Shown here: piece after piece, positions 1 through 64,000 of the stretch
Layout of the letters: the number at the start of each line of letters is the position of its first letter
Position numbering within the stretch: position 1 is the stretch's first letter
NCBI RefSeq assembly: GCF_000218625.1
Contig: NC_015672.1
Location: 186,001-250,000 of the forward strand
Source: Flexistipes sinusarabici DSM 4947
Lineage (GTDB): Bacteria > Chrysiogenota > Deferribacteres > Deferribacterales > Flexistipitaceae
Length of the DNA: 64,000 nt
Direction: 5' to 3'
The notes under the pieces: model-generated
Database searches by the model: none
What the model was told of the DNA's origin: nothing
Seen by the model: the letters and a program-made list of their open reading frames with translations, nothing else
Position numbers and translations under genes: made by a program

Positions 1-1172
1 ACTTTATCGGCCAGTTCCATAACCTGATCTTTTGCAAAACCTATTGTCAATTCTTTGTTTTCCTGAGGCTGCAAGCTTCCAAGTTGTTTGGCATGCTCTA
101 TTAACGAAGAAAAATCTTTTTGCTCGCCGGTTTTTGCATTAGGGATGTGCTTACATCCCGGCCAACCAACAAGCCCAGTGGTGTAAATTCTGTCTTTGTA
201 AGAGTCTTTTGGCGGAACTATACAGTTTGTGGTGAAAAGAATGGGACCGTTAAATTCCTCAAATTCGGACCTTTGATTGTACCAGGCTGTTCCGAAGTTT
301 CCAACTAAATGGTCAAATTTTTTCAATTCCGGATATGCGTTTGCGGGCAGCATTTCCCCGTGAGTGTAAATGTTGATCCCTGTTCCTTCTGTCTGTTTAA
401 GCAGCTCTTCGAGATCCAGAAGATCGTGCCCTGAAACCAGAATGCCTGGCCCTTCTTTCAGACTTGTGTTTACTGATGTTATTTCCTGTTTGCCGTATCT
501 GCCGGTATTGGCTTTGTCAAGGATTTCCATGGCTTTGACAGCTGTGTCTCCGGCTTGCATAACGAGAGAGATAAGTTCTTCGGATGTAATATTTTCTCTT
601 GTAGTCTCAGCAAGAGCTGTTTCAGCAAAAGAAAAAATATTATCACTCTTCTCATTCAGGACATAGGCATGATCAGCATATGCTGCAATACCTTTAAGGC
701 CGTAAATTAAAAGTTCTTTCAAAGATCTTATATCTTCATTCTCTTCAGCCAGGACTCCGTCTTCTTCAGCTTTTGCAAGATAATCCTCTTTTGTTTTAGC
801 GGGCTCCCATGCAGCCTCTCTTGGTATTTCTTCGCTGAAATCACTGTCTTCTTTTTGTTTATAAGCATTGAGGAATTTGTCTCTGATTTTTGATTTTAAA
901 TCAGCTGCTTTGTTGCAGTACTCAACAAAACGTTCTGCGTCAAAATTTACGTTTGTAACGGTTGCAAAAAGTCCTTCAAGAATAAAAAGGTCAACCTCTT
1001 CATCTGTTACTCCGTATTGACGGGCTTTTTTTGCCCAGAATCCTGTTCCTTTCAAGAGGTATACAAGCGCATCCTGCAGCTTTGCCACCTCTTCATCTTT
1101 TCCACAAACACCTTTTACGGTGCAGCCTTCATTTTTTGCCGCTTCCTGGCACTGAAAACAAAACATACTCAT
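1..1172 (-). CDS. hcp: Hydroxylamine reductase / hybrid cluster protein, 3' part beyond window
   Basis: This is the N-terminal ~390 residues of Hcp, the cytoplasmic hybrid-cluster enzyme associated with NO and hydroxylamine detoxification; the C-terminus lies beyond base 1. The protein opens MSMFCFQCQEA with Cys at about residues 5, 8, 17 and 23 (C-x2-C-x8-C-x5-C), the spacing of the N-terminal [4Fe-4S] cluster in class I/II enzymes. Further on it has VSGHDLLDLEELLKQT and IYTHGEMLPANAYPEL, which match family motifs including a hybrid-cluster ligand region. The ATG at 1172 is preceded by a strong AAAGGAGG site. It is divergent from a Crp/Fnr regulator, and a TTGAT-N4-GTCAA dyad sits between them, so anaerobic or nitrosative control is likely. 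Confidence 0.95.
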   Translation of the reverse strand, partial: MSMFCFQCQEAAKNEGCTVKGVCGKDEEVAKLQDALVYLLKGTGFWAKKARQYGVTDEEVDLFILEGLFATVTNVNFDAERFVEYCNKAADLKSKIRDKFLNAYKQKEDSDFSEEIPREAAWEPAKTKEDYLAKAEEDGVLAEENEDIRSLKELLIYGLKGIAAYADHAYVLNEKSDNIFSFAETALAETTRENITSEELISLVMQAGDTAVKAMEILDKANTGRYGKQEITSVNTSLKEGPGILVSGHDLLDLEELLKQTEGTGINIYTHGEMLPANAYPELKKFDHLVGNFGTAWYNQRSEFEEFNGPILFTTNCIVPPKDSYKDRIYTTGLVGWPGCKHIPNAKTGEQKDFSSLIEHAKQLGSLQPQENKELTIGFAKDQVMELADK

Positions 1173-1230
1173 TTGAACCTCCTTTTGTTATTTATATCAT
1201 ATTACATAATGGCTTGTTAAAAATATTTAT

Positions 1231-1244
1231 TTGATGTATGTCAA
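1231..1244. promoter_or_regulatory. FNR/HcpR-like operator dyad
   Basis: TTGATGTATGTCAA is a near-perfect dyad (TTGAT-N4-GTCAA) in the 104 bp between divergent hcp and the Crp/Fnr-family gene. FNR sites are TTGAT-N4-ATCAA, and HcpR-type regulators in several phyla use TTGAC-N4-GTCAA. The position allows control of both genes. The binding protein is inferred, not shown. Confidence 0.6.
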
Positions 1245-1276
1245 AAAAATACAAAAAAATATTGTAAGGATTTGTA

Positions 1277-1936
1277 ATGAATAAAGATGCCGCAGTTAAA
1301 ATGTTTTTAAACATATTTACAGGCTCCCGGGATGAGGATGTTTATAAAACATTATATCAGATTAGCAGTGTTGTTAGCAAAGAGAAGAAAGAAATTTTTT
1401 TTCTGGAAGATGAGGAAGGCAGTCATATATACTTTTTGCTTTCAGGGGTTGTAAAGCTTTCCAAAACCAATGACGAAGGCAAAGAAGCCGTTATACACTT
1501 TGTAAAGAGCGGCGAAATTTTTGCGGAGATACTTCTTTATCTTAAAAACAGATATCCTGTTACTGCCACGGCACTGGAGGATTGTGAAGCTCTTGCAATC
1601 GATTCGAAAAAACTTTTTGACGAGATAAAAAGACAGCCAGAATTTTCAATGAAGCTTATAGGTGTGTTAGCGGGAAGGATTAAATACTTTGTCAATATGA
1701 TAGAAAATCTCACTCTGGCGGATACAAGAAAGAGATTTTTATCGTATCTCAATAATATTGCAGAAAAGCAAAATTCAAAAGTTGTAACCCTCCCAGTGAA
1801 TAAAGGTGAGCTTGCACTTCTTCTTGGAAGCACGCCGGAAACCTTTTCAAGATTGCTTAAAAAGCTGGCAGAAGAAGAGGTTATTGTGGTCAGAGGCAAA
1901 GAGATAACTCTGATTGATCTCGGTGAACTGCAATGA
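1277..1936 (+). CDS. Crp/Fnr family transcriptional regulator (HcpR/DNR-like)
   Basis: A 219-residue regulator. Residues ~25-120 form a cyclic-nucleotide-type beta-roll (HIYFLLSGVVKLSK, FVKSGEIFAEILLYL). A long dimer helix follows at ~130-150. A Crp-type winged helix lies at ~170-215 (LPVNKGELALLLGSTPETFS, RLLKKLAEEEVIVVRG). There is essentially one Cys, so the iron-sulfur ligands of true FNR are absent and a heme/NO-sensing or ligand-free role is more likely. It is divergent from hcp with a palindrome between them, the arrangement of HcpR regulators. Its stop overlaps the next start by 4 bp (ATGA). The family call is secure; the HcpR assignment is inferred from context. Confidence 0.85.
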   Translation: MNKDAAVKMFLNIFTGSRDEDVYKTLYQISSVVSKEKKEIFFLEDEEGSHIYFLLSGVVKLSKTNDEGKEAVIHFVKSGEIFAEILLYLKNRYPVTATALEDCEALAIDSKKLFDEIKRQPEFSMKLIGVLAGRIKYFVNMIENLTLADTRKRFLSYLNNIAEKQNSKVVTLPVNKGELALLLGSTPETFSRLLKKLAEEEVIVVRGKEITLIDLGELQ

Positions 1937-3960
1937 AACATTTTGTTGCGATTTTTCTGCTTATTCTTTTTGTTTCGCCAAATCTGAATGCTTCTGAAAG
2001 CAATCCTTTGAGTTCTCTTTATAATATGTTTCCCAAAATGACAGAACTGAAAGGTGGAAGCTCGCGGTGGATTGCCACCGGAGTGGTTCATGAACTGTAT
2101 GATAATTATGTAAGACTTGAGAGTACTTACAACTATTTCAGCGAAAAGACGGAAAAAATATGGGACATAAAAAGAGATAAAAACTATTCTGTGGATGTAA
2201 AACTTTTTTTTGCTAAAGATAATAAAGCTGCTGTGAATCTTTATGAAAATATGACGGATAAGAGAGAAAGCAGATTTGAGCGGGATGTAAAGTTCGGAGA
2301 TGAGGGAAGAATTTTTGTAAGGCCTGTTTCTGTGGTCAATATGGTGTCAGAGTATAATCTCATTTTCAGAGAAGAGAATTTTATTGTTCATCTTCATACA
2401 TTTGACGGTTTTGCCCTGATGGATTTCGCCGATTTTTTCCAAAAAAAAATCAATTCATTTGTTTTGAGTAATATAGATATGTATGTTTTTAAAAATTTTC
2501 GTCTTAAAGCAAAAAAAGAGGGTTATATCCCGGAAGAAGAGGAGTTAACAGTTGAAGCTGACAATGCCTCAGCAATTGTGATATCCGGCAGGGTCACAGA
2601 TGAAGAAGGTAATCCTGTCTCTGGAGTCAGTATAGATGTATTGGGGCATGACAAAACGGTGGTTTCAGGTGCTGAAGGGTATTATTCTGTAACGTTTGTA
2701 TTGGGTGAAAAAGGTGTAAAAAGGGAGTTTAAGACAAATTTTACACTTGTAAACAGAAAAGGGCAAAATAACAAAAATAATAAAGTAAAAATGTATAAAA
2801 TGAATGTAATATATCCCGAAAGGGAAGAAACATTCTATCTGAGAATAAACTTAGATGAAAATTCCGGGGAAATATACATTCCATCCAAAGGTATTTTTAA
2901 TAACGTAAATGATATTGTAAAGCAGGGAGATTATCTGGAATTTAAAAGGAACTGTACACCGGAGGGTTCGCTTTTTCAATGCAGACAAACGTATTCGGGG
3001 TTAATGAAGGAATCAGGTTTTCAGGGAAACTGGAAAGGCACAGGGGGCAAAGGTACATTTAAAGGGATACCTATGAAAACTTCTTCTGAGGAATACAATA
3101 TTGCCGAAACGGATTTTTGCAGTATTAAAACGGTCCGGTTAACATCAGATAATTTATCCGGAAATAAACAACGTACTGATAAGCTTTATATCGACCAAAA
3201 TCACGGTATTTCATTGAAATGCAACAGAGATGAGAGAGATTTTTTTATAAAAGATGTGCAGCTGAAAATTACCAAGAAAGCGTCTGAGGAAAGATTTTTA
3301 CTTTATAAGTATAAAGGGCATGAGACAAAGGGCGGCATTTCTTTAAAAAATAAAACTTATATTGGAGTTGTAGGTCCTAATGATGATTTTCTCAGCATAG
3401 ATGTATTTTTAATGCCTGATTCATTGCAAGGGATGACCGTACTTGCAGGGGGCGATACGCAAGCTTATAATAATACAATTTCTTTTGCCTCAGGTGTTCT
3501 TTATCCTGAAAGGCAGCCCAAATTAATTATTGAAAAATTTATAACGGGCAAGGCGAAAAAGAGTGTTACGGGCGTTAATGTAACGCTAAAAAAACTTGTA
3601 AGTGAAAAGGATGTTGCATCGGATAAGGGAACACTGGGAAGAGACGGAAGCGAGGATATGAGACTGGAGCTCAGGATAAAGGGTGTAAGTGGAGATCTTA
3701 AAGCTGTCGAGCTTAGTCATAAAGGAGAAAATTTTTATATTTGGAATACTGAACCTTTTGATATATATCCTGCTGTTGCGCTATTTGTGAACGGGGAGCT
3801 GATTAATCAAAACTCAGGGAAAATCAATTTTCCTGTGGACAACAATGCAGTGATTGATATATTTATTCATAAACCTGAATATTTGAATAAATCAAATATC
3901 AATATGACTTATAAAATATTAATTGGTGACAAGTGGTACAGCGGCAGAGTGGAAAAATAG
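1933..3960 (+). CDS. Exported protein with carboxypeptidase-regulatory-like domain
   Basis: A 675-residue protein of unknown function. It starts with a signal peptide (MKHFVAIFLLILFVSPNLNA). Residues ~40-180 carry an alpha/beta region beginning WIATGVVHELYDNYVRL. Residues ~213-265 match a carboxypeptidase-regulatory/Ig-like beta domain (ISGRVTDEEGNPVSGVSIDV). The C-terminal half is beta-rich, with scattered Cys pairs and Lys/Asp-rich strands. The start overlaps the regulator's stop (ATGA), so the two are probably translationally coupled. A periplasmic or surface location is predicted. It has no catalytic motif I can identify. It could be an envelope structural or binding protein. Confidence 0.7.
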   Translation: MKHFVAIFLLILFVSPNLNASESNPLSSLYNMFPKMTELKGGSSRWIATGVVHELYDNYVRLESTYNYFSEKTEKIWDIKRDKNYSVDVKLFFAKDNKAAVNLYENMTDKRESRFERDVKFGDEGRIFVRPVSVVNMVSEYNLIFREENFIVHLHTFDGFALMDFADFFQKKINSFVLSNIDMYVFKNFRLKAKKEGYIPEEEELTVEADNASAIVISGRVTDEEGNPVSGVSIDVLGHDKTVVSGAEGYYSVTFVLGEKGVKREFKTNFTLVNRKGQNNKNNKVKMYKMNVIYPEREETFYLRINLDENSGEIYIPSKGIFNNVNDIVKQGDYLEFKRNCTPEGSLFQCRQTYSGLMKESGFQGNWKGTGGKGTFKGIPMKTSSEEYNIAETDFCSIKTVRLTSDNLSGNKQRTDKLYIDQNHGISLKCNRDERDFFIKDVQLKITKKASEERFLLYKYKGHETKGGISLKNKTYIGVVGPNDDFLSIDVFLMPDSLQGMTVLAGGDTQAYNNTISFASGVLYPERQPKLIIEKFITGKAKKSVTGVNVTLKKLVSEKDVASDKGTLGRDGSEDMRLELRIKGVSGDLKAVELSHKGENFYIWNTEPFDIYPAVALFVNGELINQNSGKINFPVDNNAVIDIFIHKPEYLNKSNINMTYKILIGDKWYSGRVEK

Positions 3961-3969
3961 GAGGTTCTT

Positions 3970-4110
3970 TTGGGTGATTATATTGGAGTAATCATTTTTA
4001 TACTGCTGATTGTAGTTTTTGCTTTTTTCGGCGGAGGCGGCTGAGCGGCTGATTCATGCAGTATCGAGGATCGATACAAAAAAGATAAAAAGAAGAATAA
4101 GAAGAAATAA
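3970..4110 (+). CDS. Candidate small membrane selenoprotein (in-frame TGA at 4042)
   Basis: A tiny ORF starts at TTG (3970), directly after the upstream stop, with GGAGG at 3960-3964 as ribosome-binding site. It encodes MGDYIGVIIFILLIVVFAF followed by F and four glycines, which is one transmembrane helix, and then TGA. The same frame continues AADSCSIEDRYKKDKKKNKKK-stop; this tail is Lys-rich, as expected for a cytoplasmic membrane-anchor tail. A perfect 6-bp hairpin (4061-4077) begins 16 nt after the TGA. Read through, the product is 46 residues with Sec at 25. Alternatively it ends at the TGA (24 residues), and the tail is chance coding in A-rich DNA. No selenocysteine machinery lies in the window. 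Confidence 0.45.
4061..4077 (+). promoter_or_regulatory. Possible bacterial SECIS apical hairpin
   Basis: GTATCG-AGGAT-CGATAC is a perfect 6-bp stem with a 5-nt loop. The loop starts 22 nt after the TGA at 4042-4044 and has G at its second and third positions. Known bacterial SECIS elements place a short G-containing apical loop roughly 16-37 nt after the UGA. The geometry fits, but such a short hairpin can occur by chance. Confidence 0.4.
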
Positions 4111-4304
4111 AAACCAATTTAAAATGTTGATGCGGTTGAGAAGTTTGAGTTAGTTATGATGTTGGTTTTCGTGTTTTATTGCTCACGAACGCATCTGCTC
4201 AACAATAGGATATCCCAAATGCTTGGAATACCGCATTTCAAAAATAAAGTTTTTTCCTAACAATCTCACTTTCCCTGAATTATTGGAAGGGTCTTTAAGC
4301 TTAA
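4111..4304. other. Intergenic stretch, no gene seen
   Basis: No credible ORF. An imperfect inverted pair lies between about 4124-4140 (TGTTGATGCGGTTGAG) and 4181-4205 and could be a decayed structured repeat. The left target duplication of the following element occupies 4296-4304. Confidence 0.4.
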
Positions 4305-4595
4305 CTGAAGTCACCCCATTTTTCGCAGTGCAAATATTTTTCAATGTAATTTGCACGCATTTCGCAGCCGAAACTCGAAACTACTGCCGCTAACCGTCTA
4401 CACCCTCCTCTCATAATTGTTTTTATTTGCAAATATTTATTCACTTTACCTTCCAACACAGGGTGTGACCGCTAACCGGCAGTACGTTTCTCAGACATCG
4501 GCTGCTTCATTTGTGCAAATTACATTGAAATCAGTGTCATGTTAGCTAAGTATATGTAAAACAATACTTTTATATGATTTTTGGGGTGATGCCAG
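4305..4595 (+). mobile_element. Miniature inverted-repeat element, family 1, copy A
   Basis: This 291-bp non-coding element begins CTGAAGTCACCCCA and ends TGGGGTGATGCCAG, which are imperfect terminal inverted repeats. It is flanked by a perfect 9-bp direct repeat, TAAGCTTAA (4296-4304 and 4596-4604), indicating transposition. Its right arm (about 4531-4595) is nearly identical to copies B (11869-12223, inverted) and C (59358-59718). It encodes no transposase, so it would depend on one in trans. A second palindromic module is nested inside it. Confidence 0.85.
4339..4530. repeat. Nested palindromic module in copy A
   Basis: The module is bounded by perfect 18-bp inverted repeats: TTTCAATGTAATTTGCAC at 4339-4356 and its reverse complement at 4513-4530. 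The same termini bound a shorter module in copy C (59512-59653). Copy B lacks the module and joins cleanly at TTTTTCA/GTGTC. TCA occurs on both sides (4341-4343, 4531-4533), consistent with a short target duplication. Confidence 0.7.
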
Positions 4596-4667
4596 TAAGC
4601 TTAATACTTTAAAAATACAATATTTCTGTTATTATCTAAAATTCAAATCAGCAAAAGGCGGGCAGTT

Positions 4668-5459
4668 TTGTACAGAGTAGTATTAGCATTTGTATTTTTC
4701 TGTTTTTTAGGAGTTTTATTCACTGCTCATGCGGAATATCGGATAGTCAGTTTAGCACCTAATGTGACGGAGATTCTTTTCGAAGCTGGTCTGGGTAACC
4801 AGGTTGTAGGCGTTACCGATAAGTGCAACTATCCGGCAAAGGCTAAAAATATCGCCGAAATTGGCAGTTACTACAGACCGAGCATTGAAAAGATTCTTAT
4901 GCTTGAGCCGACGCATGTTCTGGGTATGAGGGAAGGGTATACAAAAAGGCTTAAATACAGGCTGGATAAACTGGGGATTCGAAACAGGTTTTTCAAAGTG
5001 GATGATTACCATGATATAAGCCGGATGATTGCTGAGATCGGTAAAATATTTGGTAAATCAACGAAAAATATTCTCAGCAGAATTGATTCCTATTTTAATT
5101 CCGGTAAAATAGATTATAAAGGGGATGTTGTTTTTCTTATCAGTGCGAAGCCTGCATATGCCGTTGGGGGAGGTAATTTCGTGAATGATATTCTCAAATG
5201 TGCAAATCTTCGAAATGCACTTGCTGACAGTGGAAAAGATTTTCCCCGAATAAATTATGAAAAAATATTTCAACTCAACCCTGATTATATAATATTGGCA
5301 AGAAGACACGGATCATCGGAGGCTGACAGCTTTTTTTATGAAAAAATCAAAGGACTGGGGGAGAAAGCGAAGATACTGGAGGTTAAGCCGGATATCTTCC
5401 TCAGACCCTCATACAGGATAATAGACGCATGCAAAATGTTAAAAAAATTAATCAGGTAA
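4668..5459 (+). CDS. btuF: Cobalamin ABC transporter, periplasmic binding protein
   Basis: A 263-residue helical-backbone binding protein, first gene of a B12 importer. A signal peptide (VVLAFVFFCFLGVLFTAHA) precedes the mature start at about residue 23. The mature protein opens with the family pattern RIVSLAPNVTEILFEAGLG, followed by VVGVTDKCNYPAKAK and IEKILMLEPTHVL. It starts at TTG with AAAAGGCGGGCAG upstream. The 3' end overlaps btuC by 31 bp. Substrate assignment rests on the adjacent cobalamin riboswitch and btuB-type receptor; a heme or siderophore substrate is less likely. The gene starts only 64 bp after a miniature element. Confidence 0.85.
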   Translation: MYRVVLAFVFFCFLGVLFTAHAEYRIVSLAPNVTEILFEAGLGNQVVGVTDKCNYPAKAKNIAEIGSYYRPSIEKILMLEPTHVLGMREGYTKRLKYRLDKLGIRNRFFKVDDYHDISRMIAEIGKIFGKSTKNILSRIDSYFNSGKIDYKGDVVFLISAKPAYAVGGGNFVNDILKCANLRNALADSGKDFPRINYEKIFQLNPDYIILARRHGSSEADSFFYEKIKGLGEKAKILEVKPDIFLRPSYRIIDACKMLKKLIR

Positions 5460-6415
5460 CCTATTCAAAGATTTTCTTTTACTTTTTAATCTGTTTTGCT
5501 GTAAGTGTCAGTATTATTTTTTTCAGCCTTTCTTTCGGCGGTAAATTTATTAATCCTTTTGATTTTTTTGCATTTGAGAATTCTGTTTTTATGTCACTGC
5601 GGCTGCCCAGAGTGTTGGCTGATTTTATGGTGGGCGCGGGATTGTCCATTGTTGGGTGCAGTTTTCAGACGTTTTTCAGAAACCCTCTTGCTGACCCTTT
5701 TATTTTGGGCATAGCCGGAGCGGCCGCAGTGGGGGTGGCGTTTTCACTTTTTCTCGGTGTATCCGGCTTTATTCCAACTCAAATATTAAGCCTTAGCTTT
5801 GCGCTTGTTACAATATTTTTTGTATACTGGGCAGCCGGTGGGCTGAGCTCTGTTACTGCCAATTCTCTGATATTGGTGGGAGTGGGACTGAATTTCTTTT
5901 TTACATCAATTATCACTTTTTTTAATTCGGTACTCTCGGAAAGTTTTACAAAAGATCTGCTTATGTGGTATCTGGGGAGCACTGTATTTCTTGACCTTAA
6001 TATTGTTATTCTCAGTCTTTTGATAGTGATTGTTTTATCCGCTGTTCTTTATATGCAGAGTGGTAAATTGAATGTATATCTGCTTGGGGAATCTTTTGCC
6101 GTTAACTCGGGTATCAGTATAAAGCAATTTTCACTCATTATTTATATTACCGGCTCACTTATTACTTCGGTATCTGTGGCTCTGTGCGGTGCGATAGGTT
6201 TTGTGGGGATTATTATTCCGCACATTGTAAAAATTATTGCAGGACTTGATCACAGACTTAATATGATACTCTGTTTCTTTGCAGGCGGGAGTTTTCTGGT
6301 TATTATAGATACATTTTTCAAGACAGTTTTTTTCCCTTACGAGGTTCCTATCGGAGCAGTTACAGCAATAATCGGGACACCGTTTTTTATATATATACTT
6401 AGAAGGCGTATATGA
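5429..6415 (+). CDS. btuC: Cobalamin ABC transporter permease (FecCD family)
   Basis: A 328-residue inner-membrane permease with about ten hydrophobic helices. Family signatures are visible: LRLPRVLADFMVGAGLSIVG, FRNPLADPFILGIAGAAAVG (TM2 loop) and GAIGFVGIIIPHIVKIIAG near residue 250. It begins with ATG 31 bp inside btuF; no later in-frame ATG precedes the first helices, so the overlap is real rather than a frameshift. Its stop overlaps the ATPase start by 4 bp (ATGA). It forms the translocation channel with BtuF and BtuD. Confidence 0.92.
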   Translation: MQNVKKINQVTYSKIFFYFLICFAVSVSIIFFSLSFGGKFINPFDFFAFENSVFMSLRLPRVLADFMVGAGLSIVGCSFQTFFRNPLADPFILGIAGAAAVGVAFSLFLGVSGFIPTQILSLSFALVTIFFVYWAAGGLSSVTANSLILVGVGLNFFFTSIITFFNSVLSESFTKDLLMWYLGSTVFLDLNIVILSLLIVIVLSAVLYMQSGKLNVYLLGESFAVNSGISIKQFSLIIYITGSLITSVSVALCGAIGFVGIIIPHIVKIIAGLDHRLNMILCFFAGGSFLVIIDTFFKTVFFPYEVPIGAVTAIIGTPFFIYILRRRI

Positions 6416-7164
6416 ATATTGGTCTCAAGAATCTTAAGATTAGATACAATACGGGCTTTACACTTGATATTGATAATCTCATTTTCCCTTCGGGCGTGAT
6501 TACCGGTATTTTAGGTCCTAATGGAAGCGGAAAAAGTACACTTCTGAAACTGATATCAGGTATAATTGATTCACAGGCCGGTGAAATTACTGCCGGTGGC
6601 AAAGATATCAAAACACTCTCTAAAGCTGAAGTGGCAAGGTGCATATCCTATGTGCCGCCTCAGTTGGATAATTTTCCTATGATCAGGGTTTTTAATCTGC
6701 TTGAGGCTGGGAGATATCCCTATTCTTTGGGGTTTGGAATTCTGGATAAAAAGGATAATGAAAAAATTAATGAAGCCCTTGAAATATGTGATTTGACAGA
6801 AAAAAAAGATTTTTTCCTTAATCAGCTTTCTTCCGGGGAACTACAACGTGCGCTTATAGCCAAAGCCATTGCACAGGATACCGGAGTTGTTCTAATGGAT
6901 GAACCGTTTTCTAACCTTGACCCGAAGTTTACCCTGAAGATTATAGAAATAATAGAATCCATTAAAATGAATAAAACCATTATTATCGCAGTTCATGATG
7001 TTAATATTGCCCACTATTTATGCGATAAACTGGTAGGGCTAAAAAATGGCGGGCTATATTTTGCATTTGACAACAGCTCAGAATTTGATGTAGAAAAGAT
7101 TAATAGTCTGTATGAGGTGAATTTCAGGTATACGGACGGTAATGTTGTTTTAGATTTTAAATAA
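6412..7164 (+). CDS. btuD: Cobalamin ABC transporter ATP-binding protein
   Basis: A 250-residue ABC ATPase energising the BtuC permease. Walker A is GPNGSGKST (about residue 35), followed by a Q-loop region (ISYVPPQ), the signature LSSGELQRALIAKAIAQ, Walker B VVLMDEPFSNLD and an H-loop IIAVHDVNIAHY. It is translationally coupled to btuC through a 4-bp overlap. The cobalamin riboswitch begins directly after its stop, so the riboswitch is positioned for the downstream receptor rather than for btuFCD. Confidence 0.92.
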   Translation: MNIGLKNLKIRYNTGFTLDIDNLIFPSGVITGILGPNGSGKSTLLKLISGIIDSQAGEITAGGKDIKTLSKAEVARCISYVPPQLDNFPMIRVFNLLEAGRYPYSLGFGILDKKDNEKINEALEICDLTEKKDFFLNQLSSGELQRALIAKAIAQDTGVVLMDEPFSNLDPKFTLKIIEIIESIKMNKTIIIAVHDVNIAHYLCDKLVGLKNGGLYFAFDNSSEFDVEKINSLYEVNFRYTDGNVVLDFK

Positions 7165-7167
7165 ATT

Positions 7168-7400
7168 GCTGCAGCGTTTTACATAAGGGGAAGTCCGGTG
7201 AGAGTCCGGCGCTGTCCCGCAACTGTAAGCCTGACGAAACTCCATTGTGCCACTATCCCGCTCCAGAATTCTCCTGAAGTAATTTTGGGGCGGGATGGGA
7301 AGGCGGAGCAGTAGAAGGAAGGCAAGCCAGGAGACCCGGATAAAACGATCGCAGCACCTACTTACGAGGATAAGGGGGTGCCGAATGGTATTTTTTAACA
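7168..7400 (+). ncRNA. Cobalamin (B12) riboswitch
   Basis: Class I cobalamin aptamer features are present in order: AGTCCGGTGAGAGTCCGG, GCTGTCCCGCAACTGTAA (7212-7229), a variable hairpin arm around 7255-7305, and the B12 box AAGCCAGGAGACCCGG (7324-7339). A 3' hairpin at 7354-7381 (GCACC..GGTGC) is followed after 9 nt by TTTTTT (7391-7396), which could be the terminator form of the expression platform. It sits between btuD and the btuB-like receptor on the same strand. Confidence 0.93.
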
Positions 7401-7776
7401 GTTCCTGATTAAACTTCCATATTTTAAAAACCGTGACGCGTAATGTGTAAAGCATAATATGTGTGGCGCATTATTAGGGAAGTGGTGAGATAGGTAGGTA
7501 GTCAGGTAGTGAAGAACCTTGATGTGGAATGTGCTGGTTCAATGTTCAAAGCGACCTAATTATTTTTCTGCCAATAACCGATACACCACTAAACTAATCA
7601 GCAAATAATTCTGTTTAATGACGAAAAAGTTATAATAAGCAGATACGTAGAAATTTTTGGAATATAACAGAGTTTTGTTGCGTTGTTTGATAAAAAGACC
7701 TCTCCGCTTCGGTCGAGGTGACATTAATTTAGGTATGGTTAGGAAAAAAGTATCTTTTAAAAATAAAGGAGGAACA
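7401..7776 (+). other. Long leader between riboswitch and receptor gene
   Basis: About 375 bp with no convincing gene. A low-complexity run of TAGGTAGGTAGT type lies near 7491-7511. A TATAAT is present at 7631-7636 but without a good -35. A hairpin resembling dispersed GTCACCTCGACCGAAGC-type repeats lies at 7698-7719. The receptor's ribosome-binding site, AAAGGAGG, is at 7765-7772. Confidence 0.45.
7696..7723. repeat. Possible GACCTC/GAGGTC dispersed-repeat hairpin
   Basis: ACCTC (7698-7702) pairs with GAGGT (7715-7719), enclosing CCG-CTT-CGG. The minus-strand sequence GTCACCTCGACCGAAGC resembles intergenic repeats of the GTCATCTCGACCGAAGC type seen in many genomes. Only one arm is recognisable here. 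It may act as a hairpin between riboswitch and btuB. Confidence 0.35.
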
Positions 7777-9669
7777 ATGAGAATTTTAATAACCATTTTT
7801 TTTATGTTGTTATCTATAAATATTTATGCAGTTACTCTTGAGGGAATAAATGTTTTCGGTGAAATGTATACAAAAGAGGACTTAAGCAGAAATCCTTCAG
7901 TAGAAGTTATAAGCAGAAAGAAGATTGATAAGCTTTCCCCGTCTTCAACTCTTGATCTTTTGAGCTACGCTGCAGGTTTGCAGATAAAATCCTACAGCAA
8001 GGTCAGTTCAACTATTTCCATGGGCGGTTTTGTGGGGGACAAAGCGGCTTTTAATAATGTTATACTTGTAAACGGCAGACAAGTTAACCCAGTTGATATG
8101 AGCTCTTTTGATATCAATTCAATCCCCGTTGAAATGATAGAAAGGGTGGAGATATATTACGGCCCCAACTCTGTACTTTTCGGCGACAGGGCAACAGGAG
8201 GAGCGATTAATATAATTACAAGAAAGCCGTTGAGAAGCGGCGGCTATCTGAAAGCTGAAGGCGGCTCTTATGATACATCCGATTATTTTGCCCAGGGGAC
8301 ATTTTCCGGTGAACACCTTTCTCTGCTGTTTAATGCCGATAAATACAGAACCGACGGTTACAGGGATAACGGAGAGTATTACAAAGAGAGTCTCAGCGGT
8401 GAGGCCACTTACTATGGAGAACGATTTGATATAGGGATTAACGGCTTATACATTGACAAAGAATATGGACTGCCCGGTGGTCTCACAGATGCGGATATCG
8501 ATCAATTTGACAGAGAACATTCCAATACCCCTGATGACGGCAGTGATGACTATGAATGGCTCATTGGAGGTAATGCTAAACTTTATACAGGATACGGGGA
8601 TTTTATACTGGATGTTTCACAGTACAAAAGACACAGGGATACAAACTGGGTTTCTTACTCGATGAAAAGAAAGGATGAAATTGAAAGTTTTTCTGTAGAT
8701 CCTTCCTACATTTATACAATAGAAAATAACGGGTATTCAAACAAACTTATAGCCGGCTACTCAAACAAAAACACAGATCTGGAAGTATTTACCAGTAATA
8801 GCGAATTAAACAGAGAAAAAGAAAGTTTTTACCTCTCTGATACCTTAAATATTCACAAAACTGTGCTGGAAACCGGATATCGGTATTCAAAAATAGAGGA
8901 CGATTACAAAGATATAGATAAAAGAAAAGACTATGATGCTGATGCTTACTTTGTAAAAATCGGTTACGAACTGAGTAAAAACAATTTCATTTATATTAAA
9001 TACGACAAAAGTTTTCGTTTCCCCACAACGGATGAAATCAATGAATTCGGCGGATTGAACTCCGAAATTGAGGAGCAGACCAATAAAGCTTATGAGATAG
9101 GCTTTAAAAGGGAGCATGACTCTTATCATTTCGATGCATTGGTATACAAACAGGAATCCAATGATGAAATCTTCACAAACCCCGATTATACTTTCATGAG
9201 TACAGAACCTGCCAACACGAATCTAGATACTAAGAAGACTGTTTTTTTAGCAAGATTCGGTTTAAACAGAAAAAATGCAGTGTTCGATGTGGCATATACG
9301 TATACCGACTCTGAGATCGATGAAGACCCCTGGAAAGGTAATACTGCTCCGCTCGTTTCAAAACATACCATTAAAACAAATATAGGTTATAAGTTTAATA
9401 ACGGTTTTGGTATGTATTATTTTTACCGTTATTTCAGTGAGTTTTATCAGGGCAATGATTATGACAATGCAGCCGGAAAAGTTGACGACTACAGTATAAG
9501 TGATGTCAAAATCAGCTATAATTTTGGTAATATTGAGGCGTATGCAAAAATTAATAATATTTTTGATGAGGAATACAGCAATTATGTTATCTATAGCGAT
9601 TTTTCGGGATCAAGTTACTATCCGGCTGCCGAAAGGAATTATTTAGCCGGTGTTAAAGTCACATTCTAA
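7777..9669 (+). CDS. btuB: TonB-dependent outer-membrane receptor, probable B12 receptor
   Basis: A 630-residue outer-membrane receptor. The ATG at 7777 follows AAAGGAGG. The signal peptide is MRILITIFFMLLSINIYA, followed by a TonB-box-like stretch (VTLEGINVFGE). The plug domain (~25-150) includes VISRKKIDKLSPSSTLDLLS, VILVNGRQVNP and IERVEIYYGPNSVLFGDRA then GGAINIITRK. A 22-strand-type barrel follows, ending with an aromatic-rich tail and terminal Phe (YLAGVKVTF). Its location downstream of a cobalamin riboswitch and next to btuFCD and tonB supports cobalamin or a cobinamide as ligand. Confidence 0.88.
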   Translation: MRILITIFFMLLSINIYAVTLEGINVFGEMYTKEDLSRNPSVEVISRKKIDKLSPSSTLDLLSYAAGLQIKSYSKVSSTISMGGFVGDKAAFNNVILVNGRQVNPVDMSSFDINSIPVEMIERVEIYYGPNSVLFGDRATGGAINIITRKPLRSGGYLKAEGGSYDTSDYFAQGTFSGEHLSLLFNADKYRTDGYRDNGEYYKESLSGEATYYGERFDIGINGLYIDKEYGLPGGLTDADIDQFDREHSNTPDDGSDDYEWLIGGNAKLYTGYGDFILDVSQYKRHRDTNWVSYSMKRKDEIESFSVDPSYIYTIENNGYSNKLIAGYSNKNTDLEVFTSNSELNREKESFYLSDTLNIHKTVLETGYRYSKIEDDYKDIDKRKDYDADAYFVKIGYELSKNNFIYIKYDKSFRFPTTDEINEFGGLNSEIEEQTNKAYEIGFKREHDSYHFDALVYKQESNDEIFTNPDYTFMSTEPANTNLDTKKTVFLARFGLNRKNAVFDVAYTYTDSEIDEDPWKGNTAPLVSKHTIKTNIGYKFNNGFGMYYFYRYFSEFYQGNDYDNAAGKVDDYSISDVKISYNFGNIEAYAKINNIFDEEYSNYVIYSDFSGSSYYPAAERNYLAGVKVTF

Positions 9670-10423
9670 AAGAAACGGAGGGGTGAACTCCCCTCTGCTT
9701 ATACTTTTTATTGTATTATCAGGACTGTTTCATTTTATCCTTGCCGGTATGATTATGCTTCCTCACTCAGAGAATCAGTATGCTGGTCAGTTACTTGCAG
9801 TCACTTTTTATAAAGCCAAAAGTCCACAAACAACAAAACAATCTGAAACGGAAAATACTGTTGATAAAAGAACAATAAATAAAAAATCGATAAAACCGGA
9901 GAAGGTGCTTGCAGAGCATAAAGCTGAAAAGCGTACCGAAAAAAAAATTGAGAAAGAAACACCGGAGAAATCAGAGTATAATAAGAAAAGGGCGGCAACT
10001 AAAAAAGATATTACACCGACAAATAATAAAAATGCTAAAAAAGACGTAGCCGGGAGCTATTTGCCAAAACTGACGTTTAACAAGGAAAGAAAAAGTGAAA
10101 TAAGCGGAAGAAGCAGTATTAATCTGAAAAACAATTCCTGGAGTGAGGAAGAAAAGAAAAAGTATCTGCAGCATATCCGCAAACAAATAACAAGCCGGAT
10201 TAAATACCCTTCTATTGCACGAAGAAGGGGGATTGAGGGCGAAGTGCTGGTATCTTTTAATATAAGAAAAGACGGAAGTTTTGAAAAAGTTAAAATTAAG
10301 AGAAAAAGCCCCTATACAGTTTTGAACGATGCAGTGTTAAAAGCTGTTGAGAATGTTGTTGTTACAGAGAAGCCTGAAGAAGAAATTGCAGTGAATATTC
10401 CGGTAAATTTTACGTTAAAATGA
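9650..10423 (+). CDS. tonB: TonB family energy-transducing protein
   Basis: A 257-residue TonB. The N-terminal helix (PLLILFIVLSGLFHFILAG) anchors it in the inner membrane. A long Lys/Glu/Thr-rich periplasmic linker (~45-165) follows, with little of the usual proline richness. The C-terminal TonB domain (~175-257) shows KYPSIARRRGIEGEVLVSFN and IRKDGSFEKVKI. The GTG at 9650 overlaps the receptor by 20 bp; a second GTG at 9683 is possible but too close to the GGAGGG. No exbB or exbD is adjacent, so it must share an energiser encoded elsewhere. The 3' end overlaps ccdA (opposite strand) by 9 bp. Confidence 0.88.
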   Translation: MLKSHSKRNGGVNSPLLILFIVLSGLFHFILAGMIMLPHSENQYAGQLLAVTFYKAKSPQTTKQSETENTVDKRTINKKSIKPEKVLAEHKAEKRTEKKIEKETPEKSEYNKKRAATKKDITPTNNKNAKKDVAGSYLPKLTFNKERKSEISGRSSINLKNNSWSEEEKKKYLQHIRKQITSRIKYPSIARRRGIEGEVLVSFNIRKDGSFEKVKIKRKSPYTVLNDAVLKAVENVVVTEKPEEEIAVNIPVNFTLK

Positions 10424-11149
10424 GGATAGAAAAGGAAACCATCTTGTTAGATATGAAACAATAACCGTTAATAAATCGGTGAGCATAAGCAGACCAATAA
10501 CTATAAGCAAGATACCGGCAACTTTTTCCACGATTATCATTGTTTTACCAGCTTTCTTTATCCCACCTATCACAAAACCGAGTGCAAGAGCAGAAATTAA
10601 AAAAGGTATCCATAATCCAAGAGAATAAGTTAAAAGCAGCAGCATTCCCTGTGAAACGGTTGCTTCCTGGGATGCTAAGGCTAAAATACCTCCTAAAATA
10701 GGCCCTATGCAAGGTGTCCAGCCGAAAACGAAAGCCACACCGAGGAGGAAGGCTTCAGTATAAAAAGGTCCTTTATTTTTTTTCTGATAGTTCCATTTTT
10801 TTTGATTTAATAACTTTTGGATTTTAAAGACACCCAGCATATGAAGACCAAGGATAATAACTACAATCCCGGCAATTTTTGCCAAAACGCCTTTATAATC
10901 ATTAAGCAGCTGGCCTATACTTGTGGCACTTGCACCCAGCATTACGAAAATCAACGTAAAACCCAAACCGAAAAAGACTGCTCCGAGAAAAGCTTTCAGG
11001 CGAGGGGCATGACTCCCTCCTTTGGTGAGGGATTCTATACTTTCACCGGATATAAACGAGATATACCCCGGCAAAAGAGGGAGAACGCATGGGGACAAAA
11101 ATGAAAGTACTCCGGCAAAGAATGCACTGTAAAACGATAAATTTTCCAT
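10415..11149 (-). CDS. ccdA: Cytochrome c biogenesis thiol transporter CcdA
   Basis: A polytopic ~244-residue inner-membrane protein of the DsbD/CcdA family, which moves reducing equivalents across the membrane to keep apocytochrome CXXCH thiols reduced. Six helices are visible, with the two redox Cys in LSFLSPCVLPLLPGYISF (first helix) and FGWTPCIGPILGGILALA (fourth helix). The ATG at 11149 was chosen; a TTG at 11158 is possible and neither has a clear ribosome-binding site. It is divergent from ccmE, so the two cytochrome c maturation genes share the 11150-11272 intergenic region. Confidence 0.92.
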   Translation of the reverse strand: MENLSFYSAFFAGVLSFLSPCVLPLLPGYISFISGESIESLTKGGSHAPRLKAFLGAVFFGLGFTLIFVMLGASATSIGQLLNDYKGVLAKIAGIVVIILGLHMLGVFKIQKLLNQKKWNYQKKNKGPFYTEAFLLGVAFVFGWTPCIGPILGGILALASQEATVSQGMLLLLTYSLGLWIPFLISALALGFVIGGIKKAGKTMIIVEKVAGILLIVIGLLMLTDLLTVIVSYLTRWFPFLSSF

Positions 11150-11272
11150 TGATTTCAAACTTTTTTATTGTATTTTTATCATACAATGTGTAAGAGAATT
11201 CATTATTTATGTCAAGCAATAACATAATGTTTTGCATATATTTGAATAGGTCTATATAAAGGAGTGATAGTT

Positions 11273-11677
11273 ATGAAAAAAAGTAAGTTTTTAATAGCCG
11301 GGCTTATTGTCGTAGCTGCAGTGGGTTATCTGATAATTTCCAGTTTTAATTCCAGCAGTGTTTACTACCTTGAGGTTAGCGAATTGGTGAAAAAACCTGC
11401 TGCTTATTCTGAAAAAGGTTTGAGGGTAAGTGGTGATGTAAAAAACGGTACTGTACAAAAGGATGTGGTTAATCAGCATTTGGAATTTGTTATGTCTGAC
11501 AAAAAAGGATCTGAAATGAATGTTGTATATAATGGAATAATCCCCGATGCATTTAATGAAGATGTTCAGGTTATTGTTGAGGGTGAGTATTCCAAGAAAA
11601 CAAATACTTTTAAAGCCAGAACCCTGTTGGCAAAATGCCCATCAAAATACGAAGCTAAAGTTGAGAAAAAATCGTAG
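11273..11677 (+). CDS. ccmE: Cytochrome c maturation heme chaperone CcmE, Cys variant
   Basis: A 134-residue periplasmic heme chaperone anchored by one N-terminal helix (FLIAGLIVVAAVGYLI). The OB-fold includes YYLEVSELVKKPAAYSEKGL, RVSGDV and VQVIVEGEYSKKTNTFKA. Classical CcmE binds heme through His in HxxxY; here the motif is CPSKY (C-x3-Y, about residues 123-127), the variant reported from archaea and some anaerobic bacteria. The start at 11273 is set by AAAGGAG at 11258-11264. It is monocistronic, followed by a strong terminator. Confidence 0.9.
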   Translation: MKKSKFLIAGLIVVAAVGYLIISSFNSSSVYYLEVSELVKKPAAYSEKGLRVSGDVKNGTVQKDVVNQHLEFVMSDKKGSEMNVVYNGIIPDAFNEDVQVIVEGEYSKKTNTFKARTLLAKCPSKYEAKVEKKS

Positions 11678-11712
11678 CGGTAATATAAAGTTTTCGTAGA
11701 GTTACTTTTGAA

Positions 11713-11743
11713 AGAGGGCACTTGAAACAGTGCCCTCTTTTTT
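11713..11743 (+). terminator. Rho-independent terminator of ccmE
   Basis: A perfect 10-bp stem, AGAGGGCACT (11713-11722) with AGTGCCCTCT (11729-11738), has a 6-nt loop and is followed by five T's. Confidence 0.93.
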
Positions 11744-11868
11744 ATGCCAGAGATAGCATGTAAAGTGTAATGGCTAAAATGAGCAGGAGATTGCATCAGT
11801 GTCTGAACGAGTCGGATAACTGGACGGGGCAGTTTGCAATGTCCCGTAAAAAGTCAACATTCGCCCTA

Positions 11869-12223
11869 CTGGCATCACCCCAAAAATTATATAAAAGTTT
11901 TGTTTTACATATACTTAGCTAACATGACACTGAAAAATATTTGCACTGCTAGCATCGGTCGAAAACCGATTGGCAGCTATGTAAATAGCTAAATTGAATG
12001 TTTAACAACACATATACCAGTCTAAAAGCCTGATGCTAGACGAAGTCAATCAATTTGTGTACACAATAAAAAATGGGAGAGCTTTGAATAATGTCTTTTT
12101 CTCCGTTTCAGGAAGTGGGACTTTAGTCCCGCAAGCTTGATAATACTGGGTCTCGGAATAAACTTTGCACGGCTGAAGCCGCGCTTCCTGAATTATTCAA
12201 AGCTTTCAATGGGGTGACGTCAG
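11869..12223 (-). mobile_element. Miniature inverted-repeat element, family 1, copy B
   Basis: A 355-bp element with ends CTGGCATCACCCCA and TGGGGTGACGTCAG, flanked by a perfect 8-bp direct repeat TCGCCCTA (11861-11868, 12224-12231). Read on the minus strand it shares its left core (59371-59514) and right arm (59657-59718) with copy C, but lacks the module bounded by ATGTAATTTGCAC. It contains several hairpins, including ATCGGT-TTTCG-ACCGAT. A family 2 element is inserted near its start, so family 1 was here first. Confidence 0.85.
12077..12207. mobile_element. Miniature element, family 2, copy E (inserted in copy B)
   Basis: A 131-bp element with ends GAGAGCTTTGAATAAT and ATTATTCAAAGCTTTC. 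It is flanked by a perfect 5-bp repeat AATGG (12072-12076, 12208-12212). The termini match copies at 38723-38854 and 45698-45828, but the core differs: here it holds GGGACTTTAGTCCC and CGGCTGAAGCCG hairpins between TTTCAGGAAG and CTTCCTGAA arms. Confidence 0.8.
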
Positions 12224-12304
12224 TCGCCCTATTGATAAATGACTACATATTCTCATAAGAAGTGAGAAGATTGTTTACAGGAGGAGTAATCGTCACAAGA
12301 GAAG

Positions 12305-12325
12305 AAGCCCCCAAGTGGGGGCTTT
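12305..12325 (-). terminator. Hairpin terminator, probable end of heme-sensor operon
   Basis: AAGCCCCC-AAGT-GGGGGCTT, 8 bp perfect, lies 40 bp past the stop of the minus-strand sensor gene. The following minus-strand sequence CTTCTTCTC is only moderately T-rich. Confidence 0.6.
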
Positions 12326-12366
12326 CCGGAAGTTATCTTTGTTTAGTAAGAAGTGATGGTGATGTT

Positions 12367-13179
12367 TTACTTCATAAGTTTTTTAATACTTATTCTCAAT
12401 CGTTCGATTGCGTTAGACAGTGCTCCTATTTCATCCTCCCTTTCTGTAGCTGTAGATATTGAAATATCGCAAGTACTTATTTTTTCAGCTCTGTCGGTTA
12501 GTTGTTTAATCGGTTTTGTAACTATATTTGATAAGATAAGTATCAGGGATACAAGTACAATAATAAGTGTTGATATGCCAAAAATTCCGAAATAAATTCT
12601 AGAACTCCTGATTTCCTTTAATGTATCCTGAATGGGAATTGTAATGCTTATTCCGCCGTTAATGTCTCCTACGGTGTATTCCGGATGGCATTTTATGCAA
12701 AACTCTTTTGTAATCATAGGTTTTATATATCTGAGAACCTTGTCTTTTTTATCAATTTTGTAAATTTCCGTATCTGTTCCCTTTGTTTTAAACTGCATAA
12801 GAGCCTGCGTTTCGAATGCATCTGCTTTGTTGCGTTTTTTTATGGGATTGGGACTGACAACTTTAAAGTTATACATGTCGTTGCCCACAGCTTGTTCTGA
12901 TAAGTCACCGAGCACGATGGAAGTATTTTTTCTGCCGAAATTTCCTTCTTTTAAAATGAAGTCGTCACCTTTTGGGTTTTTTATCCAAATTCCCCTGTGT
13001 TTGCCGATGTAAGTTTTTAGAAAACTCAGCTGCTGATACAATAACTGTGCCTGTTTAATCTTTTGCTGCCATGCATTTTCCCTTAGTTTTGCATCGAGAA
13101 AAAAGCTGAAAAACAAAAAAACCAGAACTAAAACCACCGTAATGATCGCGTTAACTTTCGCCTGAATTGATTTAAACAT
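12367..13179 (-). CDS. c-heme (DUF3365-type) sensor with HAMP and no output domain
   Basis: A 270-residue membrane protein. An N-terminal helix (AIITVVLVLVFLFFSFFLDA) is followed by a periplasmic DUF3365/Tll0287-like domain (~35-190) containing one c-type heme motif, FCIKCHPEY (CxxCH). A second helix (IYFGIFGISTLIIVLVSLIL) and a HAMP segment ending DEIGALSNAIERLRISIKKL complete it. No kinase, cyclase or methyl-accepting domain follows, so it is a stand-alone sensory module that must signal through a partner. Its ATG overlaps the upstream stop by one base (TAATG), so it is coupled to the 161-residue gene before it. Confidence 0.82.
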   Translation of the reverse strand: MFKSIQAKVNAIITVVLVLVFLFFSFFLDAKLRENAWQQKIKQAQLLYQQLSFLKTYIGKHRGIWIKNPKGDDFILKEGNFGRKNTSIVLGDLSEQAVGNDMYNFKVVSPNPIKKRNKADAFETQALMQFKTKGTDTEIYKIDKKDKVLRYIKPMITKEFCIKCHPEYTVGDINGGISITIPIQDTLKEIRSSRIYFGIFGISTLIIVLVSLILILSNIVTKPIKQLTDRAEKISTCDISISTATEREDEIGALSNAIERLRISIKKLMK

Positions 13180-13664
13180 TAGCCTTCCTCCTTCATTGAA
13201 TTAAATATTTTCTCTTTCATGTTGTTAATAAAAATTTCCCTGTTCTTTTTTGCTTCGATTTCTTCTGCAACCCGTTCCACCGTTTTCAGCATATCCTCTT
13301 TGGTGCTGAAAGTGTACTTTTCCTTTAATTCTCTAATGATGGCATTGGCTACCGGGCCTATTTGACGGGCAAGTTCCTTCTGAAGACAGTCGAAAAAGCC
13401 TTCACACTCGACAGGTGCTTCAAGATCTTCAGAACTGCCGTCTGTCTCTTTTTCCCCCGGTTCTTCAAAATCAATGCAGCCTTTTTGTTTTAAAAGCTTC
13501 AGCCTCTCCATACATTCTTCTCTGCTGAAATGAGAACTTTCAGCAAGCTCGTCAAAATCTTTTTGTCCGTCTACCAGAATAAAAAGTCTGCGAAGCTTGA
13601 GGTCTTTTTCCGAAAATTCCTTAAGGGAAATTTTTTTAACAGGTACTTTTGTTTCGCTGGACAT
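13179..13664 (-). CDS. Small cytoplasmic wHTH/DUF8082-like protein
   Basis: A 161-residue soluble protein. Residues ~12-70 resemble a winged-helix/DUF4388-like module (DLKLRRLFILVDGQKDFDEL, ECMERLKLLKQKGCIDFEEP). An acidic linker (EKETDGSSEDLEAPVE) follows. Residues ~85-155 have LQKELARQIGPVANAIIREL, a pattern I associate with DUF8082-type domains, then Glu/Lys-rich helices. The RBS is AAGGAGGGCTAT before ATG. It is coupled by a TAATG overlap to the heme/HAMP sensor and is a plausible signalling partner. Function is not established. Confidence 0.7.
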   Translation of the reverse strand: MSSETKVPVKKISLKEFSEKDLKLRRLFILVDGQKDFDELAESSHFSREECMERLKLLKQKGCIDFEEPGEKETDGSSEDLEAPVECEGFFDCLQKELARQIGPVANAIIRELKEKYTFSTKEDMLKTVERVAEEIEAKKNREIFINNMKEKIFNSMKEEG

Positions 13665-13778
13665 ATAGCCCTCCTTAATAAAGTCTTATAAAGAAAACTC
13701 TAAATTTGATGGTATTAACCAAACATTTTAAACTGCTTTAAGCCGGACACTTGCCAGCAAAAGTAAAATAAAAAATAT

Positions 13779-14249
13779 CTATATAAAAAACTGCTCGAAC
13801 TTCAGCAGTCTCTCTTTTAACCTCAACCCTGAAGAAAAGCCTCCTATACTATTTTTGCCCACCACCCGGTGGCATGGAATAATTAAGGCAAAAGCATTTG
13901 ACTTCATCAAAGTGCCGGCGGCTCTTGCTGCCCTCGGTTTTCCTGCTTTTTCTGCAAGTGTTGAGTAGGTAATAGTTTGTCCTATAGGTATTTTTGATAA
14001 AACGGAATAAATATTGTAAGCAAAATCAGACATTCTCCGAAAGTTGAGAACAGACAAGTCAATCTCAGGATTATTTTCATAGTTGTCAAGAATGTACAGT
14101 ATTTTTTGCTGTTGTTTGGTGCTTATATTATTTGACAGCAGGGCATTTGCAGGTGAAGATGTAAAACTTACAGAGTCAAGATTATTGTTATAATCGTTAA
14201 AACTGAGCTTAAGATTTACTATACTTCTGAAGTTATAATAAAGGTCCAT
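13779..14249 (-). CDS. ogt: Methylated-DNA--protein-cysteine methyltransferase
   Basis: A 156-residue suicide repair enzyme that removes O6-alkyl groups from guanine. The C-terminal domain (~75-156) is intact: IGQTITYSTLAEKAGKPRAA for the helix-turn-helix arginine-finger region and ALIIPCHRVVGKNSIGGFSS with the acceptor Cys in PCHRV. The N-terminal domain is short and poorly conserved, as is usual. It appears to be a single gene, with small gaps on both sides. No adaptive-response regulator is nearby. Confidence 0.93.
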   Translation of the reverse strand: MDLYYNFRSIVNLKLSFNDYNNNLDSVSFTSSPANALLSNNISTKQQQKILYILDNYENNPEIDLSVLNFRRMSDFAYNIYSVLSKIPIGQTITYSTLAEKAGKPRAARAAGTLMKSNAFALIIPCHRVVGKNSIGGFSSGLRLKERLLKFEQFFI

Positions 14250-14330
14250 TTGTACTCTTGAATAAATAAAATTATGCTACCTGATTACAATTATAAAGAA
14301 TATTATGAGATTTTCAAATATAAAAAGAGC

Positions 14331-15512
14331 CTAAGCTGTATTTTTTAACAATGCTGCAAAAAAACCGTCTGTAAGTGTCTTGTGAGGCAGGGTATAGTAA
14401 AATTTGCCCCAAAAGAAATCTGAGGGTATATAATGAAAATTCGGTGTGAAAATTTTAAAATTTGGGTTTGAGTCTATAAAATTATTGATAACATCAATAC
14501 CCTCTTCTGCTTCAAGCGAACAGACGCTGTAAAGAATGTAACCACCGTGTGTGACAAGCTGCGAAGCTTTTTCCAAAAATTTGTTCTGGTAAGAAGCCAT
14601 CTTTTTAATGTCTTCTCTTGTTCTGAGCCAGCGTATTTCCGGATGCCTTTTCATTGTCCCAAGACCGGTACAAGGTGCATCCAGAAGGATCAGATCAAAT
14701 TTTTCCTGATTTTTCAGATTAAAATTTAAAAAGTCTTCATTTATTATTCTGACATTATCAGCATTATATTTTTTTACATTGTGAGCGAGAATATCAGACC
14801 TCTTGCTGTCTTTATCCAAAGCGGTGATTTTTGCATTGGGGTGCAGTTGTGATAATACAAGAGTTTTCCCCCCGGGTGCTGCGCATGCATCCATAATGGA
14901 GGAAGCTCTGATATTACCGCTAAGCATGGGAATATAGAATGAAGCCAAATCCATTGGATAAGAGCGGCTTGCATTCTTTATGTAAGGCTCCGGTGTCAGG
15001 CTGTCCATGTTTATTGAATGAAATTCAGGACTTTTGTTAAAAAAATTTAAGAAATTATCCAGCTCACAATCATTTGAAAATAAGTTAGCCCACTTTTGTA
15101 CAAACCAATCCGGGAAGTTTTCTTTTATCGAGTACGATTGAATAAGTACTTCTTTGTTGCGGGCTATATTCCTCAGTGTAGCATTTATAAATTTTTTCAA
15201 ATATACAGGTGCTAACTTTACTGTTTCATTAATACATGCATAATCAGGGATATCGTCCATAAAAAAAATCTGTGACGTTCCGAGGACAAGAAGTGATTTA
15301 GCTTTTTTATCTTTAAGGTTTTTTGTGTATTCAGTCAGTATTCTTTCAATAAAGCCGAGGTTTCTGAAAATATTGAAATAAATCTTTCTGTAAACACGCT
15401 GATACCCGCTGTCTTCGAAAAAATCTTCTTCCAGATATGAGGAGCCGTTGTGCTGTGAATTGTAGAAAGAAAGAAGGAGGCTTAAAAGCCTCCTTCTGAA
15501 TTTATCAGGCAT
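14331..15512 (-). CDS. rsmB: 16S rRNA m5C967 methyltransferase
   Basis: A 393-residue fusion of an N-terminal NusB-like RNA-binding domain (~1-130; [28 protein letters not shown]) with a SAM-dependent m5C methyltransferase. SAM motif I is [17 protein letters not shown], motif IV is [20 protein letters not shown] and motif VI is [14 protein letters not shown]; the Cys in DAPC and SVCS are the release and catalytic residues of the family. It is slightly shorter than the E. coli enzyme. Its start overlaps htpX by 8 bp, making an htpX-rsmB transcript in the minus direction. Confidence 0.92.
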
Positions 15513-16353
15513 ACGCCATATTTTCTAGACGCTTAATCCTTTCTTCCACCGGAGGGTGTGTCGAAAAAAGATTTGCTAAATTTTTTCCTTTAAGTGGATT
15601 CATTATGAGCATATGGGTGGTTGCTGCATTTGCTTTCATTGGAGCTTTCTGTACTCCTGCAGAAATTTTTCTTAGAGCATTTGCCAGAGCATGAGGATTG
15701 CCGCATAAGTTTGCACCTTTCTGATCAGCCAGGTATTCTCTTGATCTGGATATAGCCATTTGTACCATCATTGCTGCCAAAGGGGCCACAATCATTGCAA
15801 TAATGATCCCCGCTATACCAAGCGGGTTGTTCTCATCGTCACCGCCGCCAAAAATAAGTGCCCATTGAGCCCAATCTGCAAGCATCATTATAGCTCCTGC
15901 CACAGTTGCAGCAAACGTACCGATAAGAATGTCCCTGCCATGAACATGTGCCATTTCATGGGCGAGTACCCCTTCAAGCTCATCAGCAGTGAGTAACTCT
16001 TTGAGGCCGGTTGTTACAGCCACTGCAGCGTGTTTTGGATTTCTGCCCGTTGCAAAGGCATTAGGTGAGGGGTTCTGGATTATATAAACTTTTGGCATCG
16101 GCAGCTGCCCTTTTGTTGCCAGCCTCTGAACGATGCTGTAAAGTTCCGGAGCTTCATTCTCTGTTACCGGTTTTGCTTTGTACATTTTCAAAACCATTTT
16201 ATCACTGAACCAGTATGTAAAAAAGTTTATTCCCATAGCAATAACAAAGGCTATGATCATTCCTGTTCTTCCGGCCAGTATGCCTCCCAGGCCTATGAAA
16301 AGAACCATCAACAGTATCATGAAAAATACTGTTTTCATTGAGTTTAAGTTCAT
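15505..16353 (-). CDS. htpX: Membrane zinc metalloprotease HtpX
   Basis: A 282-residue M48B protease for quality control of inner-membrane proteins. Two N-terminal helices ([38 protein letters not shown]) precede the zinc motif [14 protein letters not shown] (HExxH). Two more helices and the third-ligand region [15 protein letters not shown] follow. The C-terminus is the typical [18 protein letters not shown]. The strong RBS AAAGGAGG fixes the start. It is preceded 10 bp upstream by the DUF116 gene in the same operon. Confidence 0.95.
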
Positions 16354-16363
16354 TGTTCCTCCT

Positions 16364-17149
16364 TTAGGTACCCCGCATATCAGCGGGTGATATATTTAAA
16401 AGTTTTATTATATCCTCAATAAGATCCACATCCACCACGGTGTTTATGCACGGTCCGTTCGGTCTGGAATTGAAAACTCCCAGAACCGGCAGGGGGTACG
16501 TATCAAGAACACCGCTTAGCAGATCCCTTTCACAAGCCACAGCCAGAATAACGTCAGGTCTTTTTTCTTTTATCAGGCGCCTGGCAATAGTTCCGCCTGT
16601 GGCTACATTCATAGTTAAATTATACTTTTCTGCAATTTTTGCAAGACCTCCTATGTCGCATCTGCCGCATTTCTTGCATATTAAGATATCCTTTGTGATT
16701 TTTAGTTCACAATCTTCCAGTTGAATACAATGAGGCAGCAGTACAAGAAGATCTTTTACTGTCTTTTTGTTAAGATACTCCATTACAAGTTCGTTATTTA
16801 TTGCTATAAAAGATCGGGTTATCCTGTCTTTATCAAGATGCAAGAGTTTTGAAACTTTTATTACAAGAGGAAAAAGAAGTTTATTCAGCGGTCCGCGCAG
16901 TTTTGATGCAATTTTAGATTGTTTGCCCGATATCATTGTAAAAACAAGCACTAAAACGGAAAAAAGCAAAAAAACTCCGAAAGCGAGTATCAGAAGTGTG
17001 AAAATATTTCCGGCAAATTTTGATATGGAGTCCAAACCTTTATAGGATATATACCAGAATAAGCCTGTAAATATAACCAGTGTTGAGCCTACTACTGAAA
17101 GAAGTATTATAAAGAGCCGTTTTTTTTCCGGTTTTAACCTATTGTCCAA
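16364..17149 (-). CDS. DUF116 membrane-anchored Cys-rich protein
   Basis: A 261-residue protein of the DUF116 family. Two N-terminal helices ([40 protein letters not shown]) anchor a cytoplasmic domain. That domain has Cys-rich motifs [30 protein letters not shown] and [10 protein letters not shown], ending [10 protein letters not shown], which could bind a metal or Fe-S cluster. Biochemical function is unknown. It overlaps fmt by 11 bp and is followed by htpX and rsmB, so it belongs to a translation/quality-control cluster. Confidence 0.88.
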
Positions 17150-18071
17150 GTCTCATACCCTTTTCTAATTTATTCCCGGAGAGAAAGTTTTTAGCTGTTG
17201 TACGTTTTTTCCCTTCCATCTGCAGCTCCAGTACCCGCAGGCAATCTTTACCGCATTTAACAGTAAAAGATTCTTTGTTAATTTCAATTATTGACCCGGC
17301 TTTATGGGAAGATTCAATATTTTCGACAACCTCAGCTTTAAAAAGTTTTATCATTTTACCATTGATATAGGAAAAAGCCGAGGGCCAGGGTTGAAATCCT
17401 CTGATTTGTCTTTCTATCTGGGATGCACTTTCTGACCAGTCTACAAGCCCGTCTTTTTTGTTGATAACAGGAGCGTAACTGCTTAAGCGGTGGTTTTGCG
17501 GTCTGGGCTGTATATTTTCAAAGTTTAACAGTGTTTTCACAATTAATTCAGCGCCGAGTTCCGACAGTTCTTCTGACAGCTCAACGCTGTTTTTCAAATC
17601 GATTTCTACTGACTTCTGCAGCAATATGTCCCCCTCATCCAGTCCCTCGGACATGAGCATTGTTGTAACCCCTGTATGCTTTTCACCGTTAACGACAGCC
17701 CAGTTAACCGGTGCAGCTCCCCTGTATTTGGGCAGGAGGGAAAAATGCACATTTATCGGGGCATATTTGGCGGAATTGAGAATATTATTCGGCAAAATCC
17801 TGCCGTATGCCACCACTACCAGAAAATCTGGCTCAATATGAGAGATTTTCTGTACCAGCTCGTTGTTATTTTTTAATGTTAAGGGCTGATAAACTTCAAT
17901 ACCGGCTGTTTCGGCAAATTCCTTTACCGGTGGAGGTGCAAGCTTTTTGCCTCTGCCTTTGGGTTTATCCGGCTGGCATATAACAAGGGGAATATTGATT
18001 CTAGGGTGGTTTACCAGGCTTTCGAGAGGTTTTATGGCAATGCCGGGAGTCCCCATATATATAACTTTCAT
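17139..18071 (-). CDS. fmt: Methionyl-tRNA formyltransferase
   Basis: A 310-residue enzyme that formylates initiator Met-tRNA using 10-formyl-THF. The N-terminal Rossmann domain begins MKVIYMGTPGIAIKPLESL; the catalytic motif region is NVHFSLLPKYRGAAPVNWAV, with TGVTTMLMSEGLDEGDILLQ after it. The C-terminal OB-like domain (~205-310) includes GFQPWPSAFSYINGK. The start at 18071 follows AAGGAG; an upstream in-frame ATG at 18116 lacks an RBS. It is first gene of the fmt-DUF116-htpX-rsmB operon. Confidence 0.95.
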   Translation of the reverse strand: MKVIYMGTPGIAIKPLESLVNHPRINIPLVICQPDKPKGRGKKLAPPPVKEFAETAGIEVYQPLTLKNNNELVQKISHIEPDFLVVVAYGRILPNNILNSAKYAPINVHFSLLPKYRGAAPVNWAVVNGEKHTGVTTMLMSEGLDEGDILLQKSVEIDLKNSVELSEELSELGAELIVKTLLNFENIQPRPQNHRLSSYAPVINKKDGLVDWSESASQIERQIRGFQPWPSAFSYINGKMIKLFKAEVVENIESSHKAGSIIEINKESFTVKCGKDCLRVLELQMEGKKRTTAKNFLSGNKLEKGMRLGQ

Positions 18072-18100
18072 TTTTACTCCTTGAAATGCTGCTGTTATGG

Positions 18101-18134
18101 ATAGGTGAGGGTGCATGTTTCAACCCTCACCTAT
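18101..18134. terminator. Hairpin between dapL and fmt
   Basis: A perfect 12-bp stem, ATAGGTGAGGGT with ACCCTCACCTAT, has a 10-nt loop. It lies just after the dapL stop on the minus strand. No T-tract follows, so it may be a factor-assisted terminator or an RNA-processing hairpin. Confidence 0.5.
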
Positions 18135-18148
18135 ATACACTAATGATG

Positions 18149-19378
18149 TTAGAATATAAAATCTTCTTCAGAAAGTCTTTTTTTGATTTCTCCGATTATT
18201 CTTTCTTCCTCATCAAGGGATTCGGCTTCAAAAGTTGCACTGAATCTCAGGAAATTTCCGGCGTCATCCCACGGAACGGATGATATATATTTTTCTCTGA
18301 TCATAAAATCACAGAATTCTTCGGCATTATTGAACTTTTTGCCGCTTTTTGTTCCTTTTGGTATCTCAAAGTACAAATAAAATGTGCCTTTGGGTTGATT
18401 CACGTAAAAACCCATATCTGAAAGTATTTCCGACAGTTTGGAAAGACGCCTTTTGTATTTTTCCCTTGTTTTGTCTATGAGTTCCGGATGCTGCAGAGCG
18501 TATGCTCCTGCTTTCTGAATGGGAATAAACTGTCCTGAGTCATAATTGTCTTTTACTGTGGCAAATGCTTTAACAAGCGTCTCGTTGCCGCAAACAAATG
18601 CCAGTCTCCAGCCTGTCATGTTAAATGATTTTGAAAGAGAATGAATTTCTATTCCAACATCTTTGGCGCCTTCAACTGAAAGAAAAGAAGGCTGCTTTTC
18701 ACTATAGGTAAGTTCTATATATGCAGCGTCATGAACCACGGCTATATTGTTTTCTTTGGCAAATTTTACAACCTTTTCAAAAAAATCTTTACCTGCTACT
18801 GCTCCGGTGGGATTGTTGGGGTAGTTTAAATAGAGCAGTTTGGCTTTTTTTCTTATATCTTCAGGAATTGCCCCCAAATCCGGGAGAAAGTCGTTCTCCT
18901 TTGTAAGGGGGAGGGTATAAATATCACCGCCGAGGTATTTTGTAAGGCTGCCCGTTACAGGATAACCCGGTACCGTCATTAAAGATATATCACCTGGATT
19001 TATCAGGGTGAAAGGTATCATTGCCAGCCCTGGTTTTGATCCGATGCTGTGGTTCACTTCACTTACCGGATCTATATCAACGTTAAAACGTTTTTTCATA
19101 TAGTCTGCCGCTACATCTTTGAATTCCTGTATCCCGTTGTCCGAATAAAATCTGTTTTCCTTTTTGTCCACTTCTTTTTTTAGGATATCTGCAATTTCAG
19201 CAGGTGCTTTATCATCAGGTTCTCCCACACCCATATCGATCAATTCGGCAGAGGGATCTTTTTCCATCGCCGCCTTTTTAGCTCTCTTTATTTTTTCAAA
19301 CTTGTAGATTTTCGTGTCTTTGCCGAACATATTGCCTCCGAGTCTTTCGGCAATCATGTTTTGCATAAATTCACTCAT
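18149..19378 (-). CDS. dapL: LL-diaminopimelate aminotransferase
   Basis: A 409-residue fold-type I PLP enzyme converting tetrahydrodipicolinate directly to LL-diaminopimelate for lysine and peptidoglycan synthesis. Conserved features are ELIDMGVGEPDDKAP, RFYSDNGIQEFKDVAA, LLYLNYPNNPTGAVAG, VVHDAAYIEL and the PLP-lysine region IHSLSKSFNMTGWRLAFVCG. The RBS is GGAGG before ATG. A general aspartate aminotransferase is the alternative, but the N-terminal motifs are of the DapL type. It appears monocistronic. Confidence 0.85.
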   Translation of the reverse strand: MSEFMQNMIAERLGGNMFGKDTKIYKFEKIKRAKKAAMEKDPSAELIDMGVGEPDDKAPAEIADILKKEVDKKENRFYSDNGIQEFKDVAADYMKKRFNVDIDPVSEVNHSIGSKPGLAMIPFTLINPGDISLMTVPGYPVTGSLTKYLGGDIYTLPLTKENDFLPDLGAIPEDIRKKAKLLYLNYPNNPTGAVAGKDFFEKVVKFAKENNIAVVHDAAYIELTYSEKQPSFLSVEGAKDVGIEIHSLSKSFNMTGWRLAFVCGNETLVKAFATVKDNYDSGQFIPIQKAGAYALQHPELIDKTREKYKRRLSKLSEILSDMGFYVNQPKGTFYLYFEIPKGTKSGKKFNNAEEFCDFMIREKYISSVPWDDAGNFLRFSATFEAESLDEEERIIGEIKKRLSEEDFIF

Positions 19379-19427
19379 ATTTTCCTCCGTTTTTTTGTTT
19401 TATGTAAAACTGCATTAATTTTATGTT

Positions 19428-20342
19428 TTATTCAATATCGATTCTTACTTTTTTTTCACAATGTTCTATACCAGGACAATTTTCATCCGTACACGGCTCA
19501 ATATGTATGATGACATCTGAATTTTTTATTTCATCTTTAATCCTTTTTTCAATTGTATCAGCTATTTTATGAGCATCATTTAAAGAGACTTCCCTGCACA
19601 GCGTAAGGTGTAAGTCTACAAATTTTTTTGAACCGGCTTGTCTTGTTCTCAATCGGTGAAAATCCAGGTGGTAATCATCATATTGCTTGATTATATCTAT
19701 GATTTTTTCTTTAATATCAACCGGCAGTTCAGTATCAACGAGATCCTTTGTTACGTTAAAGTTCAGTTTTAATGCGGAATAAACGATATAGACAGCTATT
19801 AAAACAGACACAACCGGGTCTATAATTTCAATACCAGTGAACTTTACTACAAACAGCGTCCCTATTACACCGAGATTTGTCAAAATATCAATCTCATAGT
19901 GCAGTGCATCCGCTTTGAGAACTGCCGACTCCTCTCTTTTGGCAGTACGCCTAAGAAAAATTGTTAGAAAGAGAGTGATCAGTATAGAAAAAAACATAAC
20001 ATACAATCCGTTATTCACGTTGGTAACGGATTCTTTGTTGATGTATTTTGAATATGCCTCGTACAATATGTAAAATCCTGACAGCATAATGATTATAGAC
20101 TGTATGAAAGTCGCAAGTGACTCATATTTGTGGTGCCCAAACGGGTGCTCTTTGTCGGGTGGTTGTTCAGAGGCTTTTATGGCATAGTAATTAATTGATG
20201 AAGTAACAATGTCCATTATGGAGTCAACTGCTGAAGTGACAATGACCAGTGAGTTTATCATAAGCCCTGTTACAAGTTTGATTACAGCCAGAGTACCTGC
20301 CACAAAAACTGAAGTGAGGGCGGCTGCTGTTTTTCTTGTCAC
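19428..20342 (-). CDS. Cation diffusion facilitator (FieF/CzcD-like)
   Basis: A 304-residue metal/proton antiporter. Six helices are followed by a cytoplasmic C-terminal domain (~205-300). Metal-site motifs are VDSIMDIVTSSINYYAI (helix 2), PDKEHPFGHHKYESLA and LKADALHYEIDILTNLGV (helix 5). The C-terminus ends with HIEPCTDENCPGIEHCEKKV, whose extra Cys/His cluster could add a metal-sensing site. Substrate is probably Zn, Fe or Mn and cannot be assigned from sequence. It overlaps the DUF2232 gene by 4 bp. Confidence 0.9.
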   Translation of the reverse strand: MTRKTAAALTSVFVAGTLAVIKLVTGLMINSLVIVTSAVDSIMDIVTSSINYYAIKASEQPPDKEHPFGHHKYESLATFIQSIIIMLSGFYILYEAYSKYINKESVTNVNNGLYVMFFSILITLFLTIFLRRTAKREESAVLKADALHYEIDILTNLGVIGTLFVVKFTGIEIIDPVVSVLIAVYIVYSALKLNFNVTKDLVDTELPVDIKEKIIDIIKQYDDYHLDFHRLRTRQAGSKKFVDLHLTLCREVSLNDAHKIADTIEKRIKDEIKNSDVIIHIEPCTDENCPGIEHCEKKVRIDIE

Positions 20343-21259
20343 TTTTTATCCTTTTTTAAGCGCATTTGATCAAAATGAAACCAGTTGTCAAAAAGACCGA
20401 AAAGTGCAACTGCAATCAGCATAAAAGGTTCTGAAAATATTATAATATAGACTAAAAGCCTTAAAAAAACGAAAATATTAAACTTCTGCATGAAAAAATT
20501 TACCAGGTCGAGCCCCTGAAAAAAGAACAATGTCGAAAATATTACGGTTGAATTGTAGGAAATCATTTTTAACGTGGTGGTTTCAGTCAAAATTAGAAAT
20601 CCACCCACTAAGAATGGTATTATCAGCATATCAGGAACTTTGAACAGCTTTATGGGGAGATTCCTGAACTTATAGGCAAAGTTTCTGCTGACAAAGCTCA
20701 AAAGTGAAGTGTATGAGTAACTTAAGCAGGGCAGCAGGAAGATTCCAAGTTGTGCAATTTTATCTTTATTGTTCGAAATATAAGCGATGTATCCGCGCTC
20801 TTCCAGCGGGACATTGTTTTGCTGAATTTGCTTCGATATTGCGTCAATATTTTGCACTATTGCATCATGAAGCATTTGTCTGTATTCCGGCAGAGCCAGC
20901 AGTGCTATCACTGTGACAATTAAAACAGGTATTCCGGAGGTGATTACCGGGTACAGTTTTTTCTCCGTTACAGAGTCATAATATAGAAGCAGCGCAGGAA
21001 CAGCGACAATCAGTATAAAATAAAAGGCAATTATTGGGCTGTAAAAGGCTGCTATTGCTAATGCTACTAAATTATATGCATCGCTCTTCTTATCTCTGTC
21101 TGTTCCGTTTAGATAAGTAATCATTATAAGAGGAAGAAAAAAAGTCAGAATAAAACCTATCTGCGGAGAAAAAATATTTGATGTAAACAAAAGCAGAGCG
21201 ATTAATGGTAAAAGTCTGAAAGGAATGTAAGAATATTTTTTGAAAAAATTCTGAGACAT
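20339..21259 (-). CDS. DUF2232 (YybS-like) membrane protein
   Basis: A 306-residue polytopic membrane protein with about eight helices (LLPLIALLLFTSNIFSPQIG, PIIAFYFILIVAVPALLLYY, VLIVTVIALLALPEY, FLVGGFLILTETTTLKM). It matches the DUF2232/YybS pattern, a family often encoded beside rpsF-ssb-rpsR as it is here. Function is unknown. No strong ribosome-binding site precedes the ATG. It is separated from rpsR by a terminator but could receive read-through. Confidence 0.8.
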   Translation of the reverse strand: MSQNFFKKYSYIPFRLLPLIALLLFTSNIFSPQIGFILTFFLPLIMITYLNGTDRDKKSDAYNLVALAIAAFYSPIIAFYFILIVAVPALLLYYDSVTEKKLYPVITSGIPVLIVTVIALLALPEYRQMLHDAIVQNIDAISKQIQQNNVPLEERGYIAYISNNKDKIAQLGIFLLPCLSYSYTSLLSFVSRNFAYKFRNLPIKLFKVPDMLIIPFLVGGFLILTETTTLKMISYNSTVIFSTLFFFQGLDLVNFFMQKFNIFVFLRLLVYIIIFSEPFMLIAVALFGLFDNWFHFDQMRLKKDKK

Positions 21260-21270
21260 ATCTTTTATTA

Positions 21271-21299
21271 AAAAAGGCAGGCGAATTCAGCCCGCCTTT
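21271..21299 (-). terminator. Terminator of the rpsF-ssb-rpsR operon
   Basis: On the minus strand, AAAGGCGGGC-TGAATTC-GCCTGCCTTT (one mismatch in 10 bp) is followed by TTTTT, 8 bp after the rpsR stop. Confidence 0.88.
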
Positions 21300-21306
21300 C
21301 GTTATA

Positions 21307-21534
21307 TTATCTGTTCAACGTGTAGGGAAGAAGTGCAATATTTCTTGCCGTCTTTACTGAAGATGCCAACATGCGCTGATGTCTTGAACATGTTCCCGTC
21401 AGCCTTGAGGGCATGATTTTTCCCCGTTCTGTGATATACTGTTTAAGCAGTTTGGTATCTTTATAGTCAATATCCAGTTTATCAGCACAAAATTTACAAA
21501 CTTTTTTTCTTTGAAATCTTCTTCTCATTGCCAT
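21307..21534 (-). CDS. rpsR: 30S ribosomal protein S18
   Basis: A 75-residue small-subunit protein. It is the Cys-containing, zinc-ribbon-like form: [17 protein letters not shown] at the N-terminus and [20 protein letters not shown] later. The RBS AAGGAGG precedes the ATG. It is last gene of rpsF-ssb-rpsR. The usual next gene, rplI (L9), is absent; a terminator follows instead. Confidence 0.97.
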
Positions 21535-21559
21535 TTTGAATATTCCTCCTTATAAAATT

Positions 21560-21994
21560 TTAGAAAGGGATGTCGTTTTCATCCATTGTATCATTGCCGG
21601 AATAATTATCCGTAATCTGTGAATTTTCAGAAGATGCAGTTCCTTCAGATCTGTCGCTCTGACCGGAAGGGCGGGATATCATTTGGATGTTTTCTGCAAC
21701 TATCTCATGTTTGCTTCTTTTTACACCATCCTGCTCCCACGTCCTGAAAGTTAATCTTCCCTCTACCAGCAGCGGCATACCTTTTGTCACATATTCTCCG
21801 GTAATTTCGGCGAGTCTTGCAAATGCAGATATATCAATGAAGAGGGTTTCATCTTTATACTCATCACCGCTTTTGTATCTTCTGTTAACAGCAAGGCCAA
21901 ATTTAGCCACCGGCGTTCCTGATCCCGGGATATATCTTACTTCCGGATTTCTTGTCACGTTACCAAGTAATATGACTTTATTTAAGAATCCCAT
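21560..21994 (-). CDS. ssb: Single-stranded DNA-binding protein
   Basis: A 144-residue SSB. The OB-fold (~1-105) has NKVILLGNVTRNPEVRYIPG, VAKFGLAVNRRYKSGDEYKD and YVTKGMPLLVEGRLTFRTWE. A low-complexity polar linker leads to the acidic tip DENDIPF, the conserved protein-interaction tail. It lies 3 bp after rpsF and 25 bp before rpsR, so S6 and S18 synthesis is coupled to replication-related expression as in many bacteria. Confidence 0.97.
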   Translation of the reverse strand: MGFLNKVILLGNVTRNPEVRYIPGSGTPVAKFGLAVNRRYKSGDEYKDETLFIDISAFARLAEITGEYVTKGMPLLVEGRLTFRTWEQDGVKRSKHEIVAENIQMISRPSGQSDRSEGTASSENSQITDNYSGNDTMDENDIPF

Positions 21995-21997
21995 ATT

Positions 21998-22465
21998 TTA
22001 TTCCTTCTCTTTAGTATTCTCTTCTTTCGGTGCATTTTCTTCGGCTGTTGGAGTTTTTTCTTCAGCCGCCGCTATATTTTCTTCCTTAGGAGCGTTCTCC
22101 TCTGTGTCTTTGGGGCTCCCTTTTCTCGCTCTCTCTTTTTTCTCTTTTTCGTCAGATTTCTTTTTCAGCTTGAATTTTTTGCCGTCGATTCTTACCAAAA
22201 CTTGTCTTAGGACGTTATCATCGTATTTGAAACGTTTTTCCAGTTCCTGAAGAACCGGTGTGTCTGATTTGAATTGAATGAGGAAATAGAGACCTTCTTT
22301 GTGTCCTTCAACTTCATAGGCCAATCTGAGTTTGCCCCATGCCTCAGTGTTTACAATTTCTCCGTTTTGCTTCTTAATAAGCTCCTGATACTTTTCTGAT
22401 AACTCCTGAGCATCCTTTAGGGGCAGCTCAGGGTTAACAAGTAATACAGTTTCGTACAAATTCAT
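21998..22465 (-). CDS. rpsF: 30S ribosomal protein S6 with long charged tail
   Basis: A 155-residue S6. The globular domain (~1-95) starts MNLYETVLLVNPELP and includes WGKLRLAYEVEGHKEGLYFL. It is followed by ~55 residues rich in Lys, Glu and Ala containing the repeated unit ENAPKEEN twice, a variable extension of the kind also known in E. coli S6. The ATG at 22465 is the family start; an upstream in-frame ATG at 22513 lacks support. It is first gene of the operon and divergent from the pseudouridine synthase gene. Confidence 0.95.
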   Translation of the reverse strand: MNLYETVLLVNPELPLKDAQELSEKYQELIKKQNGEIVNTEAWGKLRLAYEVEGHKEGLYFLIQFKSDTPVLQELEKRFKYDDNVLRQVLVRIDGKKFKLKKKSDEKEKKERARKGSPKDTEENAPKEENIAAAEEKTPTAEENAPKEENTKEKE

Positions 22466-22599
22466 TATACATGTTCCTCCTTTTGGATTAATAGCCGAAC
22501 GCTTAATGCGCACAGCAAGGTAGTTGATTTTGATAACAATTTAATATATATATGTCAACTGAAATGTTGGTTCAACATGACTGTGTAGGGATTTTATAA

Positions 22600-23523
22600 T
22601 TGAGAGAAGGTTTGCATAAGCGCTTTGCTTCAGATAAGTATTTTAAGAGACTGGATATCTGTCTTTCCGAGAACTTTGATATATCAAGGTCATTCAGCTC
22701 AGAGCTTATCAAAGACGGATGTGTTTATCTAAATAACAATGAAATTAAAAAGGCATCTGCTTCTGTACAAGAGGGAGATATTCTGGATATTTACTTCCCG
22801 GAAGAAAAAGAAAAAATACAATTGAGACCGGTGGATTTAAACCTGAGAATAGTATATGAGAATGGATGGTATGCTGTGGTTGACAAACCGGCCGGAATCG
22901 CCGTACATCCCTCAGAATCAAATAATGACGTTACTTTGGTAAATGCCTTGCTCTACTCATTGGAGAGTGTTGCAAGCGAGGGGGAGGAAGATGACAGACC
23001 CGGTATTGTACACCGTTTGGATAAAGACACATCAGGTTTGTTGATTGTTGCAAAAACATTTGATGCCAAGAAAAAGCTCCAGGGGCTTTTTAAAAATAGA
23101 AAGATCAGTAAAAAATATACTTGCATATGCGCTGGAAATCCTATTGAAAATATCTATGAAGTAGAAAATATGATGGGTAGACACCCTGTGACAAGATATA
23201 AAATGGCGGTTTTGAAAGAAGGCGGGAGGTTTGCGAAAAGCAGGGTTGTGGTTATGGAGAGGTTTGAAAGTGCGTTTAAGGCTGAAGTGAAAATTTTTAC
23301 AGGAAGAACTCACCAGATTCGGGTACATATGGCGCATCTCGGCTTCCCAATTATTGGAGACAGCCTGTACGGCGGCAAAAAAGCCACAGGCTGCCCTATA
23401 CAGAGGCAGGCTCTCCACTCATTCAGCCTGAGTTTTTTCTGCCCCTTTGAAAGAAAAGAGGTTTATTTTGAAGCTGAGCTGCCTGCAGATATGAAAAAAC
23501 TGTTAAATGTGTTGGCTGAATGA
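22600..23523 (+). CDS. rluD: RluA-family 23S rRNA pseudouridine synthase (RluD-like)
   Basis: A 307-residue enzyme that isomerises uridine in rRNA. It has an N-terminal S4 RNA-binding domain (~17-75; LDICLSENFDISRSFSSELI, CVYLNNNEIKKASASVQEGD). The RluA catalytic domain has PGIVHRLDKDTSGLLIVAKT (catalytic Asp in HRLD) and TGRTHQIRVHMAHLGFPIIG. It starts at TTG (22600) without a strong RBS. RluD is preferred over RluC because of the S4 domain and length, but target position is not provable here. It is divergent from rpsF. Confidence 0.88.
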   Translation: MREGLHKRFASDKYFKRLDICLSENFDISRSFSSELIKDGCVYLNNNEIKKASASVQEGDILDIYFPEEKEKIQLRPVDLNLRIVYENGWYAVVDKPAGIAVHPSESNNDVTLVNALLYSLESVASEGEEDDRPGIVHRLDKDTSGLLIVAKTFDAKKKLQGLFKNRKISKKYTCICAGNPIENIYEVENMMGRHPVTRYKMAVLKEGGRFAKSRVVVMERFESAFKAEVKIFTGRTHQIRVHMAHLGFPIIGDSLYGGKKATGCPIQRQALHSFSLSFFCPFERKEVYFEAELPADMKKLLNVLAE

Positions 23524-23742
23524 AAGACGTGATGCAGTTTTACATTCTTATTTGCTCAGATCAGCTTAGAAAAGTACACGATTGTTCAATACATATATTG
23601 TGTATTTCTATGGGCTAAATAGGCAAATGAAATAACTATTGAATAATTTTATATTGTTGTGCTAAAACGATGTTTATTGTTGACAGGGCATGAGCGGTGT
23701 GTTAAGAAATGCATACTGTATACAAAATACAGAGGTGATGTT

Positions 23743-24096
23743 ATGAGTCCTTATTTACCAATAGTAATTATGCTTTTGGCGGCAGCTTTGATCGGTATTA
23801 TCAGTATGGTGGTCGGGGTGCTTATACGTCCCAGCAAACCAGACGAATCGAAGCTTAGTGTTTATGAATGCGGGATGCCCGAGTTCAGTGATGCCAGAAA
23901 ACGTTATAATGTGCGTTTTTATGTCATTGCAATGTTGTTTGTGATATTTGATGTGGAGATAGTATTTTTGTTTCCGTGGGCAGTGGCTTTTGACAAAGTC
24001 GGTCTGCTTGGACTTACTTCGGTTTTCGTTTTTCTGATTATACTGATAGTAGGTTATTTCTATGACTGGAAAAAAGGAGTGCTGGAATGGGAGTAA
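23743..24096 (+). CDS. nuoA: NADH-quinone oxidoreductase subunit A
   Basis: A 117-residue, three-helix membrane subunit at the arm junction of complex I. Motifs: [40 protein letters not shown] and [17 protein letters not shown]. The ATG at 23743 follows AGAGGTGATG; an upstream in-frame start is rejected because the family begins here. It opens a 14-gene operon. A TTGACA (23680-23685) with a poor -10 is a weak promoter candidate upstream. Confidence 0.96.
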
Positions 24097-24563
24097 TGGA
24101 GCATAAGTTTTCGGATAATATTTTAACCACATCTGTTGACGGACTGGTCAACTGGGCAAGACGTTCCTCGTTGTGGCCACTGACTTTTGGGCTTGCTTGT
24201 TGTGCAATTGAGATGATGGCTACAGGTGCTGCCAGATATGACCTTGACAGGCTCGGTGTTATTTTCAGGGCTACCCCGAGGCAGTCAGATGTTATGATTG
24301 TTGCAGGCACTGTCACAAGAAAGATGGCACCCGTTCTCAGGAAGGTTTACAATCAGATGCCTGAGCCGAAATGGGTTATTGCTATGGGAAGCTGCGCCAC
24401 AAGCGGCGGAATATTTGATACATATGCAACTGTTCAGGGAGTTGATGAGATAGTTCCGGTGGACTTTTATATTCCGGGATGTCCTCCCAGACCTGAGTCT
24501 CTTCTGGATGCTATTGTTGCACTGCAGCAGCAAATTAAGACAGAAAAAATACTCAGGAAATAG
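24087..24563 (+). CDS. nuoB: NADH-quinone oxidoreductase subunit B
   Basis: A 158-residue subunit carrying cluster N2, the last Fe-S centre before quinone. The Cys ligands are visible in [38 protein letters not shown] and [18 protein letters not shown]. The first ATG (24087) overlaps nuoA by 10 bp; a second at 24096 is possible. Length is typical. Confidence 0.97.
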
Positions 24564-24574
24564 TGGGGTGTGAT

Positions 24575-25069
24575 ATGAATTTTGAGGATATAAAAAAGAA
24601 AGTAGGGGCGAAATTCCCTGAAGATGTTACCTTCAGCGAAAAGCATGACTGCAGATTTTTGGATACAAAGCCTTATGCTTTTAAGAAAGTTTTGAGTTTT
24701 TTGAAAGACGAGTGCGACTTTGAATATCTGGTCGATGTAGTTGCGGCTCATTGGCCGAGAAGAAAAGAGAAATTCGATGTGATATACAATGTCTTTTCCA
24801 TAACAAACAAAATTAGAGTTTTTGTGAGAGTTAAGATTGAATCTGATTCTCTGGAAACTGTAACAGATCTCTGGAAGTCAGCACTGTTCCTAGAGAGGGA
24901 GCAGTATGATCTGGTCGGAGTGCGTTTTGAGGGACATCCGGATTTGCGCAGAATACTTATGCCGGAGTATTTTGAGGGTAACCCTTTGAAAAAAGATTAT
25001 CCGCTTAAAGGTCGTAAGTGGTTCAATGAAACCGATGAGCAAAAACTCGGCATAAGCTTTAGTAAATAA
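24575..25069 (+). CDS. nuoC: NADH-quinone oxidoreductase subunit C
   Basis: A 164-residue peripheral-arm subunit with typical motifs [40 protein letters not shown] and the C-terminal [20 protein letters not shown]. The ATG at 24575 is preferred over a GTG 12 bp upstream because of the GGGGTGTGAT spacing. It is separate from nuoD rather than fused as in E. coli. Confidence 0.95.
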
Positions 25070-25085
25070 GGTTGGGAGTTACGCT

Positions 25086-26291
25086 ATGCAGAATACAGAA
25101 ATAAAAGATAGAGAACAAAACCAAGTAAGTGAACTTATCACCGTTAATATGGGGCCACAGCACCCCAGTACTCACGGTGTTTTGAGGCTTGTTGTCGATC
25201 TTGACGGTGAGACAATCGCGGATGTAAGGCCGGATATAGGTTTTCTTCACAGGGGTGTAGAGAAACTTGCAGAAAACAGGACCTACCACCAATTTATCCC
25301 CTTGACAGACAGGCTTGATTATCTGTCCCCACTTTCCAATAATCTTGGTTACTGTCTCGCTGTTGAGAAGTTTTTTGATGTTAAAATACCTGAGAGAGCG
25401 GAATACCTCAGGGTTATTCTGGCTGAACTGTCCCGTATCGTAAGCCACCTTGTATGGATAGCTACACATGCTTTGGATATAGGTGCTATGACCGTCTTTA
25501 TTTATGCGTTCAGAGAGAGAGAGTATGTTCTCGATCTTTTTGAAATTGCAACTGGTCAGAGGATGACCAGCTCCTGGATGAGAGTGGGAGGAATCAGAGA
25601 CGATGTGCCTGAAGAGTTTTTTAAGAGACTGGGTAAATTTGTGTCTATTCTCGATGAAAGAGTTGATACATATGAAAGATTACTTACCAAAAATAGAATT
25701 TGGCTGAAAAGAACAAAAGGAATAGGGTATCTTTCCAAAGAGGATGCACTTAGCTACGGAGTGAGCGGACCTATTATGAGAGGCTCCGGTATAGATTTTG
25801 ATTTAAGAAGAGATGAGCCATACGGTATTTATGACAGATTTGACTTTGAGGTACCTGTGTATGAAGACGGGGACGTATATGCCAGATACCTTGTTCGTCT
25901 GCAAGAGATAAGAGAAGCGAAGAAAATTATAAAACAGGCTATGGAGGGTATACCTGAAGGGCCCACCATGACAGATGATCCCAGGGTTGCTTATCCGTCG
26001 CATGAAGAAGTTTATGAGAAGATGGAAGCACTTATCAGAAGATTCTACATAGTCTCCAAAGGTTTTAAGCCGCCCAAAGGACATACATACGGATGTGTTG
26101 AAGCTCCTAAAGGTGAGCTCGGGTACTATATAATTAGTGACGGGGATGCAAAACCCTATAGGTTAAAGATCAGAGCCCCCTCTTTTGTAAACTTGGGAGC
26201 ATTGCCAGAAATGTCCAGGGGGTATATGCTTGCCGATCTTGTGGCGGTTATAGGCAGCGTTGATATTGTACTTGGTGAGATAGACAGGTAA
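25086..26291 (+). CDS. nuoD: NADH-quinone oxidoreductase subunit D
   Basis: A 401-residue 49-kDa-type subunit forming the quinone site with NuoB. Motifs: VNMGPQHPSTHGVLRLVVDL, IGFLHRGVEKLAENRTYHQF, QRMTSSWMRVGGIRDDVPEE and the C-terminal LADLVAVIGSVDIVLGEIDR. Length is normal. Confidence 0.97.
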   Translation: MQNTEIKDREQNQVSELITVNMGPQHPSTHGVLRLVVDLDGETIADVRPDIGFLHRGVEKLAENRTYHQFIPLTDRLDYLSPLSNNLGYCLAVEKFFDVKIPERAEYLRVILAELSRIVSHLVWIATHALDIGAMTVFIYAFREREYVLDLFEIATGQRMTSSWMRVGGIRDDVPEEFFKRLGKFVSILDERVDTYERLLTKNRIWLKRTKGIGYLSKEDALSYGVSGPIMRGSGIDFDLRRDEPYGIYDRFDFEVPVYEDGDVYARYLVRLQEIREAKKIIKQAMEGIPEGPTMTDDPRVAYPSHEEVYEKMEALIRRFYIVSKGFKPPKGHTYGCVEAPKGELGYYIISDGDAKPYRLKIRAPSFVNLGALPEMSRGYMLADLVAVIGSVDIVLGEIDR

Positions 26292-26303
26292 AAGGAGGCA
26301 TTT

Positions 26304-26804
26304 ATGACTGAAAATGCTGTAGCTGAAGAGCTTGATCTTTCTAAAATAGATAAAATTTGTGAAAAATATAAAGGTAAAAAAGGTTCGACAATACCTGTAT
26401 TACAGGCTGTTCAGGAAGAGTACGGATACCTGTCCAAAGAAATGCTCGAAAGGATGGGTGATGTTCTAAATGTATCACCTCATGAGCTTTATGGTGTGTT
26501 AACATTTTATGCACAGTTTTATACAAGTCCCCGCGGCAAGTATGTGATAAGAGTCTGCAGAGGAACCGCCTGTCACGTTAAAGGTTCCGGCAGAATTTCA
26601 GAGGTTGTTAAAGAAGAATTTGGAATAGGGGATGGAGAAACAACCGAAGATTATGGTTTCACTCTTGAAGAGGTTTCCTGCATAGGTGCCTGCGGTATGG
26701 CGCCTGTGATTATGGTTAACGATAAAACGCATGGAAATTTAACACCTGAAAAATCCAGAGAAATTTTTAAAGATTATGCAGAAAAATTTAAAGAAGAAGA
26801 ATAG
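26304..26804 (+). CDS. nuoE: NADH-quinone oxidoreductase subunit E
   Basis: A 166-residue thioredoxin-like [2Fe-2S] (N1a) subunit of the NADH module. Ligands are in IRVCRGTACHVKGSGRISEV and EEVSCIGACGMAPVIMVND. The RBS AAAGGAGG precedes the ATG. It pairs with NuoF, which here has its own extra thioredoxin-like N-terminal domain, so the module carries two such folds. Confidence 0.96.
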   Translation: MTENAVAEELDLSKIDKICEKYKGKKGSTIPVLQAVQEEYGYLSKEMLERMGDVLNVSPHELYGVLTFYAQFYTSPRGKYVIRVCRGTACHVKGSGRISEVVKEEFGIGDGETTEDYGFTLEEVSCIGACGMAPVIMVNDKTHGNLTPEKSREIFKDYAEKFKEEE

Positions 26805-26813
26805 GGGCAAGTT

Positions 26814-28604
26814 ATGAGTGCTGTTAAATCAGACATAATAGAAGTGCATATTTGCACAGGGACGGCAGGTGTTGCATCCGGTGCTTATGAAGTTATGGAT
26901 GCATTCAATGAGGTTTTTAAAAGCAAGAATGTCCCTGCAATTGTCAAGGAACGGGAGTGCAAAGTAAAACAGACAGGCTGCCGGGGACTGTGTGAGCGCG
27001 ATGTGCTTGTTGATATCTATCTTCCCGGCGAAGAAGCTGCTACGTACGAGCATGTTACTCCGGATATGGTTCAGACGATAGTTGATGAGCATATAGGGGA
27101 AGGTGAGCCTGTAAAAAAATGGGCTGCCAAAAAAAGTTATTATGATTTTTATAGATTGCAGAAACGATATGTGCTTAAGGATTGCGGTGTTGTGGATCCT
27201 GAAGATATAGATGACTATATACAGCTGGGCGGTTATGAAGCCATAAAAAAAGTTGTAAACGAAATGTCGCCTGAGGATGTCATTGAAGAGGTTAAAAAAG
27301 CCAATTTAAGAGGACGCGGAGGCGGTGGCTTCCCTTCCGGTCTTAAGTGGACTTTTTGCCGGAAATCACCCGGGGATCATAAATATCTTGTTTGTAACGC
27401 AGATGAGGGGGACCCCGGTGCATTTATGGACAGAAGTATTATAGAAGGAAATCCCCATGATGTCATCGAGGGTATGCTGATTGCCGCATATGCCATAGGC
27501 TGTAATGAAGGATATATCTACTGCAGGGCTGAGTATCCGCTGGCTATAGCTCGTGTGAAAAAAGCTCTCAGAGTTGCTGAGGAGCGAGGCTACCTCGGTG
27601 ATAATATACTGGGCACAAACTTTAGCTTTAAGCTGCACCTGAAAGAAGGGGCCGGAGCATTTGTCTGCGGAGAAGAAACAGCATTGCTGGCGTCCATTGA
27701 AGGTGAAAGAGGAATGCCAAGGCCCAGACCACCTTTTCCGGCTGTAAAAGGCTTATGGCAGAAACCAACCAATGTTAATAATGTTGAGACCTTTGCTAAT
27801 CTGCCGATGATAATACTTAACGGAGCTGACTGGTATACGACAATCGGTACTGAAAAATCCAAAGGTACAAAGATATTTGCACTCAGTGGAAAGGTCAAAA
27901 GTACAGGACTCGTGGAAGTTCCGATGGGGATTACAGTAAAAGAGCTTATATATGATGTGGGCGGAGGTATCCCCAAGAAGCGTAAATTCAAGGCTGTACA
28001 AATGGGTGGTCCTTCCGGCGGATGTCTGCCTGAGGATTTGCTCGATACACCGATTGACTATGATTCATTGACAGCAGCCGGTGCCATGATGGGCTCAGGC
28101 GGTGTTGTCGTAATGGATGAAACAAACTGCATGGTTAATATTGCCAAGTTCTTTCTGACGTTTACGCAGCGTGAATCCTGCGGTAAATGCATACCCTGCA
28201 GGGTCGGAACCAAGACAATGCTTGATATCCTGGAGCGTATTAGTGACGGTAAGGGCAGAGAAGGCGATATTGAGCTGTTGGAAAGTTTAGCTGAAGACAT
28301 TAAGGTTTCATCGCTGTGTGGTCTTGGACAGACAGCCCCGAATCCTGTTTTGACCACTATCAGGTATTTTAGGGATGAGTATGAAGCCCACATATATGAT
28401 CAAAAATGCCCTGCAAGGGAATGTCCTGAGCTAATAGAGTTTGTTGTTATAGATGAGAAATGTAAAAAGTGCGGGATATGCTATAAAGTATGCCCGGTTG
28501 ATGCTATTTCCTGGGAGAAAGGGAAAGTTGCTTATATAGATAAAGACAAGTGCGTTAAATGTCGTGAGTGTATTGTTAATTGTCCATTTAATGCAATAGA
28601 CTAA
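26814..28604 (+). CDS. nuoF: NADH-quinone oxidoreductase subunit F, extended form
   Basis: A 596-residue flavoprotein, about 150 longer than the E. coli subunit. Residues ~1-105 are a thioredoxin-like [2Fe-2S] domain (VHICTGTAGVASGAYEVMDA, KQTGCRGLCERDVLVDIY). The core (~130-520) binds NADH (LRGRGGGGFPSGLKWTF) and FMN (GAGAFVCGEETALLASIEGE), with N3 ligands ESCGKCIPCRVGTKTM and SSLCGLGQTAPNP. The C-terminus (~545-596) is a two-[4Fe-4S] ferredoxin (CKKCGICYKVCPVDA, CVKCRECIVNCPFNAID). The layout resembles the flavin subunit of bifurcating hydrogenases and NAD-dependent formate dehydrogenases. Confidence 0.95.
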   Translation: MSAVKSDIIEVHICTGTAGVASGAYEVMDAFNEVFKSKNVPAIVKERECKVKQTGCRGLCERDVLVDIYLPGEEAATYEHVTPDMVQTIVDEHIGEGEPVKKWAAKKSYYDFYRLQKRYVLKDCGVVDPEDIDDYIQLGGYEAIKKVVNEMSPEDVIEEVKKANLRGRGGGGFPSGLKWTFCRKSPGDHKYLVCNADEGDPGAFMDRSIIEGNPHDVIEGMLIAAYAIGCNEGYIYCRAEYPLAIARVKKALRVAEERGYLGDNILGTNFSFKLHLKEGAGAFVCGEETALLASIEGERGMPRPRPPFPAVKGLWQKPTNVNNVETFANLPMIILNGADWYTTIGTEKSKGTKIFALSGKVKSTGLVEVPMGITVKELIYDVGGGIPKKRKFKAVQMGGPSGGCLPEDLLDTPIDYDSLTAAGAMMGSGGVVVMDETNCMVNIAKFFLTFTQRESCGKCIPCRVGTKTMLDILERISDGKGREGDIELLESLAEDIKVSSLCGLGQTAPNPVLTTIRYFRDEYEAHIYDQKCPARECPELIEFVVIDEKCKKCGICYKVCPVDAISWEKGKVAYIDKDKCVKCRECIVNCPFNAID

Positions 28605-28620
28605 CCGGAGAGGAAGAGCT

Positions 28621-30918
28621 ATGCTAACCCTTACAATAGACGGAATTGAGGTTAAAGTAAAAGAAGGTTCCACAATTCTTGATGCTGCCAAAGAAGCAGG
28701 TGTGGATATACCGCTTCTATGCCATCATAAAATGCTGCATCCTTTCGGTGCCTGCCGGGTGTGTCTTGTGGAAGTGGAAGGCAGCCCAAAACTCATGACT
28801 GCCTGTACAACGCCGGCAGCCGATAAAATGAACATTTTTACGCAGACTGAGAAACTTCAGAGGGTGAGAAAAACTGCTATTGAGCTTTTACTTATTAACC
28901 ACCCACTCGATTGCCCTGTTTGCGATAAGGGTGGTGAGTGCACGCTGCAGGACTTGACATTTGAGTTTGGTATAAATGATGAGCGTTTTGATGCTGAGCC
29001 TAACGATACTCCCGTTGATCATTCAAATCCTTTTATTGAAAGAGATATAGACAGGTGTGTTTTATGCGGAAAGTGCGTAAGAATTTGTGATGAAGTCGTT
29101 AACATACAGGCAATCAGCTTTCAGGACAGGGGCACGGATACTATAATCGGCACCTCTTTTGATCAACCGTGGCATTGTGAATATTGCGGTCAGTGTATGA
29201 GTGTTTGCCCGGTTGGATCACTTAATAACAGGGTATACCTCTTTAAAAACAGACCGTGGAATTTGGAAAGCACTTATTCTACGTGTGGCTTCTGTTCATG
29301 CGGCTGCACTGTTGTTGTAGATCATCAGGACAATGAAGTATTCAGAATTTCCGAAGATCCGGAAGCAGGTATAAACCACGGTTTTCTGTGTGCCAAAGGC
29401 AGGTTTGGATTCGAGCTTTTTAACTCAACCAAGCGCAAAAGCAAACCTATGATAAAAGGGAAATCCGGTTTTAGCGAAAAAGAATATGCCGATGCTATTG
29501 ATTTTAGTGCTGATAAAATTGCAAAAATAAAGGAAGAACACGGTCCGGACTCTATCGGGGTTATTGTTTCACCGAGACTTACCAACGAAGAAGCTTTCCT
29601 GGCTCAGAAATTCGGCAGAGATGTTGTCGGGACAAACAACATTTATTCATTCGAAACAGCAGATGCTCTTCCGGAAGGAACTTACGAAGATGTGGAAAGC
29701 AGTGATTATATATTGGTGCTTAATAATGATGTTACCGAATCAAATCCAATACTGGGGCTTGCAGTAAGGCGTGCTGCAAGGCACAATCCGGCAAAACTTA
29801 ATGTTTTTTACAGTAAATATACTGCCTTAAGAAGGGTTTCCAGCGAATTTATCAAAGACAACCCGAAGAAAATTTATGAGGAAATTGATGATTTGGTTTC
29901 CACAGTAGAGAGTGGAAAAGGTAATTATAAAGCGATGGCTGAAGAGCTTAGCAAAGCTGAAAAACCTGTGGTTATTTATGACCCGTATGCAAGAAAAGAT
30001 ATAGAATTTGCCAAAAGGCTGAAAAACTCTGTGAATAATCTCATAACTGTGCCATGCAAATGGAAAAACAACTCTCAGGGCATAGTTGACATGGGATGTG
30101 TTAACGGATTGAAGCCAGGCTATAAAGAGGCCGAAAAGGGCGAAGGCTTGAGAGAAGCTCTGGAAACAGACAAATTAAAGGCACTTATTGTTTTTGGAGA
30201 AAATCTTGCTACTAAAGCTGAGTTTAAAGATTTAACCGGATCTTTTAAAAAATTGGATTTTGTCATGGTAAGTGACCCGTTCTTTAGTGAATCTGCTGAA
30301 TTGGCAGATGTTTATCTGCCTGTGGCTACTTTTACCGAAAAGGATGGCAGCTTTACCAACCTTGAAGGTCGTGTTCAGCAGATTTTTAAAGCTGTGGAAA
30401 AGGGGTTACCCACGGATGCTGATATAATAGGTGATTTATCCACTAAGTTGTCAAAAGAACTGCCGAGGGATATTGAGTCTGTGAGAGATATGATTAAAAA
30501 AGAAAATAAACTGTACTCCTCAATAGATTTTGACGGTGAGGTAATAAGTTATCCATACTTGTTTGCAGAAGACATAAAAGATGAAAAGATGGAGCTTGCC
30601 AGTACCGGTAAATATTATCTGGCCCCCGCTTCGCTTAGACTGCATTCCGGTTCATATACGAGACATTCACCTGATTTATCCAAAGTATATAGTGAGGCAA
30701 TGCTTGAGATAAATCCGGAGGATGCAAAAGTGTTGAATGTTGAAGAAGGTGAATACCTCGCTCTTAAGGTGGGTGATATGACTCGTAAATATAAAGTTAA
30801 TATTGATAAACATGTGGACAAGGGAACTGTTTTTCTCCCGAATGACTATAATGAGACGGCGGCGGTATTTCATAAGGGACGCTATCTCAAAGTGGACCTG
30901 GTTAAACACGAGGCATAG
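28621..30918 (+). CDS. nuoG: NADH-quinone oxidoreductase subunit G
   Basis: A 765-residue Fe-S subunit. The N-terminal [2Fe-2S] has PLLCHHKMLHPFGACRVCLV; the His/Cys [4Fe-4S] is HPLDCPVCDKGGECTLQ; two further clusters are DRCVLCGKCVRICDEV and WHCEYCGQCMSVCPVGSL. A molybdopterin-oxidoreductase-like region begins STCGFCSCGCTVVVDH, retaining an N7-type site, and continues to the end without clear cofactor ligands. Length is below that of E. coli NuoG because the C-terminal part is shorter. Confidence 0.95.
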   Translation: MLTLTIDGIEVKVKEGSTILDAAKEAGVDIPLLCHHKMLHPFGACRVCLVEVEGSPKLMTACTTPAADKMNIFTQTEKLQRVRKTAIELLLINHPLDCPVCDKGGECTLQDLTFEFGINDERFDAEPNDTPVDHSNPFIERDIDRCVLCGKCVRICDEVVNIQAISFQDRGTDTIIGTSFDQPWHCEYCGQCMSVCPVGSLNNRVYLFKNRPWNLESTYSTCGFCSCGCTVVVDHQDNEVFRISEDPEAGINHGFLCAKGRFGFELFNSTKRKSKPMIKGKSGFSEKEYADAIDFSADKIAKIKEEHGPDSIGVIVSPRLTNEEAFLAQKFGRDVVGTNNIYSFETADALPEGTYEDVESSDYILVLNNDVTESNPILGLAVRRAARHNPAKLNVFYSKYTALRRVSSEFIKDNPKKIYEEIDDLVSTVESGKGNYKAMAEELSKAEKPVVIYDPYARKDIEFAKRLKNSVNNLITVPCKWKNNSQGIVDMGCVNGLKPGYKEAEKGEGLREALETDKLKALIVFGENLATKAEFKDLTGSFKKLDFVMVSDPFFSESAELADVYLPVATFTEKDGSFTNLEGRVQQIFKAVEKGLPTDADIIGDLSTKLSKELPRDIESVRDMIKKENKLYSSIDFDGEVISYPYLFAEDIKDEKMELASTGKYYLAPASLRLHSGSYTRHSPDLSKVYSEAMLEINPEDAKVLNVEEGEYLALKVGDMTRKYKVNIDKHVDKGTVFLPNDYNETAAVFHKGRYLKVDLVKHEA

Positions 30919-30981
30919 CGCTTAAATGCGCCGGGATTAGAGATTTAAGTATTTAATATAAAAATTTTAACGAGGTTAGCT

Positions 30982-31968
30982 ATGCTAATTGATGTGGTTT
31001 TGATATTAATCAAAATTTTACTTGTAATCACAGTACTGTTGCTCGGTGTTGCCTATATGACATGGGCAGAGAGAAAAGTAGTCGGACATATGCAGGTAAG
31101 GCTCGGTCCCACGCATGTGGGATGGAAAGGTCTTTTGCAGCCCATTGCAGATGGTCTGAAACTGGTGTCCAAAGAAGATGTTGTCCCTACAATGGTGGAC
31201 AAACCGGTGTACATTCTTGCTCCGCTTTTAAGTCTTATTCCTGCTCTTGCCGCGTTTGCGGTGATTCCCTTTGCCGATAAATTTATGTTTATGGGAAGGG
31301 AAATGCAGCCTTATATTACGGATGTTAATATCGGATTATTATATGTTCTGGCGATTTCATCTGTGGGAACATACGGGATAATTATGGCCGGTTGGGCTTC
31401 GAATTCAAAATATGCTCTGCTTGGTAGTCTTAGATCTTCAGCACAGGTGGTCAGCTACGAAACAGCTATGGGGCTTGCGCTTGTTGGACCTGTTTTATTA
31501 GCCGGGACACTGAGTCTCAGGGAAATTACACTGGCTCAGGGACAGACTGTATGGTTCATTGTCCCCCAAATTGTTGCTTTTGTGGTTTACCTCATTTCTG
31601 CTGTGGCTGAAACAAACAGAGCTCCTTTTGATTTGCCGGAAGCAGAAACAGAAATTGTAGCCGGCTTTCATGTAGAGTATTCAAGTATGAAATTTGCTCT
31701 GTTTTTCCTGGCTGAATATGCCAACATGTATGTCGTTTCCTCCATTGCTGCGATTGTTTTTCTTGGAGGATTCAGCGGACCTGTTCTGCCGGGATTCATA
31801 TGGTTCGTATTGAAAGTTTTGCTGTTCATGTTTTTCTACCTGTGGCTGAGGGCTACATTCCCGCGTTTACGTTTTGATCAGCTTATGCATCTTGGTTGGA
31901 AGGTGCTGATACCTGTTGCTCTTGCTAATATCGTGGTAACGGCAGTAATAGTTTACATTGTTAGGTAA
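30982..31968 (+). CDS. nuoH: NADH-quinone oxidoreductase subunit H
   Basis: A 328-residue, eight-helix subunit making the quinone chamber. Motifs: [59 protein letters not shown] (the acidic E-channel loop) and [20 protein letters not shown] 63-bp gap after nuoG is the longest in the operon and shows no promoter. Confidence 0.97.
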
Positions 31969-31978
31969 GGAGTTGGTT

Positions 31979-32413
31979 ATGAAAAATATATTTAACACAA
32001 TATTATTTACTGAAATGCTGCAGGGAATGGGTGTCACACTTAAACATTTTTTTAAGAAACCCGTTACTTATAAGTACCCTTATGAAGCGACGCCTATTTT
32101 TCCGAGATTCAGAGGTTTGCACTATATGAAGACTAACGAAAAAGGTGAATCGTTGTGCGTGGGATGCTACCTCTGCGAAGCAGTTTGCCCTTCGGATTGT
32201 ATTCATATAGAAACCGATGCCGGTCCGAAAGGCGAGCGTCTTGTGAAAAAATATGAACTTGATTTGGCAAGGTGTATATACTGTGGATTTTGTGAGGAAG
32301 CCTGTCCAGTGGATGCTATTCATATGGGCAACAGGTTTGATATCGTACAGTCCAGAAGAGATACATACACAGTAAACATGAAATATCTGGTACAAAATTA
32401 TAAAGGAGAATAG
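31979..32413 (+). CDS. nuoI: NADH-quinone oxidoreductase subunit I
   Basis: A 144-residue ferredoxin-like subunit holding N6a and N6b. Ligands are LCVGCYLCEAVCPSDCIHIE and RCIYCGFCEEACPVDAIHMG. The ATG at 31979 is set by AAGGAGTTGGTT and an upstream in-frame start is rejected. It overlaps no neighbour; nuoJ follows 3 bp later. Confidence 0.96.
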   Translation: MKNIFNTILFTEMLQGMGVTLKHFFKKPVTYKYPYEATPIFPRFRGLHYMKTNEKGESLCVGCYLCEAVCPSDCIHIETDAGPKGERLVKKYELDLARCIYCGFCEEACPVDAIHMGNRFDIVQSRRDTYTVNMKYLVQNYKGE

Positions 32414-32416
32414 ATT

Positions 32417-32917
32417 ATGGAACAGTTGGCATTTTATGTACTCGCATTTGTAGCGATAATTTCAGCCCTGTTCATGATTACACGGATTAACCCGGTACAC
32501 TCGGCACTGTGGATGCTTTTAACGTTTTTTGCCGTGGCTGGGATATTTGTGCAGCTTAATGCTGAATTTATCGCGGCAATCCAGGTGCTCGTTTATGCGG
32601 GTGCAATTCTGGTTTTGTATTTATTCGTTGTAATGCTACTGAATCCGAAAAGCCGCGGATTTATCAAAGTGCCTGTAAGGTACACATTAGGCACACTAGT
32701 GGCTCTTGTGGTGGTTATCCAGATTTTTGCCACACTCCGAAGCACTAATGTCATCGGAAAGCAAGGAACTATAACCCCTGAAATCATGAAAGAATCCGGA
32801 AATGTGTTTCTTTTTGGTAAAGAGCTCTTCAGCACGTATCTGGTGCCTTTCGAGGTATCATCAATATTGCTGCTTGTGGCAATGATCGGGGCCATAGCCC
32901 TTGCGAAAAAAGATTAA
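32417..32917 (+). CDS. nuoJ: NADH-quinone oxidoreductase subunit J
   Basis: A 166-residue five-helix membrane subunit. Recognisable by NPVHSALWMLLTFFAVAGIF, AEFIAAIQVLVYAGAILVLY and the final helix FEVSSILLLVAMIGAIALAK. Position and length are normal. Confidence 0.95.
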   Translation: MEQLAFYVLAFVAIISALFMITRINPVHSALWMLLTFFAVAGIFVQLNAEFIAAIQVLVYAGAILVLYLFVVMLLNPKSRGFIKVPVRYTLGTLVALVVVIQIFATLRSTNVIGKQGTITPEIMKESGNVFLFGKELFSTYLVPFEVSSILLLVAMIGAIALAKKD

Positions 32918-32929
32918 GGGGGAAAGGCG

Positions 32930-33229
32930 ATGTTATTGCAGCATTATTTGATATTAAGCGCGGTATTGTTCGGAATCGGTATCACCGGCGTGCTTATACG
33001 AAGAAATCTGATTGTTATGTTTATGTCAATGGAACTAATGCTTAATGCGGTCAACATAAATATGGCTGCTTTTTCCAAATATTTACATGCAATGAGCGGA
33101 CAGATATTTATCGTTTTCATTATGTGCGTAGCGGCTGCTGAGGCGGCAGTTGGGCTTGCATTAATTATCACGCTTTTTAGGAACAAACAGACGATAAATG
33201 CAGATGAGTTTAATTTAATGAGTAAATAG
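32930..33229 (+). CDS. nuoK: NADH-quinone oxidoreductase subunit K
   Basis: A 99-residue three-helix subunit with the two conserved buried Glu ([17 protein letters not shown] and [16 protein letters not shown]). The C-terminus is short and polar. It contributes to the E-channel/proton path. Confidence 0.96.
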
Positions 33230-33238
33230 GAGAGGAAA

Positions 33239-35152
33239 ATGATTGAGTTAGGGATACTATTAGGACCTCTTGCAGCAATAATTATAAATGCCTTTTTCGG
33301 TAGGCTTTATTTGAAGGAGAAAGCAAGTTATGTATCCATTGCAGGTGTACTCATATCACTTGTGCTCTCCATTCTGACATTTGTGAGAGTTGCCGGCGGG
33401 TATCACCTCGATACTGTAGTATACGAATGGGTATTAGCCGGAAATATACATATACCGTTTGGAATTCTTATTGACCAATTAACGGCGATTATGCTTATTG
33501 TCGTAACCTTTGTAAGTACAATGGTTCATATTTATTCTCTCGGCTATATGCACCATGATCCAGGACACTGGAGATTTTTTACGTATCTTTCAATTTTTAC
33601 ATTATCGATGCTTGTACTGGTACTCGGCAACAACTTCCTGATGCTTTTTGTAGGCTGGGAACTTGTGGGTCTTTCATCATACCTTCTGATTGGTTTTTGG
33701 TTTCATAAAGACAGCGCAGCTGATGCCAGTAAAAAGGCTTTCGTGGTCAACAGAATCGGTGATTTCGGTTTTTATATAGGTCTACTGCTGGTTATAATTA
33801 CATTTAACAGTCTCAGTTACAGCGACGCATTCAATATTCATGCGATAGAACAGGCAAAAGAGATAACTTATCCGATATTCGGCATCCAGATGAGTCTTCT
33901 GGATATAATGACTTTTGGACTTTTCTGCGGTGCAATTGGTAAATCTGCTCAGTTTCCCCTGCATGTATGGTTGCCGGATGCTATGGAAGGTCCCACTCCG
34001 GTTTCAGCATTAATACACGCAGCTACAATGGTTACAGCCGGTGTTTACATGGTAGCGCGCTGTAATCCTCTTTTTGCTCAGGCTGAGATTACAAGTGTAA
34101 TTGTAGTGTATGTGGGTGCAATTACAGCCTTTTTAGGGGCAACAATCGGTCTGACACAGTTCGACTTCAAAAGGGTACTGGCTTACTCAACAGTCAGCCA
34201 GTTAGGATATATGATAATGGCTGCAGGTGCGGGTGCATATGTGGCGGCAATATTCCACCTGTTCACACATGCGTTCTTCAAAGCTCTTCTCTTTCTCTGC
34301 TCAGGTAGTGTAATGCATGCTATGCAGGATGAACTGGATATCAGAAAAATGGGCGGACTTATTAAGAAGATGCCTATTACCGGCTATACCTTTCTGATTG
34401 GATGTATTGCAATAGCAGGTATTCCACCGCTTGCAGGCTTCTGGAGTAAAGACGAAATTCTTGCTATGACCTTTTCCGCTGACTTTAAGTTTGCATGGTT
34501 TATCGGTGCAGTGGTTGCTTTTATGACCGCATTTTACATGTTTAGGCTTTGGTGGATGGTTTTCAAAGGAGAACCCAGGGATAAGCACCTTTACGATCAT
34601 GCCCATGAATCACCGTCTTCAATGACAGTACCGCTTATTTTACTTGCGATACTTTCAGTTGTTGTGGGTGCTATATTCGGATATCCGCTTGAAGACGGTT
34701 ATATACATTCATTCCTCGGACCGGTACTGACACCGGCTCATGCCGGGGCGCATCATATGAGTGCTGCACTTTCAACCGGCTTGATGATTCTATCGATTGT
34801 TCTCGCAGCAGCAGGTATATATGTATCGTATCTTTATTACATTCAAAAACCTGAACTGCCCGGTAAAACGGTTAAAGCCCTTAAACCGGTGCATAACTTC
34901 TTCTATCGTAAATGGTATTTTGATGAGGTGTATGATGCGGTCATCATCCAGCCGATTGTCCTTATTTCAAGATTCCTGTGGAAAGGATTCGACAACAATG
35001 TGATAGATTTTATAGTGAATGGCGTCGGATGGATTGCAAGGTCACTGGGAAGCTTTCTCAGGATTATTCAGACCGGTCGTATGCAGACTTATCTCTTCAC
35101 TATGGTGCTGGGTGTTGTGATTTTACTATCAATATTTTATATGGGATATTAG
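33239..35152 (+). CDS. nuoL: NADH-quinone oxidoreductase subunit L
   Basis: A 637-residue antiporter-like proton-pumping subunit at the distal end of the membrane arm. Motifs: VGWELVGLSSYLLIGFWFHK (TM5 Glu), GKSAQFPLHVWLPDAMEGPT (TM7 Lys), SALIHAATMVTAGVYMVARC and HLFTHAFFKALLFLCSGSVM. The C-terminus includes a lateral amphipathic helix followed by terminal helices. Confidence 0.97.
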   Translation: MIELGILLGPLAAIIINAFFGRLYLKEKASYVSIAGVLISLVLSILTFVRVAGGYHLDTVVYEWVLAGNIHIPFGILIDQLTAIMLIVVTFVSTMVHIYSLGYMHHDPGHWRFFTYLSIFTLSMLVLVLGNNFLMLFVGWELVGLSSYLLIGFWFHKDSAADASKKAFVVNRIGDFGFYIGLLLVIITFNSLSYSDAFNIHAIEQAKEITYPIFGIQMSLLDIMTFGLFCGAIGKSAQFPLHVWLPDAMEGPTPVSALIHAATMVTAGVYMVARCNPLFAQAEITSVIVVYVGAITAFLGATIGLTQFDFKRVLAYSTVSQLGYMIMAAGAGAYVAAIFHLFTHAFFKALLFLCSGSVMHAMQDELDIRKMGGLIKKMPITGYTFLIGCIAIAGIPPLAGFWSKDEILAMTFSADFKFAWFIGAVVAFMTAFYMFRLWWMVFKGEPRDKHLYDHAHESPSSMTVPLILLAILSVVVGAIFGYPLEDGYIHSFLGPVLTPAHAGAHHMSAALSTGLMILSIVLAAAGIYVSYLYYIQKPELPGKTVKALKPVHNFFYRKWYFDEVYDAVIIQPIVLISRFLWKGFDNNVIDFIVNGVGWIARSLGSFLRIIQTGRMQTYLFTMVLGVVILLSIFYMGY

Positions 35153-35162
35153 GGGGAAGGTC

Positions 35163-36656
35163 ATGATAGATAACATTTTGACTACACTTATATTTTTCCC
35201 GCTTCTGGCTGCATTTTTGATATTTTTGTTTTTCAGAAGTGGAAAAGCCACTATGTGGGCTACTTTTGTAGCCAGCATTATTGAACTGATAATGACAATG
35301 CCCCTGATGTTTAACTTTAATAAGGGGACTGCAGCTATGCAGTTTGTTGAAAAAGTGGATTGGATTCCGGCGTTTGGTATCCAGTATTATCTTGGAGTTG
35401 ACGGAATATCAGTGCTAATGATTTTCCTTACAACGCTTCTTACAGCGATTGCAATACTGGGGTCTTTTACGTATATACAAAAAAGACAGAGAGAATTTTA
35501 CCTTTCCATGCTGGTTTTAGAAACAGGTATGGTAGGGGTTTTTCTTGCACTCGACTTCTTTCTCTTTTACATCTTCTGGGAAGCAATGCTTATTCCCATG
35601 TACCTGATAATCGGTGTATGGGGCGGTCCAAGACGTATATACGCTGCAGTTAAGTTTTTCCTTTATACATTGGGCGGTTCCCTGTTGATGATGCTTGCAA
35701 TTATTGCACTTTACTTTAAACATGGTGCTATTACCGGAGTATATACTTTTGATATCTTACAAATTGCATCAGTTACTTATCCCGCAGAGTTTCAAATATT
35801 TGTATTCCTGGCGTTTTTCCTTGGGTTTGCTATTAAGGTTCCCATGTTTCCGTTTCATACATGGCTTCCGGATGCCCACGTTGAAGCACCTACGGCAGGA
35901 TCTGTTATTCTGGCCGGAGTACTGCTGAAGATGGGTACTTACGGCTTTCTGAGGTTCTGTCTTCCAATTACGCCTTTTGCGTCAATAAAATTTGTTCCAT
36001 TGATTGCAACACTTTCTGTAATTGCAATTATATACGGTGCTTTAGTGGCAATGGTTCAGGATGATATTAAAAAACTTGTGGCTTATTCTTCAGTCAGTCA
36101 CATGGGATTTGTTACATTGGGAATTTATGCCTTTAACCCTGCCGGAATTGAGGGTGGCATACTTCAGATGTTTAATCATGGGATAATTACAGGGGCTCTG
36201 TTCCTTTTAGTGGGGCTTATTTACGAAAGAACCCATACACGTATTATCAACGAATACGGTGGTATTGCGGCTAAGGTGCCTGTATTTGCTACATTTTTTC
36301 TGATATTTACTATGGCGTCGATAGCTTTACCCAGTATGGGCGGGTTTATCGGTGAGTTTCTTGTACTTGTCGGAAGTTTTCAGGCATTTTCAAATTATGC
36401 GATAGTAGCTACAATCGGTGTTATTTTTGCAGCAGTTTATATGTTGTGGATGTATCAGCGTGTATTTTTCCACAAATTGAATCCAAAATGGGAGAAACTG
36501 CTGGATGTGAATGTCCGTGAAGTTATATATATGGCACCGTTGATTATACTGGTGTTCTGGGTAGGCCTATATCCGGAAACTTTTACCTCATATATGCATG
36601 AGAGCGTGGCAAAATTGGTTGAAAATATCCAAGCTGTTAAAGTAGCGATGAAATAA
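35163..36656 (+). CDS. nuoM: NADH-quinone oxidoreductase subunit M
   Basis: A 497-residue antiporter-like proton-pumping subunit. Motifs: FFLFYIFWEAMLIPMYLIIG (TM5 Glu), FAIKVPMFPFHTWLPDAHVE (TM7 Lys), PTAGSVILAGVLLKMGTYGF and VAYSSVSHMGFVTLGIYAF. Normal length and position. Confidence 0.97.
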   Translation: MIDNILTTLIFFPLLAAFLIFLFFRSGKATMWATFVASIIELIMTMPLMFNFNKGTAAMQFVEKVDWIPAFGIQYYLGVDGISVLMIFLTTLLTAIAILGSFTYIQKRQREFYLSMLVLETGMVGVFLALDFFLFYIFWEAMLIPMYLIIGVWGGPRRIYAAVKFFLYTLGGSLLMMLAIIALYFKHGAITGVYTFDILQIASVTYPAEFQIFVFLAFFLGFAIKVPMFPFHTWLPDAHVEAPTAGSVILAGVLLKMGTYGFLRFCLPITPFASIKFVPLIATLSVIAIIYGALVAMVQDDIKKLVAYSSVSHMGFVTLGIYAFNPAGIEGGILQMFNHGIITGALFLLVGLIYERTHTRIINEYGGIAAKVPVFATFFLIFTMASIALPSMGGFIGEFLVLVGSFQAFSNYAIVATIGVIFAAVYMLWMYQRVFFHKLNPKWEKLLDVNVREVIYMAPLIILVFWVGLYPETFTSYMHESVAKLVENIQAVKVAMK

Positions 36657-36666
36657 GGAGGAGATA

Positions 36667-38094
36667 ATGGGTCAAAGTATAATTGCGATAATGCCTGAAA
36701 TTCTGATGACTTTTTTTGCAATTGGCCTTCTGGTTATAGATTTGGTTGCGAGTGATGAGAAAAAGTCAGGCATAGCATATTTCGGAATAGCCTTTATATT
36801 GATAACACTGTTATTAACAATACCGGTCAGCGGATTCAAGGTAGTTGGTTTTGACGGAATGCTTGTCTGGGATTCTTATGCTTATGCATTTTTTGTAGTA
36901 TTCAGCATAGCTTTTATACTTGGTTCCTTAGGTGCTGTGGACTATATGAAAAGACTTGGTATTAATAAAGGTGAATACTACATAATCATGTTCCTTAGTA
37001 TAATAGGAATGCTGTTTATGGTCAGTGCAACTGATTTGACCATACTCTATCTTGGAATGGAAACAATGGCTCTTTCAATGTATATTATAGCCGGATTTAA
37101 TAAATGGAACATGAAATCCAATGAATCCGGAATAAAATACTTTATTATCGGTGCATTTTCATCAGCTATATTTTTGTTTGGTCTATCCTATGTATATGGT
37201 TACACAGGCAGCACAAAATATGCTGAAATTGCACAGATGATATCAGCAAACGGTCTGGATCACTTAAGCTTGAAACTTGGTTTGGTAATGATGCTTGCCG
37301 GTTTCGCATTCAAAATTTCGGCTGTTCCTTTCCATATGTGGGCTCCTGATGTTTACTCAGGTGCACCTACACCAGCTACAGGGTTTATGACTGTAGCACC
37401 TAAAGCTGCAGCTTTCGGGGCTCTTATTAGATTTATCTGGGTGGCTTTAGAGCCCGCCACAGCTTCGTGGCAGTTGTTTTTCAGTATATTAGCTGTTCTG
37501 ACTATGACTTACGGTAACCTTGTCGCAATAGCCCAGAACAATGTTAAAAGAATGCTTGCTTATTCAGCTATTTCTCATGCTGGATATATGCTTATAGGTG
37601 TTGTGGCTGCAAATGATTTGGGATATCAGGCGATAGCACTTTATATGATTATATACGGCTTTATGAATATAGGAGCTTTTACAATTCTGGCTCAGATGAA
37701 GAATAAAGGGGTTATTGAGGATGAAAGACTTGAAAGTTTTGCAGGTCTGTCAAAGAGTAATCCTCTGACTTCACTGGCTATGCTGCTATTTATGTTCTCG
37801 CTGGCGGGTATCCCACCTTTGGCAGGTTTCATAGGTAAATTTTATATCTTTGCCGCTGCGATTAAGAGCAACTTTGTATGGCTTGCAATTGTTGGGGTTC
37901 TGAACAGTGCTGTAGCATGCTATTACTACATGCGTGTTACAATATATATGTACTTTAAAGAGCCTGAGTACGAAGTTGAAACTAACTTACAGCCGGCAGG
38001 TGCTATTGTTACTTTTGTTGCCACTGTTTTTGTTATACTTATAGGCGTTTTCCCAACATTCTTTGTGAATTTAGTAAAGAATATGGTAATGTAG
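36667..38094 (+). CDS. nuoN: NADH-quinone oxidoreductase subunit N
   Basis: A 475-residue antiporter-like proton-pumping subunit. Motifs: LTILYLGMETMALSMYIIAG, KISAVPFHMWAPDVYSGAPT, RMLAYSAISHAGYMLIGVVA and LAGIPPLAGFIGKFYIFAAA. It is the last complex I gene; a rubrerythrin-like gene follows 19 bp later in the same transcript. Confidence 0.97.
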   Translation: MGQSIIAIMPEILMTFFAIGLLVIDLVASDEKKSGIAYFGIAFILITLLLTIPVSGFKVVGFDGMLVWDSYAYAFFVVFSIAFILGSLGAVDYMKRLGINKGEYYIIMFLSIIGMLFMVSATDLTILYLGMETMALSMYIIAGFNKWNMKSNESGIKYFIIGAFSSAIFLFGLSYVYGYTGSTKYAEIAQMISANGLDHLSLKLGLVMMLAGFAFKISAVPFHMWAPDVYSGAPTPATGFMTVAPKAAAFGALIRFIWVALEPATASWQLFFSILAVLTMTYGNLVAIAQNNVKRMLAYSAISHAGYMLIGVVAANDLGYQAIALYMIIYGFMNIGAFTILAQMKNKGVIEDERLESFAGLSKSNPLTSLAMLLFMFSLAGIPPLAGFIGKFYIFAAAIKSNFVWLAIVGVLNSAVACYYYMRVTIYMYFKEPEYEVETNLQPAGAIVTFVATVFVILIGVFPTFFVNLVKNMVM

Positions 38095-38113
38095 TAAAAA
38101 AGGGTGTAATATA

Positions 38114-38578
38114 ATGGCCGAGATAACAATTAAGAAAGCACTTGAGGATGCTAAAGAGAAAGAAAATCTGGCTTATGAATTTTACAAAAAGCTGGAAAAC
38201 ATAGTATCAGATTTGGGTGCTAAATCCATAATAAGAGAGCTTGCCGAGGAAGAAGTCAGGCATAAAGAATTTATTGAGAAGGTAATTGAAACAGGTAAGA
38301 TTGATGAACTGGCACTGAATACCAAATGTTATTATACTGATCTGGGGATTTCCAAAATAGTAATTCCTGAGGTCATTACTGAAGATTTATCTGTACAGGA
38401 CGTACTCAGAATTGCAATGAAGCATGAGGATAATTCAAGAATATTCTATGAAAAAATGGCTGAGCGTTTTAAAGGTGAAGAAGCAGAGGAAGTCTTTCAG
38501 AAACTGGCAGTAGAGGAATCCTGTCACAGAAATAATATCCAGGAAATTTATGACGATATAGTACTTAGTGAAAATTAA
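38114..38578 (+). CDS. Rubrerythrin-like ferritin-superfamily protein
   Basis: A 154-residue four-helix-bundle protein with two diiron half-sites: AYEFYKKLENIV...LAEEEVRHKEFIEKV (Glu then ExxH) and RIFYEKMAERF...LAVEESCHRNNIQEI (Glu then ExxxH). The C-terminal rubredoxin domain of classical rubrerythrin is absent. Likely roles are peroxide scavenging or iron handling. It begins 19 bp after nuoN (AGGGTG as RBS) and is followed directly by a terminator, so it is the tail gene of the complex I operon. Confidence 0.85.
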   Translation: MAEITIKKALEDAKEKENLAYEFYKKLENIVSDLGAKSIIRELAEEEVRHKEFIEKVIETGKIDELALNTKCYYTDLGISKIVIPEVITEDLSVQDVLRIAMKHEDNSRIFYEKMAERFKGEEAEEVFQKLAVEESCHRNNIQEIYDDIVLSEN

Positions 38579-38605
38579 AAAAGCCGGCTTCAGCCGGCTT
38601 TTTTT
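38577..38605 (+). terminator. Terminator of nuo operon
   Basis: AAGCCGGCT-TC-AGCCGGCTT (9 bp perfect, extendable by A-T pairs) is followed by TTTTT, overlapping the rubrerythrin-like stop codon region. Confidence 0.93.
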
Positions 38606-38722
38606 GCATCCTGAGAAACATTTTAGACCTTCAGCAGGCTCTAAAGATACATTTCAGTTTGACAACAAATTATTCCTTCATATTTAGAAGTCGCACAGCA
38701 TTTTCTCGTAATTTTAATATGT

Positions 38723-38854
38723 AAAACCTTTGAATAATGTATTCTTATAAATTTTACCACCCCTTAATCCCTTTCTGACTCTTCGATAGGAGGAGAGATA
38801 AAGCTCCTTTCCTAAATTAGGGGAGGTTGGATGGGGTACTTATTTAAAGGTCTC
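38723..38854. mobile_element. Miniature element, family 2, copy D1
   Basis: A 132-bp element with ends AAAACCTTTGAATAAT and TTATTTAAAGGTCTC, flanked by a perfect 5-bp repeat TATGT (38718-38722, 38855-38859). The core is nearly identical to copy D2 (45698-45828) and forms a long CCCCTCC/GGAGGGG hairpin. It lies in the 38606-39006 gap, which otherwise holds only the gpsA promoter. Confidence 0.85.
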
Positions 38855-38944
38855 TATGTTGCAAAATTCCTGTTAGATTACCGGTGTAGTCAGTTTTGTA
38901 GAAGTTTTATCGCAAGATTGCTTATAATATTAATGCATCTTACA

Positions 38945-38973
38945 TTGATTTTGAACTCAAAAAAAATTATAAA
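38945..38973 (+). promoter_or_regulatory. Probable sigma70 promoter of gpsA
   Basis: TTGATT (38945-38950), a 17-nt spacer and TATAAA (38968-38973), 33 bp before the gpsA ATG. Confidence 0.6.
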
Positions 38974-39006
38974 ATAATATATTCTAAATGGGCACCGGAG
39001 GAAATT

Positions 39007-40002
39007 ATGAGTGAATGTATCAGTATAATCGGTGGTGGAAGCTGGGGAACTGCTCTTGCTGATCTTATAGCCGGCAATGGATACGAAGTGACTGTTTTTG
39101 CTAAGGAAAAAGAGGTTGTTGGGGGTATAAATAAAGATAATGAAAATGGGTTGTTCCTTGCGGGGCACAAACTGCACAGTAGTATTAAGGCAGAGGCTTT
39201 GGAGAAAATTAAGGAGAGTAAAGTCCCAAGAGCTGTTTGGGCTGTACCAACGCAATTCAGCAGGGATGTAGCAGCTATGGCACTGCATGCACTTGAACAC
39301 AGTTCGGTAATGATTGCAACAAAAGGGATAGAAATAAGTACCGGTGAGCTGATATACGATATTTTAAGTGAAGAGCTAAACAGTAACCTTACGATTTTGT
39401 CAGGCCCCTCCTTTGCTAAAGAGGTTGCAGCGAAAAAACCTACAGCAGTGAGCATTGCATCAAATGATGAGAAAGAAAGGAGCTATTGGCAGGAAATCGT
39501 GTCAAATACTTTTTTCAGAGCTTATACTTCTGAAGACGTGATTGGTGTTGAAGTAGGTGGAGCAATCAAAAATGTCATTGCTATAGCTACCGGCATATCA
39601 GATGGATTGGGATTTGGGCTTAATGCGAGGGCTGGTTTGATTACCAGAGGTTTGGCGGAGATAACCCGCCTGGGGCTTTCACTTGGTGCAAAGCATGAAA
39701 CTTTTATGGGGCTGAGCGGAATGGGTGATCTTGTCCTGACGGCTACTGGCGACTTAAGCAGAAATAGAAATGTCGGGCTAAAAATAGCCGAGGGTTTGAG
39801 TTTAAAAGAAATAACAGAAAACATGAAAATGGTAGCAGAGGGTGTATTCACCGCCAAAGCTGCGCATTTTTTGGCAGAAAAAGTAAAAGTTGAGATGCCT
39901 ATTACAAATGAAGTTTATAAAATCTTGTATGAAGACAAAAAGCCTTACCAATCAGTGATGGACTTAATGAGCAGAGACCTTAAGTCTGAAAGTGTAAAAT
40001 AA
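39007..40002 (+). CDS. gpsA: Glycerol-3-phosphate dehydrogenase [NAD(P)+]
   Basis: A 331-residue cytoplasmic enzyme reducing DHAP to sn-glycerol-3-phosphate for phospholipid synthesis. The N-terminal dinucleotide fold shows IIGGGSWGTALADLIAGNGY. Substrate and active-site motifs are LSGPSFAKEVAAKKPTAVS, EVGGAIKNVIAIATGISDGL (catalytic Lys) and GLNARAGLITRGLAEITRLG. RBS GGAGG. Followed 26 bp later by manC, probably cotranscribed. Confidence 0.96.
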   Translation: MSECISIIGGGSWGTALADLIAGNGYEVTVFAKEKEVVGGINKDNENGLFLAGHKLHSSIKAEALEKIKESKVPRAVWAVPTQFSRDVAAMALHALEHSSVMIATKGIEISTGELIYDILSEELNSNLTILSGPSFAKEVAAKKPTAVSIASNDEKERSYWQEIVSNTFFRAYTSEDVIGVEVGGAIKNVIAIATGISDGLGFGLNARAGLITRGLAEITRLGLSLGAKHETFMGLSGMGDLVLTATGDLSRNRNVGLKIAEGLSLKEITENMKMVAEGVFTAKAAHFLAEKVKVEMPITNEVYKILYEDKKPYQSVMDLMSRDLKSESVK

Positions 40003-40028
40003 CATTAATAATTTTTGAGAGGTTATAT

Positions 40029-41438
40029 ATGATTAATCTAATTCTTTGTGGAGGAAGTGGGACACGGCTGTGGCCTCTGAGCAGAAAGTATCTGCCAAAA
40101 CAGTTTGTTAAAATTTTTGATGGGGAATCGCTTTTTCAGAAAACCGTAAAAAGGAATATGCATCTCTGTGACGAGCTGTTCATAATTTCCGGTGAAAACC
40201 AGTATTTTCTTGCGGTGGATCAACTTGAAGAACTTGATATTTTAAAAAATAAGAAGGTCAGGTTTTTTCTGGAATCGGAAGGGAGAAACACAGCGCCTGC
40301 AATCGCATTAAGCTGCTTTGATATGGATCCTCAGGAAACTGTATTGGTTTGCCCGTCAGATCACATAGTCTCCGATCTAGATATATATGAGCAGGCTGTT
40401 GCCCGGGCAGCTGAGCTTGCTGAGGAGGAAAATCTTGTCACATTCGGAATTTCTCCCTCATATCCTGAAACAGGATACGGATATATACAAGCAAAGGGTG
40501 AAGATGTCAGAGCATTCAAAGAAAAGCCTGATGCTGCGACTGCCCAAAAATACTTAAAAAGCGGAGATTATTTATGGAACAGCGGAATGTTCTGTTTTAA
40601 ATCCAGCACTATTCTTAAAGCGATGGCTAAACACTCCAAAGATATTTTTGAAGCCAGTGAAAATGCATACAATAACAGATCAATAATTGGAGAGAATCAG
40701 TTTAAAATAAAAAAGAAAGATATGCAGAGTATTCCGGCTGAAAGTATAGATTATGCAGTTATGGAACGGACTGATAATGTTAAGGTAGTTTACGGAGAGT
40801 TTGGCTGGAATGATGTTGGAAGTTTTAAGTCATTGTTTGATCTGTCTGAAAAGGATATTGTAAATAATGCAGTACTGAATCTTCAAACTGAAAAAGTCTT
40901 GAAACCTGTTGTGATAAACGCCCGCGATAACCTTATAATAAACAATAAAAGGCAGATTGCAGTAATAGGAGAGGACAATCTCGTGGTGGTGGACACAGAT
41001 GATGCTCTGCTTATTGCCAACAAGTCGGAAAGCCAGAAGGTTAAAGAGATTGTTAACCAGCTAAAGGAAAGAGGATCTGAGCTCGCAGAAATTCACAAAA
41101 CGGTCATAAGGCCATGGGGGTCATATGCGATACTTGAGGAGGGTCCGCTGTATAAAATTAAAAAGATTACAGTAAAAGCTGGTAAACGCCTCTCTCTTCA
41201 GAAGCATTTCCATAGAAATGAACACTGGGTGGTTGTGAGCGGAACGGCTAAGGTAACTCTGGATGATGAAGTTTTTCTGCTGAGGCAGAACGAATCCACT
41301 TTTATTAAAATGGGAGCAGAGCACAGGTTGGAGAATCCCGGCAATATAGAATTGGTCATAATTGAATCGCAGGTGGGGGAGTATACCGGCGAGGATGATA
41401 TTGTCAGAATCGAAGATGATTTTAAAAGGAATGAATAA
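40029..41438 (+). CDS. manC: Mannose-1-phosphate guanylyltransferase / mannose-6-phosphate isomerase
   Basis: A 469-residue bifunctional enzyme of GDP-mannose synthesis. The N-terminal nucleotidyltransferase has LILCGGSGTRLWPLSRKYLP then KQF, LVCPSDHIVSDLDIYEQAV and TFGISPSYPETGYGYIQAKG. The C-terminal cupin isomerase (~350-469) has VIRPWGSYAILEEGPLYKIK and LSLQKHFHRNEHWVVVSGTA. It supplies GDP-mannose for surface polysaccharides, none of whose other genes are in the window. It is convergent with trkH, 3 bp apart. Confidence 0.94.
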   Translation: MINLILCGGSGTRLWPLSRKYLPKQFVKIFDGESLFQKTVKRNMHLCDELFIISGENQYFLAVDQLEELDILKNKKVRFFLESEGRNTAPAIALSCFDMDPQETVLVCPSDHIVSDLDIYEQAVARAAELAEEENLVTFGISPSYPETGYGYIQAKGEDVRAFKEKPDAATAQKYLKSGDYLWNSGMFCFKSSTILKAMAKHSKDIFEASENAYNNRSIIGENQFKIKKKDMQSIPAESIDYAVMERTDNVKVVYGEFGWNDVGSFKSLFDLSEKDIVNNAVLNLQTEKVLKPVVINARDNLIINNKRQIAVIGEDNLVVVDTDDALLIANKSESQKVKEIVNQLKERGSELAEIHKTVIRPWGSYAILEEGPLYKIKKITVKAGKRLSLQKHFHRNEHWVVVSGTAKVTLDDEVFLLRQNESTFIKMGAEHRLENPGNIELVIIESQVGEYTGEDDIVRIEDDFKRNE

Positions 41439-41441
41439 TAA

Positions 41442-42893
41442 TTATTTTTTCCAAAAGTACGGAGTAAAGATTATTATAAATGAATAAAGCTCGAGCCTTC
41501 CGGCGATCATTGCAAGACTCAACACCCATTTTATGTAGTCGCTGAAACCTGCATAATTGTCCATAGGCCCAGCTGAACCGAATGCGGGACCTATGTTGCC
41601 GATAGTTGCAAGAGAGGCGGTGAGTGAGGTCATAAGGCTGTTACCGCCGGAGGCAACTATAACTGTTACAATAATATTTGTTGCTATATAAAGAAAAAAG
41701 AAACCCGATACTGCATAAACGATGTCTTTTTTAACAGGCATCTTGTTTAATTTGATTGTAAATATACCGCGGGGATGCAATAAAAATTTCATTTCATTCA
41801 AGGACTGCTTAAAAAGAAGCAAAATCCGAACTACTTTGATTCCACCGGCGGTTGAACCTGAACAACCTCCAACAAACATAAGCGAAAACAGAATTATTTG
41901 GGACAAAAACGGCCAGGATTCGTAATTATCAGTGACAAAGCCTGTTGTTGTTATAAAACTAAGAGCTTGAAAAATGGCAAGTCTGAAAGATTCTTCTCCG
42001 CCTGATTCAAAATTATAATATAAATTCAAAGTAACGATTACAGTTGAAGTGAGAATAATAATTATAAAAGCTTTAAATTCGGAATTATTAAAAATATTCT
42101 TAAAATTGCCTGTAATTAAATTAAAATGAAGCGCAAAGTTCGCACTGGCAAGAAACATAAAAAAGGCTATCACATACTGAATAAAAGGAGAGCCGTAGTG
42201 GGCTATGCTGTTCTGTTTGGGTGAGAAACCGCCGGTTGACAGGGTGGAAAATGTATGGGTAACGGAGTCAAAAAAACTCATGCCGCCAATTACGAGCAGA
42301 GCAATAAGTAAAACGGTCAGTGATAAATATATAAGCCATAAATATTTAGCGGTAGTGGTAATGCGGTAGGAAATTTTATCCACAGAAGGGCCTGGAGCTT
42401 CGGCTTTTATTAGCTGCAATCCACCGATACCCAGCAGAGGTAGAATTGCAACAGTCAGAACAACAATTCCCATTCCCCCGAGCCATTGTGTTAAAGACCG
42501 CCACATTAAAAGTGATTTGGGTAAGCTTTCTATATCCACTAAAATTGAAGCACCTGTTGTTGTGAATCCGGAAGCAGTCTCAAAAAAAGCGTTGGTAAAA
42601 TGCGGAATAGCACCGCTTAAATAAAAAGGCATAGCCCCGAAAAAGGAAGCTGTGATCCATGCAAGACTTACAAGTAGAAAGCTTCCTTTTGTTGATAATA
42701 TTTTTTGATTTGACTTCTTAATTAAGAGTAAAAATAACAGGGAGATGGAAGCAATTATTATAATGGTTATTTGAAAAGACTTGAACGCAGAGATTTCATT
42801 GTAGTAAAGAGAGGTTAAGCTGCACAAAAACATAAAAAAAGCGAGTATGAGCCAGATTACACTAAGTGTTTTGAATACAAGTGAAAATCTCAT
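41442..42893 (-). CDS. trkH: Trk potassium uptake, membrane subunit
   Basis: A 483-residue channel subunit of the Trk K+ uptake system with four M1-P-M2 repeats. Selectivity-loop regions are FFETASGFTTTGASILVDI, THTFSTLSTGGFSPKQNS, FQALSFITTTGFVTDNYES and TASLATIGNIGPAFGSAGP. A Gly-rich GGCSGSTAGGIKVVRILLL precedes repeat 4. It is paired with trkA 4 bp upstream in the same direction. Confidence 0.95.
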   Translation of the reverse strand: MRFSLVFKTLSVIWLILAFFMFLCSLTSLYYNEISAFKSFQITIIIIASISLLFLLLIKKSNQKILSTKGSFLLVSLAWITASFFGAMPFYLSGAIPHFTNAFFETASGFTTTGASILVDIESLPKSLLMWRSLTQWLGGMGIVVLTVAILPLLGIGGLQLIKAEAPGPSVDKISYRITTTAKYLWLIYLSLTVLLIALLVIGGMSFFDSVTHTFSTLSTGGFSPKQNSIAHYGSPFIQYVIAFFMFLASANFALHFNLITGNFKNIFNNSEFKAFIIIILTSTVIVTLNLYYNFESGGEESFRLAIFQALSFITTTGFVTDNYESWPFLSQIILFSLMFVGGCSGSTAGGIKVVRILLLFKQSLNEMKFLLHPRGIFTIKLNKMPVKKDIVYAVSGFFFLYIATNIIVTVIVASGGNSLMTSLTASLATIGNIGPAFGSAGPMDNYAGFSDYIKWVLSLAMIAGRLELYSFIIIFTPYFWKK

Positions 42894-42897
42894 AAGC

Positions 42898-44241
42898 CTA
42901 TTTTGATATAAATTCTTCGATTTTGTCTATTGCACTTTTCTTTGCGAAGAGAATCAAGTTGTCACCTTCATCCAAAATGAAATTTCCGTCAGGAATAATA
43001 TTTTTGTTGTTTCTGTTTATTGCAACAATAAGAGAGTTTTTAGGTAATGCGAGATTTTTTATGGGAACATTTTTGTGTTTGCTTTTTGGTTGTATTGTAA
43101 ATTCTATAATCTCGGCTTTACCGTCAAAAAGGCTGTAGACACCCTTAATATTGCCTTTGCGTATATGTTTTAAAATAGCATTTGCCGAACTGATTTTCGG
43201 GCTGATAGTTGAGTCTATGCCAAGTTTTGCCGCCATATTCAGATAATTGACTTTGCTTACAAGCGAAATTGTTTTTTTTATACCACTCTCTTTGGCATAG
43301 ACAGATGTTAAAATATTAAGTTCTTCATTATCGGTAACCGATAGCATCAAGTCAAAAGAACCGAGATCCTCTTCATCAAAAATACTCTCGTCAGAGATAT
43401 CCGCATGTATAACTGTAATATCCGGTATCTGTTCGGCAATCTGTTTGCATTTGTTATAATCTTTTTCGATCAGCTTTACATTTTTATCTATAGAAGCCAG
43501 ATATTCGGCTACAAATTTTCCAGTTCTTCCTCCGCCTACGATAACAATGTGTTTCAATCGCTTAAATATTACACCGGATTTGGAGAGAAATCTGTTCACC
43601 CCGTCCCTTTCTCCGGTAACAAAAAGGTGATCGCCTTCATATACTTTTGTATCCCCTTTGGGAATGATGATATCATTTTTTCGAAGGATGCCGGTAATTA
43701 GGTAATCTTCGCTTATTTTCTGTCTTATATCTTTTACGCTTGCCCCGTTTAGAATAGAATCCTTATGAATGAAAAGGTCCCGAAGCTGCAGGTTCCCGCT
43801 TTCAAAAGTTGTGGTGCCTGCGGTCACGCCCTGCTGAATAGTATTTACTATCGAACGGGCTGCCTCCAGTTCAGGATTTACTACAAAATCAACACCTACA
43901 TAATTATTCTGGAGAAGATTACTTCGTGAGTAGTCAAGACGTCTTACACGGGCTATTTTGGTTTTAAGCTTAAGCTCACTGGAGACCAGAAAACATGTGA
44001 TGAGGTTGACTTCATCTGAGTCGGTTACTGCAATAAAAATATCATCCTTCTCTATATCAAGAGATCTGATAATATCCATGTCCGTGCCTTCACCTTTGAC
44101 CACCATGCAATCAAGATGAGTCTGGGCATATTTCACTTTATTGATATTTTTGTCTATCAGGACAACGTCTTTGTTTTCCTTAATCAGCTGCTCAGCAAGG
44201 TGATAACCGACCTCGCCTGCTCCTACTACTATTACTTTCAT
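42898..44241 (-). CDS. trkA: Trk potassium uptake, NAD-binding regulatory subunit
   Basis: A 447-residue cytoplasmic gating protein made of two RCK units, each an N (Rossmann) and C domain. The first begins MKVIVVGAGEVGYHLAEQLI, the second (~225) HIVIVGGGRTGKFVAEYLA. C-domains contain DYLITGILRKNDIIIPKGDT and KNSLIVAINRNNKNIIPDGN. It forms an operon with trkH, the usual regulatory pair. Confidence 0.95.
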   Translation of the reverse strand: MKVIVVGAGEVGYHLAEQLIKENKDVVLIDKNINKVKYAQTHLDCMVVKGEGTDMDIIRSLDIEKDDIFIAVTDSDEVNLITCFLVSSELKLKTKIARVRRLDYSRSNLLQNNYVGVDFVVNPELEAARSIVNTIQQGVTAGTTTFESGNLQLRDLFIHKDSILNGASVKDIRQKISEDYLITGILRKNDIIIPKGDTKVYEGDHLFVTGERDGVNRFLSKSGVIFKRLKHIVIVGGGRTGKFVAEYLASIDKNVKLIEKDYNKCKQIAEQIPDITVIHADISDESIFDEEDLGSFDLMLSVTDNEELNILTSVYAKESGIKKTISLVSKVNYLNMAAKLGIDSTISPKISSANAILKHIRKGNIKGVYSLFDGKAEIIEFTIQPKSKHKNVPIKNLALPKNSLIVAINRNNKNIIPDGNFILDEGDNLILFAKKSAIDKIEEFISK

Positions 44242-44480
44242 TTTTAACTCTCAAAAACAATATTTGATGGAATTTTATAATTTAATATTAATACACCGAT
44301 TTTGCAAATTATTTTGTCTCCGGTGTTAACTTCAGTTCATAAGATATCTTAACAGCTTGGCGTAAAAAAGCCAGATTTTATGAAGTGGGAGATTATTATA
44401 TCTTTTTTTATAATCAAATTTCAATAAGTTTTTTACTATTGATTTTTAATATCAACAGTTTTATTTGTAACTGACTGCTT

Positions 44481-45692
44481 ATGAATGAATTATTCTTTAT
44501 TGGGCTACTTATTATAATCGGTTATTTTGCCGGTCTGCTTTTGGAAAAAGCAGGAATCCCGAAGATTATAGGATATATTATCACCGGCGTGATTTTCAGT
44601 CCGTATACTTTTGAATTTGTCCCTGAAAATATATTAAGAAGTACAAGCCCTTTGAAAGATACCTGCCTGGGATTTATTATATTTGAAGTGGGCGGCTCAC
44701 TTAAATGGTCTAAACTTAAGAATTATAAAAAACAGCTTGTCAATATATTACTTTTTGAAAGTTTAACCACCTATATATTAATTATTTCTGTACTTGTTGC
44801 AGCAGGCTATATTTTTGCTGATCTTTTCACAGTTGATCCTCTGTGGATCTTTATCCTTGCGCTTTTGTTAGCCCCTATGGGAGCTCCCACAGATCCCACT
44901 GCAACTTTTGCCATTATTCATGAATACGGTGCAAAGGGTAACGTTTCAAATACAATTATTGAAGTGGCTGCACTGGATGATGCAATGGGCGTTTTTTTGT
45001 TCAGTTTGTCAACCAGTGCAGCTTTTATTTTGGCAGGAGACAGCGGCAGCAGCATAAGTATCTCTTTGTTAAAAGCCTTTTATACGATTACCGGAGCCCT
45101 GTGTTTTGGATTCTTGTGCGGATGGTTAACGCGAATAATAAGTAATTTTTTAAATATCAGAAATGAAGGGCAGTGGATAGTTTTGCTGGCGGCGTTTATA
45201 ATCTTTACTTTTGGCTTATCATCAATGCTCGGACTGGACGAAATCCTTGCTGTAATGGCTTTTGGGGCTTATACCACTAATTTTAACGAGCAGCAGGAGC
45301 AGATATTTAATATTATAGAGCGGTATACAGAAGAATTGATTATTTTGTTTTTTTTCTTATTATCCGGTTTACATATAGACATAACGGCAATACCAAATGC
45401 AGCACCAATTATCGGGATTTTTGTGATTTTCAGAATATTGGGTAAATATTTTGGTGCAAGAACAGGGGCGTACTTCGGTGGTGCGCCGAAGGAAGTGAGG
45501 AAATGTATCGGTGGCGGACTTTTGCCGCAGGGTGGTATCGTTATCGGTTTGGCACTGATGATATCTCAGGATCCTGCGTTTGGTATAATATCTGATACTT
45601 TGCTGGCAACTGTTATGGGCAGTACTGTGTTAAATGAAATTATAGGTCCTTTTGGTGCTAAGACAGCCTTAAAAAAAGCAGGTGAAATTTAA
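44481..45692 (+). CDS. Cation/proton antiporter (CPA family)
   Basis: A 403-residue polytopic membrane protein with ~12 helices and no C-terminal RCK domain. Core motifs are LLEKAGIPKIIGYIITGVIF, LAPMGAPTDPTATFAIIHEY and EVAALDDAMGVFLFSLS, the last holding the acidic pair used by Na+(K+)/H+ exchangers. The 44242-44480 region upstream has no recognisable gene or clear promoter. It ends 5 bp before a miniature element. Ion specificity cannot be set from sequence; proximity to trkAH suggests cation homeostasis. Confidence 0.85.
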   Translation: MNELFFIGLLIIIGYFAGLLLEKAGIPKIIGYIITGVIFSPYTFEFVPENILRSTSPLKDTCLGFIIFEVGGSLKWSKLKNYKKQLVNILLFESLTTYILIISVLVAAGYIFADLFTVDPLWIFILALLLAPMGAPTDPTATFAIIHEYGAKGNVSNTIIEVAALDDAMGVFLFSLSTSAAFILAGDSGSSISISLLKAFYTITGALCFGFLCGWLTRIISNFLNIRNEGQWIVLLAAFIIFTFGLSSMLGLDEILAVMAFGAYTTNFNEQQEQIFNIIERYTEELIILFFFLLSGLHIDITAIPNAAPIIGIFVIFRILGKYFGARTGAYFGGAPKEVRKCIGGGLLPQGGIVIGLALMISQDPAFGIISDTLLATVMGSTVLNEIIGPFGAKTALKKAGEI

Positions 45693-45697
45693 GCAAA

Positions 45698-45828
45698 GAG
45701 GCCTTTGAATAATGTATTCTTATAAATTTTACCACCCCTTAATCCCTCCTAACTCTTCGATAGGAGGGGAGATAAAGCTCCTCCCCTAATTTAGGGGAGG
45801 TTGGGTGGGGTACTTATTCAAAGATCTC
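45698..45828. mobile_element. Miniature element, family 2, copy D2
   Basis: A 131-bp element with ends GAGGCCTTTGAATAAT and TTATTCAAAGATCTC, flanked by a perfect 5-bp repeat GCAAA (45693-45697, 45829-45833). The core matches copy D1 and has a strong CTCCTCCCCTAATTTAGGGG-type hairpin. It is inserted immediately after the antiporter stop, without damaging it. Confidence 0.85.
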
Positions 45829-45856
45829 GCAAATTGAATGTATTTATAATATGTTA

Positions 45857-46993
45857 TCAATAAATTTCGTAAACAGCGACTCGACCGTCAAGGTTGGCGT
45901 TTCTTAACGGAATTTTACGTGTCGTCCTAAGCCCCACACTTTTTATCAGCTCCCTTCTGCCAAAATATATATAGGCTGTTGAACCTTTACAGTTTTGTTT
46001 CAGGAAATCACCCATCTGCTTGACAAAATCTTCCATTCTCAAATTTTTACCGATACGTTTTCCATAGGGCGGGTTTGTGACTATTGTTTTATTCTGAAGT
46101 TTTAAGTCTCTGAAATCTGAATTTTGTATTTCTATATTTTCTCCATTGGGAAGAGTGGAAAGATTTTGCCGGGTGAATTTGACAGCCGTTACATCTATGT
46201 CATAACCGTTTATTAGATTTTTGTCCAAAGGTTTTATGTTTTCACTGGCATTCTTTTTTATTTTTTGCCAAACATTATTGTCAAAATCGGGCATATGCAT
46301 AAATCCGAAATGCTTTCTCAGATATCCTGCAGGTATATTACAGTGCTTGATTAACGCCTCAGCCAGGATTGTACCCGAGCCACACATAGGATCAATCAAT
46401 GGTTTTTCACCATCCCATCCGCTTATATCTATCAGAGCGGCTGCCACATTTTCCATCATGGGCGCTTCTACTGCATTTTTTCTGTATCCTCTTCTGTGAA
46501 GAGAGCCGCCTGAAGTTTCCAGACTGAGAACAGCTTTATTGTTGTTGATTAGTATATGAAACCATACATCAGGAGTCTTGGGGTTGACGTCGGGGCGTTC
46601 GCCATACTTTTTTCTGAACTGATCGACAATTGCATCCTTAACACACAAACCAGCATATTGGGAATGGTTTATAATACTGCCGGCAACGTTTGCAAAAACG
46701 GCAAATGTATCATGCAAATCCATGAAATCACTGAAATCGATTTTGCTGACAGTATTGTAGAGATATCTTGTGCTATGGCAGTCAAAACTGATTAAAGGGG
46801 CCACAATCCTGGTTGCTATTCGTGTATAGTAATTGATTTTATATAGAGTTTCAGGGCTGCAGGTGAAAAAAACGCCTTTGAAAGATTTCTCTATATCTTT
46901 TGCACCAAGTTTTTCTGCTTCTGCCGCAAAAAATTCTTCCAGCCCCTCGGCAGTTTGTGCAAAATATCTGTTGGTTTTCTGGTATTGATACAT
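45857..46993 (-). CDS. THUMP-domain class I SAM-dependent RNA methyltransferase
   Basis: A 378-residue enzyme related to the N-terminal (m2G) half of RlmL and to YpsC. A THUMP RNA-binding region (~5-165) is followed by a Rossmann methyltransferase: PLIDPMCGSGTILAEALIKH (SAM motif I) and TIVTNPPYGKRIGKNLRMED (catalytic NPPY). It probably makes m2G in rRNA or tRNA; the exact site is unknown. RBS AAGGAG. It is convergent with the antiporter gene across a miniature element. Confidence 0.88.
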   Translation of the reverse strand: MYQYQKTNRYFAQTAEGLEEFFAAEAEKLGAKDIEKSFKGVFFTCSPETLYKINYYTRIATRIVAPLISFDCHSTRYLYNTVSKIDFSDFMDLHDTFAVFANVAGSIINHSQYAGLCVKDAIVDQFRKKYGERPDVNPKTPDVWFHILINNNKAVLSLETSGGSLHRRGYRKNAVEAPMMENVAAALIDISGWDGEKPLIDPMCGSGTILAEALIKHCNIPAGYLRKHFGFMHMPDFDNNVWQKIKKNASENIKPLDKNLINGYDIDVTAVKFTRQNLSTLPNGENIEIQNSDFRDLKLQNKTIVTNPPYGKRIGKNLRMEDFVKQMGDFLKQNCKGSTAYIYFGRRELIKSVGLRTTRKIPLRNANLDGRVAVYEIY

Positions 46994-47105
46994 TATGTCT
47001 CCTTGGAAAGACGGTGATGTTATAGTCTACAGGAAAAATTGTCAATATTTATACTGCTGTCGCTATGTTGTTTTTCAGTAAAAAAACAATATATGAAAAA
47101 AAGTC

Positions 47106-47133
47106 TTGCACAATGTATAATATGGTGTATTAT
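47106..47133 (+). promoter_or_regulatory. Probable promoter of cold-shock gene
   Basis: TTGCAC (47106-47111), 16-nt spacer, TATTAT (47128-47133). This gives a leader of about 120 nt before the ATG, the sort of long 5' UTR usual for csp mRNAs. Confidence 0.55.
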
Positions 47134-47258
47134 GCACATCAAAGTAGTACAGAAGTATTTAGAAGCGTGCTGTATTCTTTCTGGATACGGTTTCTTGTTT
47201 TCGATTAACTTCCACTACTCAAATAAAATATCCCGAAAAGGGAACGAGAGGTTATGTT

Positions 47259-47459
47259 ATGGAATTAGGAACAGTCAAATGGTTTAGTGATGCAAAAGGA
47301 TTTGGATTCATCACAAAAGAAAATGGTGATGATGTATTCGTTCACTACACCGCAGTGCAAAAAGAAGGATTTAAAAGCCTTAGCGAAGGCGAAAAGGTTC
47401 AATTCGAAGTTGAAAAAACACCAAAAGGTGCTTCATCTGTAAACGTTCAGGAAGTATAA
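47259..47459 (+). CDS. Cold-shock protein (CspA family)
   Basis: A 66-residue single cold-shock domain that binds single-stranded RNA/DNA. RNP1 is KGFGFITKE and RNP2 is DVFVHYTAV; the start [12 protein letters not shown] is typical. AACGAGAGG upstream provides the RBS. It is monocistronic with a shared bidirectional terminator downstream. Whether it is cold-induced or constitutive cannot be told from sequence. Confidence 0.95.
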
Positions 47460-47483
47460 ACCTGTTGAATTCTAAAAAAGCAC

Positions 47484-47514
47484 AAAGCCCCGCCTTTATA
47501 AGGCGGGGCTTTTT
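47484..47514. terminator. Bidirectional terminator shared by csp and nagZ
   Basis: A perfect 12-bp stem AAAGCCCCGCCT / AGGCGGGGCTTT with loop TTATA. T-tract on the plus strand and A-rich flank on the other side. The nagZ stop codon (47496-47498, minus) lies in the loop. Confidence 0.93.
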
Positions 47515-48572
47515 ATTTTATCTTTTAATTTCATGATTTTTCTGTAGGAATTTTCAATATTTTCTTTATCTATGACTTTATTCTTAACCGCCTGCTTCAA
47601 AATTGATATTATTTTGTTTGGAAGATATTTGTCCGGATTAAAATAATTGGCAAATATCAGAATGTCACATCCGGCATTTACCGCTTTTATGGCAACCTCT
47701 TTCATGGAATAATATCTGCTCAGAGCTTTCATCTGTAAATCGTCAGAAATTACTACACCGCTAAAACCTAGCTGTTTTCTTAAAATATTGCCGATAATTT
47801 TCTGTGAGAGGGTCGCAGGATATCTTTTATCTAAGTGCCTGTTAAACAGGTGCCCGACCATAACGCTGTCAGCCAAATTATCTTTTATAAGGCTCTTAAA
47901 AGGTTTAAGCTCATTCTCCGACCATGTTTCTGTTATGTCAGTAATACCTTTATGACTGTCTTTAAGAGCACTGCCGTGTCCCGGGAAATGTTTTAAAGTG
48001 GTTAATATATTAAATTCGTGATGGGCTGTGATAAATGCTCGGGCATATTTTATCACTGTTTGAGGGTTTTTAGAGAAGCTGCGCTCCAAAGCTCCGATAG
48101 CGGGGGAATTTTCGCTAATATTAAGATCAACCACCGGCGCCAGATTGAAATTAATCCCTGTTTTTTTTAGCTGGGACGCCATCTTTTCATACTGTTTTAA
48201 AGCTTTATTTGTTGTCAGCATATCGGCTGTATCTTCCGCAGTCTTGTAGTTAGTGAAACCGTTTGTTTTGCTAAGTCGCTGTACTTTGCCGCCTTCCTGG
48301 TCGACTGCAATAAGCAGTGTCTCTGTGGAAATATTCTGCAAATAGGAAGTGAGCTGTTTAATCTGGGAAGGGGAAGCTATATTTCTTTTCAAAAGCAAAA
48401 TACCGCCCACCCGTTTTTCTTTTATCTGTTCTGCAACTGTTTCTGTCCATCCCTTGTTTACTGCTGTCCCTTTAAAACCGATCATTATCATCTGACCTAT
48501 CTTTTCTTCAAGAGTTACTGCAGAGGCATTACAAGTAATGGTAAAAAACAGCAATAAAAGTAATCGTATCAT
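47496..48572 (-). CDS. nagZ: Beta-N-acetylhexosaminidase / family 3 glycoside hydrolase
   Basis: A 358-residue GH3 enzyme for peptidoglycan recycling. An N-terminal signal-like helix (MIRLLLLLFFTITCNASA) suggests a periplasmic form, unlike cytosolic E. coli NagZ. Motifs: LIAVDQEGGKVQRLSKTNGF, LKHFPGHGSALKDSHKGITD (catalytic His/Asp loop) and GVVISDDLQMKALSRYYSM (nucleophile Asp). The start at 48572 is chosen for the signal peptide; an ATG at 48605 is possible, and neither has a strong RBS. Its last codons run into the terminator hairpin. Confidence 0.88.
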   Translation of the reverse strand: MIRLLLLLFFTITCNASAVTLEEKIGQMIMIGFKGTAVNKGWTETVAEQIKEKRVGGILLLKRNIASPSQIKQLTSYLQNISTETLLIAVDQEGGKVQRLSKTNGFTNYKTAEDTADMLTTNKALKQYEKMASQLKKTGINFNLAPVVDLNISENSPAIGALERSFSKNPQTVIKYARAFITAHHEFNILTTLKHFPGHGSALKDSHKGITDITETWSENELKPFKSLIKDNLADSVMVGHLFNRHLDKRYPATLSQKIIGNILRKQLGFSGVVISDDLQMKALSRYYSMKEVAIKAVNAGCDILIFANYFNPDKYLPNKIISILKQAVKNKVIDKENIENSYRKIMKLKDKIKSPAL

Positions 48573-48699
48573 ATTCACACTCTGACTTTTTGTTTTCAGC
48601 TGCATTATAGATTAATATTTTTATCCGGTAAAGATATGCCCTTGTAAATTCTTTTTTAATTCGTTAGCCTTGCATAAAACAAAACACAGGAGCAGTAAT

Positions 48700-50385
48700 A
48701 TGAGCAATAATTCTCCGGAAAAGATTATTTATTCGATGAACGGGGTGAGTAAAAGGTATCAAAATAAGGAAGTAATTAAAGATATTTCCCTGTCGTATTT
48801 TTATGGGGCTAAAATCGGCGTAGTCGGTTTGAACGGTGCGGGCAAAAGTACTGTTCTTAAAATTATGGCAGGGGTAGATAATGATTTTGAAGGGGATGTT
48901 TCCATTTCACCCGGCTATTCAATAGGCTATCTTGAACAGGAGCCGGAGCTGGACAAATCCAAAACAGTAAAGGAAATTGTCAGTGAGGGAGCCGGGGAAG
49001 TGGTTGATTTGTTAAATGAGTTTAATGAAGTAAGTGAAAAATTTGCAGAACCTATGTCGGATGATGAGATGAACGATCTCATCACAAGGCAGGGTGAGCT
49101 GCAGGAACAGCTGGACAGGCTGGACGGCTGGGATATAGATTCAAAGCTGGATATGGCTATGGACGCTCTCAGGTGCCCTCCGCCGGAAACTCCGGTGGAT
49201 GTTATATCAGGCGGGGAAAAAAGAAGGGTTGCGTTGTGCAGACTCCTTTTGCAAAAACCGGATATTCTTCTCCTTGATGAGCCCACTAACCATCTGGATG
49301 CGGAAACGGTAGCATGGCTTGAACAACATTTAAAGCAGTATCCCGGTACTGTTATAGCAGTTACCCACGACAGGTATTTTCTGGACAATGTGGCTGGCTG
49401 GATACTGGAGCTGGAAAACGGTTACGGTCTGCCCTGGAAAGGAAATTACTCCTCATGGCTTGAACAGAAACAGGAAGAGTTGCGCCAGAGCAAAAAGAAA
49501 GAAAGTGAGAGGCGGAAGACTCTGGAGCGTGAACTTGAATGGATTCGCATGTCAAAAAAAGGAAGACAGTCCAAATCCAAGGCAAGAATCAATTCATATA
49601 ATGAACTTCTCAGTCAGGACAGCGGTGCAAAATCGAAAGATATGCAGATATATATTCCTCCCGGCCCCCGTCTTGGTGATGTTGTTATCGAAGCTGAAGA
49701 TGTGAGCAAGGTTTATGAAGACAGAATTATTTTTGAAGGGATGAGCTTTAAAATGCCAGCCGGGGGAATTGTTGGTGTAATCGGTCCTAACGGAGCCGGT
49801 AAAACCACTCTTTTTAAAATGATTACCGGTAAGGAAAAACCCGACAGGGGCTCTATAAAAGTCGGTGACACTGTAAAACTCGCGTATGTTGACCAGGAAA
49901 GGGATACACTGGAGCCTTCCAAAACCGTTTGGGAAATTATTTCCGAAGGCAATGATGTCGTGAATCTGGGTAATGTTGAAGTCAACAGCAGGGCATATGT
50001 GGCAAAATTTAATTTCTCCGGAGCAGACCAGCAAAAGAAAGCAAATATGCTTTCCGGGGGAGAAAGCAACAGGGTTCACTTAGCATGTGTTCTAAAAAAA
50101 GGAGCTAATGTTCTTTTATTGGATGAGCCGACAAACGATCTGGATGTAAATACAATGAGGGCGCTTGAAGAAGCTCTGGATAATTTTGCCGGGTGCGCCA
50201 TTGTGATTAGTCACGACAGGTGGTTTCTTGACAGAATTGCCACCCATATCCTTGCTTTTGAAGGGGACAGCAGCGTCACATGGTTTGAAGGCAATTATTC
50301 AGAATATGAAGAGGACAGAAAGAAACGCCTTGGAAACGATGCACTGCAGCCTAAAAGGGTTAAGTACAGATACCTTACACGTTAA
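48700..50385 (+). CDS. ettA: Energy-dependent translational throttle protein (ABC-F)
   Basis: A 561-residue cytoplasmic ABC-F ATPase acting at the ribosomal E-site. Two ABC domains: GLNGAGKST with SGGEKRRVALCRLLLQ and LLLDEPTNHLD; then GPNGAGKTT with LSGGESNRVHLACVL and LLLDEPTNDLD. The linker (~270-320) is charged and ends KSKARINSYNELLSQ, typical of EttA. Start at 48700 follows CAGGAG. Followed by a hairpin terminator. Confidence 0.95.
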   Translation: MSNNSPEKIIYSMNGVSKRYQNKEVIKDISLSYFYGAKIGVVGLNGAGKSTVLKIMAGVDNDFEGDVSISPGYSIGYLEQEPELDKSKTVKEIVSEGAGEVVDLLNEFNEVSEKFAEPMSDDEMNDLITRQGELQEQLDRLDGWDIDSKLDMAMDALRCPPPETPVDVISGGEKRRVALCRLLLQKPDILLLDEPTNHLDAETVAWLEQHLKQYPGTVIAVTHDRYFLDNVAGWILELENGYGLPWKGNYSSWLEQKQEELRQSKKKESERRKTLERELEWIRMSKKGRQSKSKARINSYNELLSQDSGAKSKDMQIYIPPGPRLGDVVIEAEDVSKVYEDRIIFEGMSFKMPAGGIVGVIGPNGAGKTTLFKMITGKEKPDRGSIKVGDTVKLAYVDQERDTLEPSKTVWEIISEGNDVVNLGNVEVNSRAYVAKFNFSGADQQKKANMLSGGESNRVHLACVLKKGANVLLLDEPTNDLDVNTMRALEEALDNFAGCAIVISHDRWFLDRIATHILAFEGDSSVTWFEGNYSEYEEDRKKRLGNDALQPKRVKYRYLTR

Positions 50386-50459
50386 GTTTTAAGGGTTAGA
50401 GCTGAGTAAGAGTAAAGGCTGATATAGCTGCAATGAAGCGCCTGAAATATTTACGGAAC

Positions 50460-50484
50460 AAAAGGGTTATTTTGTAACCCTTTT
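50460..50484. terminator. Hairpin terminator between ettA and the 483-residue gene
   Basis: AAAAGGGTTA-TTTTG-TAACCCTTTT, 10 bp perfect with A/T flanks, between convergent genes; it can serve both strands. Confidence 0.8.
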
Positions 50485-50489
50485 AACAC

Positions 50490-51941
50490 TCATGAATTTG
50501 TAAGAACAATATCGTATCCGGGTATTTCAATCCTTTTAATTCCGTCTTTTGTTAATATGAGACGCACTTTGTAAGAAGAATGTTCTTCATCGGACTTGAA
50601 CTCGATTACCAGATTGACGTGATAGACTTTGGATGCTGTAATCTTTTTCATGCCTTTTTCGAGAGTGTTCAAAGTAACTGAAGGGTCATCCATTTTTTTG
50701 ATAAAATGATTGACATTAAATCGGATGATGTCGTTCAGCCCTTCTATTTTGTCATTAAATGATTTTAAGATCTTTTTGTTGTTTAATTTTATCTTTTTTT
50801 CGTATTTCATTATGTCTTCGCCGGTGTACCATGTGGAAAGGCTGCTGTCTGCCTTTTGCAGTCGGGTCTGGAGAATTTTTTCAGGGATTTGGTTTTTATT
50901 AATAAATCTTACCCGCTCTTTATAAAATCCAAAAAGATTGTAACGTTCAGGATCATATATTTTATTTCTGAAATCAAAAACTTTCCTGAAAAATAGCTTG
51001 TTTTCAAATATTTGCCTGAACAAGTCCTTTATCCTGTCTTTAAACATATAACTGATTACTAAGGCCACGAAAAAGGACAGAGTGAAATTTCCGTATTTTT
51101 TCTGAGACAAAAAAGCCACGGTTGTTGCGAAAATCATTGCTATGCCTGCTGCTATTGCATAGAGAAAATGCCTGAATTCCACCGCATCCTCTCTTCTTTT
51201 TTGAAAAAGAAAGAGTATGTTATAAAAATATTTTTTGAATACCGAATATTTGTAAATTAATTCTTCATTTTTCGAGTCGTCTTCTGATGCGTATGACATT
51301 CCCCGGAGTTTTCTGTACTCAATTTCATTGTTGATCACGTTTAAAATTTGGGCATTGATGTCATATTTATTTTCCGATAAAAAGTCATAGATTCTGAATA
51401 TATACATTACTGTTAGCAGACTGCTGTATTCATCGGTAAATATAAGCAAATCTTTTAAAGGCTGCTGGTTTGTGTTTTCTGTAAATGCAGGTAATTTCTT
51501 AATTTCCTGCCTGAAAGCTTGTATTTCTTTGACTAAATTGTTTATGTTTTCATTGCTGTAGTGATTTTTTTTTAATTTTTTAGCAAAATCTCTCAAATAT
51601 GCCCGGTATGAGCATATGGTTATTTTGAGTTCGTAGTTTATGTATCCGAAGTGTTTATCAATGGTATCTTTTTTTAAACTCATAAAGTTAATTATATTTT
51701 TTATTCTTTCAGTTAAATCCGGCAGACTGCATTTAGGAGTTATTAATCTTACATAGCCGTACAAATCTTCGAAAAACTGACTGTTTGAATAATTATATCT
51801 GTTTATCCCCAAATTATTCGGCAGGAAAAAGTACAGATTAATATCGTATTCGGTCTTTTTCTTTTTATGATTAATGAGGTAACCCAGTTTTATCTCAAAT
51901 TGGTTTCTATCGTGAATTCGTATGAGCTCTTCTATATTCAT
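50490..51941 (-). CDS. Conserved-looking membrane protein of unknown function
   Basis: A 483-residue protein I do not recognise. A hydrophilic, Lys/Tyr/Asn-rich N-terminal part (~1-270) has no signal peptide. Two adjacent transmembrane helices lie at about 275-325 (FLYAIAAGIAMIFATTVAFL, FTLSFFVALVISYMF). The C-terminal part (~330-483) is charged and ends in beta-rich sequence (LVIEFKSDEEHSSYKVRLIL). Both large domains are predicted cytoplasmic. The ATG at 51941 follows AGGGG. It is monocistronic, between ettA and typA. Confidence 0.7.
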   Translation of the reverse strand: MNIEELIRIHDRNQFEIKLGYLINHKKKKTEYDINLYFFLPNNLGINRYNYSNSQFFEDLYGYVRLITPKCSLPDLTERIKNIINFMSLKKDTIDKHFGYINYELKITICSYRAYLRDFAKKLKKNHYSNENINNLVKEIQAFRQEIKKLPAFTENTNQQPLKDLLIFTDEYSSLLTVMYIFRIYDFLSENKYDINAQILNVINNEIEYRKLRGMSYASEDDSKNEELIYKYSVFKKYFYNILFLFQKRREDAVEFRHFLYAIAAGIAMIFATTVAFLSQKKYGNFTLSFFVALVISYMFKDRIKDLFRQIFENKLFFRKVFDFRNKIYDPERYNLFGFYKERVRFINKNQIPEKILQTRLQKADSSLSTWYTGEDIMKYEKKIKLNNKKILKSFNDKIEGLNDIIRFNVNHFIKKMDDPSVTLNTLEKGMKKITASKVYHVNLVIEFKSDEEHSSYKVRLILTKDGIKRIEIPGYDIVLTNS

Positions 51942-52054
51942 CAATGCCCCTTATAAATGTTCTGCTTTCAAAGATATTTCCAATATAATATTTTTCTCAG
52001 ATATTACAACATCATGCAACAGTTTGCTGGGGGGTAATTTAGAAATCTTTTACA

Positions 52055-52082
52055 TTGACTTAAAGTTGTACTTTTCTATTTT
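52055..52082 (+). promoter_or_regulatory. Possible promoter of typA
   Basis: TTGACT (52055-52060), 16-nt spacer, TATTTT (52077-52082), about 80 bp before the typA ATG. The -10 is imperfect. Confidence 0.4.
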
Positions 52083-52165
52083 ACTGTGAAGCTTCTGTTT
52101 GCTATTTAGGCAGCAAGGTGTTATAAGCTATCGGTCAAAAAATTATAAAGAAGGTAAAAAGTAGA

Positions 52166-54007
52166 ATGGGTAACCGTAAAGTAAATGAGAAAATAAGAAA
52201 TATTGCAATTATTGCACATGTTGATCATGGTAAGACTTCACTGGTTGACAGTCTGTTTAAGCACAGCGGCCTGTTCAGAGAAAATCAGGATGTAGACGAT
52301 AGAATTATGGATAATATGGATCTTGAAAGGGAGCGGGGAATCACTATTGCCGCCAAAAACTGTTCTGTATTTTGGAACGATGTTAAAATAAATATTATAG
52401 ACACCCCGGGGCACGCTGATTTCGGCGGAGAGGTTGAGCGCGCACTCTCTATGGCTGACGGAGCAATTCTGCTTGTGGATGCGTCTGAGGGGCCCTTACC
52501 TCAGACAAGGTTTGTGCTGCAAAAAGCTTTTGCTGCTGGACTAAAGATGATGGTGGTTGTAAATAAGATTGACAGGAAAGATGCAAGGGTGGACGAAGTT
52601 CTGGATGAAATATATGAACTGTTTTTCGATCTTGATGCAAATGATGAGCAGATAGAGTTCCCCGTTGTTTATGCTGTGGGAAGGGACGGTATTGTTAAAA
52701 ATGAAATGAATGAGCCAGATGGTAATATGGGTATTCTTCTGGATAAAATTGTAGACGATATGCCGGGTGCCGAATATGAAAGTGATGAGATCCTGCAGAT
52801 TCTTGTGTCTGATCTTGGTTATTCCGATTATCTTGGCAGACTTGCCATAGGAAAAATTTTCAACGGCACTATTAATAATAATGAACAGCTTGTCTGTATC
52901 GGAGCGGGCGGTGAAATAAAACCACTTAAAGTAAGTAAGCTGCAGGCCTATGAAGGATTGTCGCTGAAAGAAGTAAACCGGGCTGAAATGGGAGATATTG
53001 TTTTAATTTCCGGAGCCGATGAGATAAGAATTGGCGATACGATAAGCAAAAAGGATGCTCCAAAAGCTCTGAAGAGAATCAAGGTGGACGAGTCGACTGT
53101 TTCCATGAAATTCAGTGCGAACACATCGCCCATGGCAGGTAAAGAGGGCAGTATTGTACAGGCCAGTAAGATTTATGAAAGGCTTTATAAAGAGACATTG
53201 AGAAATGTCGCGATAAGACTTGAAGAAACGGATGACAAAGATGCCTTTCTTGTGAAAGGGAGAGGGGAGTTTCAACTGGCGATTCTTATTGAAACCATGA
53301 GAAGGGAAGGGTTTGAACTCTCAGTGGGAAGGCCTGAGGTCATAGTAAAAAAAGATGCAAACGGCAAAGTTCTCGAGCCTGTGGAGCATCTTTTTGTGGA
53401 TTGTGATGAATCTTTTGTGGGTGTTGTTACAGAAAAACTCTCTCTGCGAAAAGCGAGAATGGCTAACTTGGTAAATAGGGGCAGCGGCCGCGTCAGGATT
53501 GAATTTTATATTCCTTCCCGTGGTCTCATTGGTTACCGTGATGAATTTTTATCAGACACTAAAGGAACAGGGGTTTTGAACTCGTATTTACATGATTATG
53601 AAGAGTTCAAAGGGGATATCCCGACACGTTTTACTGGTTCGATAGTTGCCGACAGAAGAGGCAAAGCTGTACCTTATGCCCTTTTTCACCTGGAACCCAG
53701 AGGCAGACTTTTCATAACCCCCGGAACAGAAATTTATGAAGGTATGATAATTGGGGAATACAATAAAGCCGGTGATCTGGACGTGAACGCCTGTAAGGAG
53801 AAAAAACTGACTAATGTCAGAGCTGCAGGCAAGGATGATAATATTCTCCTGAAACCTGTGTCTCCGCTGACACTTGAGCAGGCTATACATTTTATTGCAG
53901 AGGATGAAATGGTGGAGGTGACGCCCCAGTCGATAAGATTAAGGAAGTCTTTTCTCCCTTTTCAGAAACGCCAGACGTTGAAATCGAGGAAGCTAAATAA
54001 TAATTAA
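52166..54007 (+). CDS. typA: Ribosome-associated GTPase TypA/BipA
   Basis: A 613-residue translational GTPase. G-domain motifs: AIIAHVDHGKTSLVDSLF (P-loop), ERERGITIAAKNCSV (switch I), IIDTPGHADFGGEVERALSM (switch II), VVNKIDRKDARVDE (NKxD). EF-G-like domains follow, then the BipA-specific C-terminus ending with basic residues (VEVTPQSIRLRKSFLPFQKR). Its stop overlaps the DUF4870 gene by 4 bp (opposite strand). Confidence 0.97.
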   Translation: MGNRKVNEKIRNIAIIAHVDHGKTSLVDSLFKHSGLFRENQDVDDRIMDNMDLERERGITIAAKNCSVFWNDVKINIIDTPGHADFGGEVERALSMADGAILLVDASEGPLPQTRFVLQKAFAAGLKMMVVVNKIDRKDARVDEVLDEIYELFFDLDANDEQIEFPVVYAVGRDGIVKNEMNEPDGNMGILLDKIVDDMPGAEYESDEILQILVSDLGYSDYLGRLAIGKIFNGTINNNEQLVCIGAGGEIKPLKVSKLQAYEGLSLKEVNRAEMGDIVLISGADEIRIGDTISKKDAPKALKRIKVDESTVSMKFSANTSPMAGKEGSIVQASKIYERLYKETLRNVAIRLEETDDKDAFLVKGRGEFQLAILIETMRREGFELSVGRPEVIVKKDANGKVLEPVEHLFVDCDESFVGVVTEKLSLRKARMANLVNRGSGRVRIEFYIPSRGLIGYRDEFLSDTKGTGVLNSYLHDYEEFKGDIPTRFTGSIVADRRGKAVPYALFHLEPRGRLFITPGTEIYEGMIIGEYNKAGDLDVNACKEKKLTNVRAAGKDDNILLKPVSPLTLEQAIHFIAEDEMVEVTPQSIRLRKSFLPFQKRQTLKSRKLNNN

Positions 54008-54378
54008 TGTAACTCAGGTTTCTGGTAGAGCTCTTCTTTGTCGATAAGCTTAAGCCATCCCTTTACGATACGATATATTAACCATATGTTTGCTGCTGCC
54101 AAAATTACAAAACCTATACCTACCGGGATTAAGATCCCGCCGAGAACTGACCACAATACTGTATACCAGAATGATCGTATCTGCCATTTTATGTGCGATG
54201 CCATCCAGGTATTTTCTGCATCCCCGCGTTTTACATAATCGATAATAACGGCAATGATCAACGTTATTCCGAAAACAAAATAAACAGCCTGAAGTATATA
54301 AACAACGTTGATAACAGTTTTCAACCGGCGCAGCTTTTCAGTCTCACCGATTATTTCCGTACTTTCAACTTCGCTCAT
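54004..54378 (-). CDS. DUF4870-like small membrane protein
   Basis: A 124-residue protein with three hydrophobic helices (VVYILQAVYFVFGITLIIAV, FWYTVLWSVLGGILIPVGIG, FVILAAANIWLIYRIVKGWL) and the pattern WMASHIKWQIRSFWY typical of the DUF4870/Tic20-like fold. The ATG at 54378 follows GGAGGGCAC; an upstream ATG at 54405 is less likely. Function is unknown. Confidence 0.8.
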   Translation of the reverse strand: MSEVESTEIIGETEKLRRLKTVINVVYILQAVYFVFGITLIIAVIIDYVKRGDAENTWMASHIKWQIRSFWYTVLWSVLGGILIPVGIGFVILAAANIWLIYRIVKGWLKLIDKEELYQKPELH

Positions 54379-54405
54379 TGTGCCCTCCGGAAATCTGCAT
54401 GACAT

Positions 54406-54741
54406 TTTTTGATAAGAATAACACTAATAATAATTTTTAACAATAAACTGAATAACATTTTACACCGAGATCTTCGCGTATGTGTACTACTAATGTAAAA
54501 CTCTTAAAACAGTGCATTTAAATTTAAAGTACTAAATAAAGCTTCGCATTTAATTTGGTCAATGCGACTGAGCACTTAACGCTTTAAGTCCTCGGGAAGC
54601 AATCTCAAATAATATAAAAAGAGAGATTATTTTGTTGTCACTTCTCGCAAAGACCTATAATATGTGCAAGTGCGAAACTTGAATACTAATTTGTTTTGAT
54701 AACCCCTTTTAAATCAAAGTTGTAAGTGGTATATTTTATCT
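54406..54741. other. Intergenic stretch upstream of chimera operon
   Basis: No gene recognised. AATCTC (about 54602) and GAGATT (about 54624) form a possible weak hairpin. It presumably contains the promoters of the two divergent genes, but I see no confident match. Confidence 0.4.
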
Positions 54742-54945
54742 ATGAAGAAGGTTTTATATCTCTGGCTTTTGTTTTTTTTCATGGGATTTGTTATGATCAA
54801 TTTTCCTTTTCTCCTTATCTTTGACAAATTTCAGCTTATTTTTAATATACCTTTAATTTATTATTATCTGATAATAGGATGGCTGTTTTCTATACTGGTA
54901 GTGTATGTTTTTGTTAAAAAAATAGACAGAGACGAAAATGATTAG
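54742..54945 (+). CDS. Small two-helix membrane protein coupled to symporter chimera
   Basis: A 67-residue protein with two hydrophobic helices (VLYLWLLFFFMGFVMINFPF, YYYLIIGWLFSILVVYVFV) and a charged tail (KKIDRDEND). Small accessory membrane proteins of this size accompany several sodium/solute symporters, and a small ORF (cbrX) is described just upstream of cbrA in Pseudomonas. Its 3' end overlaps the chimera start by 8 bp, so co-translation is likely. No strong ribosome-binding site is visible. Function is unproven. Confidence 0.75.
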   Translation: MKKVLYLWLLFFFMGFVMINFPFLLIFDKFQLIFNIPLIYYYLIIGWLFSILVVYVFVKKIDRDEND

Positions 54946-57900
54946 TCCGCCTGTTTTGGCAAGTGTGACATTCTGCTATCTTATTCTGTTGTTTGTTGTA
55001 GCTTATTACTCTGAGAAAATTTATAAAAAAAATCCTGCTTTTCTGAACAACCCCTATGTGTACACGTTAACTCTGGCAGTATACTGCACCAGCTGGACTT
55101 ATTACGGTTCTGTGGGAAGGTTTACCACCCACGGGATCGAATTTCTGGCTATTTATCTGGGACCTACGTTTGTAATTTTTACGTGGTGGTTTCTGCTCCG
55201 GAAAATGGTGCGGATTTCTGAAGAGTACAGCATAGCATCATTGGTGGATTTCATCAGTTTCAGGTATGGAAAATCCAATATCCTTGGTATTGTTGCGGCT
55301 ATATTTTGTTTATTGGGAGTTATTCCTTATATTTCCCTGCAGTTGAAATCTATGAGCGATACTATTCAGATAATGCTCGGATATGAGCTTGTCAGAGAGG
55401 CTAATATTTTTAAAGACGAGTCGTTTTACGTAGCCCTTTTTATCGCCATTTTTTCAGCTGTTTTTGGTACAAGGCATTTTGGAGATAAACGTAAACACCC
55501 TGCCTTAGTTGGTGCAATTGCCTTTGAATCGATTCTCAAACTGTCTATTTTTCTGCTGGCAGGATTTATGGTCACCTTTGTTATGTTTAATGGTGTTTCC
55601 GACATCTTCACACAGATGATAAATAATGACAATATCGAGGTTCAGAGAAAGTTTTATTCCCTTGCCACTATTCAGGGAGCAGCCGCTTCACCCTCCGAGT
55701 GGCTGGCTGTGATTCTTATGAGCATGATGGCTGTAATGTTCCTGCCCAGGCAGTTCCACATGGCTGTTGTGGAAAATCTCAATGAGCGTCATATACCCAA
55801 ATCAATGTACTTGTTTCCATTGTATCTTTTTCTTATAAATCTGTTTGTAATACCCATTGCTTTTGCGGGCATAATTATTTTTCAGAATTCGGGTAATGCC
55901 GATTATTATTCTTTAACGATATTTTTAAAAGAAAAACAGTTCTTCTGGGCAATACTGGTATATCTGGGCGGAATAGCTGCCAGTACAGGAATGGTTATTA
56001 TTGCTTCGGTCAGTCTTGGGACGGTGTTTGTGAACAATATACTTTTACCGTTTTTCGTCCGTATTCTTGTTAGAAAAAAGATCGGTTCTATTCTTATTAA
56101 TTTAAAAAGACTTATGATAATAGTGATTATTCTACTTGGATATTTGTATTATTATTTTGTGGGTAACTCATTTTCACTTGTGAGTCTCGGTCTTACATCT
56201 TTTGCGGCGGTAACCCAACTTGCTCCGATTATTATATGCGGCATGTTTTTCAAAACAGTAAATGAAAAAGGGGCAATTGCCGGGATTATTGCAGGATTTG
56301 TGGTATGGTTTTACACTCTTATTATTCCATTTGTGGTAAAAGCCGGGCTTCTGCCTGACAGTATTCTTTACGACGGGTTATTCGGAATATATCTGTTTAA
56401 TCCGACAGCCTTATTCGGGCTTTCCGGGTTTGATATGTGGTCCCATTCACTTTTCTGGAGTCTGCTTTTTAATATTATCTTCTTTTTCGGGGTTTCCATA
56501 TTTTCAAAACAGAGTGAATCGGAAAAAGAAACCGCTGAAGCATGCGTGGAAGCACTGAAACTGGAGCGCTTTATCAGGTCAAAAGCGGTGATTTCGGGAC
56601 TTGGTGTGGATGATATGCAAAATATTCTGAAAGATTTTTTTGGTGAAAAATATGCTGCCAATAAAATCGATGAATATCTTGAATCCATTGATAAAAAACG
56701 TGGTGAACTGAATGCTTTTGAAATTACAGAGCTTAAGTCATTGACTGAAAAATATCTGTCAGAAGCTGTTGGACCGGGTGCCGCCAGACTGATTTTAAAT
56801 TCATATATGGATATGATCGGTTCGAAAGAACAGAAAGTAATGGATGTGTTTAAGGATCTTGTTTCACTGAGTGTCACAGAATCGCGGGAAACACTCATAA
56901 AAAGATTATCAGAGCTTAATCTCCTGCTTGATGTTTCGAAGGTTTTTGCCGGAGTGGGAGATTTGCAGTCAAAGATTGACAGAGCACTTTCTCTTATCAA
57001 GGAAACATTCCGCTTTGATCTTGTGATTCTGAGAAATATCAGAGAGGAAAAGCTTGTTGCTGTATCTTATGTGGGTGATATGACCGGAGGGCTTATTTCC
57101 AGTTACAGGGTACTTGAGCCTGAGCATTCCTATATAGGAAAAGCTGTAAAACTTAGAAAGCAGTTTGCGGTTAATGGTATAGACCATATAGAGCTGAATC
57201 AGTTTTCATCTGAGTTAAAAAGACACGGTATAGTTTCTTTCTGTCACACTCCCATTATTATCGGGGGCAGATTGCAGGGGATGCTTTCATTTTTCTCAAA
57301 GGAATATAAAGGGCTGTTTACGGATGAATTCCTTGATCTTCTGCAGAGTGTTGCAAACCAGATGGGTTTTTTGATTGATAACAGTAAACAGACAGAGCAG
57401 CTTATAAAGATGCGCGAAATTTCCAAAGAGCTTGAGATTGCCAAAGAGATACAAAACTCACTCCTACCGGACAAATTTCCTGAAGTAAGAGGACTTAAGG
57501 TTGATGCAACCTGTATTTCTTCTGAATATGTGGGCGGGGATTATTTTGATTTTTTCAATGTTACTGAAGACGGTTTTGATTTTGTTGTGGCTGATGTTTC
57601 CGGGCATAATATTGCATCCGCTCTTGTAATGTCCGAAGTGAGAAGTCTCATAAAAAGCATTGTAAACAGCAGAGGAGAGTTATCTCCTGCGGAAATTCTC
57701 GGACACATTAACAGGGGAATGTATGATGATTTGGCAAAATTGGAATTCATCATTACCATGATTTATATGAGAGTGGATACAAAGAACAATAGGATTATAT
57801 ATGCTAATGCCGGTCAGAACCCTCCTATTATATGTGACAAGGGCAAAGAGGCTTATGAGGTTGTCGGTGGGGATCCGCTTCTGGGAGTATTTTCCGAATA

Positions 57901-58150
57901 TTCCTTCAAAGAATTTACGGTTGATCTGAAAGGTAATGAAACAATTCTTGCTTATACCGACGGTTTAACGGATACACAGAATGTTTATGGCGATTTTTTC
58001 GGTATAGAAAATTTGAAAAAGACTTTATGTGGAGTGATGTTTAAAGATCCTTCTGAACTTAAATCATATATTCTTGATACGCTCATTGAATTCAGGGGTG
58101 ACAGAGACCAGACAGACGATGTGACCATGGTTGTAATAAGTCTTAGATAA
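54938..58150 (+). CDS. SLC5 symporter-STAC-GAF-SpoIIE (PP2C) phosphatase chimera
   Basis: A 1070-residue membrane sensor. Residues ~1-525 are a sodium/solute symporter domain with ~13 helices; VYCTSWTYYGSVG and GGIAASTGMVIIASVSLGT are typical of the CbrA-like branch. Residues ~540-630 resemble STAC (YLSEAVGPGAARLILNSYMD). A GAF domain follows at ~660-805. A helix (IAKEIQNSLLP) leads to a SpoIIE-type PP2C domain (~850-1070) with its acidic metal-site motifs intact: EYVGGDYFDFF, VVADVSGHNIASALV, ILAYTDGLTDTQ, DQTDDVTMVV. CbrA-type relatives carry a histidine kinase here instead. The substrate and the target phosphoprotein are unknown. Confidence 0.88.
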   Translation: MISPPVLASVTFCYLILLFVVAYYSEKIYKKNPAFLNNPYVYTLTLAVYCTSWTYYGSVGRFTTHGIEFLAIYLGPTFVIFTWWFLLRKMVRISEEYSIASLVDFISFRYGKSNILGIVAAIFCLLGVIPYISLQLKSMSDTIQIMLGYELVREANIFKDESFYVALFIAIFSAVFGTRHFGDKRKHPALVGAIAFESILKLSIFLLAGFMVTFVMFNGVSDIFTQMINNDNIEVQRKFYSLATIQGAAASPSEWLAVILMSMMAVMFLPRQFHMAVVENLNERHIPKSMYLFPLYLFLINLFVIPIAFAGIIIFQNSGNADYYSLTIFLKEKQFFWAILVYLGGIAASTGMVIIASVSLGTVFVNNILLPFFVRILVRKKIGSILINLKRLMIIVIILLGYLYYYFVGNSFSLVSLGLTSFAAVTQLAPIIICGMFFKTVNEKGAIAGIIAGFVVWFYTLIIPFVVKAGLLPDSILYDGLFGIYLFNPTALFGLSGFDMWSHSLFWSLLFNIIFFFGVSIFSKQSESEKETAEACVEALKLERFIRSKAVISGLGVDDMQNILKDFFGEKYAANKIDEYLESIDKKRGELNAFEITELKSLTEKYLSEAVGPGAARLILNSYMDMIGSKEQKVMDVFKDLVSLSVTESRETLIKRLSELNLLLDVSKVFAGVGDLQSKIDRALSLIKETFRFDLVILRNIREEKLVAVSYVGDMTGGLISSYRVLEPEHSYIGKAVKLRKQFAVNGIDHIELNQFSSELKRHGIVSFCHTPIIIGGRLQGMLSFFSKEYKGLFTDEFLDLLQSVANQMGFLIDNSKQTEQLIKMREISKELEIAKEIQNSLLPDKFPEVRGLKVDATCISSEYVGGDYFDFFNVTEDGFDFVVADVSGHNIASALVMSEVRSLIKSIVNSRGELSPAEILGHINRGMYDDLAKLEFIITMIYMRVDTKNNRIIYANAGQNPPIICDKGKEAYEVVGGDPLLGVFSEYSFKEFTVDLKGNETILAYTDGLTDTQNVYGDFFGIENLKKTLCGVMFKDPSELKSYILDTLIEFRGDRDQTDDVTMVVISLR

Positions 58151-58489
58151 CTAACTTCCCAGTCCCATTATTACTGCTGATACAATTATACACAGCACTG
58201 TAAAAGAAAAAATAATCATAGGAATATCTTTGGTTATCAAGAAAAAGAAGGTTAAATATATCAAACTGGCTACCGGGGTGAAAATTATCACCAGAAGTGA
58301 GCTGTATAATGTATCTGTGGGATTCATTGAAAAAAGACCGTTAAGAATGGGGAGAATATCAACCGATGAGTAGGTTTCAATGGATGTATGCAGTAAAAGC
58401 ATTTCAATCAAAGCCAAAACAATAAGAAGAAGACTCAGAACTGTTCCGTATGTGAGAATTTTTGAAGTAGTAATATGAACTTTTTTCAT
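58151..58489 (-). CDS. DUF1634 membrane protein
   Basis: A 112-residue protein with three helices (ILTYGTVLSLLLIVLALIEM, TLYSSLLVIIFTPVASLIYL, IPMIIFSFTVLCIIVSAVIM). It matches DUF1634, commonly encoded directly after TauE/SafE transporters, as here (2-bp gap). Probably an accessory subunit. It is convergent with the chimera gene with zero spacing. Confidence 0.82.
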   Translation of the reverse strand: MKKVHITTSKILTYGTVLSLLLIVLALIEMLLLHTSIETYSSVDILPILNGLFSMNPTDTLYSSLLVIIFTPVASLIYLTFFFLITKDIPMIIFSFTVLCIIVSAVIMGLGS

Positions 58490-58491
58490 TA

Positions 58492-59313
58492 TTAACCCAG
58501 CGACCTTATAAGCATCTGAATTGCCACAAAAACTATGAATATCAAAAATATGTTTTTTATTGTAGCATCTTTTATTTTGCCGATTGTTCGAGCTGAAATA
58601 TTTGAACCAAGAACCACTCCAATAACCATCATACCCGAAGGCAAAGGCTGGACATAACCCGATTTAAAATATATCAGAGCTCCTGCTGCAGCTGTCATGC
58701 CTATCATAAAATTACTTGTGGCTGTGGCTGTCTTCATAGGTAACTTAGACACAGCGTTCATTGCCGGTACTTTGAAAATACCGCCCCCAAGTCCCAGCGA
58801 TCCGGAGATTAAACCTGCAAAACCTGACAGAAGTGTGGTATAGGGGATATTTTTTGCTTTGTAAGTTACATACTCCTTCTTTTGGGTATCGTAAAATTTT
58901 GCCTGAAAGACTCCTGACGTGTCTTTTTGTTGATATTCCATAACATCTTTGGCTCGGGTACCTTTGTAAAATAAGAATGCCATTATCAAAAGGAAAATGG
59001 AAAATGAGAGCGTAAGAGGTTTTTCAGGGAGATTTGTACTGATTAAGCCGCCAGCAACAGCTCCGGCAGCTGTAATCATTTCAAGATATATACCAAGGCG
59101 TATATTTACCAGTCCTTTTAGGACATTTACAGAAGCTGCACTTGAACTTGTTGCAACAATTACTATGAGACTGGTTGCAATAGCGGTATGTATGGGATAA
59201 CCGAATACTATCACCATTACCGGGATAATTAAAGCTCCCCCGCCGATTCCCAGCAGAGCGCTGAGAAAACCTACGCAGATTCCTGTAAAAACAAGAGCAA
59301 AGGCTGTAATCAT
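58492..59313 (-). CDS. TauE/SafE (TSUP) family sulfite/sulfonate exporter
   Basis: A 273-residue membrane protein with eight helices and two homologous halves: CVGFLSALLGIGGGALIIPV at the N-terminus and LLSGFAGLISGSLGLGGGIF at ~160. The Gly-rich motifs are hallmarks of TSUP exporters of small sulfur-containing anions. A charged cytoplasmic loop (~110-155) separates the halves. Paired with DUF1634 downstream. Substrate is not assignable from sequence. Confidence 0.9.
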   Translation of the reverse strand: MITAFALVFTGICVGFLSALLGIGGGALIIPVMVIVFGYPIHTAIATSLIVIVATSSSAASVNVLKGLVNIRLGIYLEMITAAGAVAGGLISTNLPEKPLTLSFSIFLLIMAFLFYKGTRAKDVMEYQQKDTSGVFQAKFYDTQKKEYVTYKAKNIPYTTLLSGFAGLISGSLGLGGGIFKVPAMNAVSKLPMKTATATSNFMIGMTAAAGALIYFKSGYVQPLPSGMMVIGVVLGSNISARTIGKIKDATIKNIFLIFIVFVAIQMLIRSLG

Positions 59314-59357
59314 TGCTGAAGATTATAGGAGAAATGCTGTAAAGTCAATGTGTATAG

Positions 59358-59718
59358 CTGTTTTACCTTCCCATTTTTTATTGTGTACACAAATTGATTG
59401 ACTTCGTCTAGCACCAGGCTTTTAGACTGGTAAATATGTTGTCAAACATTCAATTTAGCTATTTACATAGCTGCCAATCGGTTTTCGACCGATGCTAGCA
59501 GTGCAAATATTTTTCAATGTAATTTGCACGCATTTCGCAGCCGAAACTCGAAACTACTGCCGCTAAACGTTTACTAACACCAGCCCGTAAGGCTGGTAAA
59601 TATGTGGAACACATCCAACATCGGCTGCTTCATTTGTGCAAATTACATTGAAATCAGTGTCATGTTAGCTAAGTATATGTAAAACAATACTTTTATATGA
59701 TTTTTGAGGTGATGCCAG
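59358..59718 (+). mobile_element. Miniature inverted-repeat element, family 1, copy C
   Basis: About 361 bp with right end GAGGTGATGCCAG. The left end is degenerate (CTG at 59358 then CCCATTTTTT from 59370) and no target duplication is visible, so this copy is older or truncated. It combines the left core of copy B (59371-59514) with the inner module of copy A (59512-59653). It contains hairpins ACCAGGC..CTGGT, AGCTAT-TTAC-ATAGCT and ATCGGT-TTTCG-ACCGAT. Confidence 0.75.
59512..59653. repeat. Nested palindromic module in copy C
   Basis: Perfect 18-bp inverted repeats TTTCAATGTAATTTGCAC (59512-59529) and its complement (59636-59653), the same as in copy A, enclose ~106 bp. Imperfect pairing continues inward (GCATTTCGCAGCCGA with TCGGCTGCTTCATTTG). 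The centre holds ACCAGCC-CGTAA-GGCTGGT. Confidence 0.7.
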
Positions 59719-59871
59719 ACAAGACCAAAATATGTTTCAACAACTGATGTGGTCAATGTTTTTTGAACTTTTTGGGCGGCAAAACCAACTTATATTCAGG
59801 CAATTTTATTTTGCATGGTTTTATGAAACATGTTAAAGATACTGTATAATATTATTGAAACGAGGTTTAAT

Positions 59872-61476
59872 ATGAAAAAGATCGTTACGATATTTCTACT
59901 GATTTTGCCGGTCGTGGCTTTTGCCAGATTTGAGCCGGTTATAAAAGATATTGATGAGTTCTTTGCCGGCAAAAGCGGTTATATTATAGAAGTTACTTCA
60001 GGTGAGGTTTATACTGATCTTACTGCAGCAGATGGTGCTTATCCGGGGAAAATATATAATGTTTATAGAGAATCTGAAGTCATCAAGCACCCTATTACAG
60101 GGGAAGTTCTTGGGAAGAAGAAAGAAAAGATCGGGAAGATAAAGATTGATAAGTTGTTTGAGAAATACAGTACAGCTGATATTGTGAGCCGGGAAAAACC
60201 GTTTAAAAAAGCGGATCTTGTTATGGTTAATCCCCCTTTTGATGTTTCGGTTACTTTTGTGAATTTTGGTCAGCGATTACAGCTTTTGTTAAAACAGGAG
60301 ATGAGTGGTGCCAAAAACATTAGAATATCTGAAAACCCTGAATACGGCATAAAATTCAGTCAGGATAAACAGGGTGGAATTACCGCTGACATTTACGCAA
60401 ATCAGCAGGAAATCAGATCTTTTTACTATGCAGATATTGCTGCAACTGCAGAATCCGGCAAATCTTCCACAGTGGATTTGCTCAGAAGCAGCCCGATAGA
60501 TGCTGAATATAAATCCATTTCAGTGGGAAATATTTATAAAGACAATTTTGATTATATAGTTGCTGCCGGGGATGAACAGATTGATATTTACAAATTTGAA
60601 GCCAAAGGCTTTGCCCGTGCAGATGAGATAAAAGGTGACTTTGATGAAATTGTCAGTGTAGAAGTAGCAGACCTGAACAAAAACGGACATGATGAAATTT
60701 ATGTATCCAACATTTCAAATACACGGTCGATAAAATCTATGATATTCGAGTATTCGGCAGAAGAAGGGAGATTTAAACTTCTTAAATCGGATATTCCGTT
60801 TTTATTCAGAACAGGTCTTGTAAATGACGAAAAGAAAATCTTTTGCCAGCGTGTCTCATATAAGGGCGAGTATTACGGCAATATTTATGAATACGCATTT
60901 GATGCCGGTTTTCACAGAGGCGAATCCATACCGAACACTTCCGAATTTGGTGTGTTTGGGTTTGGAATGGGTAATATTGACGGTGATGAAAAGTTGGAAC
61001 AGTTTTACGTTGACGATGATTATAATCTTGAAATATACGAGTCCGGAAAGAAAATTTATGAAAGTAACGTCCGCTTTGGTGATACACCAAATTATTTTGT
61101 GATTTCTGAAGAGATAAAGCAAAAGCTCAGCAGTGAAGATTATGCGGACAAACCTTTTGAATTGGCGAAATACAAAAATTATCTGAAAGGAAGGGTTTTT
61201 GTTACTAAAGATAAAGTGCTTTATATGATTAAAAATAAGCCTTTTGCCAGCTTCCTTCCTAACTTTGATAAGTTTACCGATTCCCAGTTCGGCGGTTACA
61301 AATGGGAAGGCAATATGCTTCGGAGAGTGTGGGAATCTGATGTTTTTAAGCCGGTTATAGTGGATTATTATTTACAGGAGCGTTTCGGTAAGGTTTATGT
61401 TTTTCTTCTTCGCACATACAGCGGAGGGCTATTCGATGGGGAAAAGAGTGAGCTTATTTATATGGAAATTAAATAA
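59872..61476 (+). CDS. Exported protein with VCBS/FG-GAP-like repeats
   Basis: A 534-residue protein. The signal peptide is MKKIVTIFLLILPVVAFA. The N-terminal region (~20-130) resembles a FlgT-like or trypsin-co-occurring beta domain (YIIEVTSGEVYTDLTAADGA). Beta-propeller-type repeats lie in ~215-420, with calcium-loop-like stretches VEVADLNKNGHDEIYVSNIS and GFGMGNIDGDEKLEQFYVDD. The ATG at 59872 follows GAGG; an upstream in-frame ATG is rejected because the signal peptide starts here. Function is unknown, probably periplasmic. Confidence 0.72.
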   Translation: MKKIVTIFLLILPVVAFARFEPVIKDIDEFFAGKSGYIIEVTSGEVYTDLTAADGAYPGKIYNVYRESEVIKHPITGEVLGKKKEKIGKIKIDKLFEKYSTADIVSREKPFKKADLVMVNPPFDVSVTFVNFGQRLQLLLKQEMSGAKNIRISENPEYGIKFSQDKQGGITADIYANQQEIRSFYYADIAATAESGKSSTVDLLRSSPIDAEYKSISVGNIYKDNFDYIVAAGDEQIDIYKFEAKGFARADEIKGDFDEIVSVEVADLNKNGHDEIYVSNISNTRSIKSMIFEYSAEEGRFKLLKSDIPFLFRTGLVNDEKKIFCQRVSYKGEYYGNIYEYAFDAGFHRGESIPNTSEFGVFGFGMGNIDGDEKLEQFYVDDDYNLEIYESGKKIYESNVRFGDTPNYFVISEEIKQKLSSEDYADKPFELAKYKNYLKGRVFVTKDKVLYMIKNKPFASFLPNFDKFTDSQFGGYKWEGNMLRRVWESDVFKPVIVDYYLQERFGKVYVFLLRTYSGGLFDGEKSELIYMEIK

Positions 61477-61532
61477 TTTTTCAAATTTTACGGTTAGGAT
61501 TGGATAGCGATAGATAATTTAATTGGATTTTC

Positions 61533-61561
61533 TTGACATTTTAAATATCGCTTAATAATAT
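61533..61561 (+). promoter_or_regulatory. Sigma70-type promoter of ilvE
   Basis: TTGACA (61533-61538), 17-nt spacer, TAATAT (61556-61561): near-consensus, about 50 bp before the ATG. Confidence 0.8.
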
Positions 61562-61614
61562 TCAATAGCACAAAAATATTTCCGTTTTTTTAAACGATAC
61601 AGGAGTATAGTTTT

Positions 61615-62703
61615 ATGAAGATTGCATATAATCTAAAATCCTCAAATGAAAGAAGAAATAACCAGCTGAAGCCTGAGAAAACTCTTCCATTTGGACAGCT
61701 GAGAACTGACCATATGTTCCTTATGGATTATAATGATGGTGAGTGGGGAAATGCCCGTATCGTGCCCTATTCAAATTTCAGCATTTCACCAGGTGCTACT
61801 GTTTTGCACTATGCCCAGTCAATTTTTGAAGGTGCGAAGGCATTTATGCATGAGGACGGTGAAATATACACATTCAGACTTGATAAAAATGCAAAAAGAT
61901 TAAATAAATCTGCCGGTGTTTTGTGTATGCCTGAAATCCCCGAGGATATTCAGATTAAGGCTGTTCATGCGCTGATTGATACGGACAGACTGTGGTTTCC
62001 AGTGCAACAGGGGGCTTCACTTTATATCAGACCTTTTGTTTTTGGCACACAAGATTCGCTTGGCGTTTTTCCCAGCTCGTTTTATACTTTTGCAGTAGTT
62101 CTTTCTCCAAGCGGACCGTACTATCCCCAAGGTTTTACTTCTCCAATAAAACTATTGATAACTAAAAAGTTTCATCGTGCTGTTCCCGGAGGGACAGGGC
62201 ATGTAAAAGCTTCCGGCAATTATGCTGCCTCACTTCAGGCTGGTGAATATGCCTACAAAAACGGTGCCAATCAGGTATTGTATCTGGATCATACAAATAC
62301 TTATATCGATGAAGCCGGCTCCATGAATCATTTTCATATTACCCGTAATGATAATGTTGTTATCCCTGAGTTTACAGACACAGTACTGCGTTCCATTACT
62401 TCCGAGTCTGTCATAGAATTGCAAAAAAGACTTCAACTGGATATTGTTCAAAAACGGATTAAGGTGGATGATTTTATTTCAGAAATTAAAAACGGTGGGA
62501 TTAAAGAAGCCGGTGGATTCGGCACAGCAGCCGTGGTCTCAGCTGTTGGGGAATATCTGCTTGAGGACGGAGGTAAGCTGACAGTGGGCAACGGCGAAGT
62601 GGGCGAGATTACCAAATATATCTATGATTTATATACAGGAATTCAGACGGGCAAATATGAAGCGCCTGAAGGCTGGCTTCAAAAGGTGGAAAGAAATATC
62701 TAA
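61615..62703 (+). CDS. ilvE: Branched-chain amino acid aminotransferase
   Basis: A 362-residue fold-type IV PLP enzyme (mitochondrial/BCAT2-like length class) catalysing the last step of Leu, Ile and Val synthesis. Motifs: ATVLHYAQSIFEGAKAFMHE, SLYIRPFVFGTQDSLGVFPS, GTGHVKASGNYAASLQAGEY (PLP Lys in VKASGN) and NQVLYLDHTNTYIDEAGSMN. It has its own near-consensus promoter and RBS ACAGGAG. It is convergent with hypF, overlapping by 4 bp. Confidence 0.93.
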   Translation: MKIAYNLKSSNERRNNQLKPEKTLPFGQLRTDHMFLMDYNDGEWGNARIVPYSNFSISPGATVLHYAQSIFEGAKAFMHEDGEIYTFRLDKNAKRLNKSAGVLCMPEIPEDIQIKAVHALIDTDRLWFPVQQGASLYIRPFVFGTQDSLGVFPSSFYTFAVVLSPSGPYYPQGFTSPIKLLITKKFHRAVPGGTGHVKASGNYAASLQAGEYAYKNGANQVLYLDHTNTYIDEAGSMNHFHITRNDNVVIPEFTDTVLRSITSESVIELQKRLQLDIVQKRIKVDDFISEIKNGGIKEAGGFGTAAVVSAVGEYLLEDGGKLTVGNGEVGEITKYIYDLYTGIQTGKYEAPEGWLQKVERNI

Positions 62704-64000
62704 CGGTTATCCAGTATATATTTATAAACCTGTCCCAATGAAATCCCCCCATCATTTGGGGGGATATTTTTATGGATATATACGTTGAAGCCGTATTTCT
62801 GCAGAAGTTTTTCCGATTTTTCCAAAAGATATATATTCTGAAAAACTCCGCCGCTTAAAACAACACTTGTGCATCCGCTTTGCTGCCGGATTTTGTTGCA
62901 TATATCTGTTATCATCATTGCTACACTGTTGTGAAATTTCTTTGATATGACTCCAGGATGAAGACCTTTGTCAAAATCGTGCAGTATTCCTTCAAAAAAA
63001 TTTTTAAAGTCAATTTCGTCTTTCTTTAAATCCCACGGATAGTATTCGGATGTTTGCTCATCTTCAATTATATTTTCCAAAAGAATAGCGGTGAAACCCT
63101 CGTACTCATTTACTGTTTCGCCGGTCAAAAGAGTCCCGGCAGCCTCAAAAAGCCTGCCTGCGCTTGAAGTGGGGATACTGTTGAGTTTTCTGTCTGTCAT
63201 CTTTTTTATCAGATTTATCTCATTTTGCCGGATCAAAGGTGTAATTTTATCGATATGCTCATTCAACAGATTCATCTGATGCAGATAACCTGTAAGCATG
63301 CGGACAGGATGTTTTGCTGCAGAGTCCAGGCCCGGCTGAAGATAATTTTTCAGATGAAATTGCCTGCTGAGACTTTTTTGGAGAAGAAAAAATTCACCAC
63401 CCCAGATGCTTCCGTCACTGCCCAAACCGGTTCCATCAAATATAACGCCTATAACATTGTCTGTAATACCGTATTCAGCCATGCATGAATATAGATGCGC
63501 ATGGTGATGCTGTATGGTTACAATTTTTTCTGTGCAGATTTTTTGGGCAAATTTTGAAGAAAAATAATCCGGATGGAGATCTGTCAACAAAATTTCAGGT
63601 TTGAGGCCGAAAAGTCGCTTCATCTTTTCATAAACCTCTTGGTAAAAATCTGTTGTTTTGCTGTTGTCAAGGTCTCCTATGTACTGACTTGTGAAAGCAT
63701 AGTCGTTTTTTGCCAGTGTAATGCTGCTTTTAAGATGGGCTCCCATTCCCGCAATGCACAAACATGTCTTTTCAGGCAAAATAACAGGGAGAGGCGCATA
63801 TCCCCGTGCTCGTCTGAGCATATATTCTTTGTTGCCGGCAGTTGTGATGACTGAATCGTCTACTCTGGTGTGAATTGGTCTGTTATGGATGAGAAAATCT
63901 TTGCTGAAATGAGATAATTTATCGTATGCTTCCTGCTCATTTATACAGATGGGCTCATCCACCAGGTTGCCGCTGGTTGCTACTATAAAGTCCGTTTTCA
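62700..64000 (-). CDS. hypF: Carbamoyltransferase HypF, N-terminal part beyond window
   Basis: About 433 C-terminal residues of HypF, which makes thiocarbamate for the CN ligands of [NiFe] hydrogenases; the coding frame stays open to base 64000. It begins inside the YrdC-like domain (ATSGNLVDEPICINEQEA, LIHNRPIHTRVDDSVIT). The Kae1-like domain follows: TIQHHHAHLYSCMAEYG, GVIFDGTGLGSDGSIWGGEF and SVVLSGGVFQNIYLLEKSEK. The acylphosphatase and zinc-finger domains would lie outside the window. Other hyp genes or a hydrogenase are expected upstream of it. Confidence 0.94.
   Translation of the reverse strand, partial: KTDFIVATSGNLVDEPICINEQEAYDKLSHFSKDFLIHNRPIHTRVDDSVITTAGNKEYMLRRARGYAPLPVILPEKTCLCIAGMGAHLKSSITLAKNDYAFTSQYIGDLDNSKTTDFYQEVYEKMKRLFGLKPEILLTDLHPDYFSSKFAQKICTEKIVTIQHHHAHLYSCMAEYGITDNVIGVIFDGTGLGSDGSIWGGEFFLLQKSLSRQFHLKNYLQPGLDSAAKHPVRMLTGYLHQMNLLNEHIDKITPLIRQNEINLIKKMTDRKLNSIPTSSAGRLFEAAGTLLTGETVNEYEGFTAILLENIIEDEQTSEYYPWDLKKDEIDFKNFFEGILHDFDKGLHPGVISKKFHNSVAMMITDICNKIRQQSGCTSVVLSGGVFQNIYLLEKSEKLLQKYGFNVYIHKNIPPNDGGISLGQVYKYILDNR

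Follow-up and report, generated by a model that had tools for sequence, protein, structure and literature searches.

Does the in-frame TGA at positions 4042-4044 of the window (by which we mean the whole 64,000-nucleotide stretch of the Flexistipes sinusarabici genome analysed here) end a short membrane peptide, or is it read as selenocysteine (Sec), such that translation carries on into the codons beyond it? A preliminary description of this DNA, made from the letters and their open reading frames, had suggested the latter. We put a probability of roughly 0.9 on the view that this is a selenoprotein gene decoded by way of SelB and a hairpin within its own coding region, that it belongs to a new family with two branches, and that membrane redox is the most likely role of its product.

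The gene and its immediate surroundings

The gene lies on the forward strand at positions 3970..4110. From a TTG start, 24 codons ending GGC GGA GGC GGC lead up to the TGA, and the same frame then runs on for 21 codons, with a Lys-rich tail, to a TAA stop at 4108-4110; the product of 46 residues is LGDYIGVIIFILLIVVFAFFGGGG-U-AADSCSIEDRYKKDKKKNKKK, in which Sec is residue 25. All of these elements, as set out in the preliminary description, are present in the sequence, and so is the GGAGG that it had placed ahead of the TTG: this Shine-Dalgarno site occupies 3960..3964 on the forward strand, its first base being the last base of the TAG stop codon of the upstream gene, and similar AGGAG-type sites precede most orthologues. 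A single transmembrane helix is predicted for residues 3-20 (3976..4029, forward strand; AlphaFold2 pLDDT about 82-85), a segment that is hydrophobic in all members of the family, and Sec is followed in U-x4-C spacing by a conserved Cys30 (TGC, 4057..4059, forward strand), a candidate selenenylsulfide partner.

The TTG lies 10 bases past the stop codon of a co-directional gene (1933..3960, forward strand) that encodes a 675-residue protein with a signal-like N-terminus and a CarboxypepD_reg domain (Pfam PF13620, E 5e-8); the two genes probably share one transcript, and at 5 of the 6 order-level loci read with 5-kb flanks the adjacent upstream gene encodes a protein of similar size with a similar N-terminus.

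On the other side, the next gene in the window begins about 560 bp away, past a mobile-element-like repeat. The element of about 290 bp found at 4290-4610, whose best copies align to about 4305-4595, has inverted arms of 33 nt that are 85% complementary, and occurs in at least eight other near-complete copies in the genome at 96-100% identity, plus more diverged or partial ones; one copy sits just upstream of selA (C1:2173761-2174031), and the element looks like a recently active one of the MITE type. Positions 4668-9669 hold a probable B12 uptake locus, comprising a gene for a periplasmic binding protein (4668-5459; PF01497), permease-like and ATPase-like genes (5429-6415 and 6412-7164), a cobalamin riboswitch (7135-7357; 90.8 bits) and a TonB-dependent receptor-like gene (7657-9669). 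A CcdA/DsbD-type membrane protein (10415-11158, reverse strand) and a CcmE-like protein (11264-11677, forward strand) are encoded some 6 kb away from the selenoprotein gene.

A family with two branches, conserved across the TGA

With the read-through translation as query, orthologues were found in 21 genomes from five families of the host's order, Deferribacterales (a sample of 45 genomes). Each has a single in-frame TGA, always at the same codon, and they are conserved on both sides of it, with protein identity down to about 52%. When about 85,000 species genomes were scanned with the order alignment, three loci came up outside the order, which encode MDSDLLWL..FPKLGVST-U-MSEACSIEDRYK with the TGA and a near-identical hairpin, all three in genomes that have SelB. 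The large phylum to which these loci belong holds a second and larger branch, with matches in 162 of 395 genomes (41%), essentially all carrying one in-frame TGA; the consensus of the 90 members read among these 162 genomes runs from a transmembrane helix through LPKLGVxT-U-MSxSC to a variable, usually basic tail, and the corresponding motif of the Deferribacterales branch is GGGU-x4/6-CSIEDRY. Profile-profile comparison (hhalign) joins the two at 97.8% (E 7e-13), and the branches are homologous; with the A5 profile by itself, the Deferribacterales branch was not recovered at E 1e-3.

A domain-wide profile search of 384 genomes then gave 39 matches in 38 genera (about 10%), most with TGA, from which 30 loci were read, and the family is present in 33 of the 141 tRNA-Sec-bearing genomes of this sample (about 23%). 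The order, phylum (395) and domain (384) samples overlap in part, and two of the loci (L135 and L066) look identical. Plasmid and phage collections yielded no family match. At one locus, in Calditerrivibrio (L036, 5178-10106), the gene lies between alaS and genes resembling those for cytochrome cbb3 maturation (TauE/SafE-like, copper P-type ATPase-like, FixH-like and FixG-like), unlike at other Deferribacterales loci.

Across the 140 members read, the Sec codon is TGA in 139 and CGA in one, and never TAA, TAG or a Cys codon; at the domain-wide loci the count is TGA in 29 of 30, the CGA copy being among them. In this copy (L148; G690:C168:3078-3197) the tail is truncated and a SECIS hairpin is not clearly recognisable; its genome keeps tRNA-Sec, and the copy is probably a decaying gene. 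The preliminary description had looked to alternation of TGA with TGC or TGT among relatives as a check, and such alternation was not found: but for the one CGA, every homologue has TGA, and a search of 45 order, 395 second-phylum and 384 domain-wide genomes (partly overlapping) gave no Cys-containing homologue. The classical argument from Cys/Sec pairs is therefore unavailable here; because TAA and TAG are also never seen, we regard this as an all-Sec family and not as a false positive.

It had further been held that conservation ending at the TGA would speak against Sec. It does not end there, and U-x4-C (or its x5 and x6 variants), the hairpin and the basic tail persist in more than 100 genomes. 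Cys stands at +5 or +6 from Sec in all 90 second-branch members (U-x4-C in 80, U-x5-C in 10), and the 20 order-branch members all have it at +5 or +7 (U-x4-C or U-x6-C); in these 110 members it is coded by both TGC and TGT, and the Ser at +2 and the Ser before the Cys are conserved with both AGY and TCN codons in use. Substitutions after the TGA are concentrated at the third codon position (171/146/254 at positions 1, 2 and 3), in a test that includes some rather distant pairs and is supporting, not decisive. The conservation of Cys and Ser with varied codons, together with this third-position bias, therefore shows selection on the protein sequence past the TGA.

The downstream Cys is nonetheless not essential to membership, since at least six members of the domain sample lack it (L152, L159, L160 and L162-L164) and most of these still carry a SECIS-like hairpin, its loop being GGU or GGUC; in a further member, L150, a Cys occurs only farther along. 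L159, L160, L163 and L164, and also L152 and L162, form a subgroup whose sequences end in GVPT-U-AVP... or similar.

The hairpin, the decoding machinery and the reading of UGA 4042

A bacterial SECIS element is expected to carry G in the first two positions of a small apical loop, which lies 16-37 nt from the UGA (PMC13188914), and the hairpin GTATCGA-GGA-TCGATAC at 4061..4077 (forward strand) fits this rule: its GGA loop begins 24 nt past the UGA. The preliminary description had placed the hairpin correctly, exactly 16 nt past the TGA, and had given it 6 bp and a 5-nt loop; the stem actually has 7 bp, the last of them an A-U pair that closes a GGA triloop, and the earlier version is this same 4061-4077 element minus that pair. 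With at least 6 effective base pairs required, a hairpin that obeys the rule is found past the TGA in 85 of 110 family genes; codon shuffling leads one to expect about 2, and the stretch ahead of the TGA has one in 10 of 110. The hairpins of the 25 other family genes fall below the strict stem threshold. In the 20 order orthologues read, AGT ATC GAG GAT CGA TAC is identical save for one ATC>GTC change that keeps a G-U pair, and in the same 20 genes each conserved Ile or Gly position where the membrane helix begins is spelled with three or four different codons. Families of the order differ by exactly six bases in the spacing between TGA and hairpin, so that the frame is kept; frozen synonymous sites and a kept frame are what a coding-region RNA element would be expected to give.

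Covariation points the same way. Among 37 distinct sequences in the main register, both sides have changed at 6 of 7 pairs, with 60 double-changed cells against 16.9 when shuffled (0/500), and 97% of cells are paired against 20-43% in slid controls; this set (A4) had been picked because its sequences form at least 6 of the 7 pairs in a single register, such that the 97% is partly circular and the covariation counts are the meaningful part. Without selection, at least 6 of 7 pairs form at the main register in 42 of 80 sequences; most other registers give 0-4, and a shift of -2 gives 12, which are probably a second class of hairpin. Mean folding z-scores are -1.3 and -2.2 after the TGA and -0.4 and -0.6 before it. 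The amino acids encoded under the hairpin vary (SIEDRY, RVEDRS, EIGDR, SPASRE), and it is therefore the RNA, and not the protein, that is conserved in the branch from which the covariation set comes. The hairpin at 4061-4077 is far beyond chance.

The Sec machinery of the host had lain outside the view of the preliminary description, for which a genome lacking it would have spoken against Sec; it is present in full on the single contig of 2,526,590 bp. There is a tRNA-Sec with a TCA anticodon (L021; 65 bits), selA and selB are adjacent at C1:2174260-2177432, 27 bp apart (558 and 310 bits), and selD (L032; G000:C1:2185607-2186524, reverse strand) is a selenoprotein gene too, with an in-frame TGA (AAG-U-AAKIGP) followed by a hairpin, AGGTCC-GGA-GGACCT, whose GGA triloop is the same as that of 4061-4077. 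Within the order the gene is found in 21 of 24 Sec-decoding genomes and in none of the 21 others (p 7e-10). In the domain-wide sample 33 of 36 genomes with a strong match have tRNA-Sec, against 108 of 303 with no strong match (p 5e-11); in the second phylum, where selB occurs in 89% of genomes, an association is still seen, though a weaker one (the gene in 155 of 353 with selB against 7 of 42 others, p 7e-4). Eleven gene-bearing genomes that had no full-length selB match or had the CGA copy (seven second-phylum exceptions, three fragmentary order genomes and the one CGA genome) were checked, and all 11 have tRNA-Sec. No linkage to selA, selB, selD or tRNA-Sec was found in the 1.5-5 kb flanks of family loci.

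Continued coding past the TGA, the RNA element and co-occurrence with Sec machinery have each been computed here, the suggestion that TGA 4042 encodes Sec is borne out, and on computational grounds we take Sec insertion at this codon to be near certain. SelB with Sec-tRNA, positioned by the hairpin, would decode UGA 4042 as Sec.

The other readings of the codon have to be set against the same data. Were UGA 4042 an ordinary stop, the gene would give a 24-residue membrane peptide, the hairpin would serve regulation or termination and the continuation would be an accident; the first half is indeed a plausible transmembrane peptide by itself, and an A-rich tail codes for Lys cheaply, yet this reading is strongly contradicted by a codon that is TGA in 139 members and never TAA or TAG, by Ser and Cys conserved past it in varying codons, by a 6-nt length difference ahead of the hairpin that preserves the frame and by strict co-occurrence with tRNA-Sec and selB, and we find it scarcely credible. 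The CGA (Arg) codon of L148 could be taken to mean that UGA is read as another amino acid, whether Trp, Cys or Arg by a near-cognate tRNA or through a suppressor; the truncated tail of that copy and its want of a clear SECIS hairpin are, however, as expected of a decayed gene, and with a SelB-type hairpin in most other members, and the gene absent from order genomes that have no Sec machinery, such decoding seems exceedingly improbable. A selenium-sensing leader or attenuator, which would control a downstream gene through readthrough of the UGA, the peptide being incidental, would suit a small ORF that sometimes sits in an operon (ArsR - gene - thioredoxin); but the transmembrane segment, LPKLGVxT and the Cys are conserved at the amino-acid level, neighbours differ among lineages and are often convergent, and in the window the next downstream gene is about 560 bp off, beyond the repeat, all of which makes a leader very unlikely.

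Predicted topology, possible role and place among selenoproteins

AlphaFold2 (pTM 0.32) models the product as one confident helix, residues 3-20, plus a flexible tail with a low-confidence helix. Net charge is +3.0 on the C-terminal side of the membrane segment and -0.15 on the N-terminal side, the former being the more positive in 95 of 110 members, and by the positive-inside rule this predicts that Sec and the tail lie in the cytoplasm. We thus picture a 46-residue, single-pass inner-membrane protein that would have its N-terminus outside, its basic tail in the cytoplasm and Sec just inside the membrane. A Sec with a Cys nearby suggests a selenenylsulfide/selenol switch, and the Cys of U-x4-C could form a reversible selenenylsulfide with Sec; given at least six members with no downstream Cys, this bond would not be universal.

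As to function, we lean towards membrane-tethered thiol/selenol redox, in which electrons would pass to or from thioredoxin or CcdA-type partners, because Sec has a Cys close by and because CcdA, TlpA and thioredoxin occur among the neighbours; as a specific claim about the product, this has about an even chance of being right. In the neighbourhoods of 90 second-branch loci, CcdA was seen in nine, TlpA in five and thioredoxin in four. One subgroup has the order ArsR - gene - thioredoxin with CcdA nearby; in another, CcdA and TlpA genes converge on the selenoprotein gene, and in two, CcdA is immediately upstream. Most family loci have no redox neighbour, their neighbours are diverse, and what the neighbourhoods say for redox is modest and partly redundant phylogenetically.

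That no Cys form is seen, and that the partner Cys is missing in some members, leaves room for a role that is specific to selenium and not catalytic. Here Sec would be correct and the protein would be a micro-protein of membrane assembly, structure or signalling; its selenol would bind a metal, or act as a sensor or carrier of selenium, and this would account for the lack of any substitution by Cys. Such a role gains from the want of any Cys form in about 140 members, from the at least six members with no partner Cys, from neighbourhoods that are mostly not redox-related and from an AlphaFold2 model with no catalytic fold, only one transmembrane helix and a flexible tail. It loses from the Cys near Sec in every one of the first 110 members, from CcdA, TlpA or thioredoxin neighbours in several subgroups, from the lack of linkage to the sel genes and tRNA-Sec described above and from the fact that most characterised selenoproteins are redox enzymes (PMC13188914). 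On balance we hold a non-catalytic role to be possible but rather unlikely, and keep membrane redox as the preferred reading.

Like the bSECIS selenoproteins FdhF and SelD of E. coli, the gene combines an in-frame UGA, a hairpin just 3' of it in the coding region and a host with the tRNA-Sec/SelA/SelB/SelD set; it differs from them as a new family of about 46-50 residues with no known fold or domain and no Cys homologue, whereas most catalogued bacterial families are domain proteins with many Cys homologues. The likeness to SelK/SelS drawn in the preliminary description stands for the predicted architecture, namely a single N-terminal transmembrane helix, a putative N-out/C-in topology and a basic, Sec-bearing tail that would be cytosolic, with a Gly-rich stretch beside Sec in the Deferribacterales branch; it does not extend to homology, none being detected, and where SelK/SelS have Sec at the extreme C-terminus, the new family has it next to the membrane, followed by Cys, with the SECIS in the coding region. 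The predicted Sec proteins KCU-star, TsoA-TsoY, OS_HP, GOS_A-C and DG/DW/DF likewise have no assigned function and come in many cases from anaerobes (PMC13188914), but no Sec motif listed for them is T-U-M-S-x-S-C or GGG-U-x4-C, and their NCBIfam models do not match. SelW/Rdx, including the SelW of Campylobacter (PMC11955535), is also a small bacterial selenoprotein overlooked by annotation; it is soluble, about 80 residues long and of thioredoxin fold with a CxxU motif, in contrast to a transmembrane protein with U-x4-C.

Neither the 119 prokaryotic selenoprotein families compared by Sec motif (Table 1 of the 2026 review PMC13188914) nor the open literature, searched by sequence motif and topic, offered a fit or a description, although an earlier description in subscription papers is possible. 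Searches with the window protein and 41 members against Pfam, SelK/SelS included, gave chance-level matches only, as did a search of PDB sequences, NCBIfam 20.0 gave no meaningful match for family members, and the family appears to be missing from current catalogues. Homology methods for selenoproteins look for Cys/Sec pairs, and gene callers cut a 46-codon gene such as this at its TGA; with no Cys version found, this is probably why the family has been overlooked. Almost all selenoproteins are stated to have Cys homologues in the paper describing deep-Sep, which retains candidates only if they have Cys homologues or a known Sec homologue (PMC12013277).

We also entertain, tentatively and as a view we would sooner doubt than adopt, a broader picture of an ancient, selenium-obligate family of membrane micro-proteins, which about one in four of the sampled Sec-decoding bacterial genomes would carry and which would perform juxtamembrane chemistry beyond the reach of cysteine as a bacterial functional counterpart of SelK/SelS; in that case a membrane-tethered selenol might reduce membrane-derived oxidants, or handle selenium or metal directly. 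If the family is confirmed, the definition of a selenoprotein would widen to take in very short, domain-less, all-Sec membrane proteins, and further all-Sec families may be suspected to lie hidden. It would also provide a clean case in which Cys never replaces Sec, such that the question of why selenium is used at all becomes directly testable.

Follow-up and report, generated by a model that had tools for sequence, protein, structure and literature searches.

Histidine kinases with an SLC5-STAC input and phosphatases of the RsbU type are both already known, and a gene of Flexistipes sinusarabici DSM 4947 that joins parts of the two raises the question of how a transporter-like input would be coupled to a phosphatase output, and on what that phosphatase would act. 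We analyzed a window of 64,000 nucleotides (NC_015672.1, positions 186,001 to 250,000, forward strand), and the coordinates below, except those in kb, are positions on the + strand of this window. The encoded protein, P0001, is likely a transceptor-phosphatase, in which a CbrA-like SLC5-STAC module with a CbrX-like peptide has its histidine kinase replaced by GAF-PP2C and feeds a partner switch. In this way, a membrane nutrient signal would probably change gene expression without a histidine kinase. The main gain over a preliminary description made from the letters of the window is operon evidence.

Domain architecture and catalytic residues

The fusion gene (54938 to 58150) starts with ATG and encodes 1,070 amino acids, as delimited by the open reading frame and by domain and structure matches. 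Residues 10 to 624 of P0001 aligned with residues 13 to 592 of the Pseudomonas CbrA SLC5-STAC structure (PDB 10ED_A; phmmer E = 3.8 × 10−72) in one collinear piece that takes in all 13 transmembrane (TM) helices and the STAC domain. This match and Foldseek place a CbrA-type SLC5 (solute:sodium symporter) domain at residues ∼1 to 525 (54938 to 56512). The Pfam SSF score of 21.1 bits was slightly below the cut-off of 22.8, so that SLC5 identity is not decided by Pfam alone. The STAC domain (residues ∼553 to 626; 56594 to 56815), which carries a GP.AA motif at residues 612 to 616, was located by collinearity with CbrA and by a STAC-only profile, the top match of which was the CbrA STAC domain (10ED residues 521 to 593), albeit a weak one (E = 0.0026). 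Downstream lie a GAF domain (residues 676 to 814; 56963 to 57379; PF13185/PF01590, with a match to PDB 2QYB), a long helix in the structure model that links GAF to PP2C (residues 796 to 841; 57323 to 57460), and a SpoIIE/RsbU-type PP2C domain (residues ∼843 to 1069; 57464 to 58144; PF07228 and Foldseek). The PF07228 match covered residues 878 to 1069 (E = 1.3 × 10−41; 143 bits versus a cut-off of 25). Neither HisKA nor HATPase_c was found in P0001 by Pfam, and SpoIIE stands in their place. The preliminary description had read SLC5, STAC, GAF, and PP2C in a single open reading frame and had suggested profile searches for the first two domains; the matches to 10ED_A, to the STAC-only profile, and to the GAF and PP2C families bear this reading out.

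An AlphaFold model of P0001 (mean pLDDT 78; pTM 0.54) contained the helices and folds expected. Foldseek matched its N-terminal part to SGLT, NIS, and CHT1 and its C-terminal part to the RssB, SiaA, and SpoIIE phosphatases, with SiaA (6K4E), part of a biofilm system, being the nearest active solved phosphatase by fold. Confidence was low at residues 542 to 553 and 625 to 657, and the model therefore leaves the inter-domain geometry undefined. Helix 796 to 841 was unbroken in the monomer model, with low confidence at residues 822 to 826, and by analogy may serve as a coiled-coil-type linker like that of RsbU or RssB. Modular linkers are common to PPM phosphatases and histidine kinases (PMC12143880).

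Metal ligands of the PP2C domain were assigned from the SpoIIE structure (PMC3517971), with the correspondence between SpoIIE and P0001 residues drawn from motifs. By this correspondence, D868 of VGGDY, the GGD-motif aspartate (57539 to 57541), would occupy the position of SpoIIE D610; D886 of ADVSGH (57593 to 57595) that of D628; D1008 of YTDGL (57959 to 57961) that of D746; and D1061 of QTDDVT (58118 to 58120) that of D795. The metal aspartates D868, D886, D1008, and D1060/D1061 were invariant in the alignment (27/27 homologues), which agrees with the earlier remark that the acidic motifs are intact and suggests that the domain is apparently active as a phosphatase. A pseudophosphatase reading of the domain was rejected on the strength of these aspartates. 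Such a reading, or that of a functionless domain joined by chance, is also extremely improbable given that the architecture is retained at 40% to 99% identity in two phyla and that the operon is conserved. Among 51 genomes of the phylum, 17 carried the fusion in full length, as did 10 loci from Desulfuromonadia or other deltaproteobacterial records. A frame or assembly artefact was excluded by the 17 genomes.

Candidate partner genes and target of the proposed switch

At 11 loci, a STAS gene comes immediately after the fusion gene, and next to it is a gene for an RsbW-like kinase. Nine of these loci belong to Desulfuromonadia or other deltaproteobacterial records, and the others to two of the three genomes of one family of the phylum (f10). 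The STAS proteins are 110 to 125 amino acids long and carry the DSSG serine in every one of the 11 loci, and the RsbW-like ATPases have ∼140 amino acids (STAS and RsbW identity from Pfam). No response regulator gene was found beside the fusion.

We also scanned the complete Flexistipes genome (2,526,590 bp), in which the fusion contains the only SpoIIE domain. A STAS-RsbW pair (P0002 and P0003) lies at 550.0 to 550.8 kb with no phosphatase adjoining, and an orphan STAS protein (P0005) is encoded at 1769.2 kb; we consider these the candidate partners in Flexistipes. The genome thus contains what the preliminary description had proposed to look for, STAS and an RsbW-like kinase lacking a dedicated phosphatase. 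Since the pair is not beside the fusion in Flexistipes or in the rest of the order, the pairing there is one of co-occurrence and elimination. Within the phylum (51 genomes), we detected the RsbW orthologue in 15/17 genomes that carry the fusion and in 0/34 that lack it (Fisher P = 4 × 10−11, relatedness ignored); by family, six have both and four have neither. Of the two fusion-bearing genomes with no detectable orthologue, one is 64% complete (G012) and the other is complete and encodes another RsbW-like ATPase (G049). Families that lack the fusion do encode other HATPase_c_2 proteins, indicating that the co-occurrence is specific to this RsbW. STAS proteins of the P0005 type had, at high score, the same distribution as the fusion among the genomes of the phylum, and the phosphatase may therefore have two substrates. 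Together, the gene order and the co-occurrence support the partner-switching output proposed at the outset.

What the kinase would hold in check is suggested in part by a second family (f2), in which an RpoS-like sigma gene lies ∼2.4 kb upstream of the fusion on the same strand and in a predicted operon (RpoS-like sigma, M24 peptidase, acrylyl-CoA reductase gene, CbrX-like peptide, and fusion, in this order). This family is one genus, so the linkage counts as one event. The RpoS-like sigma was also present in family f5, which has no fusion, and was not detected in f10, which has it, making it a candidate target at most. This inexact co-occurrence rules it out as a universal target, and no sigma gene co-occurring exactly with the fusion module was found in the genomes of the phylum. 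Hence, we regard the RpoS-like sigma as a weak candidate for the target of the partner switch. An alternative reading keeps the action of PP2C on STAS-RsbW but gives RsbW a non-sigma output, for example, an enzyme activity, a diguanylate cyclase, or a target of the anti-FliA type. The inexact distribution of the sigma factor would fit this reading, as would the biofilm role of SiaA; however, the predicted operon in f2 and the control of Pseudomonas aeruginosa RpoS by a partner switch (PMC6482189) both speak for a sigma factor, and we consider a non-sigma output possible but rather unlikely.

Companion peptide, SLC5 pocket, and signal input

A 67-amino-acid open reading frame (54742 to 54945) that the preliminary description had missed precedes the fusion gene, its stop overlapping the fusion start by 8 nt. 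It encodes a two-helix membrane peptide that we call CbrX-like on the basis of the reading frame, a comparison with 17 other sequences, and a motif screen, and its translation is predicted to be coupled to that of the fusion gene. In Pseudomonas, CbrX (58 amino acids) overlaps cbrA by 17 nt and couples cbrA translation (PMC6591292, PMC13022988), and the peptide is bound to the SLC5 domain in the CbrA structure (PMC13022988). Residues N20, P22, P37, and W47 were invariant in an alignment of the 67-amino-acid peptide with 17 others, and such peptides occur ahead of SLC5-STAC genes whether the output is PP2C or histidine kinase (HK). A strict motif screen placed the peptide before 21/22 PP2C-type and 37/70 HK-type SLC5-STAC genes; as a control, it returned 11/765 other open reading frames of those loci, most of them shadow frames over the same peptide. 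A search of the PDB with the 67-amino-acid peptide, both as a single sequence and as a profile, gave no match, CbrX included, so the designation is founded on where the gene lies, how long the peptide is, its two hydrophobic helices, and a motif conserved across both output types. CbrX-like peptides thus accompany SLC5-STAC genes widely and are not peculiar to Pseudomonas.

Within the SLC5 domain, K201 (55538 to 55540) is the equivalent of CbrA K196 and is a lysine in 25/27 homologues; in CbrA, this residue fills the Na2 site and is tied to proton coupling (PMC13022988). P0001 retains Y51, W55, F71, Y75, and F406 of the CbrA histidine pocket (PMC13022988), and three pocket residues of CbrA are altered (S53 to T, A56 to T54, and F248 to S262). 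Judging from sequence, P0001 probably has a small solute as its ligand and handles it in a cycle of the proton type. The changes from A56 to T54 and from F248 to S262 suggest that this ligand probably differs from that of CbrA, and it is perhaps not histidine. By its homology to CbrA and its conserved pocket residues, P0001 would be a nutrient sensor with coupled transport or binding.

The TM region of CbrA has been reported to be dispensable for CbrA signaling (PMC6591292), and it follows that the SLC5 part of P0001 may not be the sensor. The phosphatase and the partner switch could be real and yet receive their signal through the cytoplasmic GAF domain, SLC5-STAC being mainly an anchor or an independent low-capacity transporter. 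This arrangement accords with the finding that TM-less CbrA still signals, for which an intracellular signal has been proposed (PMC6591292, PMC7918813), and with the GAF-linker-PP2C layout, known by itself as a sensor in RsbZ (PMC12143880). Nevertheless, conservation is seen in the pocket and the Na2-site lysine of SLC5, in STAC, and in the companion peptide, where a pure anchor would be expected to decay, and STAC is docked on the transporter core in 10ED; we therefore hold GAF-only input to be plausible but on balance doubtful. Signal flow might also be reversed, with the state of STAS/RsbW or the phosphatase domain controlling solute transport through STAC, a role in the regulation of solute transport having been proposed for STAC by those who described it (PMC4834066). 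However, kinase-less CbrA SLC5-STAC cannot support growth on histidine (PMC13022988), indicating that the main role of CbrA is signaling and not uptake, and a full phosphatase-STAS-kinase operon fits an output better. Reverse flow thus appears quite improbable.

For the transceptor-phosphatase that we favor, the following sequence of events can be proposed. A small solute would enter the SLC5 pocket or be transported, with proton coupling presumably via K201. STAC, situated beneath the transporter by analogy with the CbrA structure, would relay a conformational change to a GAF dimer, and GAF may bind a cytoplasmic ligand too. The helical linker would then order and dimerize the PP2C domains, switching on a Mn/Mg-dependent phosphatase as in RsbU. 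This phosphatase would remove phosphate from the DSSG serine of the STAS anti-anti-sigma protein, a step that the gene order supports. Dephosphorylated STAS would sequester the RsbW-like kinase and free the target of the kinase, most likely a sigma factor.

Origin, known systems, and significance

The fusion architecture is distributed over Deferribacterota-type genomes and Desulfuromonadia. Three relatives of the fusion are SLC5-STAC-GAF-HK proteins, and most remaining relatives have a histidine kinase output. In the SLC5-STAC tree, in which CbrA is a very long branch, the PP2C types cluster, but the three GAF-HK proteins fall inside with modest, non-starred support (93). A single origin of the PP2C output was not sustained in the face of this split; a single swap followed by a reversal, two swaps, and poor resolution all remain as readings of the tree. 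The f10 proteins are nested among those of Desulfuromonadia, suggesting transfer. Since GAF is common to the HK and PP2C types, the output may have been exchanged behind GAF, in agreement with the modular-linker view (PMC12143880).

P0001 shares with Pseudomonas CbrA (PDB 10ED) a collinear SLC5-STAC part of ∼615 residues, the lysine K196 (K201 here), most pocket residues, and a short two-helix peptide gene, CbrX in Pseudomonas, overlapping the start. In contrast to CbrA, an SLC5-STAC-PAS-histidine kinase, it has a GAF-PP2C output in place of PAS-DHp-CA. The SLC5/STAC histidine kinases CrbS/MxtR and RpuS of acetate and pyruvate systems likewise have the SLC5-STAC input module, whereas their output is two-component. 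With the PPM phosphatases RsbU, RsbP, and RsbZ, the fusion has in common PF07228, an N-terminal sensor on what is predicted to be a helical linker, and candidate STAS and RsbW partners; unlike theirs, its sensor combines GAF with a transporter-like membrane module. HsbR-HsbA of Pseudomonas aeruginosa, in which PP2C and STAS act on an RpoS-type sigma, is a possible parallel, although the target here is a candidate and HsbR-HsbA has no transporter domain. The input of HsbR-HsbA is of the response-regulator type. Uncharacterized SSS proteins of Actinobacteria combine SSS, GAF, and PP2C_SIG in one chain as P0001 does (PMC7918813, Figure 6), but they carry HATPase_c too, and STAC is unreported for them. 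Among plasmid matches to the SLC5-STAC part, there was neither a Streptomyces record by name nor any of the actinobacterial SSS-PP2C proteins. The preliminary description knew of no characterized example of this domain order. That statement holds for characterized proteins, no SLC5-STAC phosphatase having been found in open-licence papers, but not for the domain combination, given the actinobacterial SSS-GAF-PP2C_SIG-HATPase_c proteins.

Azoarcus pAZKH, an SLC5-STAC-GGDEF-EAL protein, has a c-di-GMP enzyme output. We tentatively propose that SLC5-STAC with the CbrX-like peptide could be a plug-in nutrient input for at least three outputs (HK, PP2C partner switch, and c-di-GMP enzymes), and that the PP2C form could be a closed operon of peptide, transceptor-phosphatase, STAS, and RsbW, through which the direct sensing of a nutrient would set an RpoS-type sigma.

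SLC5-STAC transceptors gain with this protein a second kind of output and a complete, simple partner set. Whether and how the transporter domain signals to the output through STAC is an open question in the CbrA field, and one that is hard to test there because CbrA signaling induces another histidine transporter and reconstitution failed (PMC13022988). A phosphatase output on a small soluble STAS protein provides an easy in vitro read-out. For the partner-switching systems of Deferribacterota and Desulfuromonadia, the fusion offers a sensor.

STAS proteins and SpoIIE phosphatases

Most relatives of Flexistipes sinusarabici in the phylum encode a second, roughly 530-aa SpoIIE phosphatase, which is absent from the Flexistipes genome and from that of its closest relative (G001). 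The STAS protein encoded directly after the fusion gene in Desulfuromonadia more closely resembled the orphan STAS protein of Flexistipes than it did the STAS protein encoded at 550 kb. The orphan protein carries the DSSG motif, and its gene appears to share an operon with a GH13 gene that is sucrose-phosphorylase-like (L050, 3330-5533). At a separate locus (L052), two apparently identical transposase genes (92-1411 and 8362-9495) were observed on both sides of a region containing clpQ/hslV, hslU, and two STAS-like ORFs that lack the serine.

An additional output for SLC5-STAC

In Azoarcus sp. KH32C, plasmid pAZKH encodes a GGDEF-EAL module fused to SLC5-STAC (L177, 4766-8156), an additional output type for this input module. 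A gene for a 64-aa hypothetical protein is located immediately 5' of it.

Gene neighborhoods of the STAS-RsbW pair and the fusion

A CBS-DHH manganese pyrophosphatase gene adjoins the STAS-RsbW pair divergently at all 12 loci examined in the order (L049, 7026-9923; L160-L169; L171). In Flexistipes, genes for propionyl-CoA carboxylase and methylmalonyl-CoA mutase form a cluster that is convergent with the pair (L049, 79-6775). In family f2, the predicted operon of G003 comprises genes for an RpoS-like sigma factor, an M24 peptidase, an acrylyl-CoA reductase, the CbrX-like peptide, and the fusion (L138, 2478-9063); the same order, from sigma factor through fusion, was observed in G010 (L139). 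Taken together, the carboxylase/mutase cluster beside the Flexistipes STAS-RsbW pair and the acrylyl-CoA reductase gene near the f2 fusion weakly hint at short-chain carboxylates.
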